In this document: positions 1-59,845 of the stretch, one piece after another
Layout: every line of letters begins with the position of its first letter
Numbering within the stretch: position 1 is the first letter of the stretch
NCBI GenBank assembly: GCA_905612235.1
Contig: CAJQRF010000035.1
Location: 1-59,845 of the forward strand
DNA length: 59,845 bases
Origin: an uncultured Pelagibacteraceae bacterium
GTDB taxonomy: Bacteria > Pseudomonadota > Alphaproteobacteria > Pelagibacterales > Pelagibacteraceae
Direction of reading: 5' to 3'
The notes under the pieces: generated by a model
What the model saw: the letters and a program-made list of their open reading frames with translations, nothing else
What the model was told of the DNA's origin: nothing
The model's database searches: none
Program-made: the position numbers and the translations under genes

Positions 1-922
1 AGGTTTTGTGAGATGTGGCGTTTCTCAAGGTCTACCAGGATTTTCTAATGCTGATGCATCAGGAAATTGGACTGGACTTGACGTTGATGTTTGTAGAGCC
101 GTAGCTGCTGCTGTTCTTGGTGATGCTGGTAAAGTAAAATTTACTCCACTAAGTGCAAAAGAAAGATTTACTGCTTTAATATCTGGTGAGATTGATATCT
201 TGTCAAGAAACACAACTTGGACACTTTCAAGAGATGCTGACATTGGTCTTACATTCGTTGGAGTTAACTTCTACGATGGTCAAGGTTTTATGGTTAGAAA
301 AGACTCAGGAATTACTTCTACTAGCCAATTTAAAAATGGCATTTCTGCTTGCACTAACATCGGAACAACAACAGAACTTAACATGAGAGACTTCTTCGTT
401 TCTAAAGGAATTTCTTATGAACCGGTAGCTTTTGAAAAAGCCGATGAAGTTGTTGCAGCATATGATGCTGGAAGATGTGATACATACACAACAGATAAAT
501 CAGGTTTAGCTGCTCAAAGAACTAAAATGAAAGACCCAGATGCACATATAGTGTTACCAGAAACGATTTCAAAAGAACCATTAGGTCCTGTTGTTCGTCA
601 AGGTGATTCTGTTTGGGAAGACTTAGTTCGTTGGTCACTGTACGTAATGATCGAAGCTGAAGAATACGGTATTACTTCTACAAATGCTGATTCTATGAAA
701 ACTTCTGAAAACCCACAAATCAAAAGACTTGTTGGAGCAGAAGGTGAATTAGGAGCTGCTTTTGGATTAGATAATGAGTGGAGCCTAAGAATTATCAAGC
801 AAGTTGGTAATTACGGCGAAAGCTATAAGCGTAATATCGCTGATACTGGTATATTACCTGACAGAGGTCCAAATCAATTGTGGACTAAAGGTGGTATTCT
901 TTACGTAGCACCAGCAAGATAA
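1..922 (+). CDS. aapJ: General L-amino acid ABC transporter substrate-binding protein AapJ, 5' truncated by window edge
   Basis: Frame open to window edge (GFVRCGVSQGLPGFSNADASGNWTGLDVDVCRAVAAAV); followed by two permeases and an ATPase. Confidence 0.93.
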   Translation, partial: GFVRCGVSQGLPGFSNADASGNWTGLDVDVCRAVAAAVLGDAGKVKFTPLSAKERFTALISGEIDILSRNTTWTLSRDADIGLTFVGVNFYDGQGFMVRKDSGITSTSQFKNGISACTNIGTTTELNMRDFFVSKGISYEPVAFEKADEVVAAYDAGRCDTYTTDKSGLAAQRTKMKDPDAHIVLPETISKEPLGPVVRQGDSVWEDLVRWSLYVMIEAEEYGITSTNADSMKTSENPQIKRLVGAEGELGAAFGLDNEWSLRIIKQVGNYGESYKRNIADTGILPDRGPNQLWTKGGILYVAPAR

Positions 923-942
923 TATTACTTAAATTTAAAGAG

Positions 943-973
943 AAAAGGGCTGGATTTATCCAGCCCTTTTTTT
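943..973 (+). terminator. Rho-independent terminator/attenuator-like hairpin between aapJ and aapQ
   Basis: Perfect 12-bp stem AAAAGGGCTGGA-TTTA-TCCAGCCCTTTT followed by a T run. Confidence 0.85.
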
Positions 974-989
974 ATACTGCTCTTTATAT

Positions 990-2135
990 ATGAAACGAGA
1001 CAAAATATTACCTCAAGCAATTACCTTATTATTTATAGTCTTAATTTTTGGTTTTTTTACCATGAACGCTCAAATCAATATGGAGAACAGAGGTATTGAA
1101 TTTGGTTTTGGTTTTTTAAAGCAAGAAGCTTCTTTTGATATACAATTTTCTTTAATTGATTATGATGGATCTCATTCTTACGCTAGAGCTTATTTAGTAG
1201 GTCTTTTAAACACTCTTTTAGTAGCTTTTATCGGCATTATTCTTTCGACGCTATTAGGAATTGTAGTTGGTATCGCACGCTTATCTCCAAATTATTTAAT
1301 TAAAAAAACTGCTGCTTTTTATGTAGAATTTTTTAGAAATATTCCATTACTACTTCAAATTTTTTTTTGGTACTTTGCTGCGTTAAGAGCGTTACCAATG
1401 CCCGAGGATGCTAATTTATTATTAGGATCTTCATTTATGACTATCAAAGGTCTTTACACACCAGCGCCTGTTTGGGAAAATTTTGGTATATTTTTCACTA
1501 CTTTAATTTTAGCTTTAATATTAATTTTCTTTGTAAATAGATACGCAAAAAAGAAACAAGAAGAAGAGGGCAGGCAACTTCCAAAGTTTCTTATTTCGTT
1601 AAGTATTTTTATTGGATTACCTTTGCTAACTTTTTTAGCAGGAGGTTTTGACTTATCTTTTAGCTTTCCTGAATTAAAACAACTTGCTAAAACTGCATAC
1701 ACTTATGAAGGTGGCATGGGTATACCACCCGAATTAATAGCACTAACTCTAGCGTTAACACTTTATACAGCAACATTTATAGCTGAGAACGTAAGAGCAG
1801 GAATTCAAGGCATTGGAAAAGGTCAAAAAGAAGCTGCTGCTTCGATAGGATTGACACCAACGCAAGTATTAAAACTAGTTATTATGCCTCAAGCTTTAAG
1901 AATTATAATTCCTCCTACAACAAATCAATATTTAAATTTAACAAAAAACTCTTCACTAGCTGCTGCAATAGCTTATCCAGATTTAGTTTTAGTATTTGCT
2001 GGCACTGCAATGATGCAAACAGGTAGGGCTATAGAAATTGTTGCAATTACAATGGCTACTTATTTAAGTATTAGTTTAGCAATTTCATTACTTATGAATT
2101 GGTACAACAAACGAATAGCAATAAAAGAAAAATAA
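990..2135 (+). CDS. aapQ: Amino acid ABC transporter permease AapQ
   Basis: HisMQ-type permease with EAAASIGLTPTQVLKLVIMPQALRIIIPP motif; operon context. Confidence 0.93.
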   Translation: MKRDKILPQAITLLFIVLIFGFFTMNAQINMENRGIEFGFGFLKQEASFDIQFSLIDYDGSHSYARAYLVGLLNTLLVAFIGIILSTLLGIVVGIARLSPNYLIKKTAAFYVEFFRNIPLLLQIFFWYFAALRALPMPEDANLLLGSSFMTIKGLYTPAPVWENFGIFFTTLILALILIFFVNRYAKKKQEEEGRQLPKFLISLSIFIGLPLLTFLAGGFDLSFSFPELKQLAKTAYTYEGGMGIPPELIALTLALTLYTATFIAENVRAGIQGIGKGQKEAAASIGLTPTQVLKLVIMPQALRIIIPPTTNQYLNLTKNSSLAAAIAYPDLVLVFAGTAMMQTGRAIEIVAITMATYLSISLAISLLMNWYNKRIAIKEK

Positions 2136-2138
2136 AAA

Positions 2139-3410
2139 ATGAAAAAAATTAATTTTTTAAAACCTGATAATAGAAATCTTTTACTATTTCTACCTGTAGG
2201 ATTGTTATTTATTTTTTTAGGTATTATGGATTTTTTTCTAAATAATTTTTTAGATAAAAATATAACGTTCTTTTTACCAAGAATTATTAATTTTTTTACA
2301 CCACTAATATTTGGAGTAATAGGATTTCATCTAATTAGAATTGAATTTTCAGGTATAAAAAATTTAGATCTTCTTAACAAGAATGTTAACACAAATAATT
2401 TTAATGCAGCATTAAGTTTATTTATAATTTTTCTTTTAATATTTTGTATTCCACCCTTATTAAATTGGTTCATTTTTGATGCCAATATATCAGGTAATAC
2501 TAAAGAAGCTTGCACAGGCAGTGGAGCGTGCTGGGTTTATATTAAAGTGTGGTTTAATCGTTTTATGTACGGAATGTATCCAAACGCTGAACAATGGCGA
2601 GTTAACTTTTCTTTTGCTATCGTTATAGCTTTCGCTGGCATTGGTTTTTTTATGCCCACAAAATATAGAAAATATTTAACTCTTTATTACACAATCTTTT
2701 TACCAATTATTTCATTTTTCCTTATATATTACTTAATCTCTGGTGGGTCTTTTGGATTAGTATGGGTTGAAACAGGCGCATGGGGAGGCTTATCATTAAC
2801 ATTTATAGTTTCATTCTTTTGTTTAATATTTTGTTTTCCAATAGGTATGATGTTGGCTTTGGGAAGAAGATCAGGTTTACCAGTAATTAAATATTCATCA
2901 TTAGGATTTATTGAATTTTGGCGTGGCGTTCCACTTATTACAGTTTTGTTTATGTCTGCAGTTATGTTTCCAATGTTTTTGCCTGACGGAACATATATGG
3001 ATAAATTAATTAGAGTTATTATAGCAATTACTTTGTTTGAGGCTGCGTATGTAGCTGAAGTTATAAGAGGAGGATTACAAGCTCTTCCTAGAGGGCAATA
3101 CGATGCTGCAAAATCTTTAGGAATGGGTTATTGGAAGTTACATTTATTAGTGATACTTCCACAAGCTTTAAAATTAGTAATACCTGGAATAGCAAACACT
3201 TTTCTTGCTTTAGTAAAGGACACGCCCCTTATTTTTGTTGTTGGCCTATTAGAATTAGCTGGAATGTTAGGTTTAGCAAAAACTAATCCTGAATGGTTAG
3301 GTTTTTCAATGGAAGGTTATGTTTTTGCAGCTATAATATTCTGGATTATTTGTTATTCTATGAGTAGATATAGTCAAAATTTAGAATTAAAATACAAAAC
3401 AGATAGATAA
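2139..3410 (+). CDS. aapM: Amino acid ABC transporter permease AapM
   Basis: Permease motif [29 protein letters not shown]; operon context. Confidence 0.92.
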
Positions 3411-3414
3411 AATT

Positions 3415-4149
3415 ATGTCAGAAAAAATTATACAGATGCAAAAAGTCAATAAGTGGTTTGATGATTTTCACGTATTAAAAGATATTAATTTAGAGGTTAA
3501 ATCTAAGCAAAAAATTGTAGTTTGTGGTCCATCAGGTTCTGGTAAATCAACTTTGATAAGATGTATTAATAGATTAGAAGAGCATCAAAAAGGAAACATA
3601 ATTGTTGATGGAATTGAACTTTCAGAAAATACAAAAAACATAGAAAAAGTTAGAGCAGAAGTAGGGATGGTTTTTCAACAATTTAATTTATTTCCGCACT
3701 TGTCTATACTTGATAATTGCTCATTGGCACCAATATGGGTAAAAAAAATGGCAAAAAAAGACGCTGAAGAGTTAGCAATGAAACAGCTAGAACAAGTTCA
3801 AATTGCCGATCAGGCAAAAAAATTCCCAGGTCAGCTATCAGGTGGCCAACAACAAAGATCAGCTATTGCCCGCGCCTTATGTATGGAGCCAAAAATTATG
3901 CTTTTTGATGAACCAACATCCGCTTTAGATCCTGAAATGATCAAAGAAGTTCTTGATGCAATGGTAAATTTAGCCAAGGGAGGTATGACCATGATTGTTG
4001 TCACCCATGAAATGGGTTTTGCAAAAGAAGTAGCGGATGAAGTAATTTTTATGGATGAGGGTATAATTGTAGAAAAACAACCTACCAAAGATTTTTTTGC
4101 AAATCCAAAAAATGATAGAACTAAGCTTTTCTTAAGTCAAATATTATAG
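3415..4149 (+). CDS. aapP: Amino acid ABC transporter ATP-binding protein AapP
   Basis: Walker [10 protein letters not shown], signature LSGGQQQR, Walker [13 protein letters not shown]. Confidence 0.95.
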
Positions 4150-4162
4150 TACATAACTCGTA

Positions 4163-4852
4163 ATGTTTAAAAAATATAAAATTATGTTGATAGTAATTTT
4201 AATTACTTTCCTTTCCTCTTTTTCTTCTTCTGCACATGTTAATCACTATAAAGATTTAAATAAAATTGAATTTGATATTTATAGAAACAACAAACTAATA
4301 GGCTATCATATTTTTTCTTTTAATAGGCAAGATGGACTTTTAGAAGTAAAAAGTGAGATAAAATTTGAAATAAAAAAGCTAGGAGTAGTTTTCTATGATT
4401 ATCAAGTTATTGGTACAGAAGTGTATAAAGATGATGATTTAATTAAATTTAATTCAAAAACTAATAAAAATGGAAAATCTAGGTATGTTAATATTGAATT
4501 TGAAAATGGTGAGTTAGTCGTAGATGGATCCTCATACAAAGGGAAAGTTCCAGTCGATTATTTAATAGGAACATGGTGGAATCACAGTTTAATTAAAGCT
4601 CCAGCCCAAATCAGCGCCGTATCTGGTAGAATAATTAAACAAAAAGTTAATTTTATAGGCAATGAAACTATAAATTATGATGGAAAGCAAATTAACGCTC
4701 TTCACTTCAACTTTTCTTCAACAGATTCTGCCCTTAAAAAAAATAAAAAACTGAATACTGATGTTTGGTATGATAAAAAAACATTAAATTGGGTTAAAGC
4801 GTCTTTTAAAAAAAAAGGTAATTGGGAATATAGATTATCTACAATAAAATAA
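4163..4852 (+). CDS. Exported protein of unknown function, DUF6134-like
   Basis: N-terminal signal peptide; FDIYRNNKLIGYHIFSF and DVWYDKKTLNWVKASF pattern. Confidence 0.6.
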   Translation: MFKKYKIMLIVILITFLSSFSSSAHVNHYKDLNKIEFDIYRNNKLIGYHIFSFNRQDGLLEVKSEIKFEIKKLGVVFYDYQVIGTEVYKDDDLIKFNSKTNKNGKSRYVNIEFENGELVVDGSSYKGKVPVDYLIGTWWNHSLIKAPAQISAVSGRIIKQKVNFIGNETINYDGKQINALHFNFSSTDSALKKNKKLNTDVWYDKKTLNWVKASFKKKGNWEYRLSTIK

Positions 4853-5052
4853 CCTTCTAATTTATAAATTCCATGATAAATTTTATTATTTATGTCAAGT
4901 GTTAGATAAATTTTATTAATTATAACTCGTGATATTTGCTATTATTTTCAGCATAAAATATGTTTTTTTTTTAAAATATTAGTTGTATTAAACCAATTCT
5001 TAATGTTTAATATTAACTTTATTACACCTAATTTAATTCAAGAGGGGAAATT

Positions 5053-5427
5053 ATGGATAGCAACTTCAATAGTCATTTAGGCTCAAAGCTTAGAATGAGA
5101 AGACTTGCTTTAGGTCTTACTCAAACTAAAGTAGCTCAAGCAATTAACGTAACTTTTCAACAAATCCAAAAATATGAAAAAGGAACTAATGGAATTAGTT
5201 CACTTAGAATTATGCAATTATCAACTTTTTTAAAAGTTCCAGTTGTGTATTTTTTTGAAGACTATCCAGAGTATCAAAATCAACCAGTGCAAACTGGTGA
5301 AAATCAAATAGAAGATCTTAATTATTCTTTTTTAGCTAAATTATTTACTGATCTGACCACAACACAACAAGAGAAAATATTTCAAATCTTAAGAAATACA
5401 AGAAACTTAGATAAAACTGGAACATAA
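5053..5427 (+). CDS. XRE-family helix-turn-helix transcriptional regulator
   Basis: HTH region LRMRRLALGLTQTKVAQAINVTFQQIQKYEKGTNGIS; AGAGGGG RBS upstream. Confidence 0.9.
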   Translation: MDSNFNSHLGSKLRMRRLALGLTQTKVAQAINVTFQQIQKYEKGTNGISSLRIMQLSTFLKVPVVYFFEDYPEYQNQPVQTGENQIEDLNYSFLAKLFTDLTTTQQEKIFQILRNTRNLDKTGT

Positions 5428-5467
5428 TTTTTTTAACTTATTCAGTTAGTCTGTGATTTTGATTTTT

Positions 5468-5543
5468 TGGCTCCTCGGGCAGGACTCGAACCTGCGACCA
5501 ATTGATTAACAGTCAACTGCTCTACCAACTGAGCTACCGAGGA
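5468..5543 (-). tRNA. tRNA-Asn(GTT)
   Basis: Reverse complement TCCTCGGTAGCTCAGTTGGTAGAGCAGTTGACTGTTAATCAATTGGTCGCAGGTTCGAGTCCTGCCCGAGGAGCCA; cloverleaf, encoded CCA. Confidence 0.97.
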
Positions 5544-5671
5544 ATAATTAATTCATTCAATATTTATTTTATTTTTATCCTTATGTCAAAGCAACACTGA
5601 CTTTATTTAACTAAGAATAAATAATAATTTTAAAGCTATTAACAAGCTGAATTTTAAAATTGAAATTATTT

Positions 5672-5745
5672 TGGAGGCCACGCCCAGAATCGAACTGGGA
5701 TGGAAGGATTTGCAATCCTCTGCGTAACCATTCCGCCACGTGGCC
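5672..5745 (-). tRNA. tRNA-Cys(GCA)
   Basis: Reverse complement GGCCACGTGGCGGAATGGTTACGCAGAGGATTGCAAATCCTTCCATCCCAGTTCGATTCTGGGCGTGGCCTCCA. Confidence 0.97.
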
Positions 5746-5899
5746 AATTAGCTCTACGAGGATCAGTTCTCGCATAACTCTTAGACTTTTACACTTTACA
5801 CATTATTTCTACAAGTATGAAAGTAGTAATAAAAATTAATGAAAGTAAGCCAGTACTTCCCAGGATTTATTATTATTTCAAGTTAAAGCTATTAATAAT

Positions 5900-8152
5900 T
5901 TAAAAAGCTAGGGAAGCTTCCATCATAAAAGTGTTTTCGTGGCCTGAATTTTTATTAATTTTTCTTAGTATTTTTCCATTTACATTCCAACTATCAGCAA
6001 AATTAAAATCGAATCCCATGCCAAGCTTATATAATTCTGATGCATCCTTTTTAGCTTTATATGTATAAGTTGACGATGGATCTGATAGATAATATGCAAC
6101 AGCTTCTGAGCTATCACTTTTATCTGAAGCAAATTCAAGTAGGGCGCCTGGGTTAAAAGTATTTCCATTTTTTAATTCTATTTGGTAATTCATTGAAGTT
6201 CCTATAGAAATTATTGATGTTGTTATATGTTGATCTTTAAAATGTGCCGCTGAATCATTTGCATTTTCTGAATATTCATAAAGTTTAGTACGAGCCTCTT
6301 GAATTCGACTATAATAGGTGCTTGTTAATTGATTTAAACTTTTTCTTACAGCAAAGTTTAAAACTCCATAAATTTGATCTCCTGTGCGAGATCCAGTAAT
6401 TGTGTTTGTAGCACTTCTTGATTCTTTGCGTGTTAAATCATTACTAAGATGACCTCCACCTAAAACAAGATCTATAGAATTATTATTTGAACTTCTCCAA
6501 CTGGTATATGTAGTTATGTTTTGTGATCTTATTTTTACTTTAGTGCCACGATTGTTGATATCTGTATTATCATGACCTTCACGATAAGCAATTCCTAAAA
6601 TAGCATTTTGACTGATTGCCTTATCAATTCCAAAAGTTAAACTATCACTATCTGATTTTCTACCTAACGACCCAATTTTAAACTGCCGTTCACTAATAGT
6701 GATGCTTCCAGCTGTCCAAGGAGACCAAGTATTATCAATTTCAGTATACTCAGTTGTTGTAGGATCTTCTGACACAATCTCTTCGTCCGAATACATATAT
6801 GTTGTAATAGGTAAAAAAGCCATCAAAGGATACTGATTTTCGTTATCTAATTTAGAAAATAATTTTATATAATATTCATAGCTATAAGTTTTATTAAAAT
6901 TTATATCCCACTTTTTTAAAATATGTGGATATTCTTTTTCTATTATACGTAAATCAAATTTTACTACATTGTAATCAGTTTGATTTGTTTCTTTATTTTT
7001 ATTTCTGCGTTTAATTTTTTTTCTTGGTTGGTTAATTCTGCTTAGCACAGGTTCTATAGATGAATCTATAATTCTATTTGAAGCTTCAATTTGAGCTTTG
7101 ATCATAGTCTTTAATTCAACATCAAAGATAGTAAATCCAGCTGTACTTTCTGTAGAAGTGATAGTTAATGTTGTTGTAGCTTCAATAGTTGCTGTGCCAC
7201 CCATCCCTCCATATTCTACTACATAATAATCAACTCTATTTTCTTCACCACATGGAAAGTCATTCCATGTACCGTTAGCATATAAATGTAAACAATCCTC
7301 TTGACCGACCGTACCAGCAGATCCATAATCATTTGGTTCATCATCATCCCAATTACCAGCATATGATGAGAGTGAAGCATCTACCGCACAACTATCTCGA
7401 GCGTCAGTACCATGCCCAGCGACTGCTACTTGGCAATGGAAAATTTTTTCAGCTTCAGGACCTGTTATCCACCGCCAAGTACCTTCAGCAGAATCATCTG
7501 ATTCGGTTGTAGAGTTTGCGTAGCTATCAGAACCTGCTGCCCAAATATTTTGGGCTACTTTGCCGCTGACAAAAGTATTTTCGGTAGCGTCTGTAATAGT
7601 AACAAGATACCCTGTCAATCCATTGTAAGTTTTAGATGCAGCTCCAGTTTTGGCATCTGGCCAATCTTTATTTGTGTGAGTTACAAGTTCATAATAATGT
7701 CCATTGCTTTTATTATAAGACGCACCTGTTGGAGTTGCTGATACCGATATACTAACGGAAGAAGTACTACCATCTCCTTTGTATGATAATGTAGCTAGTG
7801 CAGTATTAACCTCAGCTTGAGATCCTTCAAAACCTATTCCATCTGAAGCATTTATAGAATTGCCAGCACAATCCGAAGGTTCACTTGTAGAATCAGCTGT
7901 GTACCCACAGTAACCAGTTCTTTGTTCCAACCCAGCGTAAGTAAGTATTTTTATACTTCCAGCAGTACCAGTCACAACAACAAATACATCAGTTGAAAAT
8001 CCGCTGACCGCAGGAGTAGTTCCCGAATTAGAAACTAAAACAAAGCCTGTAGTATCAGCAGTAAGAGTAGAGGGAAAACTGATTGAAGCTCCATAAGCTT
8101 TAACAGAGAAAAATAGACAGAAAATATATATAGTTAATTTTTTAAAAAGCAT
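5900..8152 (-). CDS. Predicted autotransporter (type V-like): C-type-lectin-like passenger plus C-terminal beta-barrel
   Basis: Signal peptide; CTLD-like segment (WDDDEPND, EDCLHLYANGTWNDFPC, YYVVEYGG); C-terminal alternating beta pattern ending in Phe (MMEASLAF). Confidence 0.75.
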   Translation of the reverse strand: MLFKKLTIYIFCLFFSVKAYGASISFPSTLTADTTGFVLVSNSGTTPAVSGFSTDVFVVVTGTAGSIKILTYAGLEQRTGYCGYTADSTSEPSDCAGNSINASDGIGFEGSQAEVNTALATLSYKGDGSTSSVSISVSATPTGASYNKSNGHYYELVTHTNKDWPDAKTGAASKTYNGLTGYLVTITDATENTFVSGKVAQNIWAAGSDSYANSTTESDDSAEGTWRWITGPEAEKIFHCQVAVAGHGTDARDSCAVDASLSSYAGNWDDDEPNDYGSAGTVGQEDCLHLYANGTWNDFPCGEENRVDYYVVEYGGMGGTATIEATTTLTITSTESTAGFTIFDVELKTMIKAQIEASNRIIDSSIEPVLSRINQPRKKIKRRNKNKETNQTDYNVVKFDLRIIEKEYPHILKKWDINFNKTYSYEYYIKLFSKLDNENQYPLMAFLPITTYMYSDEEIVSEDPTTTEYTEIDNTWSPWTAGSITISERQFKIGSLGRKSDSDSLTFGIDKAISQNAILGIAYREGHDNTDINNRGTKVKIRSQNITTYTSWRSSNNNSIDLVLGGGHLSNDLTRKESRSATNTITGSRTGDQIYGVLNFAVRKSLNQLTSTYYSRIQEARTKLYEYSENANDSAAHFKDQHITTSIISIGTSMNYQIELKNGNTFNPGALLEFASDKSDSSEAVAYYLSDPSSTYTYKAKKDASELYKLGMGFDFNFADSWNVNGKILRKINKNSGHENTFMMEASLAF

Positions 8153-8328
8153 TTATCACTCAATAAACAACAATTAAATTTACTTTATTATGTTATTTCA
8201 TATTAAACAATAACTTACATTTTAAACTAACAACTTTTTACTTTGGAAGAGGGGGACCTTGTTAGCATTTCAGTAAAAATTTATACTGAGCTTGAACTCT
8301 GTCTGGAAAAAAATTAAACTTATATAAG

Positions 8329-10975
8329 ATGCAAAATTCAAATTACAACCACAATAAAATAGAAGAAAAGATATATAAATATTGGGAAAAAAATAAATTT
8401 TTTCAACCAAAGAAGAATAAAAAAAAACACTTTTCTATAGTTATACCTCCTCCTAACGTTACTGGAAGTTTACATATGGGTCATGCCCTGAATAGTTCTT
8501 TGCAAGATTTGCTTGTTAGATTTTATAGAATGAACGACCATGAAACCTTATGGCAACCCGGCACTGACCACGCCGGTATTGCTACGCAAGCTGTTGTTGA
8601 AAGGCAGTTATTAAAAAAAAACATTAAAAGAAATCAACTAGGTAGAGAAAAATTTATTAAAGAAGTATGGAAGTGGAAAAAAAAGTCTGGAGACAAAATA
8701 ATAACACAACTTAAAAAGTTAGGATGTTCATGTGATTGGTCAAGAAATAGATTTACTATGGATGATGATTTGTCAAAAGCAGTTACAAAAACATTTGTTC
8801 AGCTATTTAAAGAAAAATTAATATATAAAGATACAAAGTTAGTTAATTGGGACACAAAATTAGAAACAGCAATATCAGATCTTGAGGTTGAACAAAGGGA
8901 AGTTCAATCAAATATATATTATATAAAATATAAAATACTTCGAGAAAATGAATTTATCACAATAGCTACTACTAGACCTGAAACTTTAATTGGTGATGTT
9001 GCTGTAGCTGTAAATCCTAAAGATTCAAGATATGAAAATTTAATAGGTAAAATTGCTATAGTTCCTATTATTGATAGAGAAGTAAAAATAATATCAGATA
9101 ATTATGTGTCAATAGAACAAGGTTCAGGAGCATTAAAGGTTACCCCGGCTCATGATTTTAACGACTTTGATATTGGAAAAAGGCACAATTTAGATCCTAT
9201 AAATATTTTTGAAAAAAATGGAAAATTAAATAAAAATGCTCCCAAGCAATATATTGGTTTAGATAGATTTGATGCAAGAAATGAAATCATTAAAGATCTT
9301 AAGGAAATAGGTGCTTTAGAAAAAATCGAAAACGTAAAAAATGTTGTTCCTTACGGCGACAGATCTAATTCAATAATTGAACCATTATTAACTGAACAAT
9401 GGTTTGCTGACGCAAAATTTTTATCTAAAAAAGCAATTACCAATGTAAAAAATAAAAAAACAAATTTTTTTCCAAGCAACTGGTCAAAAACATATTTTCA
9501 GTGGATGAATAATATTGAACCTTGGTGCATCTCTAGACAGTTGTGGTGGGGACATAGGATTCCAGCTTGGTATACTAAAGACAAAAAAGTATTTGTAGCA
9601 GAAAGTGAATTGGAAGCAAAAAGTCAAGCTAGAAAATACTACAAAAAAAACGTGGAATTAAAAAGAGATGAAGATGTTTTGGATACTTGGTTTTCATCTG
9701 CACTTTGGCCCTTTGCTACTTTTGGCTGGCCAAAAAAAACTTATGAATTAAAAAGATTTTATCCTACTTCTATCCTTGTAACAGGATTTGATATTATCTT
9801 CTTTTGGGTTGCCAGAATGATGATGATGGGAAACCATCTTTTAAAAAAAACTCCTTTTTCAAAAGTTTATGTTCATGCTTTAGTTAGAGATGAAAAAGGG
9901 CAAAAAATGTCTAAATCAAAAGGTAATGTAATAGATCCTTTAAACTTAATAGACAAATATGGAGCTGACTCTTTAAGATTTACTTTAATATCTATGGCTG
10001 CACCAGGCAGAGACGTTAAACTCTCTGAGGATCGGATCAAAGGGTACAGAAACTTTTTAAATAAAATTTGGAACTCAAATAAATTTTCTCAATTAAATAA
10101 ATGTAAATTTAACAAAAAATTTAAAATTAAAAGTGCAAAACTTGATTTTAATAAATGGATATACTTTGAATTAGTTAAAACGCAAATTTTAGCAAAAAAA
10201 CATATCGCTAATTATAGATTTGATGAAGCGGCCAAAATAATTTATCAATTTGTTTGGCATTATTATTGTGATTGGTATTTAGAATTTTTAAAGCCAGTAT
10301 TTGATGCAAAAGAAAAAAAAAATCTAGCTGAAGTGCGTGCCTTTGCTTCTTATATACAGTCATATATTTTAGTAATGTTACATCCTTTCATCCCATTTTT
10401 TACAGAACATATTTGGTTAAATTTAAAATTAGATAAACACTATAAATCACCTCTTATGTATAAAAATTGGGATTTGACTTATAAACCCAATTTAAATTTC
10501 AAAAGAAGTTATCAAAAAATTGATTGGTTGATTAAATTAATTACCAATATTCGGTCAACAAAGGTAGATTTAGATGTGCCACCTGGATCATTTATTGATA
10601 TGTCTATTTGTGATCTTAGCAAGAATAAACAAGATATAATTTTTAAAAACCTAAACGTTTTTAGAAGAATTGCCAGAGTTATTAATGTACATTCATCTAA
10701 GATCACCAAAAAAAGGTGTTAATATTATAGTTGGTGTTGAAAGTGTTACCTTATTCTTTGATAAAGATGTTAATTTATCTGAGCAAATTTTAAAAATTTC
10801 CAATAAAATTAAAAATTTGGACAGTAAGGTTTTAATACTTGTTAAAAAATTAGAAAATAAATCATTTATAAAAAACGCACCGAAGAGTATTGTTCAAAAG
10901 GAAAAAAATTCATTAACACAATATAATACAGAGCTTAAGAAGTTAAATAGCATTTTTAATAGTATTAAAAATTAA
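8329..10975 (+). CDS. valS: Valyl-tRNA synthetase, reading frame interrupted by an apparent single-base insertion in an A7 run (10708-10714)
   Basis: PPPNVTGSLHMGHAL (HIGH), KMSKSKGN (KMSKS); ORF 8329-10722 ends early; ORF 10670-10975 in the next frame carries the ValS C-terminal arm (LILVKKLENKSFIKNAPKSIVQKEKN). Confidence 0.9.
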
Positions 10976-11099
10976 ATATTTATCTAAAAATTAATTTATG
11001 AAGAAAATAGTAATTATTGATTATTGGTGCATAAAGACTTTAAATCTTGCTAGAGTTACAGAAGTTGAATAGTATATTAAATAGTATTAAAAATTAATT

Positions 11100-12815
11100 A
11101 TGAAATTTGATAAATCTAAATTACCCAGCAGGCATGTTTCTGTAGGTGTTAAAAGTGCTCCTCACAGATCGATGTATTACGCAATGGGTTTAAAAAAAGA
11201 AGATATTGAGAAACCTTTTGTTGGAGTGGCAACAACATGGAATGAAGCTGCGCCTTGTAATATAACTTTGTCGAGACAAGCTCAATCAGCCAAAAAAGGT
11301 GTTAAGTTAGCTGGAGGAACACCAAGAGAGTTTACAACTATTACTGTAACGGATGGTATTGCCATGGGCCATGCCGGCATGAAAGCCTCTTTAGTTAGCA
11401 GAGAAGTGATCGCTGATTCAGTTGAGCTTACTATGAGAGGTCACTGCTATGATGCTCTAGTTGGATTAGCTGGATGTGATAAGTCGTTACCTGGATTAAT
11501 GATGGTTATGATTCGATTAAACGTACCTTCAGTTTTTATTTATGGAGGGTCAATATTACCAGGAAATTTTAAAGGTAAAGATGTAACAATAGTTGATGTA
11601 TTTGAAGGTGTTGGAAAGTATTCTACTGGATCAATGTCCAAAAAAGATTTAGATGAATTAGAAACTTTAGCATGTCCATCAGCTGGATCTTGTGGAGGTC
11701 AATTTACAGCAAATACAATGGCGTGTGTTTCTGAAGCCATAGGATTAGCATTACCAGGTTCAGCCGGAACACCAGCAGTTTATGAAGAAAGAGATAAATT
11801 TGCTATTTCGAGTGGGGAGGCGGTAATGAATTTACTAAAGAATAATATAAGACCCAGAGATATTGTTACAAAAAAATCATTAGAAAATGCAGCTGTTATA
11901 GTTGCTGCTTCTGGCGGTTCAACAAATGCTGCCTTGCACTTACCAGCTATAGCTAACGAAGCTGGAATTGATTTTACTTTAGAAGATGTAACAAACATAT
12001 CTAAAAAAACACCATATATAGCTGATCTAAAACCGGGTGGAAAATTTGTTGCAAAAGATTTGTATGAAATTGGAGGTGTTCCAATTTTAATTAAATCTTT
12101 ATTAGACGGTGGTTTTTTACATGGAGACTGTTTAACAGTTACAGGCAAAACATTAGCTGAAAACCATAAGAATATAAAATTTCCAACTAATCAAAAAGTT
12201 ATTTACCCAACCTCAAAACCTTTAAGTCCCACTGGAGGATTTGCAGGCTTAAAAGGAAATTTAGCACCAGACGGAGCTATAGTTAAAATAGCTGGAATGA
12301 AAAGAAAAAATTTTGAGGGTAAAGCTAAATGTTTTGATAATGAGGTGGAGGCATTAAATGCTGTTCTTGATAAAAAAATTAAAACTGGAGATGTGGTTGT
12401 AATAAGATACGAAGGTCCTCGAGGAAGCCCCGGCATGCCTGAAATGTTATCAACGACGGGCGCTATATATGGACAAGGACTCGGTGAAGAAGTTGCTCTA
12501 ATTACTGATGGACGCTTCTCAGGAGGAACTCATGGTTTTTCTATAGGTCACGTTGGACCGGAGGCTGCTGTAGGCGGCCCCATAGGTCTATTGAAAGATG
12601 GCGATACAATCATAATAGACATAGAAAAAGGAATATTGAATGTTGATATATCTGAAGATGAGATGAAATTTCGAAAAGAAAAATGGAAACCAAAAGTTAC
12701 AGAATATACATCAGGAACTCTATGGAAATACTCTCAGTCAGTTGGCCCTGCATTTAAAGGTGCAGTTACTCACCCTGGTGGATTTAAAGAAAAAAAGTGC
12801 TACGCAGATATTTAA
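11100..12815 (+). CDS. ilvD: Dihydroxy-acid dehydratase
   Basis: Full-length Ilv[40 protein letters not shown]. Confidence 0.97.
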
Positions 12816-12818
12816 AAA

Positions 12819-14021
12819 ATGAAAATTAGACCTATTATTTTATGTGGTGGGTCAGGTACAAGACTTTGGTCAAATTCAAAAATTAATCAACCAAAACAAT
12901 TTATTGATTTTGGAGGCTGGACCTTGTTTGAAAAAACAATTAGTAGAATAAAAAGCCCAATATATGATCATCCTATAATAAGCACCAACATAAAATATTT
13001 AAAGGAAATTAAAAAAATTTTAAAAATAAATAAGGTTAAAAAATATAAAATATTACTCGAACCATCTAAAAAAAATACTGCACCAGCAATTTTATCTTCA
13101 GCTTTATTGGACGACATACCAACTGACCAAGCATTAATTTTTTTCCCTGCAGATCATTTGATAGAAAATGAAATTTTTTTTAATAAAGTTGTAAAAAAAA
13201 ATACAAAAAATTTAAATGAAAATAACTTATTTTTATTTGGTATTAAACCAACTTCCCCATCAAGTGAATACGGATATTTGTTAACTAAAAAGATTAAAGG
13301 AAATCTCAATAAAGTAACAAAATTTATTGAAAAACCCATATCAACTAAAGCTAAAAAGATTATAAAAAATAATGGATATTGGAATTCAGGAATGTTTTTT
13401 GCAAGAAAAGATTCAATTATAAATAATTTTAAAAAACATCAATTAACTATGTATAATTATTGCCATAATTCTCTAATGAAATCTATTATTAAAAATAAAG
13501 TCTATTACTTAGATAAAACGTATTTTAATAAAGTTAAGGCTATTTCATTTGATTATGCAATTTTAGAAAAAGCAAAGCAAATTAATAGTATTAATTTAAG
13601 TATTTCCTGGTCTGATCTTGGAAGTTGGAGAGAAATATCTAAGATTTATTATAAAAATATTAAGAAATTTTATAGTAAAAAAAATGTAACAATTAGACCT
13701 TGGGGTAAATATGTTAATTTGTTTGGTGGTAAAAATTTTTTAGTAAAAGAATTAACAATAAACTCAAATTCCTCTATAAGTCTACAAAAACACTTTCACA
13801 GATCAGAACATTGGTTAATTACGAAAGGAAAACCTAAAATAACAGTCAATGAAAATAAATTTTTTAGCTCCATAAATACCTCTGTTTTCATTCCTACTGG
13901 CGCTAAACACCGTATTGAAAATTTTTATAAAACCCCAGTAAAAATTCTTGAAATTCAAACAGGTTTAATACTTAAAGAAAAAGACATTGTAAGATTTAAA
14001 GATATTTATAATAGAAGTTAA
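12819..14021 (+). CDS. manC: Mannose-1-phosphate guanylyltransferase (with C-terminal cupin-type isomerase-like region)
   Basis: PIILCGGSGTRLWSNSKINQPKQF, FIEKP, C-terminal RPWGKYVNLF...LQKHFHRSEHWLITKG. Confidence 0.88.
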   Translation: MKIRPIILCGGSGTRLWSNSKINQPKQFIDFGGWTLFEKTISRIKSPIYDHPIISTNIKYLKEIKKILKINKVKKYKILLEPSKKNTAPAILSSALLDDIPTDQALIFFPADHLIENEIFFNKVVKKNTKNLNENNLFLFGIKPTSPSSEYGYLLTKKIKGNLNKVTKFIEKPISTKAKKIIKNNGYWNSGMFFARKDSIINNFKKHQLTMYNYCHNSLMKSIIKNKVYYLDKTYFNKVKAISFDYAILEKAKQINSINLSISWSDLGSWREISKIYYKNIKKFYSKKNVTIRPWGKYVNLFGGKNFLVKELTINSNSSISLQKHFHRSEHWLITKGKPKITVNENKFFSSINTSVFIPTGAKHRIENFYKTPVKILEIQTGLILKEKDIVRFKDIYNRS

Positions 14022-14794
14022 ATAAAAGTGCACTCTAGCGGCACATGATCAGAAGGTTTTATTCTACCTCTTTCTTTCTTATATATTTCAACTTTTTTAA
14101 CATGATTAATTAAAAAATTTGAAATTAAAAATAGATCTATTCTTAATCCGTTATTTTTTTGCCAAGATCCTTGGGTGTAATCCCAAAAAGTATAATTTTC
14201 TTCTTTCTTATTAAAATTTCTAAAAATATCGTTAAGTCCAAGATTTATAATTTCTCGGTATTTTTTTCTAATTTCAATTCTGAATAAGGCGTCATTTAAA
14301 TATTTTTCAGGTGTATGAACGTCTATTTCTTCAGGTATAATATTAAAATCACCTGCTATTATTAATAATTCATCATTTTTTTCTATTTTTTTAATATATT
14401 TAATTAATAAGTCTAACCATTTAATTTTATAAAAATATTTTTCAGTATCAACAGGATTACCATTTGGAACATATACATTTATTAAATTAACGTTCTTATT
14501 TTTTATTTTTATTTTGGTAGTTATTATTCTTGATTGTTTAATTTTATCTCCAGGCAAAGATGTATTTATTTCCTTAAGTCTTTTTTTTGAAATAATTGAA
14601 ACTCCATTATAACTTTTTTGCCCATGCACGTAAGAAAAATAGCCTAAATCTTTAAATTCACCATATGGAAAATTTTTTTCTTCAGTTTTAATTTCTTGCA
14701 AAAGTAGTATATCGGGTGAATTTTTGTTAATATATTTTTTGATATTTTCTATTCTAGCTCTTACTGAATTTACGTTCCATGAAATGATCTTCAT
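14018..14794 (-). CDS. xth: Exodeoxyribonuclease III / AP endonuclease
   Basis: MKIISWNVNSVRARIENI, LLLQEIKTE, GDFNIIPEEIDV, PSDHVPLECTF; start adjusted to internal Met. Confidence 0.93.
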   Translation of the reverse strand: MKIISWNVNSVRARIENIKKYINKNSPDILLLQEIKTEEKNFPYGEFKDLGYFSYVHGQKSYNGVSIISKKRLKEINTSLPGDKIKQSRIITTKIKIKNKNVNLINVYVPNGNPVDTEKYFYKIKWLDLLIKYIKKIEKNDELLIIAGDFNIIPEEIDVHTPEKYLNDALFRIEIRKKYREIINLGLNDIFRNFNKKEENYTFWDYTQGSWQKNNGLRIDLFLISNFLINHVKKVEIYKKERGRIKPSDHVPLECTFI

Positions 14795-15111
14795 TAAAAT
14801 GAGAAAGAGACTCCACAACCACAGGAAGATTTAGTTTTAGGATTTGATATTTTAAATGAATTTCCAATTAATTCCTCAGAGAAGTCCACCTCTGAGCCTT
14901 TAAGCATATCTAAGGAAGATTTATCTATAACTATATTGTTATGTTTTAAATCTTCATCATTAGTAATGTTATCAAATGTAAAATCATATTTGAACCCAGA
15001 ACATCCTCCACCTTTTACAGCAATTCTAAAAAAAGTTCCTTTCGGCTTGTTTATTAAAAGCTGGCCTATTTTTTCCACAGCTTTATTACTAAAATTTATT
15101 TCTTTAATCAT
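14794..15111 (-). CDS. erpA: Iron-sulfur cluster insertion protein (ErpA/IscA family)
   Basis: GGGCSGFKYDF and SCGCGVSF cysteine motifs. Confidence 0.88.
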   Translation of the reverse strand: MIKEINFSNKAVEKIGQLLINKPKGTFFRIAVKGGGCSGFKYDFTFDNITNDEDLKHNNIVIDKSSLDMLKGSEVDFSEELIGNSFKISNPKTKSSCGCGVSFSF

Positions 15112-15151
15112 TTTTATTATATTGTTGTAATATAAACCTCTTAATTAAGTT

Positions 15152-16297
15152 ATGCAAAAAAATTATAAAGAAAATCATCTTAAATCATACGCTGTAAAAT
15201 CTATTAATAGCAATGGTAGAATATTTCAAGAATTTGAAAATTCATTCAGAACTCCATATCAGCGAGATAGAGATAGAATAATTCATTCGTCATCATTCAG
15301 AAGACTTAAGCATAAAACCCAAGTTTTTGTTAACACTGAAGGAGATCATTACAGAACAAGATTGACACACTCAATGGAAGTAGCTCAAATTTCAAGGACA
15401 TTAGCAAGATCACTTGGCTTAAATGAAGATTTGTGTGAAACTTTGAGTTTGGCTCATGATATGGGCCACACTCCTTTTGGTCATGCTGGAGAAGATGTTT
15501 TAAGTGCATGCATGCGCTCATACGGTGGTTTTGACCATAATATACAAACTTTAAGAATTGTAACTATGCTAGAAAATAAGTACTACAAATTTAATGGTTT
15601 AAACTTAACTATCGAGACACTGGATGGTTTAATAAAGCATAACGGTCCTGTTAAAAACATATTACACCATGAAAAAATCTTAAAAAAAAATTTATTCAAA
15701 AACAAAATTATTTTTAATCGATTCCCATCATTAGAATCTCAAGTTGCTTCAATCTCTGATGACATAGCTTATAATAATCATGATTTAGAGGATGGTTTGA
15801 GAGCAGATTTATTTACAATTCAAGATATAAGTTCTATCCCTTATATTGCTAACATAATTAAAAAACATATGAAAAATTTGAAAAGATACAGAAGAGAAGT
15901 GATAATCAGTCAAATTGTAAGAGATTTAATTAATTTAATGGTAATGGATGTAATTGATACAACAAATAAAAATTTATTATTAATTAAACCTATATCAATT
16001 AATGATATCTATAATCAAAAAAAATGTGCAGTTGATTTTTCTTCAAAGATGAAAAAAACTGATAAACATATTAAGTTATTCTTAAAAGAAAACATGTACA
16101 ATCATAAAAAGGTAATTCTTAACACCAACAAAGGTAAAAAAGTATTAAGTGATTTATTTAAGCATTTAATTAAAAAACCTAAAAATTATATTAGAAGAGA
16201 TTTGTTTAAAAATGAGAAAAGTGAAAGAGTAGTAGCTGATTTTATAGCTGGCATGACTGATAGATTTGCAATTAACTTACATAAAAAAATAATATGA
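15152..16297 (+). CDS. dgt: dGTP triphosphohydrolase-like protein
   Basis: HD motifs: FRRLKHKTQVF, RTRLTHSMEVAQISR, LAHDMGHTPFGHAGED. Confidence 0.93.
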   Translation: MQKNYKENHLKSYAVKSINSNGRIFQEFENSFRTPYQRDRDRIIHSSSFRRLKHKTQVFVNTEGDHYRTRLTHSMEVAQISRTLARSLGLNEDLCETLSLAHDMGHTPFGHAGEDVLSACMRSYGGFDHNIQTLRIVTMLENKYYKFNGLNLTIETLDGLIKHNGPVKNILHHEKILKKNLFKNKIIFNRFPSLESQVASISDDIAYNNHDLEDGLRADLFTIQDISSIPYIANIIKKHMKNLKRYRREVIISQIVRDLINLMVMDVIDTTNKNLLLIKPISINDIYNQKKCAVDFSSKMKKTDKHIKLFLKENMYNHKKVILNTNKGKKVLSDLFKHLIKKPKNYIRRDLFKNEKSERVVADFIAGMTDRFAINLHKKII

Positions 16298-18015
16298 ATT
16301 TATTTATAGATTATCAAACTAAAATATTAAAACTTTTAAAAAAACTTGAATCAAAAGAAATAATAAAAATACCTAAAAAAATTAACAGTATTACAATTGA
16401 GCTTCCACCAAAAAACCAAGAAGCGCATATATCTTGCAATGCAGCGATGCTTTTAGCTAAAGAGAATAACCAAAAACCAATTGAAGTTGCCAAAATATTA
16501 GTCAAACACTTTACTAAAGATTTTAAGGAATTCAATTCAGTTGAAATAGCTGGTCCAGGATTTTTAAATATATCTTTTAATCAAAAATTCTGGAAAAATT
16601 ATTTAAACCAAGTAATTAAACTTAATACAAAATATGGCTCAAATAAATTAAAGAAAAAAAAATATAATATAGAGTTTGTATCAGCAAATCCTACTGGACC
16701 ATTACATGTTGGCCATTGCAGAGGTGCAGTTTTAGGCGATACACTTGCAAATATTTTTACTTTTAATGGAAACAATGTTACTAAAGAATATTATGTGAAT
16801 GATTATGGTGGACAAATTAAAATATTTGTTAATTCTGTTTATTATAGAATTTTGGAAATAATTAAAAATGAACCATTTCCTTCAAATCTTGAACTTTATC
16901 CAGGAGATTATATTATTGATATTGCAAAAGAAGTAATAAAAAGTAAATCAATTAAAGATTTTTCTAATCTTAAAAAAATATTTAATCTACTTTCAAAAAA
17001 ATCGATTTCATTATCGATGAAGATAATTGAAAATAATTTAAAAATGCTGGGTATTAAACATGATAACTTCGTTTATGAATCTAATTTGGTTAAAAATAAT
17101 CTTGTTAATAATGTTATTAAAAAATTAAAGGTTAAAAATTATGTATATAATGGTAAATTAGATGTTCCTAAGGGTGAGCAAACTAAAGAATGGAAACAAA
17201 GAGATCAATTATTATTTAGATCTAGTCTATTTGGCGACGATACAGATAGACCTTTACAAAAAATTGACGGTTCCTGGACTTACTTTGCCGGTGATATGGC
17301 GTATCATTCAAATAAAATTTCAAGAAAATTCGATATTTTAATTAATATATTAGGCGCTGATCACGCCGGTTATACAAAGCGAATAATTTCTGTAACTAAA
17401 GCTATTTCAAATAATAAAGTCGATTTAATCTGTAAGGTATCACAATTAGTAAAACTTTTTAAAAATGGCGAACCGTTTAAAATGTCCAAAAGAAAAGGAG
17501 ATTATATTACAATTGAAGATTTAATTAATGAAGTTGGTGCGGATGCGACAAGATTTATAATGCTAAACAGAAGCAACGATGTTGAGTTCGATTTTGATTT
17601 TAAGAAAGTTACAGAAAAATCAAAGGATAATCCAGTATTTTATGTTCAGTATGCCTATGCAAGAATAAATTCAGTTTTTAGATCACTCAAGGTTAATTTA
17701 AAAAGCAATTTAAAAATTAACAATGAAAAATATTTACTTAACAATCATGAATTAGAAATTTTAAAAAAGATTGCAGAATGGCCCAAATGTATTAATCTGT
17801 CTTTATCCAAACTTGAACCACATAGAATACCATTTTATCTTTACGAATTGGCAACACTATTTCATTCATACTGGACTCTAGGTAATGTTAATAAAGAATA
17901 TAGATTTATTAATGAAGAAAAAAATTTAACTAGATTGGCACTTTTGCAGGCAGTATCTATAGTTATTAAAAATGGCATGACTATTTTAGGCGTCTCAACC
18001 CCGGAAAAAATGTGA
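16294..18015 (+). CDS. argS: Arginyl-tRNA synthetase
   Basis: SANPTGPLHVGHCRGAVLGD, FKMSKRKGDYITIEDL. Confidence 0.95.
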   Translation: MNLFIDYQTKILKLLKKLESKEIIKIPKKINSITIELPPKNQEAHISCNAAMLLAKENNQKPIEVAKILVKHFTKDFKEFNSVEIAGPGFLNISFNQKFWKNYLNQVIKLNTKYGSNKLKKKKYNIEFVSANPTGPLHVGHCRGAVLGDTLANIFTFNGNNVTKEYYVNDYGGQIKIFVNSVYYRILEIIKNEPFPSNLELYPGDYIIDIAKEVIKSKSIKDFSNLKKIFNLLSKKSISLSMKIIENNLKMLGIKHDNFVYESNLVKNNLVNNVIKKLKVKNYVYNGKLDVPKGEQTKEWKQRDQLLFRSSLFGDDTDRPLQKIDGSWTYFAGDMAYHSNKISRKFDILINILGADHAGYTKRIISVTKAISNNKVDLICKVSQLVKLFKNGEPFKMSKRKGDYITIEDLINEVGADATRFIMLNRSNDVEFDFDFKKVTEKSKDNPVFYVQYAYARINSVFRSLKVNLKSNLKINNEKYLLNNHELEILKKIAEWPKCINLSLSKLEPHRIPFYLYELATLFHSYWTLGNVNKEYRFINEEKNLTRLALLQAVSIVIKNGMTILGVSTPEKM

Positions 18016-18287
18016 TGTTTTATAAAAAAAAAAATATTTTTTTTATAGTTATTATGTTTACTTTTTTTTTTCTTGTATCAAATTATTATTTTTCAGAAAA
18101 TAATGTTATTTATACTAACAAATCAAGATCTAATTACATAAATAATAGCACTAACGATATTAATAATTTACCAATACTAAAAAATAACACGTATGATTCT
18201 ATTTATTATATTAACGATTTAGATAATTTTAAAAAAAAAAGAAAGAAGAGATTTTGGGAAAGTCTAATTAGTAATTTTAATGAATAG
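18015..18287 (+). CDS. Short single-TM protein in the argS-nagZ slot; no SPOR domain visible
   Basis: ORF coupled to the argS stop (TGATG overlap); one N-terminal TM then Asn-rich tail. Confidence 0.55.
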   Translation: MFYKKKNIFFIVIMFTFFFLVSNYYFSENNVIYTNKSRSNYINNSTNDINNLPILKNNTYDSIYYINDLDNFKKKRKKRFWESLISNFNE

Positions 18288-19227
18288 AAAAGCTATAATT
18301 TTTGGCGTAAAAGGATATAAATTATCAAGTAAAGAAAAAGTTTTTTTAAAAAAAAACAGTCCATGGGGGATCATTTTATTTACAAGAAATATTAAAAATA
18401 TTACCCAATTAAAAAATTTAACGAAAAGTATAAAAAATTTATTTAATGATAAAAAATTTCCAATATTAATTGATCAAGAGGGTGGTAGAGTTTCAAGACT
18501 TAATAAAATTATAGATTTAAAATATTTTACACAGTTTTTTTTTGGTAAACTCTATGATAAAGATAAAAAATTATTTTGTAATTTTTATAAAATTTACATT
18601 GATAAAGTTTGTGATATTTTAAAAAATTCTGGTATTAATATTAATACAGTACCTGTTCTTGATCTTTTAAGAGGACCTTCGCATAAAGTTATTGGTGATA
18701 GATCATTTTCATCAAATGAAAATAAGGTTCGATTAATTGGAAATAAGTGTATAAATTTTTATAGTAAAAATAAAATAGGAACAGTAATTAAACATATTCC
18801 AGGGCACGGCAAGTCTTCAATTGACAGTCATTACAACACCCCATTCATAACCGCTTCTAAAAAGGAACTTATTAGACAGGATTTCAAACCATTCAAAAGT
18901 TCAAAATCGATTTTTGCAATGACAGCGCATGCTGTTTACACTGCATATGACACTAAATATACTGCAACTCATTCTAAAATATTAATTAATAAGGTAATAA
19001 GGAATCAAATCAATTTCAAAGGTATAATTATTTCTGATGACATTTCAATGAAATCACTGAAATATAAACTTGAGGAAAATGCAATTAAATCTTTAAATGC
19101 AGGTTGTAATTTGGTGCTACATTGCAATGCTAATCTTAATGAAATGCGTAGGTTAGCGAAAGTTATACCCAGAATTGATCAATTTACTAAAAAAAAAACA
19201 TCCCTTTTTTATAAATTTTTAGGATAA
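18280..19227 (+). CDS. nagZ: Beta-N-acetylhexosaminidase
   Basis: IDQEGGRVSRL, KHIPGHGKSSIDSHYNTP, IISDDISM. Confidence 0.92.
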   Translation: MNRKAIIFGVKGYKLSSKEKVFLKKNSPWGIILFTRNIKNITQLKNLTKSIKNLFNDKKFPILIDQEGGRVSRLNKIIDLKYFTQFFFGKLYDKDKKLFCNFYKIYIDKVCDILKNSGININTVPVLDLLRGPSHKVIGDRSFSSNENKVRLIGNKCINFYSKNKIGTVIKHIPGHGKSSIDSHYNTPFITASKKELIRQDFKPFKSSKSIFAMTAHAVYTAYDTKYTATHSKILINKVIRNQINFKGIIISDDISMKSLKYKLEENAIKSLNAGCNLVLHCNANLNEMRRLAKVIPRIDQFTKKKTSLFYKFLG

Positions 19228-19237
19228 AGTTCTATTA

Positions 19238-19990
19238 ATGACTTTAGAATATAATGAATCACTAAAGATAAATATAGAAAATTATTCAGGGCCCCTGGAA
19301 GTTTTACTTGATCTTGCAAAGGTTCAAAAGGTTAACCTAGAAGAAATTTCCATATCACAACTTGCGGATCAATTTATTGAATTTATTAATGATACTAAAA
19401 AAGTTAATTTAGACATAGCATCCGAATATTTGTTAATGGCCACATGGCTGGCTTATCTTAAATCAAAACTTTTGTTACCTGAGGACGATGAAGATGATTT
19501 TAAAGCTTCAGAAGTTGCTGAGAAACTTAAATTACAACTTAAAAAACTAGAATTAATAAGACTACTATCAGATCAACTTTTAAAAAAGAAAAGATTAGGA
19601 GTTGATGTTTTTATGAGAGGAATGTCCTCTGGTATTAGAACTATAAAAAATTCTAAATACGATGTTTCGTTATATGATTTACTTAAATCCTACTCTAGCC
19701 ATGTAATGACATTAAATTTTCAGACAATAAACATTAAAAAATTGCCGGTATGCACTACCGAACAAGGAATCGAGATTATCAAATCTAATATTAAAAAATT
19801 AAAAGAGTGGAAAAATATTTCTAAGCTAATTCCATCTAAATTTAAAAAAAATAATGCTCTTGCAAGATCTGGCATTAGTGGAATTTTTTGCGCTTCCCTT
19901 GAACTTAGCAAATCTGGATTGATTTCAATTATGCAAAAAAAAACTTTTGGCGATCTATTAATTAAAGAAAAAAATTATGAAAAAATCTGA
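19238..19990 (+). CDS. scpA: Segregation and condensation protein A
   Basis: FSGPLEVLLDL-type start, ASEYLLMATWLAYLKSKLLLP. Confidence 0.93.
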   Translation: MTLEYNESLKINIENYSGPLEVLLDLAKVQKVNLEEISISQLADQFIEFINDTKKVNLDIASEYLLMATWLAYLKSKLLLPEDDEDDFKASEVAEKLKLQLKKLELIRLLSDQLLKKKRLGVDVFMRGMSSGIRTIKNSKYDVSLYDLLKSYSSHVMTLNFQTINIKKLPVCTTEQGIEIIKSNIKKLKEWKNISKLIPSKFKKNNALARSGISGIFCASLELSKSGLISIMQKKTFGDLLIKEKNYEKI

Positions 19991-20663
19991 TTTTAAAATT
20001 TTAAAATTTCCTTCTAATGTTCCAGTTTTAGAAAGAAAAGTTGAAGCAATTCTTTTTGCTGCTGCTGAACCACTTGATCAAGAAAGTATATGCGAAAAAC
20101 TCCAAACTAAAAAAGATATTTCTAAAACATTATCTTCGCTAAAAAAACAATACTCCTTTAGGGGTATTAATTTGATTTGTATTAAAAATAAATGGTCATT
20201 TCGAACTTCTTCTGACCTTTCTAAAACTCTAATTCTCAAGTCAAACGTTAGGAAGAACTTATCAAAAGCAGCAATAGAAACACTTTCTATTATTGTATAT
20301 CACCAGCCGGTTACAAGATCTGAAATTGAAGAAATAAGAGGTGTGGCTTTTGCTACGGGCACATTGGAAATTTTATTAGAACTTAATTGGGTTAGACCTT
20401 CTGGTAGAAAAGATGTACCTGGAAAACCTATTCAATATATAACTACTGATGACTTTCTAAGTCATTTTAATTTACAGAAATTGTCTGACTTACCAAACAT
20501 TGAAGAATTAACCTCAGCAGGCTTGATTGATAATTCTAATGTTAATTCGTCAATTTTTGGAACTGGAAAATTTTATAAGGAGCAAAATGAAGAAAAAAAA
20601 GAGAATATTTATTCGAATATAGACGATTTACTTACAAGTACGCTTAAATCTGATGATGAATAA
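19977..20663 (+). CDS. scpB: Segregation and condensation protein B
   Basis: [37 protein letters not shown]. Confidence 0.93.
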
Positions 20664-20707
20664 AAGATATCTTTAACAAAGGTAAGAAATTCTATATAAT
20701 TAAAAGT

Positions 20708-20914
20708 ATGAGTATAGGTTTTTGGCAAGTAGCAATAGTTGTAGTTTTGGTTGTCCTTCTTTTTGGTAGAGGCAAGATCTCAAGTTTAATGGGTGATGTT
20801 GCTAAGGGTATTAAAAGTTTCAAAAAAGGAATGAAAGATCCAGTGAATGACAATTCAGACTCTACATCATCAGAAGAAAATACCAGCGAAGATTCTAGTT
20901 TAGATAAAAAATAA
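20708..20914 (+). CDS. tatA: Twin-arginine translocase TatA
   Basis: Short TM plus amphipathic helix ([25 protein letters not shown]); followed by tatB and tatC. Confidence 0.92.
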
Positions 20915-20920
20915 TTAAAA

Positions 20921-21160
20921 ATGCCACAAATTGGATGGTTTGAAATACTAATTATTGTAGTTTTAGCTATATTAATTATTGGACCGAAAGATTTCCCAAT
21001 TATGCTCAATAAATTAGGTTCATGGGTAAGTTCACTTAAAAATTATTTTAGGGATGTACAAAAAGATTTTGTAAATGCAGAAACTATTTTTGATGATGAG
21101 TTATCATTAAAAGAAAATCTCTTAGATAAAACAAATAATAAAAAAAAAGATGAGTTATGA
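20921..21160 (+). CDS. tatB: Twin-arginine translocase TatB
   Basis: GWFEILIIVVLAILIIGPKDFP; position between tatA and tatC. Confidence 0.9.
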   Translation: MPQIGWFEILIIVVLAILIIGPKDFPIMLNKLGSWVSSLKNYFRDVQKDFVNAETIFDDELSLKENLLDKTNNKKKDEL

Positions 21161-21917
21161 AAAAGAAAAAAAAGCTAGCTTAATAGGCCATCTTACTGAA
21201 CTAAGATCTCGTCTAGTTAAATCTATTATTTTTTTATCATTTTTTTTTGTTATATGTTATTTTTTTGCTGAAAATATATATGCTTTCCTGCTATCTCCTT
21301 ATGCAGAAGCAGTAGCAAATTCAGAAAATATAAATCGAAGGATGATTTTTACCGCATTACACGAAACATTTATCACATATTTAAAAGTTGCATTTTTTGC
21401 TGCTATGTTTGCAGCTAGTCCAATTATATTGACACAAATTTGGAAATTTGTTGCACCAGGCCTCTATAAAAATGAAAAAAGAGCTTTGCTACCATATCTT
21501 ATTGCTACACCAACTTTGTTTTTGTTAGGTGGGATGCTCGTATATTATTTAATTATGCCACTAGCTATTAAATTTTTTTTAAGTTTCGAAACGTCTGCAC
21601 AAATTGGTTCCTTGCCTATTGAACTTGAAGCTAAAGTAAATGAGTATCTTTCATTGATAATGCGACTTATTTTTGCTTTTGGTTTAAGTTTTCAACTCCC
21701 TGTACTTTTAAGTTTATTAGCACGTGTTGGATTTGTAAGTTCTCAATATTTAAAAGAAAGAAGAAAATATTTTGTTATTATTATTTTTGCCGTAGCAGCT
21801 ATATTAACACCACCAGACCCAATAACACAGATAGGACTTGGAATACCTTTGTTAATTTTATACGAATTATCTATATTATCAGTAAAACTTATAGAAAAGA
21901 AAAAGAAAGATGCATAA
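21150..21917 (+). CDS. tatC: Twin-arginine translocase TatC
   Basis: HLTELRSRLVKSI, AILTPPDPITQIGLGIPLLILYELSI. Confidence 0.95.
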   Translation: MSYEKEKKASLIGHLTELRSRLVKSIIFLSFFFVICYFFAENIYAFLLSPYAEAVANSENINRRMIFTALHETFITYLKVAFFAAMFAASPIILTQIWKFVAPGLYKNEKRALLPYLIATPTLFLLGGMLVYYLIMPLAIKFFLSFETSAQIGSLPIELEAKVNEYLSLIMRLIFAFGLSFQLPVLLSLLARVGFVSSQYLKERRKYFVIIIFAVAAILTPPDPITQIGLGIPLLILYELSILSVKLIEKKKKDA

Positions 21918-23163
21918 TTTAAAATCAATTAAAAAATACCCTGAATTATTTGTTTCTAAACTTAAAGACAAAAATATTGAATTTGATTTAGATAAATTAT
22001 TAAAATTAGATGAGATAAATAGAGACCTAATATACAAAAAGGAAAAATTAGAACAAGAAAAAAAAATTATTTCAAAAAATAATGACAAAAGTCAATTTAC
22101 AAAATCTAAAGAAATATCAACTGAAATTTTACGCTTGGCCAATCACCAAGTTGAAATTAACAATGAAATAGATTCAAAACTATCAGTATTGCCAAATCTT
22201 GCTTTAGACGATGTACCTGTTGGTCGTGACGACAAGTCAAATAAAGAAATAAAAAAAGTTGGACTAATTCCAAAGTTTGATTTTAAAACTTCTTCTCATT
22301 ACGAAATTGGAAAAAAATTAAATATGATGGATTTTGATACAGCCACCAAAACTTCTGGAGCTAGATTCGTTTTCCTTAAAGGTATGTTAGCTCAGCTAGA
22401 ACGTGCAATTATTAATTACATGTTAGATTGCCATACTAAAGAATTTGATTATGAAGAAATTTCGCCCCCTTTAATTGTAGACGAAAGCACGATGTTTGGA
22501 ACAGGTCAGCTTCCTAAGTTTGAAAATGATCAGTTTGAAATTAAGCTTGAAAATAGTAAGTTTAGAAAATTTTTAATACCTACCGCTGAAGTTATTTTAA
22601 CTAATATTGTTAGAAATTCTTTCGTGGAAAAAAGTAAACTTCCACTTAGATTTGTTGCATCTACTGCTTGCTTCAGAAAAGAGGCTGGAAGTTATGGCAA
22701 GGACACTAAGGGGATGATTAGACAACATCAGTTTTACAAGGTTGAACTTGTTAGCATAACTAAACCTTTAGAATGTATTAATGAGCTTAACAGAATGAGA
22801 AAATGCGCCGAAACAATTTTAAGTAAATTAAATTTACCCTATAGAGTTGTAATGTTATCTACAGGCGACATGGGTTTTAGTGCTGAAAAAACTTATGATA
22901 TTGAGGTTTGGCTTCCTTCAGAAAATAAGTATCGTGAAATTTCAAGTTGTTCATCATGTGGACAATTTCAAGCAAGAAGAATGAAGGCAAAATACAAAAA
23001 TGAAAATAATGAATCTGATTTTTTGGGCACTTTAAATGGTTCCGGATTAGCCGTAGGCAGAACTTTAATTGCTATAATGGAAAATTTTCAACGTAAAGAT
23101 GGAACCATTGAAATTCCTGAAGTTTTACAAAGCTATATGAATGGAGCTAAAATTATAGGTTAA
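21910..23163 (+). CDS. serS: Seryl-tRNA synthetase
   Basis: Class II motifs ACFRKEAGSYGKDTKGMIRQHQFYKVE, NGSGLAVGRTLIAIMEN. Confidence 0.96.
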   Translation: MHNLKSIKKYPELFVSKLKDKNIEFDLDKLLKLDEINRDLIYKKEKLEQEKKIISKNNDKSQFTKSKEISTEILRLANHQVEINNEIDSKLSVLPNLALDDVPVGRDDKSNKEIKKVGLIPKFDFKTSSHYEIGKKLNMMDFDTATKTSGARFVFLKGMLAQLERAIINYMLDCHTKEFDYEEISPPLIVDESTMFGTGQLPKFENDQFEIKLENSKFRKFLIPTAEVILTNIVRNSFVEKSKLPLRFVASTACFRKEAGSYGKDTKGMIRQHQFYKVELVSITKPLECINELNRMRKCAETILSKLNLPYRVVMLSTGDMGFSAEKTYDIEVWLPSENKYREISSCSSCGQFQARRMKAKYKNENNESDFLGTLNGSGLAVGRTLIAIMENFQRKDGTIEIPEVLQSYMNGAKIIG

Positions 23164-23220
23164 TTTTTATTGTTTATTTTTTTTATTTAGTATAATTATA
23201 TTAAAAATTAAGGAGATATT

Positions 23221-23505
23221 ATGTCAGGATCAGGTTTTGCTCAGTTTGTACCACTTATATTGATTTTTGTTATTTTCTATTTTTTTCTGATTAGACCACA
23301 ACAAAAAAAGGTAAAAGATCATAAGCTAATGGTTGCTTCTTTACAAAGAGGTGATGAAATTATCACATCTGGTGGAATTATTGGAAAAGTAGAAAAAATT
23401 TTAGAAAACGATAAAGTTGACATTTCAATATCTGATAATGTTACAATACAAGTAGTTAAATCAACAATACAAAGTCTAGTGAATAGCTCCAATACAAAAA
23501 AGTAA
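23221..23505 (+). CDS. yajC: Preprotein translocase subunit YajC
   Basis: FYFFLIRPQQKKVKDH; upstream of secDF. Confidence 0.94.
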   Translation: MSGSGFAQFVPLILIFVIFYFFLIRPQQKKVKDHKLMVASLQRGDEIITSGGIIGKVEKILENDKVDISISDNVTIQVVKSTIQSLVNSSNTKK

Positions 23506-23514
23506 ATATATTTT

Positions 23515-25068
23515 GTGTTATATTTTTCTAAACTTAAATTATTTTTTATATACTTTATAATTATTTTTTTCTCTCTCTTTTCATTTCTTAATTTTATAAA
23601 TGTTAAGGACTACTCCTTTGTAAATAAAAAAGTTAATTTGGGTTTAGATCTACAAGGTGGATCCTATTTATTGCTGGAAGTTGATTCTACACCTATTATT
23701 AATCAAAATTTGCAACAAAAAGTACTTAATCTTAAAAAGTATTTTAAAAGTAAAAAAATTAAGTATGAAAATCTAAAGCTCATTAATAATGCAATTATTT
23801 TTAATTTACCGAGTAACTACATTCCGAGTTTTGAAAAACTCTTTCAAAATAAAGACAATACAATCAATCTTTATTACCCAAAATATAGATCTTATGAAAT
23901 GAATTATATTATTACTGGCAATACAGTAAATCTTGAATACTCGAAATACGGATTGGTTGAAATGAAATTGTCATCACTAGATCAATCTTTAGAAATTGTG
24001 AGAAGACGTATAGACGAGCTTGGAACAAACGATCCTACAATATTAAAAAGAGGAAATGATAGAATTTTAATTGAGTTGCCCGGTTTAGAAGACCCCAATA
24101 GAATAAAAAAACTATTAGGTAAAACTGCTAATTTAACTTTTCGAATTGTTGCAAATTCTGAAGATGTTTTTGGTTCAGAGCTATTACCTTTTGAAAATAG
24201 CGACGAGAAACTTAATGTCAGTAAAAGAATAGTGCTGAGTGGAGATAATCTGATAAACGCACAACCTTTTTATGATAAGCAAACTAACCAGACTGTTGTA
24301 AATTTCACTTTCGATAGATCTGGTTCAAAAAAATTTGCTAGAACAACAACAAATAATGTTGGAAGAAGACTTGCAATAATTTTAGATAACAAAATTATAA
24401 GCGCTCCCGTTGTAAGAGAGGCTATAGTTGGCGGAAATGGACAAATTTCTGGAGATTTTACTTTTCAGACAGCAACTGATTTAGCTTTGTTGCTTAGATC
24501 TGGAGCTCTACCAGCTCCACTAAATATAATCGAAGAAAGAACTATTGGTCCTGATCTTGGCGAAGATTCAATAAAAGCTGGAGCTCTTTCTTTAATGATA
24601 GGATTCCTTTTAGTTATTTTTTATATGCTCTTTAAATATAAATTTTTAGGAATAATTGCAGATATATCATTAATTGTAAATTTAGTAATTTTAATTGGAA
24701 TTTTAACAATTTTAGAAGCAACATTAACTCTACCTGGAATAGCTGGAATTATTCTTACAGTTGGTATGGCTGTAGATGCAAACGTTCTGATTTTTGAAAG
24801 AATTAAAGAGGAAATGAAAGTAGAAAAATCTAATATACACGCCTTTGATGCTGGATATAAAAAAGCCCAATCAGCAATATTAGATGCAAATATTACAACT
24901 CTAATATCTGCTATAATTCTTTTTTTTCTAGGCTCCGGACCAGTCAAAGGGTTTGCTGTAACTTTAGGGGTTGGCATCTTGACTACGTTATTTTGTGCGT
25001 ATTTTTTTGCAAGACATTTATCATCTTTATATGTAATGAAAAATAAAGATAAACAAATATCCATATGA
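23515..25068 (+). CDS. secD: Protein-export membrane protein SecD (GTG start)
   Basis: LGLDLQGGSYLLLEVD, GMAVDANVLIFERIKEE. Confidence 0.95.
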   Translation: MLYFSKLKLFFIYFIIIFFSLFSFLNFINVKDYSFVNKKVNLGLDLQGGSYLLLEVDSTPIINQNLQQKVLNLKKYFKSKKIKYENLKLINNAIIFNLPSNYIPSFEKLFQNKDNTINLYYPKYRSYEMNYIITGNTVNLEYSKYGLVEMKLSSLDQSLEIVRRRIDELGTNDPTILKRGNDRILIELPGLEDPNRIKKLLGKTANLTFRIVANSEDVFGSELLPFENSDEKLNVSKRIVLSGDNLINAQPFYDKQTNQTVVNFTFDRSGSKKFARTTTNNVGRRLAIILDNKIISAPVVREAIVGGNGQISGDFTFQTATDLALLLRSGALPAPLNIIEERTIGPDLGEDSIKAGALSLMIGFLLVIFYMLFKYKFLGIIADISLIVNLVILIGILTILEATLTLPGIAGIILTVGMAVDANVLIFERIKEEMKVEKSNIHAFDAGYKKAQSAILDANITTLISAIILFFLGSGPVKGFAVTLGVGILTTLFCAYFFARHLSSLYVMKNKDKQISI

Positions 25069-25985
25069 TTTTTAATAACACTCAACCAATTAATTTTTCA
25101 TCTTATTATAAAAAATTTAATATATTTTCTTTATGTTTAGTTTTTTTATCTATTATTGTTCTTTTATTTAAAGGACTTAATTTAGGAGTTGATTTTAAAG
25201 GAGGCACTTTAATTGAAATTAGAACTGAAAATACATCCATCAGCACTTCTGAAATAAGACAGTCTTTTTTAAAAATGAATTTGGGAGATATAAATGTTAA
25301 AAAATTTGGAAAAAATAATGATTATTTAGTAAAATTTGAAATTTCAAAATCTGAAAATGAAAACTTTATTGAATCTATTAATCAAAATTTATCTAAAGAT
25401 TTAGGATCATCAGTAAATTTTAGACGTGTAGAGAATGTAGGACCCAAAGTTAGTGGCGAATTATTAAAAGCTGGTTTATTAGCTATAGTTCTATCCTTAG
25501 CAGCAATGCTTTTTTATATTTGGATTCGATTTGAATGGCAATTCAGCTTAGGTGCTATAGTCGCAATTATTCATGATGTTGTTATCACTTTAGGAATTTT
25601 TTCTTTATTGTCTTATGAGGTGAATTTATCAATAGTTGCCGCTGTATTAACAATAGTTGGTTATTCAATGAATGATACAGTTGTAATATTTGATCGTATA
25701 AGAGAAAATCTAAAAAAATATACCAAAATCCCTATAGGAGAAATTTCAAATACATCAACAAACGAAACTTTATCGAGAACTTTGATTACATCAGTGACCA
25801 CTTTGCTTGCTCTTTTTGCAATTTATATATTTGGTGGTGAAATATTGCGAGGCTTCTCTTTTGCAATGATTGCAGGAGTTATTATTGGAACTTACTCTTC
25901 TATATTTGTAGCTACGCCTATACTAAACTATACTAATGTCAGCTCTAAAACTGTTTTAAATGAAAGTGATGATAAAGTAGGTTAA
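25065..25985 (+). CDS. secF: Protein-export membrane protein SecF
   Basis: LGVDFKGGTLIEI, YSMNDTVVIFDRIREN. Confidence 0.95.
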   Translation: MIFNNTQPINFSSYYKKFNIFSLCLVFLSIIVLLFKGLNLGVDFKGGTLIEIRTENTSISTSEIRQSFLKMNLGDINVKKFGKNNDYLVKFEISKSENENFIESINQNLSKDLGSSVNFRRVENVGPKVSGELLKAGLLAIVLSLAAMLFYIWIRFEWQFSLGAIVAIIHDVVITLGIFSLLSYEVNLSIVAAVLTIVGYSMNDTVVIFDRIRENLKKYTKIPIGEISNTSTNETLSRTLITSVTTLLALFAIYIFGGEILRGFSFAMIAGVIIGTYSSIFVATPILNYTNVSSKTVLNESDDKVG

Positions 25986-26584
25986 TAAAGATTTTGAGCC
26001 ATCACCATTGAAAGCAACATTGGTAATGAAAGTAATGTATTTACTCTAGAAGTTAACATCGCTGTTTTAGCAGACTTAGCTTTAATTTCTGGTGTTACTT
26101 CAACAATTCCTAGAGCTTTTTTTTGATTAGGCCAGATTATAAACCAAACATTATAGGCCATGATTAAACCTAACCACATTCCAATTCCAATTGCAGTATT
26201 TTTCCCTCCACCACTACCTATGCCTAATGTCATTGCTTGATGAACATAACCATTTAAAGTTGCTACAATTAAACCTGTAATTATTGTTGCTAACGCAGCC
26301 CATCTAAACCAAAAAAGAACTGCAGGTGCTATTACTTTTCCAATAGCAGGTTTTTGTTCGTCTGGGATTTTTGCCATACTTGGTATTTGTACAAAGTTAA
26401 GATACCAAAGTAATCCTATCCACATAACTCCTGCAAGAACATGAAAATATCTAAATAACCAGCTCCAAAACAATTGATCAAAAGCCCATTCGCCTCCAGA
26501 AAAAAACAAACCAATGAATAACAGTATGGTCAATACAATGGAAAGATGAATTGTTTTAGAAAGTGATTGTAATATTGAAACCAT
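25982..26584 (-). CDS. Multi-TM membrane protein, PuuD/urate oxidase N-terminal-like
   Basis: RYFHVLAGVMWIGLLWYLNFVQIP, MWLGLIMAYNVWFIIWPNQKK. Confidence 0.6.
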   Translation of the reverse strand: MVSILQSLSKTIHLSIVLTILLFIGLFFSGGEWAFDQLFWSWLFRYFHVLAGVMWIGLLWYLNFVQIPSMAKIPDEQKPAIGKVIAPAVLFWFRWAALATIITGLIVATLNGYVHQAMTLGIGSGGGKNTAIGIGMWLGLIMAYNVWFIIWPNQKKALGIVEVTPEIKAKSAKTAMLTSRVNTLLSLPMLLSMVMAQNLY

Positions 26585-26613
26585 GATTCACTATATCATT
26601 TTTTAACTTTAAA

Positions 26614-29490
26614 CTAAGCAGTTTTTTTCATTTTTATGTTGATGATTTCCTTCAAAAAGTTGCCTGTATAGCTACTATTGATTTCGCTTACTGTTTCAGG
26701 GTTACCTTCAGCAATAATTTGACCACCATTAACACCACCTTCGGGGCCCATATCGACTATCCAATCAGCTGTTTTTATTACATCTAGATTATGCTCGATT
26801 ACCACCACAGTGTTACCCAATGAAACAAATGTTTGTAAAATTTCAAGTAGTTTTTTAATATCATGAGCGTGCAATCCAGTTGTTGGTTCATCCAAAATAT
26901 AAAGCGTTCTTCCAGTTGATCTTTTGGATAATTCTTTAGCTAGTTTAATTCTTTGAGCTTCACCGCCAGACAGTGTTGTGGCTTGCTGACCAATTTTTAT
27001 ATATCCTAAACCAACTTTTTTTAAAGTAAGTAACTTCATTCTAACAGTGGGTATATTAATAAAATATTCACAACCTTCATCAACAGTCATATTTAAAACT
27101 TCCGCGATGTTTTTATCTTTGAATCTTATTTCCAATGTTTCTTTATTATATCTGCTTCCTTTACATACATCACAAGGAATGTAGACATCTGGTAAAAAAT
27201 GCATTTCATAAGTTATTACACCATCTCCTTCACAAGATTCACATCTTCCGCCTTTGACGTTAAAAGAAAATCTTCCAATTTTATAACCTCTAGTTTTTGA
27301 TTCAGGTAAATTAGCAAACCAATCTCTTATCGGACCAAAAGCACCTGTGTAAGTTGCTGGATTAGATCTAGGTGTTCTTCCAATAGGCGATTGATCTATA
27401 TCTATAATTTTATCTATTTGTTCAATACCTTTATAATTTTTAAATTCTTTAGGTAATTTTCTAGATTTATTATTATTAAGTATTAAATTTAAAGCATTAT
27501 ATAAAGTATGTAGAATTAAAGTTGATTTACCACTACCAGACACTCCAGTGACACAAGTAAAAGTTCCTAATGGAATCTTTAGATTTATATTTTTTAAATT
27601 GTTACCAGTAGCTCCTATAATTTCTAAAAATCTTCCATTCTTTGCTGTTCTTCTTTTTTTTGGAATCATTATATTCATTTTTTTTGACAAATAATTTCCA
27701 GTAATACTATCTTTGCTTTTTAGTATTTCTTTAATATCACCTTGTGCAACAACTCGCCCGCCATTCACACCAGCTTCAGGGCCAAGATCAATAATATGAT
27801 CTGCATTTTCCATTGTTTCGGTATCATGTTCCACAACTATTACAGTATTACCAAGATCCCTTAATCTTTTTAAAGCTTTAATTAATTTAACATTATCTTT
27901 TTGATGCAATCCAATAGAAGGTTCATCCAAAACATACAATACACCTGTCAACCCTGAACCAATTTGTGATGCAAGTCTTATTCTTTGAGCCTCTCCACCA
28001 GATAAAGTTCCAGACTCACGTGACAAAGTTAAATAATCCAATCCAACATTAAGTAAGAAATCTAATCTTTCATTAATTTCTTTTAGAATGTGTTGTGCAA
28101 TTTTTTTTTCTTTTTCATTTAATTTTTTATTAAGACTTTCAAACCATTTTTTTGCTTCAAATATAGACTTAATGGTAACCTCGCTTATATTAAGGTTGTC
28201 AATTTTAACACATAATGCTTCCTCTTTTAATCTCAAGCCTTTGCATTTTTCGCAATTTGATTCACTCTGGTATTGTGAAATTTCTTCTCTTTTCCACTCA
28301 CTTTCAGTTTCTAAAAATCTCCTCTCTAGATTATTAACAATACCTTCAAAAGTTTTTTTTGTAGAATATTTTTCGTGTCCATCGTCATAAATAAATTTTA
28401 TTTCTTCATCATTAGATCCGTATAAGAGCATATCTCTTATTTCTTTATCTAACTTTTTCCATTGGGTATCTAATGAAAATTTATAATGTTTTGATAAAGA
28501 TGATAAAGTTTGTGCATAGTATAAAAATTTAGATTTCGCCCATGGTTCTATAGCACCTTCAGCCAAACTTTTTTTAACATCAGGGACAACTAATTCTGGG
28601 TTAACGTTAAGGTTTACCCCTATGCCTTCACATTCTTCACACGCTCCGTAAGGACTATTAAATGAAAATAATCTTGGTTCAATTTCTTCAATGGTAAAAC
28701 CACTTTCTGGACATGCAAACTTTGATGAAAAAACGATTTTTTCAATTTTTCTAAATTTTTTTGGAAGAGCTTCATTTTCATATTCCACAAAAAGAAGTCC
28801 ATCAGATAAGTTTAGTGCAGTTTCAACACTTTCAGCTATTCTGTTACCTAATTGATTATTAATAATTATTCTATCAACAACTATAGATATTTCATGTTTT
28901 ACTTTTTTATTTAAATTTGGAAATTCATTTATATCAAGATATGTTCCATCAACTTTAATTCTTTGAAATCCTCTTCTTTTATAATTTGCAATTTCTTTTT
29001 TATATTCTCCTTTTCTTCCTCTCACTACTGGAGCCAATAAATATATTGTATTTTTTTTCGGGAGAGCTTTAATTTTATTTACTATTTCAGTGACGCTTTG
29101 TGATTTTATAGGTTTTCCTGTAAAAGGTGAGAATGGTGTTCCAGCTCTAGCATACAAAACTCTCATATAGTCATAAATTTCTGTAACAGTAGCCACTGTA
29201 GATCTAGGATTTTTAGAAGTATTTTTCTGTTCTATTGCAATTGCTGGACTTAAACCTTCTATTAAATCAACATTAGGCTTTTTCATTTTGTCCAAAAACT
29301 GCCTAGCATATGCAGACAAACTTTCCACATATCTTCTTTGACCTTCAGCATATATTGTATCAAAAGCTAAAGATGATTTTCCTGACCCAGAAAGCCCAGT
29401 TATTACTATAAATTTGTCTTTTGGTATTTCTAAAGATATATTTTTTAAGTTGTGTTCTTTAGCGCCTTTTATAACGATTTTTTTAAGCAT
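26614..29490 (-). CDS. uvrA: Excinuclease ABC subunit A
   Basis: [57 protein letters not shown]; two ATPase halves, zinc-finger cysteines. Confidence 0.97.
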
Positions 29491-29586
29491 TTTTTAATAA
29501 TTACGTCTAACCTATTAATATAAAGATGGAAATATGTTATATTTGCATATATTAACAATTAATCATTTAACAAATCTATAAAAAAT

Positions 29587-30045
29587 ATGGCAGGAAGTCT
29601 AAATAAAGTTCTTTTAATTGGTAGGCTGGGAGCTGATCCAGAAATAAAGCAAATGGTCAATGGCAAAAGCGTGGCTAGGTTGAGTCTAGCTACCAGCAAC
29701 ACTTGGAAAGATAAAAATACGGGTGAAAAAAAAGAAAAAACAGAGTGGCACCGTATAGTAATTTTTAATGAAGGACTTGTTAACATCGTTCAACAGTATG
29801 TTAAAAAGGGTGCTCAAGTTTACATAGAAGGAGAATTAACTACCAGAAAATGGAAAGACGAAAAATCTGGAATTGACAAATATTCTACTGAAGTTGTATT
29901 GCAAGGTTTTAATTCTTCATTTAAAATATTAAGTAGTAAAAATAATCAAACTGAAAATCTACAAACCAGTCCATCAGAAAAAAGTTCACTTCCTAATGAT
30001 GAAAACATTCCGTCTAATGATTTAGACGATGAAATCCCTTTTTAA
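29587..30045 (+). CDS. ssb: Single-stranded DNA-binding protein
   Basis: NKVLLIGRLGADPEIK, EWHRIVIFNE, acidic C-terminus DLDDEIPF. Confidence 0.96.
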   Translation: MAGSLNKVLLIGRLGADPEIKQMVNGKSVARLSLATSNTWKDKNTGEKKEKTEWHRIVIFNEGLVNIVQQYVKKGAQVYIEGELTTRKWKDEKSGIDKYSTEVVLQGFNSSFKILSSKNNQTENLQTSPSEKSSLPNDENIPSNDLDDEIPF

Positions 30046-30050
30046 AATAA

Positions 30051-32657
30051 ATGGAAAAGACTGAAGCAAAGCTAGTTAAAGACAATTATAAACCAATTTT
30101 AGTTTATGATGAGATGAGTTCATCTTATTTATCATACGCTATGAGTGTTATAGTGAGTAGAGCTTTGCCTGATGTCAGGGATGGTTTAAAACCTGTTCAT
30201 AGAAGAATTATTTTTGCAATGTACAAAGGAGGCTTTGATTGGAGTAAACAATTTAGAAAATCTGCCAGAGTAGTAGGTGATGTTATTGGTAAATATCATC
30301 CTCATGGTGATCAAGCAGTGTACGATGCAATGGTAAGATTGACTCAGAATTTTTCAATGAGTTTACCTTTAATTGACGGACAAGGTAACTTTGGTTCTAT
30401 AGATGGAGATCCACCTGCAGCAATGAGATATACTGAAACTAAATTGGCTAAAGTTTCTCAGTATTTAATAGATGATATTGAAAAAGATACGATTGAATAT
30501 CGGAACAATTATGACGATACAGAAAAAGAACCTACTGTTTTGCCTTCTCAATTTCCAAACCTATTAGTTAATGGTGCAGGAGGTATTGCTGTTGGAATGG
30601 CAACCAGTATTCCTCCTCATAATTTGGGTGAAATTATTGACGGAACAGTTTCTTTAATTAAAAATAATAATATTACTATTCCACAGCTTATGAAGACAAT
30701 ACCTGGACCTGATTTTCCAACAGGAGGGATAATTATTGGAAAAGATAATTTAAAACAAGGTTATTCTAAGGGCAGAGGTTCAATTAAAATCCGCGGTGAT
30801 ATAGATGTAGAAACTTTAAAAAATGGAAAAGAACGTTTAGTAATTAATTCAATTCCTTATCAAGTCAATAAATCTGTTTTAAACGAAAGAATAGCAGAAC
30901 TGGCAAGAGATAAAAAAATTGAAGGAATAAGTGATATTAGAGATGAATCTAATCATAAAGGTGTAAGAGTTGTAATAGATCTCAGAAGAAATGTAGAATC
31001 TGAAACAGTAAAAAGGCAACTTTATAAATTAACATCAATAGAAAGTTCTTTTGGATTTAATACTTTAGCGATAGTTGATGGAAAACCAAAAATATTAAAT
31101 TTAAAGGAATTTTTATCTGAGTTTATAGATTTTAGAAAAGAAACATTAACAAAAAAAACTAGATTTGAATTAAAAAAAGCTCTTGATAGAGCTCATATAT
31201 TATTAGGCATATCAGTTTCAGTAGAAAACATTGATTCAGTTATTAAAATTATAAGAAAATCTGAAACTACTGAGATTGCTAAAAAATCACTATTAGAAAA
31301 AAAATGGAAAATAAATAAAACAAACCAGTTGATAAAACTTATAAAATCAGAAAAAAGTGGATCTGGTTATAAACTTTCAGAAAACCAAGTTATTGCAATT
31401 TTAGAGCTGCGACTTCAAAAACTTACTACTTTTGGTATAAATGAAATTGAAGCTGAAATTAAGAAACTTTCTTTTTCTATTAAGGAATATGAGAAAATTT
31501 TAAATTCAAAGAAAGAATTATTTAATGTAATGATTTCTGAGTTATTAAAAATAAAAGAAAAATTTTCTGTTAAAAGAAGAACAAAAATTATAGACGCTGT
31601 TCTAAATTATAATATAGAGGAAACTATACAAAAAGAAGCAGTCGTAATTACTATTACACAAAAAGGTTATATTAAAAGAGGTTCACTAGCATCAGTCAAA
31701 ATCCAAAAAAGAGGAGGCAAAGGAAAATCTGGAATTAAAACTAGAGATGAAGATTATGTAGTTCAAATATTTACTGCGAATTCTCACACTCCTATAATGT
31801 TTTTTTCCACTCAAGGACTTGTATATAAATTGAAAGCTTGGAAAATACCTCAAGGATCTACTAACTCAAAAGGAAAAACATTATTTAATTTGTTACCATT
31901 AAAAAGTCATCAATCAATAAGTTCTATAATGCCTCTTCCAGAAAATGAAAGTGAATGGAAGAAATTATATGTTGTTTTTGCGACACAAAAAGGAAAAGTG
32001 AGAAAAAATAGCTTAGAGGATTTTGCTAGCATCCAATCTACTGGTAAAATTGCCATGAAACTTGATGATGATGATAAAATTATTGGTGTTAAAATTTGTA
32101 GGGACGATCAAGATATTATTCTAAGCACCAAGCTTGGTAAATGTATTCGTTTTATGTCGAAAAAGTTAAGAATTTTTAAAGGCCGATCTTCAAAAGGTAT
32201 TAAAGGTATTGAACTATCTGCTGATGACAAAGTTATGTCTTTATCAGTGCTGAATGCGGTTGATATTAATCCAAAAACAGCGAAAAATTTACTTAAAAAT
32301 GGCGCCGCTGATAAAGCCAGAAAATCTGAGATAGTTGCTAAACAAAAGTATATTTTATCAATTACTGAAAATGGATTTGGAAAAAGAACATCTTTTTATG
32401 AATATAGGGTTACAAATAGAGGAGGAAAAGGAATAATAGGTATAATAACCTCTTCTAGAAATGGTAATGTTGCGGCATCGTTCCCCGTTAATGAAGGTGA
32501 TGAAATAATTTTATCTACAGATAAAGGCAAGGTTATAAGATGTGCTGTTAAAGAAATTAGATCTGCTGGTAGAAATACACAAGGAGTTAGTATTTTTAAA
32601 GTTTCTGATGATGAAAAAGTAGTGTCCGCAATTAAAATAGATGAAAATTTTACCTAA
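30051..32657 (+). CDS. gyrA: DNA gyrase subunit A
   Basis: [35 protein letters not shown] catalytic Tyr, C-terminal beta-pinwheel repeats. Confidence 0.97.
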
Positions 32658-32665
32658 TTTTAAAT

Positions 32666-33160
32666 ATGAGCAAAATAGGAATTTACCCAGGAACGTTTGA
32701 TCCAATTACTTATGGTCATATTGATGTTATAAGAAGATCCCTTACAATAGTAAATAAACTTATAGTTGGAGTAGCGAATGATTATTCTAAAGAGTGTTTA
32801 TTTTCAGCTGAAGAAAGATCCAGTATGATTAAGAAAGCTCTATTCAGTGATTTAAATTTTAAAAGAAAATCAGTTGAAGTTTTAATATTTAATACTTTAA
32901 CTACCTCTCTTTGTAAGAAAAATAAATCTTCAATAATATTTAGAGGATTAAGAGCAGTTTCCGATTTTGAATATGAGTTCCAGTTAGCTGGTATGAATAG
33001 ACAGCTTGATAAAAATATTGAAACGGTTTTTTTAATGTCAGATCCCGATAATCAGGTTATATCTTCAAAATTTGTAAAAGAAATAGCAAAATTAAATGGT
33101 AAAATTGATACATTTGTTACAAAAAGTATAAAAAAATCACTTAGAGAAAAATATGATTAA
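32666..33160 (+). CDS. coaD: Phosphopantetheine adenylyltransferase
   Basis: IGIYPGTFDPITYGHIDVIRR, FRGLRAVSDFEYEFQLAGMNR. Confidence 0.95.
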   Translation: MSKIGIYPGTFDPITYGHIDVIRRSLTIVNKLIVGVANDYSKECLFSAEERSSMIKKALFSDLNFKRKSVEVLIFNTLTTSLCKKNKSSIIFRGLRAVSDFEYEFQLAGMNRQLDKNIETVFLMSDPDNQVISSKFVKEIAKLNGKIDTFVTKSIKKSLREKYD

Positions 33161-33707
33161 AAAATTATTTTTTATTATTATATTAGTTTTATTTACTAAC
33201 AACTTAATTGCGGAGGAAAATATTGTGATTTTAAAATTAAAAGATGGTGATGTCAAAATTGAACTGTTTAAAGATATAGCACCAAAACATGTAGAAAGAT
33301 TTTTGACTCTTTCAAATGAAAAAAAATATGATGGAGTGGTTTTCCATAGAGTTATAGATGGATTTATGGCTCAAACAGGAGATGTCGAATTCGGAAATTC
33401 AACTTCAGAAAATTATGACATAAAACGCGCTGGCACAGGCGGCTCTGAATACCCAGATTTAAAAGCGGAATTTAGTGAATTACCTCATGAAAGAGGTACC
33501 TTATCTATGGCACGTTCATCAAATGAAGATAGTGCAAATAGTCAATTTTTTATTTGTTTTAAGGCATCTTCTTTTTTGGATCGTCAATATACTGTATTTG
33601 GTAAAGTAGTTGCTGGCATGGAATTTGTTGATATGATTACAAGAGGAGAGGGAGCTAACGGAGAAGTTTCGAAACCGGATAAGATTGTAAGCCTATCATC
33701 TAAATAA
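33153..33707 (+). CDS. Cyclophilin-type peptidyl-prolyl cis-trans isomerase with signal peptide
   Basis: VVFHRVIDGFMAQTGD, NSQFFICF. Confidence 0.92.
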   Translation: MIKKLFFIIILVLFTNNLIAEENIVILKLKDGDVKIELFKDIAPKHVERFLTLSNEKKYDGVVFHRVIDGFMAQTGDVEFGNSTSENYDIKRAGTGGSEYPDLKAEFSELPHERGTLSMARSSNEDSANSQFFICFKASSFLDRQYTVFGKVVAGMEFVDMITRGEGANGEVSKPDKIVSLSSK

Positions 33708-33718
33708 TTTATCATTTA

Positions 33719-34831
33719 ATGCAGAATGAAAAATTTTCTTTCGAACTTATAACCAGCGATGGCTTAGCCCGTTTAGGAAAAATTCACACACATCGAGGCG
33801 TTATAGACACACCCTCATTCATGACTGTAGGTACACAAGGTACTGTAAAAGCATCTTTTATTGACGACGTAGTCTCTGCAGGAGCACAAATTATATTATG
33901 TAATACTTATCATTTAATGATTAGACCAGGCACAGAAAGAATTAAGAGAGTTGGTGGTTTGCATGAATTTATAAATTGCCAATTGCCTATATTAACTGAC
34001 TCAGGTGGTTTTCAAATTATGTCGTTATCTAAACTTGTAAAAATTGATAAGGAAAAAGGTGCCATTTTCAATTCACATATAGATGGAAAAAAATTTGTAC
34101 TAAGTCCTGAAGAAAGCATAAGAATACAAAAAGATTTAAATTCTGATATAATTATGGTTTTAGATGAATGCCCCAAGTTAGTTAGAGATAAAAAAAAAAT
34201 TTCTCAATCTTTAGAATTATCTCAATACTGGGCTGATAGATCTAAAGTAGCATTTGGACACAATCCTAAAAAAGCCTTATTTGGAATAGTGCAGGGTGGG
34301 ATTTATAAAGATCTTAGAATAGAAAGTTTAGAAGGATTATTAAAATTAGATTTTGATGGTTATGCATTAGGAGGTCTTGCTGTAGGAGAAAGTCAAAATC
34401 AAATGTTCAAAGTACTTGATAATATAACACCAATTATGCCAAATAATAAACCAAGATATCTTATGGGCGTAGGGACACCTACAGATATTCTTGGTGCAGT
34501 AAAAAGGGGAGTTGACATGTTTGATTGCGTTATGCCAACAAGATCGGGAAGAACTGGTTTGGCTTTTACTTGGGAAGGTAGATTAAATTTAAAAAACTCT
34601 AAATATCAATTTGATGATACTCCACTAGATTCAGGGTTAAATTTAAGAAATCTCAACAAATATTCAAAGAGCTATATTAACCATTTAATTAAATCTAATG
34701 AAATTTTAGCCTCAATGATCTTAACACTTAACAATATTTATTTTTATCAGGAATTAATGAAAAAAATTAGAGAAGCAATAAAAACTAATAAGTTTGATGA
34801 ATTTTACAGCAAATATGTTGATATAATTTAA
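33719..34831 (+). CDS. tgt: Queuine tRNA-ribosyltransferase
   Basis: CNTYHLMIRPGTERI, TDSGGFQIMSLS, RYLMGVGTPTDILGAVKRGVDMFDCVMPTR. Confidence 0.96.
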   Translation: MQNEKFSFELITSDGLARLGKIHTHRGVIDTPSFMTVGTQGTVKASFIDDVVSAGAQIILCNTYHLMIRPGTERIKRVGGLHEFINCQLPILTDSGGFQIMSLSKLVKIDKEKGAIFNSHIDGKKFVLSPEESIRIQKDLNSDIIMVLDECPKLVRDKKKISQSLELSQYWADRSKVAFGHNPKKALFGIVQGGIYKDLRIESLEGLLKLDFDGYALGGLAVGESQNQMFKVLDNITPIMPNNKPRYLMGVGTPTDILGAVKRGVDMFDCVMPTRSGRTGLAFTWEGRLNLKNSKYQFDDTPLDSGLNLRNLNKYSKSYINHLIKSNEILASMILTLNNIYFYQELMKKIREAIKTNKFDEFYSKYVDII

Positions 34832-34899
34832 ATATATTTGTTGTTATGTATTTTTTTAATTGAAATAAATTTAAAAGAATATACTAATACATTTTTAGT

Positions 34900-34975
<76 letters not shown>

Positions 34976-34977
34976 CA

Positions 34978-35826
34978 CTAAGAAAGTTTTATTATAGGAG
35001 GGTAAGTCATTATAATTTCTGGTATCCAACGTTTTAATGATTCTATTCTTCTAATGTTTGAAGGATGAGTGCTCATCCATTCTGGTGGTTCACTACCCTT
35101 ATTCGCTTCTTTCATTCTTTCCCAAATTTTTACTGATTCTCTTATGTCGTATCCAGCCAAAGAAGAAAAAATTAATCCTAGGTAGTCAGCTTCACTTTCT
35201 TGTTTTCTCCCAAAAGGATTATCTATTCCAAAAGTTCTCAGCATACCCGCTACATCTACGCCTGCTGCTCTAGAAGTTCTCGAAATTGCTCCACCTGAAG
35301 CGATGTCAGCAATTTGTGTCCCAATGTTTAAGATTAAGGCTCTACTAGCTCTCTCAACAGAATGTTTTGCTACAGCATGAGCTATTTCATGACCCATAAC
35401 AGCAGCTAGTCCATGCTTATTTTTTGTAACTTCAAGTATGCCAGTATAGACAGCAATTTTACCTCCAGGCATACACCATGCATTTTTTATTTTTTTATTA
35501 TCAATTAATATATATTCCCAATTAAAATTATAAGTAGGATCTCTTTTATCATTAGATATGAAATAAGCACTCACTGCATTTTCAATTTTAGAACCTATTT
35601 CTTTTATTTCATCTAGTTGAGCTTTATCATCACTAAGAGGAGCTTTTTTTTTAACATTTTCGTATACTTGTGCAGCCTGCCTGTTTAATGTGCTTTCTGG
35701 TATGAGCTTAAGTTGTTTTCGCTGTGTAATTGGTGCGGTTGAGCAAGAGCTCATTATTAAACCACAAGTACAACCTCCAAATACTTCAAGAAATTGTCTT
35801 CTATTTATGTTTTTAATTTTACTCAT
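34978..35826 (-). CDS. M48-family metalloprotease with twin-arginine/lipoprotein-like signal
   Basis: VMGHEIAHAVAKHSVERASR (HExxH), ESEADYLGL; N-terminus NRRQFLEVFGGCTCGLIMSSCS. Confidence 0.9.
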   Translation of the reverse strand: MSKIKNINRRQFLEVFGGCTCGLIMSSCSTAPITQRKQLKLIPESTLNRQAAQVYENVKKKAPLSDDKAQLDEIKEIGSKIENAVSAYFISNDKRDPTYNFNWEYILIDNKKIKNAWCMPGGKIAVYTGILEVTKNKHGLAAVMGHEIAHAVAKHSVERASRALILNIGTQIADIASGGAISRTSRAAGVDVAGMLRTFGIDNPFGRKQESEADYLGLIFSSLAGYDIRESVKIWERMKEANKGSEPPEWMSTHPSNIRRIESLKRWIPEIIMTYPPIIKLS

Positions 35827-35843
35827 TCAGATATATATAATAG

Positions 35844-36458
35844 ATGGCTTTGAAAGATAAAAAAAGAAGTTTTTTTACTAGAATAAGAAATTACTTTATA
35901 ACAGGTATTGTTGTTTTAATCCCTATAGGAATCACAATATATCTAACTTTATTTTTAATTTCTATTACATCAAATATTTTGCCGAAAGAGATTAATCCAA
36001 ACCACTACTTACCCTATGACATTCCTGGAGTTGAAATATTAATAGCTTTGTTTTTAATTACTTTTATTGGATGGCTTTCTCTATCTTTTCTTGGAAAAAG
36101 ATTGTTAATTTTATTTAATAATATTTTAAAAAAAATACCAATTTTAAGAACCATATATTCTGCAATAGCCCAGATGACTGAAACTTTTACTAAAACAGAA
36201 AAGGGAAAAAAAAATGTTGTTCTTATTGAATATCCCAGAAAAGGAACTTGGGCAGTAGGATTTGCCACCAAGGACAACTCCGGAGAAATAAGTAAAAAAA
36301 CTAACAGAAATCTAGTTAATGTTTTTGTTCCAACTACACCAAATCCTACAAGTGGTTTTTTGTTAATGTTTCCCAAGGAAGAAATAATATTTCTTGATAT
36401 GACGTTTGAGGAGGCTTCAAAATTTATAGTTTCAGCTGGAACTTCTAATCCAAGTTAA
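35844..36458 (+). CDS. DUF502-family membrane protein
   Basis: TGIVVLIPIGITIYLTLFL, VFVPTTPNPTSGFLLMFPKEEIIFLDMTFEEASKFIVSAG. Confidence 0.9.
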   Translation: MALKDKKRSFFTRIRNYFITGIVVLIPIGITIYLTLFLISITSNILPKEINPNHYLPYDIPGVEILIALFLITFIGWLSLSFLGKRLLILFNNILKKIPILRTIYSAIAQMTETFTKTEKGKKNVVLIEYPRKGTWAVGFATKDNSGEISKKTNRNLVNVFVPTTPNPTSGFLLMFPKEEIIFLDMTFEEASKFIVSAGTSNPS

Positions 36459-38508
36459 TTTCATTAATAATATCAGCTTTATCAAATAGCTTAAGTAAAA
36501 ATTCATATTTAAGAAAATTTTCCTTATCAGCTTCAATAACTTTTAAATTTTTTTCTGCAATCTTAAAAAGATTTTCATGATGAATAGGATCAGCTAATCT
36601 AAAATCTTTAATCCCACTTTGTTGATAGCCTAAAATATCACCAAACCCTCTTAGCTTCATATCCTCTTCAGCAATAAAAAAACCATCATTTGATGATTTA
36701 AGTATTCTTATTCTTTTTTTTGCGTTTTCGCTTAAATTCTTTTTATATAATAAAATACAAGTTCCTTGCTTTTCTCCTCTACCAACTCTGCCTCTCAATT
36801 GGTGAAGTTGCGATAAGCCAAACTTGTTAGAATTTTCAATTATTATTACATTAGCATTAGGAAAGTCAATTCCAACTTCTATTACAGTAGTAGATATCAA
36901 AACATCTATTTCTTTTTTTAAGAATCTTGTTAGCACTTCATCTTTTTCATTTTTATCTAAAGACCCATGAATTAATCCAGTTCTTTTTGGAAACACTTTT
37001 GATAAATCTTTATATTTACTAATAGCAGCTGAATAATCTAGTTTTTTTGATTCTTCAATTAAAGGGCAAACCCAAAATATTTGATTTTTTTCTTTAATTT
37101 TTTTTTTTATATAAATTAAAATTTCATTAATTTTTTCTTCAGGTTTACTGATAGTTATTATTTCTCTTCTATTAAGAGGTTTTTCAATTAATCTTGAAAC
37201 ATCCATGTCCCCGTAGACAGCAAGCATTAAAGTTCTGGGTATAGGAGTTGCTGACATTAATAAAATGTCACAATCTTTACCTCCTTTGTTAGAAAGTTCT
37301 ATTCTCTGTTTCACACCAAATTTATGCTGTTCATCTATAATTACCAAGCCCAGATTTCTAAAATGTATATTTTTTTGAAATAAAGAGTGCGTTCCAATAA
37401 CAAAATTAATTTTACCTTCTTTTAAATGCTGATAAATATTTTTTTTTATTTTAGGATCTGTTTTTCCAGTTACTAAATCCAAAATCACATCAGTTTTTTT
37501 AAATATCTTTTTGGCTAATGTATAGTGTTGCTTTGCTAGAATTTCTGTTGGCGCCATTAAAGCAACCTGAAAACTAGATCTAACAACATTAGCAGCAGCT
37601 ATAAAAGCTATTATAGTTTTTCCGCTTCCTACATCACCTTGCAGTAATCTAAACATTTTGTGATCAGATTTAAGATCATTAGTAATTTCTTTTATAATTT
37701 TATTTTGATTCATTGTTAAAGTAAAATTAAAATTATTTAGGATTTTTTTTAGATATAAATTGTCAAAAGTTTTGCTTTTCTTTTTTATCTTCCTAACTCT
37801 TTTCCTAACCTCTGAAAGAACTAGTAAATTAGATAGTATTTCGTCATAGGCTAATCTTTTATAAAATTTTGAGTCAATGTCACTGTTTTTGCTTGAATGA
37901 ATTTCATTTATAGACTCTAGCCAACCGACGTTACCAATTTCTTTAAGCACTTCATTGTTGTGCCATTCGTTAAGCTCTTGAATGCTATTTAACACGCTAT
38001 CTATTAACTTCCTGTAGTTTTTTTCTGTCAATCCTTCTGTTAACGAATATTTAGGAATGATTTTATTAACATAATTTTCTTTTTCATAAGGAACAATGTA
38101 AGGAGGGTTGGTAATTTGATATTTTTTATTAAAGAAATTAATTTTTCCACTTATAACTACAAAAGAATTGATTGGGAGAATTTTTCTTACATATCCCTCT
38201 CTACTGTTAAAAAAAATAATATCAATTCGTCCTTTTGAATCTTCGCATATTACTTTATTAGGTAAATTTCTAATTCGTGGAAAATTATATTTAATAACTT
38301 TAACTTTTATTGTTGTGATTTTACCGATTTGAAGTTTATCGAGAGTTTTAATATTTGTTCTATCTGTAAACCCACGAGGTATATTGAGTAGTAAGTCTGA
38401 GATTTTCTCAATTTTTTTTCTTTTAAGGAGTTTTTTCATTTTAACTCCAACACCCCTTATACTTGTGATATTTTTAAACAAAAAGTTATTAATCTTTGAC
38501 TGATTCAT
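36445..38508 (-). CDS. recG: ATP-dependent DNA helicase RecG
   Basis: RLLQGDVGSGKTIIAFIAAANVVRSSFQVALMAPTEILAKQH, IIDEQHKFGV, QLHQLRGRVGRG; start moved to internal Met. Confidence 0.95.
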   Translation of the reverse strand: MNQSKINNFLFKNITSIRGVGVKMKKLLKRKKIEKISDLLLNIPRGFTDRTNIKTLDKLQIGKITTIKVKVIKYNFPRIRNLPNKVICEDSKGRIDIIFFNSREGYVRKILPINSFVVISGKINFFNKKYQITNPPYIVPYEKENYVNKIIPKYSLTEGLTEKNYRKLIDSVLNSIQELNEWHNNEVLKEIGNVGWLESINEIHSSKNSDIDSKFYKRLAYDEILSNLLVLSEVRKRVRKIKKKSKTFDNLYLKKILNNFNFTLTMNQNKIIKEITNDLKSDHKMFRLLQGDVGSGKTIIAFIAAANVVRSSFQVALMAPTEILAKQHYTLAKKIFKKTDVILDLVTGKTDPKIKKNIYQHLKEGKINFVIGTHSLFQKNIHFRNLGLVIIDEQHKFGVKQRIELSNKGGKDCDILLMSATPIPRTLMLAVYGDMDVSRLIEKPLNRREIITISKPEEKINEILIYIKKKIKEKNQIFWVCPLIEESKKLDYSAAISKYKDLSKVFPKRTGLIHGSLDKNEKDEVLTRFLKKEIDVLISTTVIEVGIDFPNANVIIIENSNKFGLSQLHQLRGRVGRGEKQGTCILLYKKNLSENAKKRIRILKSSNDGFFIAEEDMKLRGFGDILGYQQSGIKDFRLADPIHHENLFKIAEKNLKVIEADKENFLKYEFLLKLFDKADIINEINLD

Positions 38509-38539
38509 TATATCTAATATATAATAATTTCTTTTCCTA

Positions 38540-38794
38540 ATGAGCATAAAAGAAACTTTAAAAAAACAAATTATCTACAGATCTATCCATAGAGGCACTA
38601 AAGAAATGGATATTTTATTGGGTAATTTTGTAAAAAAAAATATAAACGACTTTTCGTCTACTGAATTAAGAGATTTGGAAGCGATATTGAATATTGATGA
38701 TGATGTTATTTTTAGTTGGTATTTTAACAAAACTAATAAGAACATTATTCAAAAAAACAAAATATCTGAAAAACTTAAAAAATTTAAACCTTAG
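38540..38794 (+). CDS. sdhE: Succinate dehydrogenase assembly factor SdhE-like
   Basis: RSIHRGTKEMDILLGNF (RGxxExD motif); divergent from recG. Confidence 0.85.
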   Translation: MSIKETLKKQIIYRSIHRGTKEMDILLGNFVKKNINDFSSTELRDLEAILNIDDDVIFSWYFNKTNKNIIQKNKISEKLKKFKP

Positions 38795-38799
38795 TTTTT

Positions 38800-38889
38800 T
38801 GGCGGAAGGGGTGGGATTCGAACCCACGAATGAGTTGCCCCATCGCTGGTTTTCAAGACCAGTGCTTTCAACCGCTCAGCCACCCTTCC
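38800..38889 (-). tRNA. tRNA-Ser(TGA)
   Basis: Reverse complement GGAAGGGTGGCTGAGCGGTTGAAAGCACTGGTCTTGAAAACCAGCGATGGGGCAACTCATTCGTGGGTTCGAATCCCACCCCTTCCGCCA; long variable arm. Confidence 0.97.
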
Positions 38890-38976
38890 ATATTTATGAC
38901 TTTGACTTTAATATATTTTTTATTCAACAAACACAACCACAATGTATTTATACATAATTTATAAAAAAACTTAATT

Positions 38977-39849
38977 TCATTTTTGTCTTTCGTAAGGTCT
39001 GTAACTCGATTTTTTTAAAAAGTAAGCGGAAATTAAACCTTTAATTTCAGCCATATGCATTTGGTACTCTATTTTGTTATTTGCTATTTTAAACTTTACA
39101 CATTTTAATATAGCTCTTAAAAGTATGGGTGAAGTTTTTTTAAGAGCGTATAAATAATTTTTATACTTTCTTAGGTAATAAAACTTAGACCAACAATAAT
39201 GCCAATTTCTACTTAATGTAGCCTCGTAATTAAATTTTGGATTATGTGATTGACCACCTAAATGTTCAAACTTAATTTTATCACACACATATATTTTTTT
39301 ACCATCTAACACAACTCTCTTAGATAAATCCCATGGTTCAAAATATATAAATATGTTTTCATCAAAAAATCCAACATTTTTAAAAGCACTTTTTTTAATG
39401 ATAAAAGTTCCATCAATTATATCTACTTCCTTAATTCCATATTTTTCTGTTAAGTGATGTTTTACATATGGTTTTTTCGAATATAGTTCGTAGTTTTTAT
39501 AAATACTTTCATCTTTATAAGTAGGAGCTAGCATAGCAAAATCTTCAAATTCATTCATGCATTCAATTAAATCATTAATACATTTTTTTGGTAGAAATAC
39601 ATCAGAAGGATTTAAAAAAACATATTCAGTTTTAGCTTCATCAATACCAAGGTTAGCGCCTTTAGCAAAACCTAAATTCTTTTCAGGAACAATAACTTTA
39701 ACGTTTTGATATTTTTTTTCTAAAGTTGTCTTAAGATTATAATTTTGTGAATTTTCAATTATAACAATCGGAATATTATCGTCAATACTATCGACTAATT
39801 TTGTAATTAGATGTTCGCTATGAAATGACATTATTAAAAGTGTGAACAT
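38977..39849 (-). CDS. Family 2-like glycosyltransferase
   Basis: NLGFAKGANLGIDEAKTEYVFLNPSDVFL, IDGTFIIKKSAFKNVGFFDENIFIYFE. Confidence 0.85.
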   Translation of the reverse strand: MFTLLIMSFHSEHLITKLVDSIDDNIPIVIIENSQNYNLKTTLEKKYQNVKVIVPEKNLGFAKGANLGIDEAKTEYVFLNPSDVFLPKKCINDLIECMNEFEDFAMLAPTYKDESIYKNYELYSKKPYVKHHLTEKYGIKEVDIIDGTFIIKKSAFKNVGFFDENIFIYFEPWDLSKRVVLDGKKIYVCDKIKFEHLGGQSHNPKFNYEATLSRNWHYCWSKFYYLRKYKNYLYALKKTSPILLRAILKCVKFKIANNKIEYQMHMAEIKGLISAYFLKKSSYRPYERQK

Positions 39850-39853
39850 AAAT

Positions 39854-40651
39854 TTACAAAAGCTTTTTTTTAATTCTCCAGAAGTATAAAAAAATAAAAT
39901 CCTTCAAACCTAAGCGATTTGAAAAAATTCTTTTAAAAATTCTTTCAAATCTTTTTGTAGAATGGATGAAATTTTTTGTTTCCTTATTTTTTTTTTTATA
40001 ATTAGTTTTAAAATATACATTAAGACTTGGATAATTCTTTTGAACTTCTTCAATTTTTGTTATTTTAAAATTCCATTTTTTAAAATTTAATTTAAGATCA
40101 TTAAAAGTTTGTTCTCTTTCGTAAATTTTTAGTTTATTATTTTTTGGAACTTCCGCAACACCCTCTATCAAACATTTTTTAAAATTCTTCAGCCCCTTTA
40201 TGACTCTTAAGTCATTCCCTTGAGCATCTATATGAAGATAATTAATGACACTTACAGAATTATTTTTACAAAATTTTTCTAAAGTAGTTACTTGAACTTT
40301 ATATTTTTTTTTAGGTTTTATACCTTTCGATACAGTTTTAATAAGCAAATCATCAGAATGTGTCCAAAATTTATCCAACTTAACTTTTGGTTTTAACAAT
40401 GATGAACCGACTCGATAATTTGTTTCGTAAAAAATTGAACTTCCATTAAAATCAGAAACGGCACTATTAATTATTTTGTAATTTTTAAATTTGTATGAAA
40501 AAAAATCCTCAACTTTCTTTAAATTAGCTAAAATTTCTTTTTTCGAACCTTTTATCGGCTCAAAAGCAAAAACTTTAATTTTTGGATTTAAAAAGGCAAA
40601 TAATATGCCATGAAATCCATCATCTGCACCAACATCGAAGGCTACATTCAT
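39854..40651 (-). CDS. FkbM-family methyltransferase
   Basis: VAFDVGADDGFHG, VFAFEPIKGS, VTTLEKFC, YLHIDAQGNDLRVIKGL. Confidence 0.85.
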   Translation of the reverse strand: MNVAFDVGADDGFHGILFAFLNPKIKVFAFEPIKGSKKEILANLKKVEDFFSYKFKNYKIINSAVSDFNGSSIFYETNYRVGSSLLKPKVKLDKFWTHSDDLLIKTVSKGIKPKKKYKVQVTTLEKFCKNNSVSVINYLHIDAQGNDLRVIKGLKNFKKCLIEGVAEVPKNNKLKIYEREQTFNDLKLNFKKWNFKITKIEEVQKNYPSLNVYFKTNYKKKNKETKNFIHSTKRFERIFKRIFSNRLGLKDFIFLYFWRIKKKLL

Positions 40652-40791
40652 TTGACTACTCTAATAAAATTTTTATTATATAAGGATGATTCATTTCAGA
40701 TGTATAACTATACTTCATTATTCAATAAAAGTTAATTTGTCGATACAACCAATCACATTGTTTTTTTAAGGGAAATTCTGTAAGTTTGCAT

Positions 40792-42831
40792 ATGATTTTG
40801 AAAAAAATACCTGAAATTTGGATCTCTGATTTAACCCACACGGCACAAGGCATTGTTTCAAGAACTTTTCCACTGGGTGCTAGTTGCGTTTATTCATATG
40901 CAAAAAAAGAGCTTGGAAAGCAATATAATTTTAGACTTTTCAAATTTCCTTCTAAATTAAATGAATCATTAAAAAAAATATCTCCTACCATGTTATGTTT
41001 TTCAAATTACAAGTGGAATTTTGAACTTTCGTATAAGTTTGCCACTTTAGCAAAACAACGTGATCCTAATTTAATTACAGTCTGGGGAGGACCTAATTTT
41101 CCCATTGATATCAGTGAAAAAATTGAATTCTTAAAGAAATGGCCACTAATGGATTTTGTTATTGAATTGGAAGGTGAGTTAGGCTTTGTGGATTTAGTTA
41201 AAAAATTAAGTGATTATAGTTTTGATGCTATTAAATTAAAAAAAAATTCTAAAAAAATTATTAATACATGTTATTTAAATGATAATAATTTAATAAGTGG
41301 ACCAATTGACAGGATTAAAGATGTTAATGTTATTCCTTCACCTTATTTAAGTGGTCATTTGGATGAATTTTTTGATCATCCGTTAATTCCATTATTTGAA
41401 ACAACAAGAGGATGTCCCTTTGCTTGTTCTTTTTGTGCTGACGGCCAAGCAAGTAAAAATAAAATTCATAGATATGATCATGATCGTACCAAGGATGAGT
41501 TAATCTATATAGCAAAAAGAATTAAAAATATGAGTGAACTCATGAACGCAGATCTTAATTTTGGAATGTATAAACAAGACGTAATTACTGCAAATGTGAT
41601 TAGAAAAATACAAGATGAGTATAATTATCCGAAAACTGTCATTGTAGCTACTGGAAAAAATATGCCTCAGAGAATTATTGATGTTGCTAGCATAATAAAA
41701 GGATGGCAACTAGGGGCCTCAATACAATCTACTGATAACGATGTGTTGAAAGCAAACAACAGACAAAATATTACAAGCTCTGCCTATAAAAAATTAATTG
41801 ACTTTGGAAATAATTCAAATACTACAAAAACATATACCGATCTTATGGTAGCTTTACCGGGTGACACAAAAGAAAAACATTTTTCTTCGCTCAAATGGTC
41901 TATTGAAAATAATGTACGATCTATCAGAATGCACCAATCAATTATGTTGATTGGAACTGATATGGCTTCAAAAGTTACAAGAAAAAAATATGATCTTAAA
42001 ACTAAATTTAGAATTGTACCTGGTGCGGTAGGAAATTATAAAATATTAAATAAAAATTATCCAGTAGCTGAAATTGAGGAAATTATTATTGGAAATAACA
42101 CTTTAACACAAAATGATTATGTTGATTGCCGTATAATGGATTTATTTATTCAAACTTTTTATAACAATTATTTATTTGAAGAAGTTTTTGCTTTATTAAA
42201 ATCTTTAAATGTTTCAACTTTTGATTCTATATTATATATGAAAAATCATCCTGAACTTTACAACAACAGTGTAAAAGAAATTATTAAAGATTTTGTGTCA
42301 GGCACTATAGATGACCTTTATGATACATTTGAAGAGGCTGAAGAAAGTGTTTTGAAACCTGAAATAATGACTAAATACCTAGAAGGAAAGTTGGGTTATA
42401 ATGAGTTATTAGAAAACACAGTAAGATTATTTAATAAATTTGAGGATTCAAGGGACTTAATGTTTAAGGCTGTTAAGGGAACACTTAAAGAAAAAAATTT
42501 GTTAAATAAAAAAATTGGAGATTATTTGAGTGAATTAGAAAGATTTGTTTCAATAAGAAAAATTAATCCTTTAGTAGATATTGGATCAACGAAAACCGGC
42601 ACTTTTAGTTATGACTTTGAGGCAATTAAAAAAAATGAATATCAATTCAATCCTAACTCAGCACCTTCCTTACAAAAACCTCTTCGTTTTGATTTTTTTC
42701 ACGATAAAGAACAACAAAAATATATATCTAACCAAGTCAAAATGTATTCTGAGCAAGCTGAGGGCATGGGTAGATTGTTGTTTCAATCTGATAGCAGATT
42801 GTTATTCAGAAGTTTTTCCAAATCGTTATAA
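40792..42831 (+). CDS. B12-binding-domain-type radical SAM protein
   Basis: TTRGCPFACSFCADG (CxxxCxxC); N-terminal B12-binding-like region; ATG six bases inside the ORF start. Confidence 0.85.
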   Translation: MILKKIPEIWISDLTHTAQGIVSRTFPLGASCVYSYAKKELGKQYNFRLFKFPSKLNESLKKISPTMLCFSNYKWNFELSYKFATLAKQRDPNLITVWGGPNFPIDISEKIEFLKKWPLMDFVIELEGELGFVDLVKKLSDYSFDAIKLKKNSKKIINTCYLNDNNLISGPIDRIKDVNVIPSPYLSGHLDEFFDHPLIPLFETTRGCPFACSFCADGQASKNKIHRYDHDRTKDELIYIAKRIKNMSELMNADLNFGMYKQDVITANVIRKIQDEYNYPKTVIVATGKNMPQRIIDVASIIKGWQLGASIQSTDNDVLKANNRQNITSSAYKKLIDFGNNSNTTKTYTDLMVALPGDTKEKHFSSLKWSIENNVRSIRMHQSIMLIGTDMASKVTRKKYDLKTKFRIVPGAVGNYKILNKNYPVAEIEEIIIGNNTLTQNDYVDCRIMDLFIQTFYNNYLFEEVFALLKSLNVSTFDSILYMKNHPELYNNSVKEIIKDFVSGTIDDLYDTFEEAEESVLKPEIMTKYLEGKLGYNELLENTVRLFNKFEDSRDLMFKAVKGTLKEKNLLNKKIGDYLSELERFVSIRKINPLVDIGSTKTGTFSYDFEAIKKNEYQFNPNSAPSLQKPLRFDFFHDKEQQKYISNQVKMYSEQAEGMGRLLFQSDSRLLFRSFSKSL

Positions 42832-42836
42832 AAAAA

Positions 42837-43859
42837 ATGAAACTTAACGTAAATCAATCCAATTTATTGGAAAATTTATTGACTGATGAAAAAAATGTTA
42901 ATAATCAGTTATATTCAGCTGGCCCATACTGGAAGTACAAAACAAAAAAAATAATATATTGGCTTAAAAAAAAAGGTTTGAGCAATTTTAGGGGTTCAAA
43001 TTCAGGCGTTGGAACTAGCTACACAGATAATGTAGTTGTTGATGCAAGAATTGAACTTGGATTCAGGGGCAGAATAGTTAGTTATTTTACTAAATTACCA
43101 TATATTAACAAAATCTATAATGAACAATTAAAATTAACATCTAAATATATTGAAACTATAATTAGAAAAAACAAATATTTTTTTGAAAATAACAGTAAAA
43201 CAAAATCTTTATTATCTAAATATAAAATTGAAAATTCCGTTAATAACGGTTGCAAAACATTCTTTAACGACTGCGGAAACGACATATCTATGCATTATTT
43301 AGTTACGTGCGAAAAAATTGATACAATAGATAATTTCATTAATCTGGCTGATAAAAAAAGTTATTTAGAAATTGGAGGTGGTTTTGGTGCAAACATACAT
43401 TTAATTTTAGATAATTTTAAAAATATAAAAAAAATCTTTTATATTGACATTGTTCCTAATCTTTTTGTTGGAACAGAATATTTGAGAAGTATATTTGGTC
43501 AATCAGTAAAGGACTACAATTTATTTCGTGAATCAAACGATATTACATTTTCAGACAATAATGAATTAGAAATTATATGTTTGCCGCCATGGAAGATGGA
43601 AAATATATCATCCAAAGTTGATCATTTTCATAACTCTGCATCTTTTCAGGAAATGTCTTCAAGTACCGTTCAAAACTATTATAATTTGATTCAAAAAATT
43701 TTGATTAAAGAATCTATTAGTCTAGTATTGTATGATACTTCTGAAAATGGCAATACATTAACCCCCGCTAGAATAAGTGAAATTTTTAAAAAAAAACTTT
43801 TATTTAAAGAGCTAGTTGGCGTACATCAAAAGAAACAAATTTACCTCATTTCACAATAA
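42837..43859 (+). CDS. Putative sugar O-methyltransferase
   Basis: SYLEIGGGFGANIHLI SAM-binding motif; IFYIDIVPNLFVGTEYLRSIFG. Confidence 0.7.
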   Translation: MKLNVNQSNLLENLLTDEKNVNNQLYSAGPYWKYKTKKIIYWLKKKGLSNFRGSNSGVGTSYTDNVVVDARIELGFRGRIVSYFTKLPYINKIYNEQLKLTSKYIETIIRKNKYFFENNSKTKSLLSKYKIENSVNNGCKTFFNDCGNDISMHYLVTCEKIDTIDNFINLADKKSYLEIGGGFGANIHLILDNFKNIKKIFYIDIVPNLFVGTEYLRSIFGQSVKDYNLFRESNDITFSDNNELEIICLPPWKMENISSKVDHFHNSASFQEMSSSTVQNYYNLIQKILIKESISLVLYDTSENGNTLTPARISEIFKKKLLFKELVGVHQKKQIYLISQ

Positions 43860-43903
43860 TTTTTTACATAGTTTATTTATGATACCTATGATAATAACAA
43901 GTT

Positions 43904-44899
43904 ATGCTTAAAAAAATTAATTTAATATTTTCTTTTATACTATTAAATCTTGTTTTTTATTTCACACCAAATCTTGTAAATGCTCAAGAAAGTTTCGATG
44001 ATTGGTTATCGTCATACAAGAAGTATGCTATAAAAAGTGGTGTTTCTAAAAAAACTGTTAATTTAGCATTCAAAAATGTTAAATTTTTAGAACAGGTTAT
44101 AAAGTATGATAGAAAACAACCTGAATTTTTTGAAGACACAATTACATATGTCACTAAACGAGCTAATCTATTTAGAGCAACTAAAGCAAAAAAACTATTA
44201 AAGAAAAATAAAGAATTATTCACTAGAGTAGAAAATAAATTCTTTGTAGAAAAAGAAATTCTTTTAGCTTTGTGGGGAATAGAAACCAATTTTGGTAAGC
44301 ATGTCGGTAAAATGGATATAATTTCATGTTTATCTACATTAAGTTTTGATAAACGTAGAAGAGATTTTTTTTCATCTGAACTTCTTGCTTTGCTAAAATT
44401 AATTGATAACAAACTTGTTGATAAAGATTCCTTATTCGGATCTTGGGCTGGTGCTTTTGGCAACTTTCAATTTATGCCATCTTCTATTGCAACTTATGCC
44501 ATTGACTTCGATAATAATAATAAAATTGAATTAAAATCTTCTTTAGATGATGCTCTTGCATCTGCCGCTAATTATATAAGCAGAATTGGTTGGAATTATA
44601 ATGAACCATGTTTTTACAGAGTTAAATTAACTAATAAAATTAATAGTAAATATATTAATTCATCTGCGAGAAACATTTCTAACAGAATGAATATTACTAG
44701 TTGGGAAAAACAAGGTATATTACCTTTTGATGGGAAAGATTTTAAGTCAAATTCATTAGCAGCATTAATTCTTCCAGATGGTAACGAAAAATCACCTGCT
44801 TATTTAGTATTTGAAAATTATGAGAAAATTCTGCAATGGAATAGATCTTTAAGATTTGGAATAAGTGTGTGCACATTAGCTAATATGATCAAAGCATGA
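43904..44899 (+). CDS. mltB: Lytic murein transglycosylase (MltB family)
   Basis: LLALWGIETNFGKHVG catalytic Glu motif, GAFGNFQFMPSSIATYAIDFD. Confidence 0.9.
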   Translation: MLKKINLIFSFILLNLVFYFTPNLVNAQESFDDWLSSYKKYAIKSGVSKKTVNLAFKNVKFLEQVIKYDRKQPEFFEDTITYVTKRANLFRATKAKKLLKKNKELFTRVENKFFVEKEILLALWGIETNFGKHVGKMDIISCLSTLSFDKRRRDFFSSELLALLKLIDNKLVDKDSLFGSWAGAFGNFQFMPSSIATYAIDFDNNNKIELKSSLDDALASAANYISRIGWNYNEPCFYRVKLTNKINSKYINSSARNISNRMNITSWEKQGILPFDGKDFKSNSLAALILPDGNEKSPAYLVFENYEKILQWNRSLRFGISVCTLANMIKA

Positions 44900-45654
44900 T
44901 TTTAAAAAAAATAACGTTTTGTTCAATTTTATTTCTTTTTATTAATGCTTGCGCTGAATACAATGTAATTAAAAATAAAAAAAAAGAAAAAATATATTAC
45001 AGTTCTGTAGGTTTTACTTTAATTTATGATGATAAATTATTTGAAAATAAAACTATTAATAAAAAAATAAATAATGAAAATATTATTTTTGCACACAATA
45101 TACTTAAATATAATACTCCAGTAAAAATCATAAACCCAATTAATTTAAAATCAGTAATAACAAAAGTTCATAAAAATGTTGATTACCCAAAAATATTTAA
45201 TTCTGTAATTAGCAAAAAAATTTCAGATGCGCTTGAACTCGATTCTAACAATCCTTATATTGAAATCATTGAAATTAAAAAAAATAAAATATTTGTAGCT
45301 AAAAAATCCAATACATTTGATGAAGAAAAAACAGTTGCTGGCAAGGCCCCAGTTGACACCATTGTAATGGATGATTTGCAAGTTAAAAATACGAATACTA
45401 GCAAAGAACTGATAGATAAAAAAAGTTTTATATTGGTAATTAACGATTTTTATTATGAAAAATCGGCCATTTCTTTAAAAAACGAATTAATCAAGAAAAG
45501 TAAATTAGACAATATTTATATCAAAAAAATTAATAGTAAACAATTTAGGCTCTCCGTCGGTCCTTTTCAAAATTTTAATGCTTTAAAAAACTCTTACATT
45601 AGTTTAAATAATTTAGGATTTGAAAATCTCAACATATATATAGATTCAAAATGA
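44896..45654 (+). CDS. Divergent RlpA-like lipoprotein with C-terminal SPOR-like domain
   Basis: LFINAC lipobox; degenerate double-psi barrel (IIFAHNILKYNTPVKIINPINLKSVITKV); SPOR-like KSFILVINDFYYEKSAISLKNEL...RLSVGPFQNFNAL; between mltB and dacC. Confidence 0.65.
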   Translation: MILKKITFCSILFLFINACAEYNVIKNKKKEKIYYSSVGFTLIYDDKLFENKTINKKINNENIIFAHNILKYNTPVKIINPINLKSVITKVHKNVDYPKIFNSVISKKISDALELDSNNPYIEIIEIKKNKIFVAKKSNTFDEEKTVAGKAPVDTIVMDDLQVKNTNTSKELIDKKSFILVINDFYYEKSAISLKNELIKKSKLDNIYIKKINSKQFRLSVGPFQNFNALKNSYISLNNLGFENLNIYIDSK

Positions 45655-46805
45655 AATCATCAAAAATTATTATTCTTCTTTTGGCATTTACTTTTTTTCA
45701 TGTAAAATTATATGCTGAATTACAAGTAGACGCTGATCATGTAATACTACAGGACCATTTATCAGGAAAAATTATTTATGAAAAAAATGCTGATGATGCT
45801 ATATATCCTGCTTCCATGACAAAAATTATGACTGCTATTGTTGTCTTTGATTTACTTAAAAAAGGCGAAACCTCTTTAGATGAAATGATTACAATTCCTG
45901 AAAGTGCTTGGAGAATGTCTCAAAGCGGTTTTTCATCAATGTTTATAATGCTTAATGATCAGGTTTCTGTAGAAGATTTATTAAAAGGTATAATTATAGT
46001 ATCTGGCAATGATGCATGCGTTGCTTTAGCAGAAGGTCTTTCTGGTACAGAGAAAGATTTTGTTGATTTGATGAATGAAAAATCAAATGAAATTGGATTA
46101 GAAAATACTAATTGGGCAAACTCATCAGGGATTAATAATCCAGATAATTATTCTACAGTAAGAGATATTTTAAAAATATCTAAGTATATGATAGATAATT
46201 ATCCAGAATACTATTCTTACTTTAAAGAAACAACTTTTACATGGGATAGAACCGGTGGCGATCCAATTACGCAAGGCAATAGAAACCCTCTTTTATACAA
46301 AAACATTAAAGCAGATGGTATAAAGACAGGTTTCTTAACTGTTGAACAATATTCACTAGCAGCATCAGTTAAATATGGAGAAAGAAGAATCACGTCAGTT
46401 GGGAGCGGTTTCAAAAGTAAAAATTTAAGATCTTCAGAATCAATTAAAATAATTAATTGGGGTTTAAAAAAATTTGATACAATAAAAGTAGTGGAAAAAA
46501 ATGAAGTATTTTCAAGTCTTAATGTTTGGTTGGGAAAAAAAAATAGAGTTGATGTTGTTGCTGCAGAAAGCTTATATTTAACAATTCCGAAAAGAAAAAA
46601 AAATACATTAAAAGCTGTAATTGAATATGAATCTCCAATAAAAACTCCAATAACTAAGGGACAAAAGTTAGGTAATCTAAACATATATAGATCTGGTGAG
46701 CTTGAAAACCAAATTGATATTATTTCTGCTGAAGATATTAAAAGGGCAAATATTTTTTCTAGACTGTTTAAATCCTTAAACTATTGGGTTTGGGGAGATG
46801 CGTAG
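45651..46805 (+). CDS. dacC: D-alanyl-D-alanine carboxypeptidase
   Basis: SxxK (YPASMTKIMTA), SGNDACVALAE, KTG (DGIKTGFLT); signal peptide. Confidence 0.92.
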   Translation: MKSSKIIILLLAFTFFHVKLYAELQVDADHVILQDHLSGKIIYEKNADDAIYPASMTKIMTAIVVFDLLKKGETSLDEMITIPESAWRMSQSGFSSMFIMLNDQVSVEDLLKGIIIVSGNDACVALAEGLSGTEKDFVDLMNEKSNEIGLENTNWANSSGINNPDNYSTVRDILKISKYMIDNYPEYYSYFKETTFTWDRTGGDPITQGNRNPLLYKNIKADGIKTGFLTVEQYSLAASVKYGERRITSVGSGFKSKNLRSSESIKIINWGLKKFDTIKVVEKNEVFSSLNVWLGKKNRVDVVAAESLYLTIPKRKKNTLKAVIEYESPIKTPITKGQKLGNLNIYRSGELENQIDIISAEDIKRANIFSRLFKSLNYWVWGDA

Positions 46806-47439
46806 CAGAAAATCTCTTTTTATTACATTTGAAGGTATAGAGGGTTCAGGTAAATCTTATCAAACTAAAAAACTTTTCAATTACATTAAAAAAAAAAAGA
46901 TTCCAGTTATATTAACTAGAGAACCTGGTGGAACACCGAGTGCAGAAAAAATTAGAAATCTTATTCTTAAAGACTATTTTCACAAAGATTTTAAAGAAAA
47001 ATTTAACAAATATACTGATACCTTATTGTATTTAGCAGCTAGAAACGAACATGTACAAAACAAAATAAAGCCAGCCTTGTCTACAAATAAAATTGTTTTA
47101 TGTGATCGCTTTATAGATTCCACAATGGCTTATCAAGTATATGGGAAAGGAATAAATAAAAATTTTATTGACTTTGTTCATGGATTTATACTCCATGGTA
47201 TTAAACCTGATTTTACATTTTTACTTAAAGTAAAAATTCCAAAACTTTTGAAAAGATTAAAAAAAAGAAAAAAAATGAACAGATACGATAAATTTTCTAA
47301 TAATTTTTATATTGCAGCACAAAAAGCTTTTGTTAAAATAGCTAATAAAGATAAATCTAAATACCTAGTTTTGGATAACTCAAGCGATTCTAATCATGTA
47401 CAAAATGTGATATCTAATAAATTTGAGGAACTGTTATAA
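46798..47439 (+). CDS. tmk: Thymidylate kinase
   Basis: FITFEGIEGSGKSYQTKKLF, LTREPGGTPSAEKIR, CDRFIDSTMAYQ. Confidence 0.94.
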   Translation: MRSRKSLFITFEGIEGSGKSYQTKKLFNYIKKKKIPVILTREPGGTPSAEKIRNLILKDYFHKDFKEKFNKYTDTLLYLAARNEHVQNKIKPALSTNKIVLCDRFIDSTMAYQVYGKGINKNFIDFVHGFILHGIKPDFTFLLKVKIPKLLKRLKKRKKMNRYDKFSNNFYIAAQKAFVKIANKDKSKYLVLDNSSDSNHVQNVISNKFEELL

Positions 47440-47441
47440 AA

Positions 47442-48413
47442 ATGCAAGACATTAAAAAAGATTCTAAAGTTATTGACCCATTAAATCAAACAAATTTATT
47501 TGGTTACGAAAATATGTTTAAAGATTATATTGATTTGTTTAACCAAAACAAACTTCCTAATTCAATCTTGTTAACTGGCGACAAAGGATCTGGTAAAGCA
47601 ACTTTTGTATATCATTTTATTAATTACTTACTTTCTCGTGATGAAGAAGATTCGTATTCATTAAATAATTTTTCAATTAATTCTAACAATAAGAGTTTTA
47701 TAAATATAACTAATGGAACTCATCCTAATTTCTTCTTACTTGATAGTCTTTTTTTTGATGAAAATATCAAGATTGAAAATGTTAGGAATTTATTAGTATT
47801 TTTAAGAAAAACAACTTTCCGTTCAAATATGAAAATTATATTGATAGATAATGTCGAATATTTAAATGTTAATTCTTCTAATGCTTTATTAAAATCGATT
47901 GAGGAACCACCACATAATACCTTTTTTTTTATTATACATAATAGATCTAGCAAAATTCTGGAGACAATAAAATCACGTTGCATTGAATTCAAAATATTCT
48001 TTAATGTAAGTGAAAAGAAAAATGTAATTAAAAAATTAATTTCACAATTTAATTTTGATTTTGAATATAACAATATTGATGAAAATCTTTATAACAACTC
48101 TCCAGGCAGAATATTAAATTATTTAAATCTCCTAAATGAAATTAACCGTACTTCTTTTGATGATAAGGCTTCATGTATTTTAGAATCTATAGAAATTTAT
48201 AAAAAAAAAAAAGATCCTACTGTACTAAATTTTATTTCTTATCTTGTTGAATTGTATTATTATGAACTTTCAGTAAAAAATTGTAAGTTTTTAAATATTT
48301 ATTCACACAATAAAAAAAAAATTTTATCTGCTTTAAATGATATTAAGAAATTCCATTTAGACAAAAATAATTCTTTTATACTAATAAGAAATATAATATC
48401 TAATGAGTCATAA
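47442..48413 (+). CDS. holB: DNA polymerase III delta' subunit
   Basis: LPNSILLTGDKGSGKATFVYHFINYLL, NSSNALLKSIEEPPHNTFFFIIHN; follows tmk. Confidence 0.88.
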   Translation: MQDIKKDSKVIDPLNQTNLFGYENMFKDYIDLFNQNKLPNSILLTGDKGSGKATFVYHFINYLLSRDEEDSYSLNNFSINSNNKSFINITNGTHPNFFLLDSLFFDENIKIENVRNLLVFLRKTTFRSNMKIILIDNVEYLNVNSSNALLKSIEEPPHNTFFFIIHNRSSKILETIKSRCIEFKIFFNVSEKKNVIKKLISQFNFDFEYNNIDENLYNNSPGRILNYLNLLNEINRTSFDDKASCILESIEIYKKKKDPTVLNFISYLVELYYYELSVKNCKFLNIYSHNKKKILSALNDIKKFHLDKNNSFILIRNIISNES

Positions 48414-49938
48414 TAATTTTTATATTACAACACCAATATACTATCCCTCTGGCAAACCTCATATGGGTCATGCATATTCAAGTATTTTGGCAGATGTGTT
48501 TGCGAGGTTTAAAAGAATCGACAATTTCAATGTCCATTTTTTAACTGGAACAGATGAGCATGGCTTAAAAATCCAAAAAGCTGCCGAGAAAGATAAATCT
48601 GATACTTTGGTTTATTGTAATAAAATTTCTAAAACTTTTAAAGATTTATCTGTTAAATTAAATCTTTCTAATAATGATTTCATCAGAACTACAGAAAAAA
48701 GACATTTTGCTTCTGTAAACGAAATATGGAATAGACTTGTGACTTCTGGTGATATTTATCTCTCAACATACAAAGGTTGGTACTCAGTTTCTGATGAAGC
48801 TTATTATAATTCAGACGAAATTACTGACAAGAATGGAAAAAAAGTTTCAACTTTTTCTGGTTCACCAGTTGAATGGATGGAAGAGGAGTCGTTTTTTTTT
48901 AAATTATCTAAATGGCAAGACAAATTGTTAGAATTTTATGAAAAGAATAAGGACTTCATTCATCCAATCACTAGACGAAATGAAGTGATTAATTTTGTTA
49001 AAGGTGGTTTAAAAGATTTATCCGTAAGTAGAACTTCTTTTACTTGGGGAATACCAGTGCCTAATAATAAGAAGCATGTTATTTATGTATGGTTAGATGC
49101 TTTAGCTAATTATTTAAGTGCATTAAATTTCCCAAACATAAATGACAAATTATATAAAACTTTTTGGCCTGCATCACTTCATGTTATTGGTAAAGATATA
49201 TTAAGATTTCATGCTATTTATTGGCCTGCTTTTTTATTAGCCGCAAAGATAGAGCCACCTTTAAGAATCTATAGTCATGGTTGGATTTTATCTGGAGATG
49301 AAAAAATGTCTAAGTCTAAAGGAAATATTTTAAATCCTCTTGAGATAATAGCAAAATATGGAATTGACCAACTGAGATATTATCTGATGAAAGAAGTATC
49401 GCATGGTAGTGACGGTAATATTTCGTTGATCAATTTAGAAAAATGTATAAACAGTGATTTGGCGAACAATTATGGAAATCTATGTCAAAGAGTATTTTCA
49501 TTCATCAAAAATAATTGCAAAAGCAGAGTAGTTAAAAATAAGAATTTATCAAAAGAAGATCTAAATTTGATTAGTAAAACTAATAAATTAACAATAAATC
49601 TTAAGGCATTTATGAACAATAATGATTTAAATAATTATATCAAATCAACTATTGAAATTAGTTTTTTGACTAATAAATATATTAATGATGAAGAACCATG
49701 GAAATTAAAGAAAACTGATATAGATAAAATGAATAATATTCTACATTTATGCTTAGAACAAATTGCTAAAATTTCTATTTTATTAAATCCCGTTATACCA
49801 ATAGCCACAACAAAAGTTTTAGAAGCATTAAAAGTTTCCTCTAAATCTAAAAATCTTTCATTTATAAAAAATAATGCAATTATTGATAATGATATTACTT
49901 TAGGTGATCTAAATATATTATTTCAAAAAATTAATTAA
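48403..49938 (+). CDS. metG: Methionyl-tRNA synthetase
   Basis: TTPIYYPSGKPHMGHAYSSILADVFARF, GDEKMSKSKGNILNP. Confidence 0.96.
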   Translation: MSHNNFYITTPIYYPSGKPHMGHAYSSILADVFARFKRIDNFNVHFLTGTDEHGLKIQKAAEKDKSDTLVYCNKISKTFKDLSVKLNLSNNDFIRTTEKRHFASVNEIWNRLVTSGDIYLSTYKGWYSVSDEAYYNSDEITDKNGKKVSTFSGSPVEWMEEESFFFKLSKWQDKLLEFYEKNKDFIHPITRRNEVINFVKGGLKDLSVSRTSFTWGIPVPNNKKHVIYVWLDALANYLSALNFPNINDKLYKTFWPASLHVIGKDILRFHAIYWPAFLLAAKIEPPLRIYSHGWILSGDEKMSKSKGNILNPLEIIAKYGIDQLRYYLMKEVSHGSDGNISLINLEKCINSDLANNYGNLCQRVFSFIKNNCKSRVVKNKNLSKEDLNLISKTNKLTINLKAFMNNNDLNNYIKSTIEISFLTNKYINDEEPWKLKKTDIDKMNNILHLCLEQIAKISILLNPVIPIATTKVLEALKVSSKSKNLSFIKNNAIIDNDITLGDLNILFQKIN

Positions 49939-49939
49939 T

Positions 49940-50713
49940 ATGATTATCGATTCCCATTGCCATTTAGACTATCCATCATTACATGACAATATAGATGAAG
50001 TTTTAAAAAGAGCTTCTTTAAAAAAAATTGAGAGAATGCTAACTATTTGTACTACGTTACAAAGTTTTGAAAAAATTAAAGTTTTAATAAAAAAATATGA
50101 GCAAATATATGGAACATTTGGAATTCATCCTCATGAAACAGAAAAACACAAACAAATTGATAGTAAATATATTTGTGATGTAAAAAATAATAATAATAAA
50201 GTAATTGGCGTAGGTGAAACTGGTCTAGATTTTTATTATAATCATAGTGAAAAAGATATTCAAAAAAGAAGTTTTGTTAACCACATTCAGGCTGCATCTA
50301 TTTTAAATATTCCTTTGATAGTACACACTAGAAGTGCTGAGATTGAAACATATGAAATTTTAAAGAGCGAAAAAAATAACTCTGATATTAAAGTTTTAAT
50401 ACATTGCTTTACAGGTTCTAAAGGTTTTGCAAAAAAAATTCTTGATTTAAATTTTTATATTTCGATTAGTGGAATTATTACTTTTAAAAATTCAACTGAT
50501 TTAGTTGATGTAGTGTCATACATCCCGCCAAATAAACTTTTAGTGGAGACGGATTCACCTTATTTATCACCTCAACCATTCAGAGGAAAACCTAACGAAC
50601 CATCTTATATTACTCACACACTTGAAAAACTTGCTGAAATTAAAAAATTAAGTGTTGAGGAAATTGCTTTTACTACTACAAAAAATTTTAATAGCCTTTT
50701 CAGTTTATCTTAA
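49940..50713 (+). CDS. tatD: TatD-family hydrolase
   Basis: IDSHCHLDYPSL, GVGETGLDFYYNHS, LVETDSPYLSPQPFRGKPNEP. Confidence 0.94.
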   Translation: MIIDSHCHLDYPSLHDNIDEVLKRASLKKIERMLTICTTLQSFEKIKVLIKKYEQIYGTFGIHPHETEKHKQIDSKYICDVKNNNNKVIGVGETGLDFYYNHSEKDIQKRSFVNHIQAASILNIPLIVHTRSAEIETYEILKSEKNNSDIKVLIHCFTGSKGFAKKILDLNFYISISGIITFKNSTDLVDVVSYIPPNKLLVETDSPYLSPQPFRGKPNEPSYITHTLEKLAEIKKLSVEEIAFTTTKNFNSLFSLS

Positions 50714-50714
50714 T

Positions 50715-51482
50715 ATGAAATCTAAAATTATTATTCTAGGCTGCGGAAGTTCTGTTGGAACTCCAAGAATTGATGGATACTGGGGAAAATGTAAAAAACG
50801 CATCAGAAATAATAGATCTAGATGTTCTGCTCTAATTATAAAAGGTTCTAACAATATTTTAATTGATACCTCTCCTGATTTAAAATATCAATTATTGCGA
50901 AACAAAGTTAAAAAAATTTCTTCTGTACTCTTTACTCACGAACACGCAGATCAAACTAATGGATTATTTGAACTAAGACCTTTTTTTTGGAAATATAAAA
51001 AAATTATTAATGCTTATGGCAATTCATTAACCATGAATTTGTTAACAAAAAGATTTGATTATTTGTTTAAAAAAGTAAGCGTTTATTCACCATTTATTAA
51101 GTCTAATATTATTAAAGACAAATTTTCGTTAGGTAACTATAATGAAAAAATATTTTTTGAAACAATAGAAGCTAAACATGGTTACACCAAAACACTTATT
51201 TATATATTTGAAAAGTTAGCTTACGTAAGTGATTGCAATGATTTATCTATTATTAATAATAAAAAGTTAAAGAATTTGAATTTTTTAATAATTGATTGCC
51301 TTAAGCTTAAAAAACATCCTAGTCATTTTAATCTTGACGAATGTATATTTATTCATAATTCACTGAAACCAAAAAAAACCTTTTTAACGAATTTACACTA
51401 TGATTTAGATTACTATTCATTATTAAAAAAACTCCCTAAAGGAATTGCTCCAGCATACGATAATCTATGTATTGATATTTGA
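50715..51482 (+). CDS. MBL-fold metallo-hydrolase (PhnP-like) with altered metal-ligand motif
   Basis: LGCGSSVGTPRIDGYWGKC, FTHEHADQTNG, HPSHFNLDEC; follows tatD; start moved to internal ATG. Confidence 0.82.
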   Translation: MKSKIIILGCGSSVGTPRIDGYWGKCKKRIRNNRSRCSALIIKGSNNILIDTSPDLKYQLLRNKVKKISSVLFTHEHADQTNGLFELRPFFWKYKKIINAYGNSLTMNLLTKRFDYLFKKVSVYSPFIKSNIIKDKFSLGNYNEKIFFETIEAKHGYTKTLIYIFEKLAYVSDCNDLSIINNKKLKNLNFLIIDCLKLKKHPSHFNLDECIFIHNSLKPKKTFLTNLHYDLDYYSLLKKLPKGIAPAYDNLCIDI

Positions 51483-51485
51483 TAT

Positions 51486-52034
51486 TTATATTAGTTTTTC
51501 TATTGCGCTTATAAATTTTTTTGAACTAGGGTTTGTAATAGATGAAAATGTATCTGCTATTTTACCATCTCTACCAATTAAAATTTTGTGAAAATTCCAT
51601 TTAGGTACCGATGATTTTCCGTAATTTTTTAGTGCCCATTGATAAAATGGATGTGCATTATCACCTTTTACGCTAACTTTTTCAGTCATAGGAAAAGATA
51701 TCCCAAATTTTGCTTCACAAAAATTCTTTATTTCTGAATTTGTGCCCGGTTCTTGTGATCCAAAATCGTTTGATGGTATACCCAAAATAATAATTCCTTT
51801 ACTTTGGTATTTTTCCCATATTTTTTGCATGTCTTCATATTGATTTGTAAAACCACATTTACTTGCAACATTTACTACAACAATAACTTTTCCTTTATAT
51901 TCTGATAAACTCATTTTGCTTCCATCAAGATCTTTAAAATAGAAATCGTAAGCCAGTTTTTCATAGTTTGCATTTACAGTAGTTTTTATAAAAGAGAACA
52001 TAATAATTAATACTATTATTTTTACCTTATACAT
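51486..52034 (-). CDS. Glutathione peroxidase family, exported, Cys-type
   Basis: VVNVASKCGFTNQYEDMQKIWEKY, WNFHKILIGRDG; N-terminal signal peptide. Confidence 0.92.
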   Translation of the reverse strand: MYKVKIIVLIIMFSFIKTTVNANYEKLAYDFYFKDLDGSKMSLSEYKGKVIVVVNVASKCGFTNQYEDMQKIWEKYQSKGIIILGIPSNDFGSQEPGTNSEIKNFCEAKFGISFPMTEKVSVKGDNAHPFYQWALKNYGKSSVPKWNFHKILIGRDGKIADTFSSITNPSSKKFISAIEKLI

Positions 52035-52041
52035 TTTTTGT

Positions 52042-53214
52042 TTATTTCTTGGTTACGTACAATAGCATGAAATAACCTACAGCAGCTGACAACAATGATC
52101 CAACCAAAACACCAATTTTTACCCCGTCCATATTATTAACTTGTTCTACGAAGGCAAGATTTCCCACAAATAAACTCATCGTAAATCCTATACCTGTTAG
52201 TATTCCAACAGCATAAAATTTTACCCAATTTGAATTAGTTGGCATTTCAGCTAATTTTAACTTTATTGATATATAGGAAAATATAAATACTCCAATTTGT
52301 TTTCCAAAAAACAAACCACATAATATACCTAATGGAATTGGATCAAATAAACTACTTATTGTGATATTTTCAAGTGAAACACCAGCATTTGCAAAAGCAA
52401 AAAGTGGCATAATTCCAAATGCCACATATGGCGATAGTTTATGTTCTAAAGTTAGTAACATCGAATTTTCACTTTCTTTTTTTTTATGTGGAATTGCTAT
52501 TGCTAGCAAAACACCTGATATAGTTGAGTGTATTCCTGATCCATGAGTAAAATACCACATAATTATTCCAAGTATCAAGTAGGGCATAAAACTCTTTAAT
52601 CCAATTTTATTTAGAAACAGCAAGGCCGCAAAAATGATTACCACTGCTAATAGATATGTATGCTGAAGTTCAGTTGAATAAAAAAATGCTATAATAATTA
52701 TAGCTCCTAAATCATCAATAATAGCTAATGCCGTCAAAAAAACTTTTAAAGATATTGGAACTCTCGAACCTAATAATGATAGTACTCCAATTGAAAAGGC
52801 AATGTCTGTGGCAGATGGAATAGCCCATCCTCTTAGAGTGTTTCCAGTTTTGTAATTTATAACAATATAAATAAGTGCAGGAACTAACATTCCTCCAACA
52901 GCTCCAATAATAGGTAGTAATGCCTGCTTGGGTTTAGACAATTCTCCATTAATAAATTCTCTCTTAATTTCTAAAGTAACAACAAAAAAGAAAACAGCCA
53001 TCAAAGCATCATTGATCCAATGAAGAATACTAAGATCTAATCCAATATCTTTTAGACCAAATGAAATATGTGTGTTTAATAGATTAAAATATATATCTGC
53101 TGAACTGGTATTGCTTATAATTAAAGCAAATACTGCTGCAATTAGTAAAACAAGTCCACTTGCTGCCTCAAGTTTAAAAAACCATTTAAATGGTGAAGTG
53201 ATATATCTAATCAT
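52042..53214 (-). CDS. nhaA: Na+/H+ antiporter NhaA
   Basis: NDALMAVFFFVVTLEIKREFINGELS, AIPSATDIAFSIGVLSLLGSRVP, ALAIIDDLGAIIIIA. Confidence 0.95.
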   Translation of the reverse strand: MIRYITSPFKWFFKLEAASGLVLLIAAVFALIISNTSSADIYFNLLNTHISFGLKDIGLDLSILHWINDALMAVFFFVVTLEIKREFINGELSKPKQALLPIIGAVGGMLVPALIYIVINYKTGNTLRGWAIPSATDIAFSIGVLSLLGSRVPISLKVFLTALAIIDDLGAIIIIAFFYSTELQHTYLLAVVIIFAALLFLNKIGLKSFMPYLILGIIMWYFTHGSGIHSTISGVLLAIAIPHKKKESENSMLLTLEHKLSPYVAFGIMPLFAFANAGVSLENITISSLFDPIPLGILCGLFFGKQIGVFIFSYISIKLKLAEMPTNSNWVKFYAVGILTGIGFTMSLFVGNLAFVEQVNNMDGVKIGVLVGSLLSAAVGYFMLLYVTKK

Positions 53215-53655
53215 TTAATACTTTATTACATCACCAACGAAAATATCGCCAGAAGATAAAATTTCGCATCTTATGCCTGCTTTAGCACTAAGTTTTTCAA
53301 CAAAATTATTCAGTTTAAGTCTTTCTTGCAAATATTTGCAAGGTCTACATAAATCATGTGATTTTACTTTAACACTCCCTATTAAAAATTCTTTGTTCAC
53401 TAAATTATTAAGTTCAACACCCTCAGTAACAATATTTCTTCTAAAATCCAAAGGACTTATCTGCATTTTTATAATTTTGTTATATTGTATTATGTTCTCT
53501 ATTTCGATTAGAGTAATTTGGCTTAATTTATGATTATTATCTTTATATTTTCTATCCTCAAGCAAGCCTTTGCTGGCAATAGCCGTAACTTTATTAACTT
53601 TTAAAATTTTATCACCTTTTACTTTACATATTCCTATTTCATGCACATTTCCCAT
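53215..53655 (-). CDS. MOSC-domain protein
   Basis: LEDRKYKDN, PLDFRRNIVTEGVELNNL, HDLCRPCKYLQ, AGIRCEILSSGDIFVGD. Confidence 0.85.
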   Translation of the reverse strand: MGNVHEIGICKVKGDKILKVNKVTAIASKGLLEDRKYKDNNHKLSQITLIEIENIIQYNKIIKMQISPLDFRRNIVTEGVELNNLVNKEFLIGSVKVKSHDLCRPCKYLQERLKLNNFVEKLSAKAGIRCEILSSGDIFVGDVIKY

Positions 53656-53726
53656 ATTATAAAGTATAACATATCATTACCTTTTAATTGCTAAAAAGCC
53701 TTATATACAATATAAAATTATAAAAT

Positions 53727-53803
<77 letters not shown>

Positions 53804-53867
53804 ATTTTTCGATTAAAAAAATTTTTTTATATTCGAAAAATAAACTAAATGAGTAGATGTTGTAGAC

Positions 53868-54155
53868 ATGAAAAAAGCTAAAATATATAAACCTGCAAAA
53901 ACTGCTATGCAATCTGGTTTAAGAAATAGAAAAAATTGGGTTTTAGAATACGATACATTAAATAATGGAGTGGATCCATTGATGGGGTGGGAGACTTCCA
54001 AAGACACTTTTTCAGAAATAAAATTAGAATTCTATACAAAAGAACAGGCTTTGAGTTATGCTAAAAAAAATAATATAAACTATTATTTAATAGAACCAGA
54101 AAAAAATAAGTTTGTAAAAAAATCTTATTCAAATAATTTTTTGAAAAATAAATAG
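53868..54155 (+). CDS. NADH dehydrogenase accessory subunit (NDUFS4/ETC complex I family)
   Basis: AKIYKPAKTAMQSGLRNRKNWVLEYD, DPLMGWETSKDTFSEIKLEFYTKEQALSYAKK. Confidence 0.9.
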   Translation: MKKAKIYKPAKTAMQSGLRNRKNWVLEYDTLNNGVDPLMGWETSKDTFSEIKLEFYTKEQALSYAKKNNINYYLIEPEKNKFVKKSYSNNFLKNK

Positions 54156-55154
54156 ATGATTAAAAGTTTTTTTTTAAGTAAAAAATGGCGCCTATGGGCT
54201 TGGGGTGGATTTCTTTTTATAATAATTTCTTTGCTAGCGCAAACATGGATAGACGTAAAAATTAATGAATGGTACAAAGGTTTTTATGATCTTTTGCAAA
54301 AACCTACTGAAAATGATATTTCAGATTTTTGGGATGGCATTTTTACATTTTTAAAATTAGCAATTCCATATGTAATTATTTATACAATAACAAATTACTT
54401 TACTCGACTCTATGCATTTAGATGGAGAGAGGCTATGACTTTTGCTTATATGCCTTATTGGAAAAAGATAGATGCAAAAGTAGAAGGTGCCTCTCAAAGA
54501 ATTCAGGAAGATTGCATGAATTTTGCAAAAATTGTTGAAAGTATAGGACTTCAAATTGTTAGAGCGCTTATGTTATTAATAGCTTTTACACCAATACTTT
54601 GGGGATTATCATCTAATGTAGTCATACCATTTCTTAAAGATATCAATGGTTCTTTAGTTTGGATATCTTTAATAACTAGTTTAGGTGGAATTCTAATAAG
54701 TTGGTTTGTTGGATACAAGCTTCCGGGACTTGAATACAAAAATCAGGTTGTTGAAGCAGCATTCAGAAAAGAACTCGTATATGGAGAAGATGACCGCATT
54801 AATTATGTTCAACCTCCAACAATTTTTGAATTATTTGCCGGTATTAAATTTAATTATCACCGTCTATTTCTACACTATGGTTATTTTGATTTATGGGTAA
54901 TTTTATATAACCAGATAATGGTAATAGTTCCCTATGTGATCATGGGGCCAGGTTTATTTGTTGGATCGATGACTTTAGGCATACTCATTCAAACATCAAG
55001 CGCTTTTAGAGAAGTTCATGGTAGTTTTTCACTCTTTATAAATAATTGGACAAGAATTACCGAGCTAAGATCTATTTTTAGACGACTACATGAGTTTGAA
55101 ATAGCAATAGGATATAAAACAGCTAAAACTACCAGAGTAGGGTACATAAAATAG
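54156..55154 (+). CDS. SbmA/BacA-like peptide transporter
   Basis: INEWYKGFYDLLQ, FRWREAMTFAYMPYWKK, EGASQRIQEDCMNFAKIVE. Confidence 0.85.
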   Translation: MIKSFFLSKKWRLWAWGGFLFIIISLLAQTWIDVKINEWYKGFYDLLQKPTENDISDFWDGIFTFLKLAIPYVIIYTITNYFTRLYAFRWREAMTFAYMPYWKKIDAKVEGASQRIQEDCMNFAKIVESIGLQIVRALMLLIAFTPILWGLSSNVVIPFLKDINGSLVWISLITSLGGILISWFVGYKLPGLEYKNQVVEAAFRKELVYGEDDRINYVQPPTIFELFAGIKFNYHRLFLHYGYFDLWVILYNQIMVIVPYVIMGPGLFVGSMTLGILIQTSSAFREVHGSFSLFINNWTRITELRSIFRRLHEFEIAIGYKTAKTTRVGYIK

Positions 55155-55158
55155 TAAA

Positions 55159-56058
55159 ATGGACCTAGTAACAAAGCTTTTTGAAGTTCTTTTTCCAGTG
55201 TTTTTAATTATAGGAATAGGTTATTGGTATGGAAAAAAGGACCCTAAATTTAATACTAAGTTCATTACTATTTTTGCAGGCAATTTTGGTTTGCCGTCTA
55301 TTATTTTTTATTCGCTAACGACAACAAATATAAGTTTTGAACTTTTTTTAAGATTTTCATATTACATCACTCTATATGTTGGAATCTTTTCTATTATAGG
55401 TCTAGTAATTCTAAGAATACTAAATAAAGATATTTATAGGTTATTACCTCCATTAATTTTACCTAATACAGGTAATATGGGTATGCCTTTATGTTTGTTT
55501 GCATATGGAAAAATTGGTTTAGCTATAGCTACTGCAGTAACTTCCATGATATTAATTTTTCATTTTAGTCTTAATATTTTATTAGCAAGCAAAAAATTTT
55601 CTATCAAACCTTTGTTAAATTGTATTCCAATCTATGCTTTATTAATTTCTTTAATATTTGTTTATTTTAAAATTCCTGCACCTAAATTTTTAGAAAATAC
55701 TACTTTCTTAATAGGTTATTCAACAATTTTCCTAGTTTTGATGTCCCTAGGGGTTTCTTTGTCTAAACTTAAAGTATTTTCATTTAAGGAAACAATTATT
55801 TATTCTTTTATTCGAGTTATATTAGGTCCCATTGTTGGTTTAGCTTTTGTTAAATTTTTCAACCTTTCAGGCGTTGAAGCTGGAGTTATGTTTATTCAAG
55901 CTTCTATGCCATCTGCTGTGCTCACCTTTTTAGTCAGTGAAATTTATTCACCTAAAAAAATATCTAACAGCATTGCCAGCACTGTTGCGTTATCAACTTT
56001 TTTATCATTTTTTACTTTAATAGTTGTAGTATTCATTTCTTTAAAATACTTTAACTAG
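55159..56058 (+). CDS. AEC-family transporter
   Basis: FPVFLIIGIGYWYGKKDPKF, LPNTGNMGMPLCLFAYG, FIQASMPSAVLTFLVSEIY. Confidence 0.85.
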   Translation: MDLVTKLFEVLFPVFLIIGIGYWYGKKDPKFNTKFITIFAGNFGLPSIIFYSLTTTNISFELFLRFSYYITLYVGIFSIIGLVILRILNKDIYRLLPPLILPNTGNMGMPLCLFAYGKIGLAIATAVTSMILIFHFSLNILLASKKFSIKPLLNCIPIYALLISLIFVYFKIPAPKFLENTTFLIGYSTIFLVLMSLGVSLSKLKVFSFKETIIYSFIRVILGPIVGLAFVKFFNLSGVEAGVMFIQASMPSAVLTFLVSEIYSPKKISNSIASTVALSTFLSFFTLIVVVFISLKYFN

Positions 56059-56060
56059 CT

Positions 56061-56909
56061 GTGAAAGCTATTTCTTATAATTTATTAGCATGGGCTATTT
56101 TGCCTTTTATGGACGCTGTAGCTAAGTATTTAAGTTCTGATATTTCTTTTTTCCAAATTACATGGGCTAGGTATTTTTTTACTGTTTTTTTTACCTTACC
56201 TTTGATGTTTTTTTTCTTCAGAAAAAAATTAACTTGGACCACTCATCCAAAGTTGCAATTTTTTAGAGGATTAACACTATTTTTTGCAAATATATTATTT
56301 TTTTATTCTATCTCTATAATTTCTATGGCTAAAGCTTTAACTCTTGCTTTTATTGCCCCTCTGATTACAACAGCTTTATCTCCATTTTTTTTAGGTGAAA
56401 GGGTAGGTTTTAGAAGATGGTCTGCTGTTCTTGTCGGTTTTCTCGGCAGTTTAATTGTTATTAGACCAGGAATTATCGAATTGAATCTAGCAAGTATTGC
56501 TGCATTAGGTACTGGTTTTTTTTATGGCATATATCTTATTATTACTCGTAAACTCCATACTTCTGACAGCCCTTTGTTAACCTTGTTACTTACTGGTGTA
56601 GTCGGGGTCATTATTGCTTCGTTCTTCGTACCTTTTGTTTGGATAAATCTTACTATTAATCAATGGTTACTCCTGGGTTTAATGGGTGTTTTCGCTTGCC
56701 TTGGGCACTTTTTTTTAATTTTGTCACTTAAATATGCTGATGCATCTAAATTAGCGCCTTTCGGATATTTTGAAATCGTTACTAATGTCATTCTAGGCTA
56801 CCATTTTTTTTCTGATTTTCCTCATTATTGGACTTGGTTAGGTTTTCTAGTAATTGTTTCGTCTGGTATATATATATCAGTTAGAGAAAGGGTTAATTAC
56901 ATTCCTTAG
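56061..56909 (+). CDS. EamA/DMT-family transporter (GTG start)
   Basis: Ten-TM pattern with MDAVAKYLSSDISFFQITWARYFF, AFIAPLITTALSPFFLGERVGFRRW. Confidence 0.88.
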   Translation: MKAISYNLLAWAILPFMDAVAKYLSSDISFFQITWARYFFTVFFTLPLMFFFFRKKLTWTTHPKLQFFRGLTLFFANILFFYSISIISMAKALTLAFIAPLITTALSPFFLGERVGFRRWSAVLVGFLGSLIVIRPGIIELNLASIAALGTGFFYGIYLIITRKLHTSDSPLLTLLLTGVVGVIIASFFVPFVWINLTINQWLLLGLMGVFACLGHFFLILSLKYADASKLAPFGYFEIVTNVILGYHFFSDFPHYWTWLGFLVIVSSGIYISVRERVNYIP

Positions 56910-57207
56910 ATGTACTTAATGTTATACTTGAACTATATAATATTATTTAGTAAAAACAAATAGTTAACTATATTAATTAAAGTAAATTAGACACTAAAAT
57001 AATAAAATTATCAAGAAATGACTTAATGTTATCTAACATTTTAAATTCGTAGTATAAAAAATTACATAAGGTGTAAATAAGTCAATAAAACAAGCATTTT
57101 AACTATATTTACGCAATTTTGATGAATTGAGCATGCAAAAAAGACAAAAAAAAACCTAAAAAAAAAGATAAGTTTAATCTGTAAAAATGAGGGTTGCACT
57201 CTTGGAA

Positions 57208-57228
57208 TATGGCGTTTAAACGGCCATA
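57208..57228. repeat. Near-perfect inverted repeat TATGGC-GTTTAAAC-G-GCCATA
   Basis: Read directly from sequence in the gene-free interval upstream of the recombinase block. Confidence 0.6.
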
Positions 57229-57329
57229 GAAGGGGTAATTTTTAGTTTTTACTATAGAATGCCACAACTAGTGGGTGTAATGCAAATAATATAAAAATAT
57301 CTAGTTAAATCGCTTATAAATAGCTAAAA

Positions 57330-57722
57330 TTAAGGGTTTTTAACGTATTTAGAACTAAATTTAAACTCTTTTTTGAGTCCAACAAATAATAATGTCCAGG
57401 CAAACTTACCTTCAGGTATTTTAATGCTATGACGATCTTTATAACGTTTGAAGCCAATATAGCCTGGCTTTCTCCAAAAAGAACCTTTCTCGGTTTTTTC
57501 CCAATAACCACCTTTTATAATTATTGTTATATAAGACCAATAATGGTCGTGTAAATCTCCTAAATCACTTTTTAGAATCTTGTGGATGAATATGTTGAAA
57601 GGAAACCATTTAGGTCTACGTCTGAAAAGAAGATAATATCGTATTACAAAAGGTTCAGCGACCCTGTAATCTGGCCAACTTGGACCTCTATCTAAGATTA
57701 TTTTTTTACGATTTCTAAACAT
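57330..57722 (-). CDS. Small cupin-like protein of unknown function
   Basis: DLGDLHDHYWSYITIIIKGGYWEKTEKGSFWRKPGYIGFKRYKDRHSIKI: HDH motif, Gly-rich turn and later His as in cupins. Confidence 0.6.
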   Translation of the reverse strand: MFRNRKKIILDRGPSWPDYRVAEPFVIRYYLLFRRRPKWFPFNIFIHKILKSDLGDLHDHYWSYITIIIKGGYWEKTEKGSFWRKPGYIGFKRYKDRHSIKIPEGKFAWTLLFVGLKKEFKFSSKYVKNP

Positions 57723-57813
57723 TCTGTAAAACTTTTTTTTCCAATTTCTTATATTTATTTTTTATATAATTTTATTTTATTTATATTGACTTATGAATTC
57801 ACTTAATATATTT

Positions 57814-57840
57814 ATTCCGATAATTAATGGTTATCGGAAT
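57814..57840. repeat. Perfect inverted repeat ATTCCGATAA-TTAATGG-TTATCGGAAT just upstream of the recombinase; candidate core site or operator
   Basis: 10-bp arms, 7-bp spacer, 5 bp before the start codon. Confidence 0.75.
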
Positions 57841-57845
57841 GATTT

Positions 57846-58763
57846 ATGAATGAATTAATAACTGATATAAAAAGCCTTGAATTAGAAACCTTAAAGAATT
57901 TAAAAAATTCTAAGTCTGCTAATACTCTAAGAGCTTACAAAGCTGATTTTAAAGATTTTGCAGTATTTTGTACAAAAAATGGTTTAAATTCATTGCCTAC
58001 GGATCCTAAAATACTATCCTTATACTTAACTCATTTGTCAGCAACCTCAAAATTCAGCACCTTAAAGAGAAGAATAGCCTCAATAAGCGTGATTCATAAG
58101 ATAAAAGGACATTACTTAGACACAAAACATCCAATAATCATGGAAAATTTGCATGGAATAAAAAGAGTTAAGGGTAGCAACCAAAAGGCGAAAAAACCTA
58201 TATTAATCAATGAATTAAAGTTGATTATTAATGCGATAGATGAATTCAATAAACAAGAGATAAGAAAAATTAGAGATAAAGCAATTATACTTATTGGATT
58301 TTCAGGAGGATTCAGAAGATCTGAATTAGTTAATTTTGAATATGATGATGTTGAATTTGTAAATGAAGGGGTAAAAATTTATATTAAAAGATCAAAAACT
58401 GATCAATCAGGCGAAGGAATGACTAAAGCAATCCCCTACTTTGAAAATAAATCGTTTTGCCCAGTCCTAAGTTTGCATAATTGGTTAAATAAAACAAAAA
58501 TAAAATCAGGAAAAGTATTCGATATTTCAGATAAAAGTATTGCACTAATAATAAAAAAATATACTTCATTATGTGGTTTAGACCCAAATAGATATAGCGG
58601 CCATAGTTTACGATCAGGTTTTGCTACATCAACAGCAGAATCTGGAGCAGAGGAAAGAAATATAATGGCAATGACCGGACATAAAACAACACAGATGGTA
58701 AGAAGATACATCCAAGAAGCTAATTTGTTTAAAAATAATGCTTTAAATAAAATAAAAATATAA
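57846..58763 (+). CDS. Tyrosine recombinase/integrase
   Basis: Catalytic pattern: GGFRRSEL (R), RSKTDQSGEG (K), GHSLRSGFAT (HxxR), MTGHKTTQMVRRYIQ (H...Y). Confidence 0.92.
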   Translation: MNELITDIKSLELETLKNLKNSKSANTLRAYKADFKDFAVFCTKNGLNSLPTDPKILSLYLTHLSATSKFSTLKRRIASISVIHKIKGHYLDTKHPIIMENLHGIKRVKGSNQKAKKPILINELKLIINAIDEFNKQEIRKIRDKAIILIGFSGGFRRSELVNFEYDDVEFVNEGVKIYIKRSKTDQSGEGMTKAIPYFENKSFCPVLSLHNWLNKTKIKSGKVFDISDKSIALIIKKYTSLCGLDPNRYSGHSLRSGFATSTAESGAEERNIMAMTGHKTTQMVRRYIQEANLFKNNALNKIKI

Positions 58764-59441
58764 ATGAAATTTCTGAAAAGTATTTACTATGAAAAATATA
58801 CAAAAAAGTCGTACGCAATTAGTAATGTAGACTTAATTATTGATAGAATTTTTTCAAATAAAAAAAAAGGCATTTATATAGATGTTGGCTGTAATCATCC
58901 AATTAAATATAACAATACATATTTACTTTATAAAAGAGGATGGAGTGGCATAAATATTGATTTGGATAAATCATCAATAAAAGAATTTAATAAATTTAGA
59001 AAAAAAGATTATAACGTAGAAGCTATAGTTTCAAATGATAATAAAGTGAAGGATGTTTACATTTATCATGACAGATCAGCAATCAACACAGTAAGTAAAG
59101 AATTAATTAACTATAGAAAATCGAAAATAAAAAAAATCAAAAAAAAATCAACAACTTTAAATAAAATTATAGAAGATTCACCATTTAATAAAAAAAAAAT
59201 TAATTTAATTTCTATCGATGTTGAAAATTATGAATATGAAGTATTAAAAAATTTTAATTTTAAAAAATATAAAGTAGATTTAATAGTAGCTGAGTGTTTA
59301 GATTTAAGTCAAAAAAAACTTGAAATGTACACACAGTCGCTAGAATTTATAATGAAAAGTAAATTATATAAATTATTAATAAGAAATAATTATAAATTAA
59401 TTAATTGGGTAAACTCAGACTTAGTATTCTTAAAAAAATAA
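58764..59441 (+). CDS. FkbM-family methyltransferase
   Basis: IYIDVGCNHPIKYNNTYLLYKRGWSGINIDLD, LISIDVENYEYEVLKNF. Confidence 0.85.
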   Translation: MKFLKSIYYEKYTKKSYAISNVDLIIDRIFSNKKKGIYIDVGCNHPIKYNNTYLLYKRGWSGINIDLDKSSIKEFNKFRKKDYNVEAIVSNDNKVKDVYIYHDRSAINTVSKELINYRKSKIKKIKKKSTTLNKIIEDSPFNKKKINLISIDVENYEYEVLKNFNFKKYKVDLIVAECLDLSQKKLEMYTQSLEFIMKSKLYKLLIRNNYKLINWVNSDLVFLKK

Positions 59442-59445
59442 AAAT

Positions 59446-59845
59446 TTAATCTATCAATTTCATAACTTCATTTTTAATGCTGTTAAACTTATTTCTGTAA
59501 ATTTGATTGTAGTTCTTCATATACAATGTCCAGCGGTCGTAGAATTCCTTTTTACTTTCTTCAATAATATCAATTATCTTAATATTAAAAGAATTTGGAA
59601 TATGAGTTAACCCACAGTGACAACTAATAAAGATTTTAGAATTTCTTGCTATAGATTCAAAATCATCAAGTGAAGCTTTATATATTAAAAAAATGGATGA
59701 ATTAGAATAATTTTTATAGAAAATTTTTTCATTTTTTTTATAGAAGAATTTATTTTTTAGTTTGTTTAATAAATCAAAATCTAACATGCCAGAAGTTATT
59801 ACTAAACTCATGTTTTTTTTAGCTATGTCATTTAAAAAAGTAACA
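59446..59845 (-). CDS. C-terminal part of a glycosyltransferase-like protein, N-terminus beyond window edge
   Basis: Frame open to window edge upstream of M (VTFLNDIAKKNMSLVITSG); ISCHCGLTHIPNSFNIKIIDIIE resembles GT9-type nucleotide-sugar loop. Confidence 0.5.
   Translation of the reverse strand, partial: VTFLNDIAKKNMSLVITSGMLDFDLLNKLKNKFFYKKNEKIFYKNYSNSSIFLIYKASLDDFESIARNSKIFISCHCGLTHIPNSFNIKIIDIIEESKKEFYDRWTLYMKNYNQIYRNKFNSIKNEVMKLID

Follow-up and report, generated by a model that had tools for sequence, protein, structure and literature searches.

Cells of the SAR11 clade are usually regarded as free-living and non-adhesive, and one gene in the DNA studied here raises the question of whether such a cell may carry a glycan-recognising lectin on its surface, and how this lectin varies among relatives. 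The window, that is the whole stretch of 59,845 nucleotides that was analysed, is contig 35 of a 0.84-Mb genome that is 62% complete. A sequence-only reading had proposed an autotransporter displaying a C-type-lectin-like domain (CTLD) in a streamlined planktonic host, a picture that suits a SAR11 relative whose homologues all belong to the Pelagibacterales. The most probable interpretation, held with reasonable confidence, is a surface-displayed CTLD autotransporter with a calcium/glycan recognition head that is exchanged by recombination within the family.

The open reading frame of 750 aa opens with an ATG on the minus strand (Table 1), and the plus strand over the same positions contains many stops; the earlier placement of the frame at 5900-8152 was corrected for strand, and all peptides cited for it were found in the translation. 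Residues 1-21 are hydrophobic and carry an AYG-A as the putative cleavage site, and in the family alignment the homologues likewise begin with a short hydrophobic segment. A Pfam scan returned no family for the following beta-rich domain, in which C82 and C95 are both invariant in the family alignment. In the model, the CTLD appears to sit inside a hairpin of this N-terminal beta domain, and a similar nesting is seen in a protein from outside SAR11 (locus L109, see below). The charged linker announced by the sequence-only reading is seen at residues 377-473 and is probably disordered, judging from the model.

Table 1. Features of the lectin autotransporter locus, in positions of the window.
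Feature	Position	Strand	Basis
Interval from tRNA-Cys (5672-5745, -) to valS (8329, +)	5746..8328		2583 bp in the window
CTLD-autotransporter gene, 750 aa + stop	5900..8152	-	ORF, Pfam, family alignment
N-terminal signal peptide, residues 1-21 (MLFKKLTIYIFCLFFSVKAYG)	8090..8152	-	Read from sequence; cleavage site inferred
Ig/cadherin-like beta domain, residues 22-147	7712..8089	-	Beta-rich in model, without Pfam match
C-type-lectin-like domain (CTLD), residues 148-317	7202..7711	-	HMM, profile, model, fold match
EPN motif, residues 272-274	7331..7339	-	Invariant in 36/36 family members and in the 33-sequence CTLD alignment
E285, corresponding to the third calcium ligand in mannose-binding protein	7298..7300	-	Invariant; MBP-A/SP-D alignments and knowledge of MBP
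WND motif, residues 296-298	7259..7267	-	Invariant (family alignment of 36, CTLD alignment of 33)
Closing strand(s) past the CTLD, residues 318-335	7148..7201	-	Model strands 323-325, 330-333
Long alpha helix, residues 343-374	7031..7126	-	Full-length model
Charged linker, low-confidence, residues 377-473	6734..7024	-	pLDDT about 30
12-strand autotransporter beta-barrel, residues 474-750, C-terminal Phe	5903..6733	-	Pfam, model, Foldseek

At the C-terminus, the autotransporter family PF03797 matches residues 494-726 with 84.6 bits against a cut-off of 26 (E 1.2e-23), and the full-length model places 12 long barrel strands inside residues 477-749. In Foldseek comparisons this model matches the translocators EstA, NalP, AaaA, BrkA and EspP. 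The protein terminates in MEASLAF; some relatives at one of the genomic sites described below (site B) end in a residue other than Phe. From these matches we infer a classical (type Va) autotransporter, with predicted translocation of the passenger to the outside. Like the five known proteins, it combines a C-terminal 12-strand barrel with an N-terminal signal peptide and a passenger. In most of them the passenger is a beta-helix or an enzyme, whereas the SAR11 passenger consists of an Ig-like domain and a C-type lectin, and no beta-helix is seen in its full-length model.

Pfam alone would leave the identity of the lectin unproven, as PF00059 (Lectin_C) scores 17.1 bits with the window protein (E 0.0098), under the gathering cut-off of 22.6. 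Four other lines settle the CTLD. A phmmer search against PDB chains matched mannose-binding protein A (MBP-A; 4.5e-6) and surfactant protein D (SP-D; 1.2e-5) over the EPN...ED...WND stretch (NWDDDEPND...EDCLHLYANGTWND). Both families, PF03797 and PF00059, are matched at E<=0.01 by 36 of 36 members of the family alignment, with a best Lectin_C value of 4.2e-9, and the relatives L018 and L106 score over the Pfam cut-off. The family CTLD profile matches C-type mannose receptor 2 (MRC2) at 2.2e-12. Finally, a model of the domain (pLDDT 82.8, pTM 0.81) was matched by Foldseek to CD23, MBP-A, collectin-11 and the asialoglycoprotein receptor (ASGPR) with E from 1.7e-6, probability 1.00 and TM values, normalised to the target, of up to 0.75. 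The lectin with EPN and WND motifs that had first been placed at 7208-7702 is thereby supported by HMM, profile and structural matches, with slightly wider borders of about 7202-7711, and the Phe-ending autotransporter barrel holds on Pfam score, strand number, fold match and terminus alike. The checks that had been proposed gave a PF03797 match well over the cut-off, the 12-strand barrel in the predicted structure and CTLD folds in the structure search; the PF00059 search was sub-threshold for the window protein and positive at family level. A direct PF00059 search of the own genome gave no match, but the controls were equally without one, which deprives this negative of any weight. EspJ, DUF1885 and other odd Pfam/NCBIfam matches were weak and taken as chance.

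Scanning 84,980 species genomes with the family profile, whose patterns were drawn from the N-terminal domain so that lectin autotransporters without this domain escape it, yielded 51 homologous loci, and every one of them carries the title Pelagibacteraceae, Pelagibacterales or Candidatus Pelagibacter. Passenger and barrel occur together in 17 of 297 genomes of the same family, and within the genus the gene is present in a single genome out of 23, that of the window. The sole other member of the genus with a related barrel (L002, 1252-3393) has an entirely different passenger with repeats like FNNDGTKMFVTG, which appear propeller-like; the barrel family seen there carries several head types. 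In samples of the class and the phylum (385 and 399 genomes), the CTLD and barrel halves were found apart. The single collinear CTLD-plus-barrel protein outside the order (genome G450, locus L106, 661-2670) is 95% identical to that of SAR11 locus L018. Given this identity and a genome that is 79% complete in 100 contigs, a misbinned contig or a very recent transfer is likelier, and the locus was rejected as an independent non-SAR11 case. CTLDs with the GHYY...EYGG frame exist elsewhere too, for instance in L109, a protein with cadherin-like repeats, at 33% identity. In this non-SAR11 locus (45-1229), the CTLD is nested in a cadherin-like repeat hairpin, which suggests that the Ig-like domain and the CTLD move as a single nested module. 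A viral origin was discarded: two scans, one with the single protein and one with the family profile, found no relative in viral contigs, and PHROG matches were weak and scattered.

The spacing between tRNA-Cys and valS amounts to 65-69 bp in nine same-genus genomes, which represent the empty site, against 2583 bp in the window; the gene is therefore an accessory, lineage-specific insertion. Relatives carry it at other sites, with neighbour gene names read from translations: flanked by lpxB and gltX-like genes, after polynucleotide phosphorylase and ahead of an enoyl-ACP-reductase-like gene, beside an ABC-permease and an Asp/Glu-racemase-like gene, and flanked by a large PilY1-like and a prepilin-peptidase-like gene. 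Some copies lie inside clusters of other autotransporters. Gene remnants were detected in L081 (7093-7224, at the lpxB/gltX-like site) and L079 (10001-10276), with 44 and 90 matched residues, and the copy in L017 (1477-3619, same genome as L077) is broken in the lectin domain by a frame change, which reflects either a decaying gene or a sequencing error. Together, the two remnants and the frame-split copy of L017/L077 point to repeated gene loss.

Comparison of the copies in relatives revealed that the two halves of the protein have different histories. Sites B and D each form one fully supported clade in the tree of the barrels, so that the barrel follows the genomic site, and the grouping of the passenger sequences does not. 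With sites defined by flanking genes and passenger groupings chosen after the passenger tree, AU tests rejected the hypothesis that the passengers of one site form one clade, both at site D (p 1.4e-5) and at site C (p 2e-61); on the barrel data, they rejected the passenger groupings (p 6e-54, 3e-57). In the cleanest pair at one site, L064 and L071, the DNA is 97-100% identical across the upstream flank and the signal peptide; the identity drops to 40-85% in the passenger and recovers mostly to 97-100% in the linker, the barrel and the downstream gene (one 60-base window has 88%). The same pattern is displayed by L055 and L066 at a different site. Over ten same-site pairs from four sites, the barrels are 85-98% and the CTLDs 47-58% identical; over ten cross-site pairs the relation is inverted, with 82-84% for the CTLDs and 46-53% for the barrels. 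In other same-site sets, the barrel dS reaches 0.81 and 1.06 and the passenger dS stays <0.1. In these relatives, the lectin head is a cassette that has been exchanged between barrels. Family-wide, the per-column entropy is lower in the passenger (0.74-1.19) than in the barrel (1.46), in line with a transfer of heads from barrel to barrel; a stronger constraint on the head would fit equally. The window copy stands apart from all others, with 57% identity to the nearest passenger and 35% to the nearest barrel, so that the exchange is observed in relatives only.

Most regions and sets have dN/dS ratios well below 1, which indicates that the genes are kept functional under purifying selection; values near 1 occur in two small comparisons of three sequences (D1 lectin regions) with very few changes. 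SAR11 bacteria recombine extensively, and the sequence near the breakpoints is common to sites and alleles, and the heads might be shuffled neutrally by the usual homologous recombination among paralogues or alleles, with no selection for recognition. This explanation survives best among the alternatives and is nevertheless rather unlikely, since the breakpoints bound the same functional unit again and again at four sites and the flanks remain 97-100% identical. In the favoured interpretation the exchange would be under selection, with ligand choice or predator escape as possible drivers.

What the exchanged heads retain is a predicted calcium site. MBP-A binds calcium through E185, N187, E193, N205 and D206, and the alignment to MBP-A and SP-D identifies E272, N274, E285, N297 and D298 as their equivalents. 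None of these five residues, nor P273 or W296, varies among the 36 proteins or among the 33 sequences of the CTLD alignment, against an identity to the window protein of mostly 34-43%. The canonical ligand set of calcium-dependent CTLDs (EPN or QPD, E, WND) is thus present, and alignment and model imply that the five equivalents would cluster in space about a single calcium ion. In animal lectins, EPN is the motif of the mannose/fucose type, and by analogy the bacterial protein may share this sugar preference. Animal collectins and mannose receptors (MBP-A, SP-D, MRC2, CD23) have the fold and the calcium/sugar motif set in common with the SAR11 CTLD, which differs from them by an identity of about 16-24% in fold alignments, larger inserts, a different anchoring and a binding activity that is only predicted.

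Many CTLDs bind no sugar. The SAR11 domain might serve as a stable scaffold for binding a protein or another surface, with EPN and WND needed for folding or calcium stabilisation. Many bacterial CTLDs of known function bind proteins (intimin-Tir, invasin-integrin, Mtd), and the loops near the site are the most length-variable part of the domain (gap fraction 0.34). The invariance of the full E-P-N / E / W-N-D set and the top fold and profile matches, to calcium-dependent animal-type CTLDs, make such a role unlikely. The variant of it that invokes a diversity-generating retroelement (DGR) was rejected: no reverse transcriptase (RVT_1) was found in the own genome with positive controls, though this genome is only 62% complete. 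Most likely, the CTLD binds a glycan via calcium held by E272, N274, E285, N297 and D298.

Alternatively, the protein could mainly be a variable target of phages or grazers, with head exchange driven by escape from predators and not by a ligand. An exposed head that is exchanged on a conserved barrel, the polymorphic presence and absence of the gene, and the location of autotransporters in a SAR11 hypervariable region (PMC2217521) would all agree with this. Pure escape does not need invariant calcium-ligand residues, however, and neither query of viral contigs recovered a phage counterpart; the idea is about as doubtful as that of a protein-binding scaffold. That the lectin recognises surface polysaccharide of its own cell or of kin and aids aggregation or retention, its heads being exchanged to match variable LPS, is conceivable in view of the SAR11 LPS genes in HVR2 (PMC2217521) and yet very improbable, as SAR11 is not known to aggregate.

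The preferred reading of an exchangeable, calcium-dependent glycan lectin translates into the following mechanism. The signal peptide would direct the protein to the periplasm, the C-terminal barrel would insert into the outer membrane, and the flexible linker would hold the Ig-like domain and CTLD outside the cell, export and display being predicted from these parts. By binding a glycan via calcium, the CTLD would act as an adhesin or recognition head, whose ligands may include phytoplankton or particle glycans, other bacteria or the own LPS. Homologous recombination between barrels would replace the head, from behind the signal peptide to the start of the helix/linker, and thereby alter the recognition surface while calcium ligands, signal peptide and anchor are retained. 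A more tentative extension, possible and on balance doubtful, is that SAR11 maintains a pool of exchangeable calcium-site lectin heads on locus-specific barrels, swapped under frequency-dependent selection, so that near-identical co-occurring cells differ in the glycan they recognise.

A similar combination of parts exists in the inverse autotransporters (type Ve) intimin and invasin, in which an N-terminal 12-strand barrel carries Ig-like domains with a CTLD outside the cell; these CTLDs recognise proteins and have no canonical calcium site. The SAR11 protein likewise joins a CTLD and an Ig-like domain to a 12-strand barrel in a Gram-negative cell, but in the reverse order, with the barrel C-terminal instead of the lectin and with EPN/E/WND intact; it therefore lacks the arrangement of an inverse autotransporter, N-terminal barrel and C-terminal CTLD.

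Within SAR11, autotransporters were described in HVR1 of strain HTCC1062 (Wilhelm et al., 2007; PMC2217521), and a large autotransporter adhesin of 5000-9500 bp is found in coastal genomes and missing from offshore ones (PMC12636525). They share clade and secretion type with the window protein, and a lectin is mentioned neither for the HVR1 autotransporters (PMC2217521) nor for the coastal adhesin (PMC12636525). In comparison, the window gene measures 2.25 kb and its family occupies several core-genome sites. Barrels related to that of the window protein are common in the same family according to the genome scan. No paper on a SAR11 or Pelagibacter C-type lectin was found in the open-access literature. 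A surface lectin with an intact calcium site, maintained by purifying selection in some of the streamlined genomes and swapped as one unit, would suggest that specific glycan recognition is a strain-level trait of a clade that is very abundant in the ocean. It also provides a defined protein for testing attachment, phage and grazer hypotheses.

The neighbouring valS gene (8329-10975) is split in the window, a 797-aa frame extending to 10722 and the C-terminal part lying in another frame (10670-10975). The same-genus copies are open frames of 890-898 codons, and a stretch of seven A near 10709-10715 is probably the place of an indel, introduced by assembly or real.
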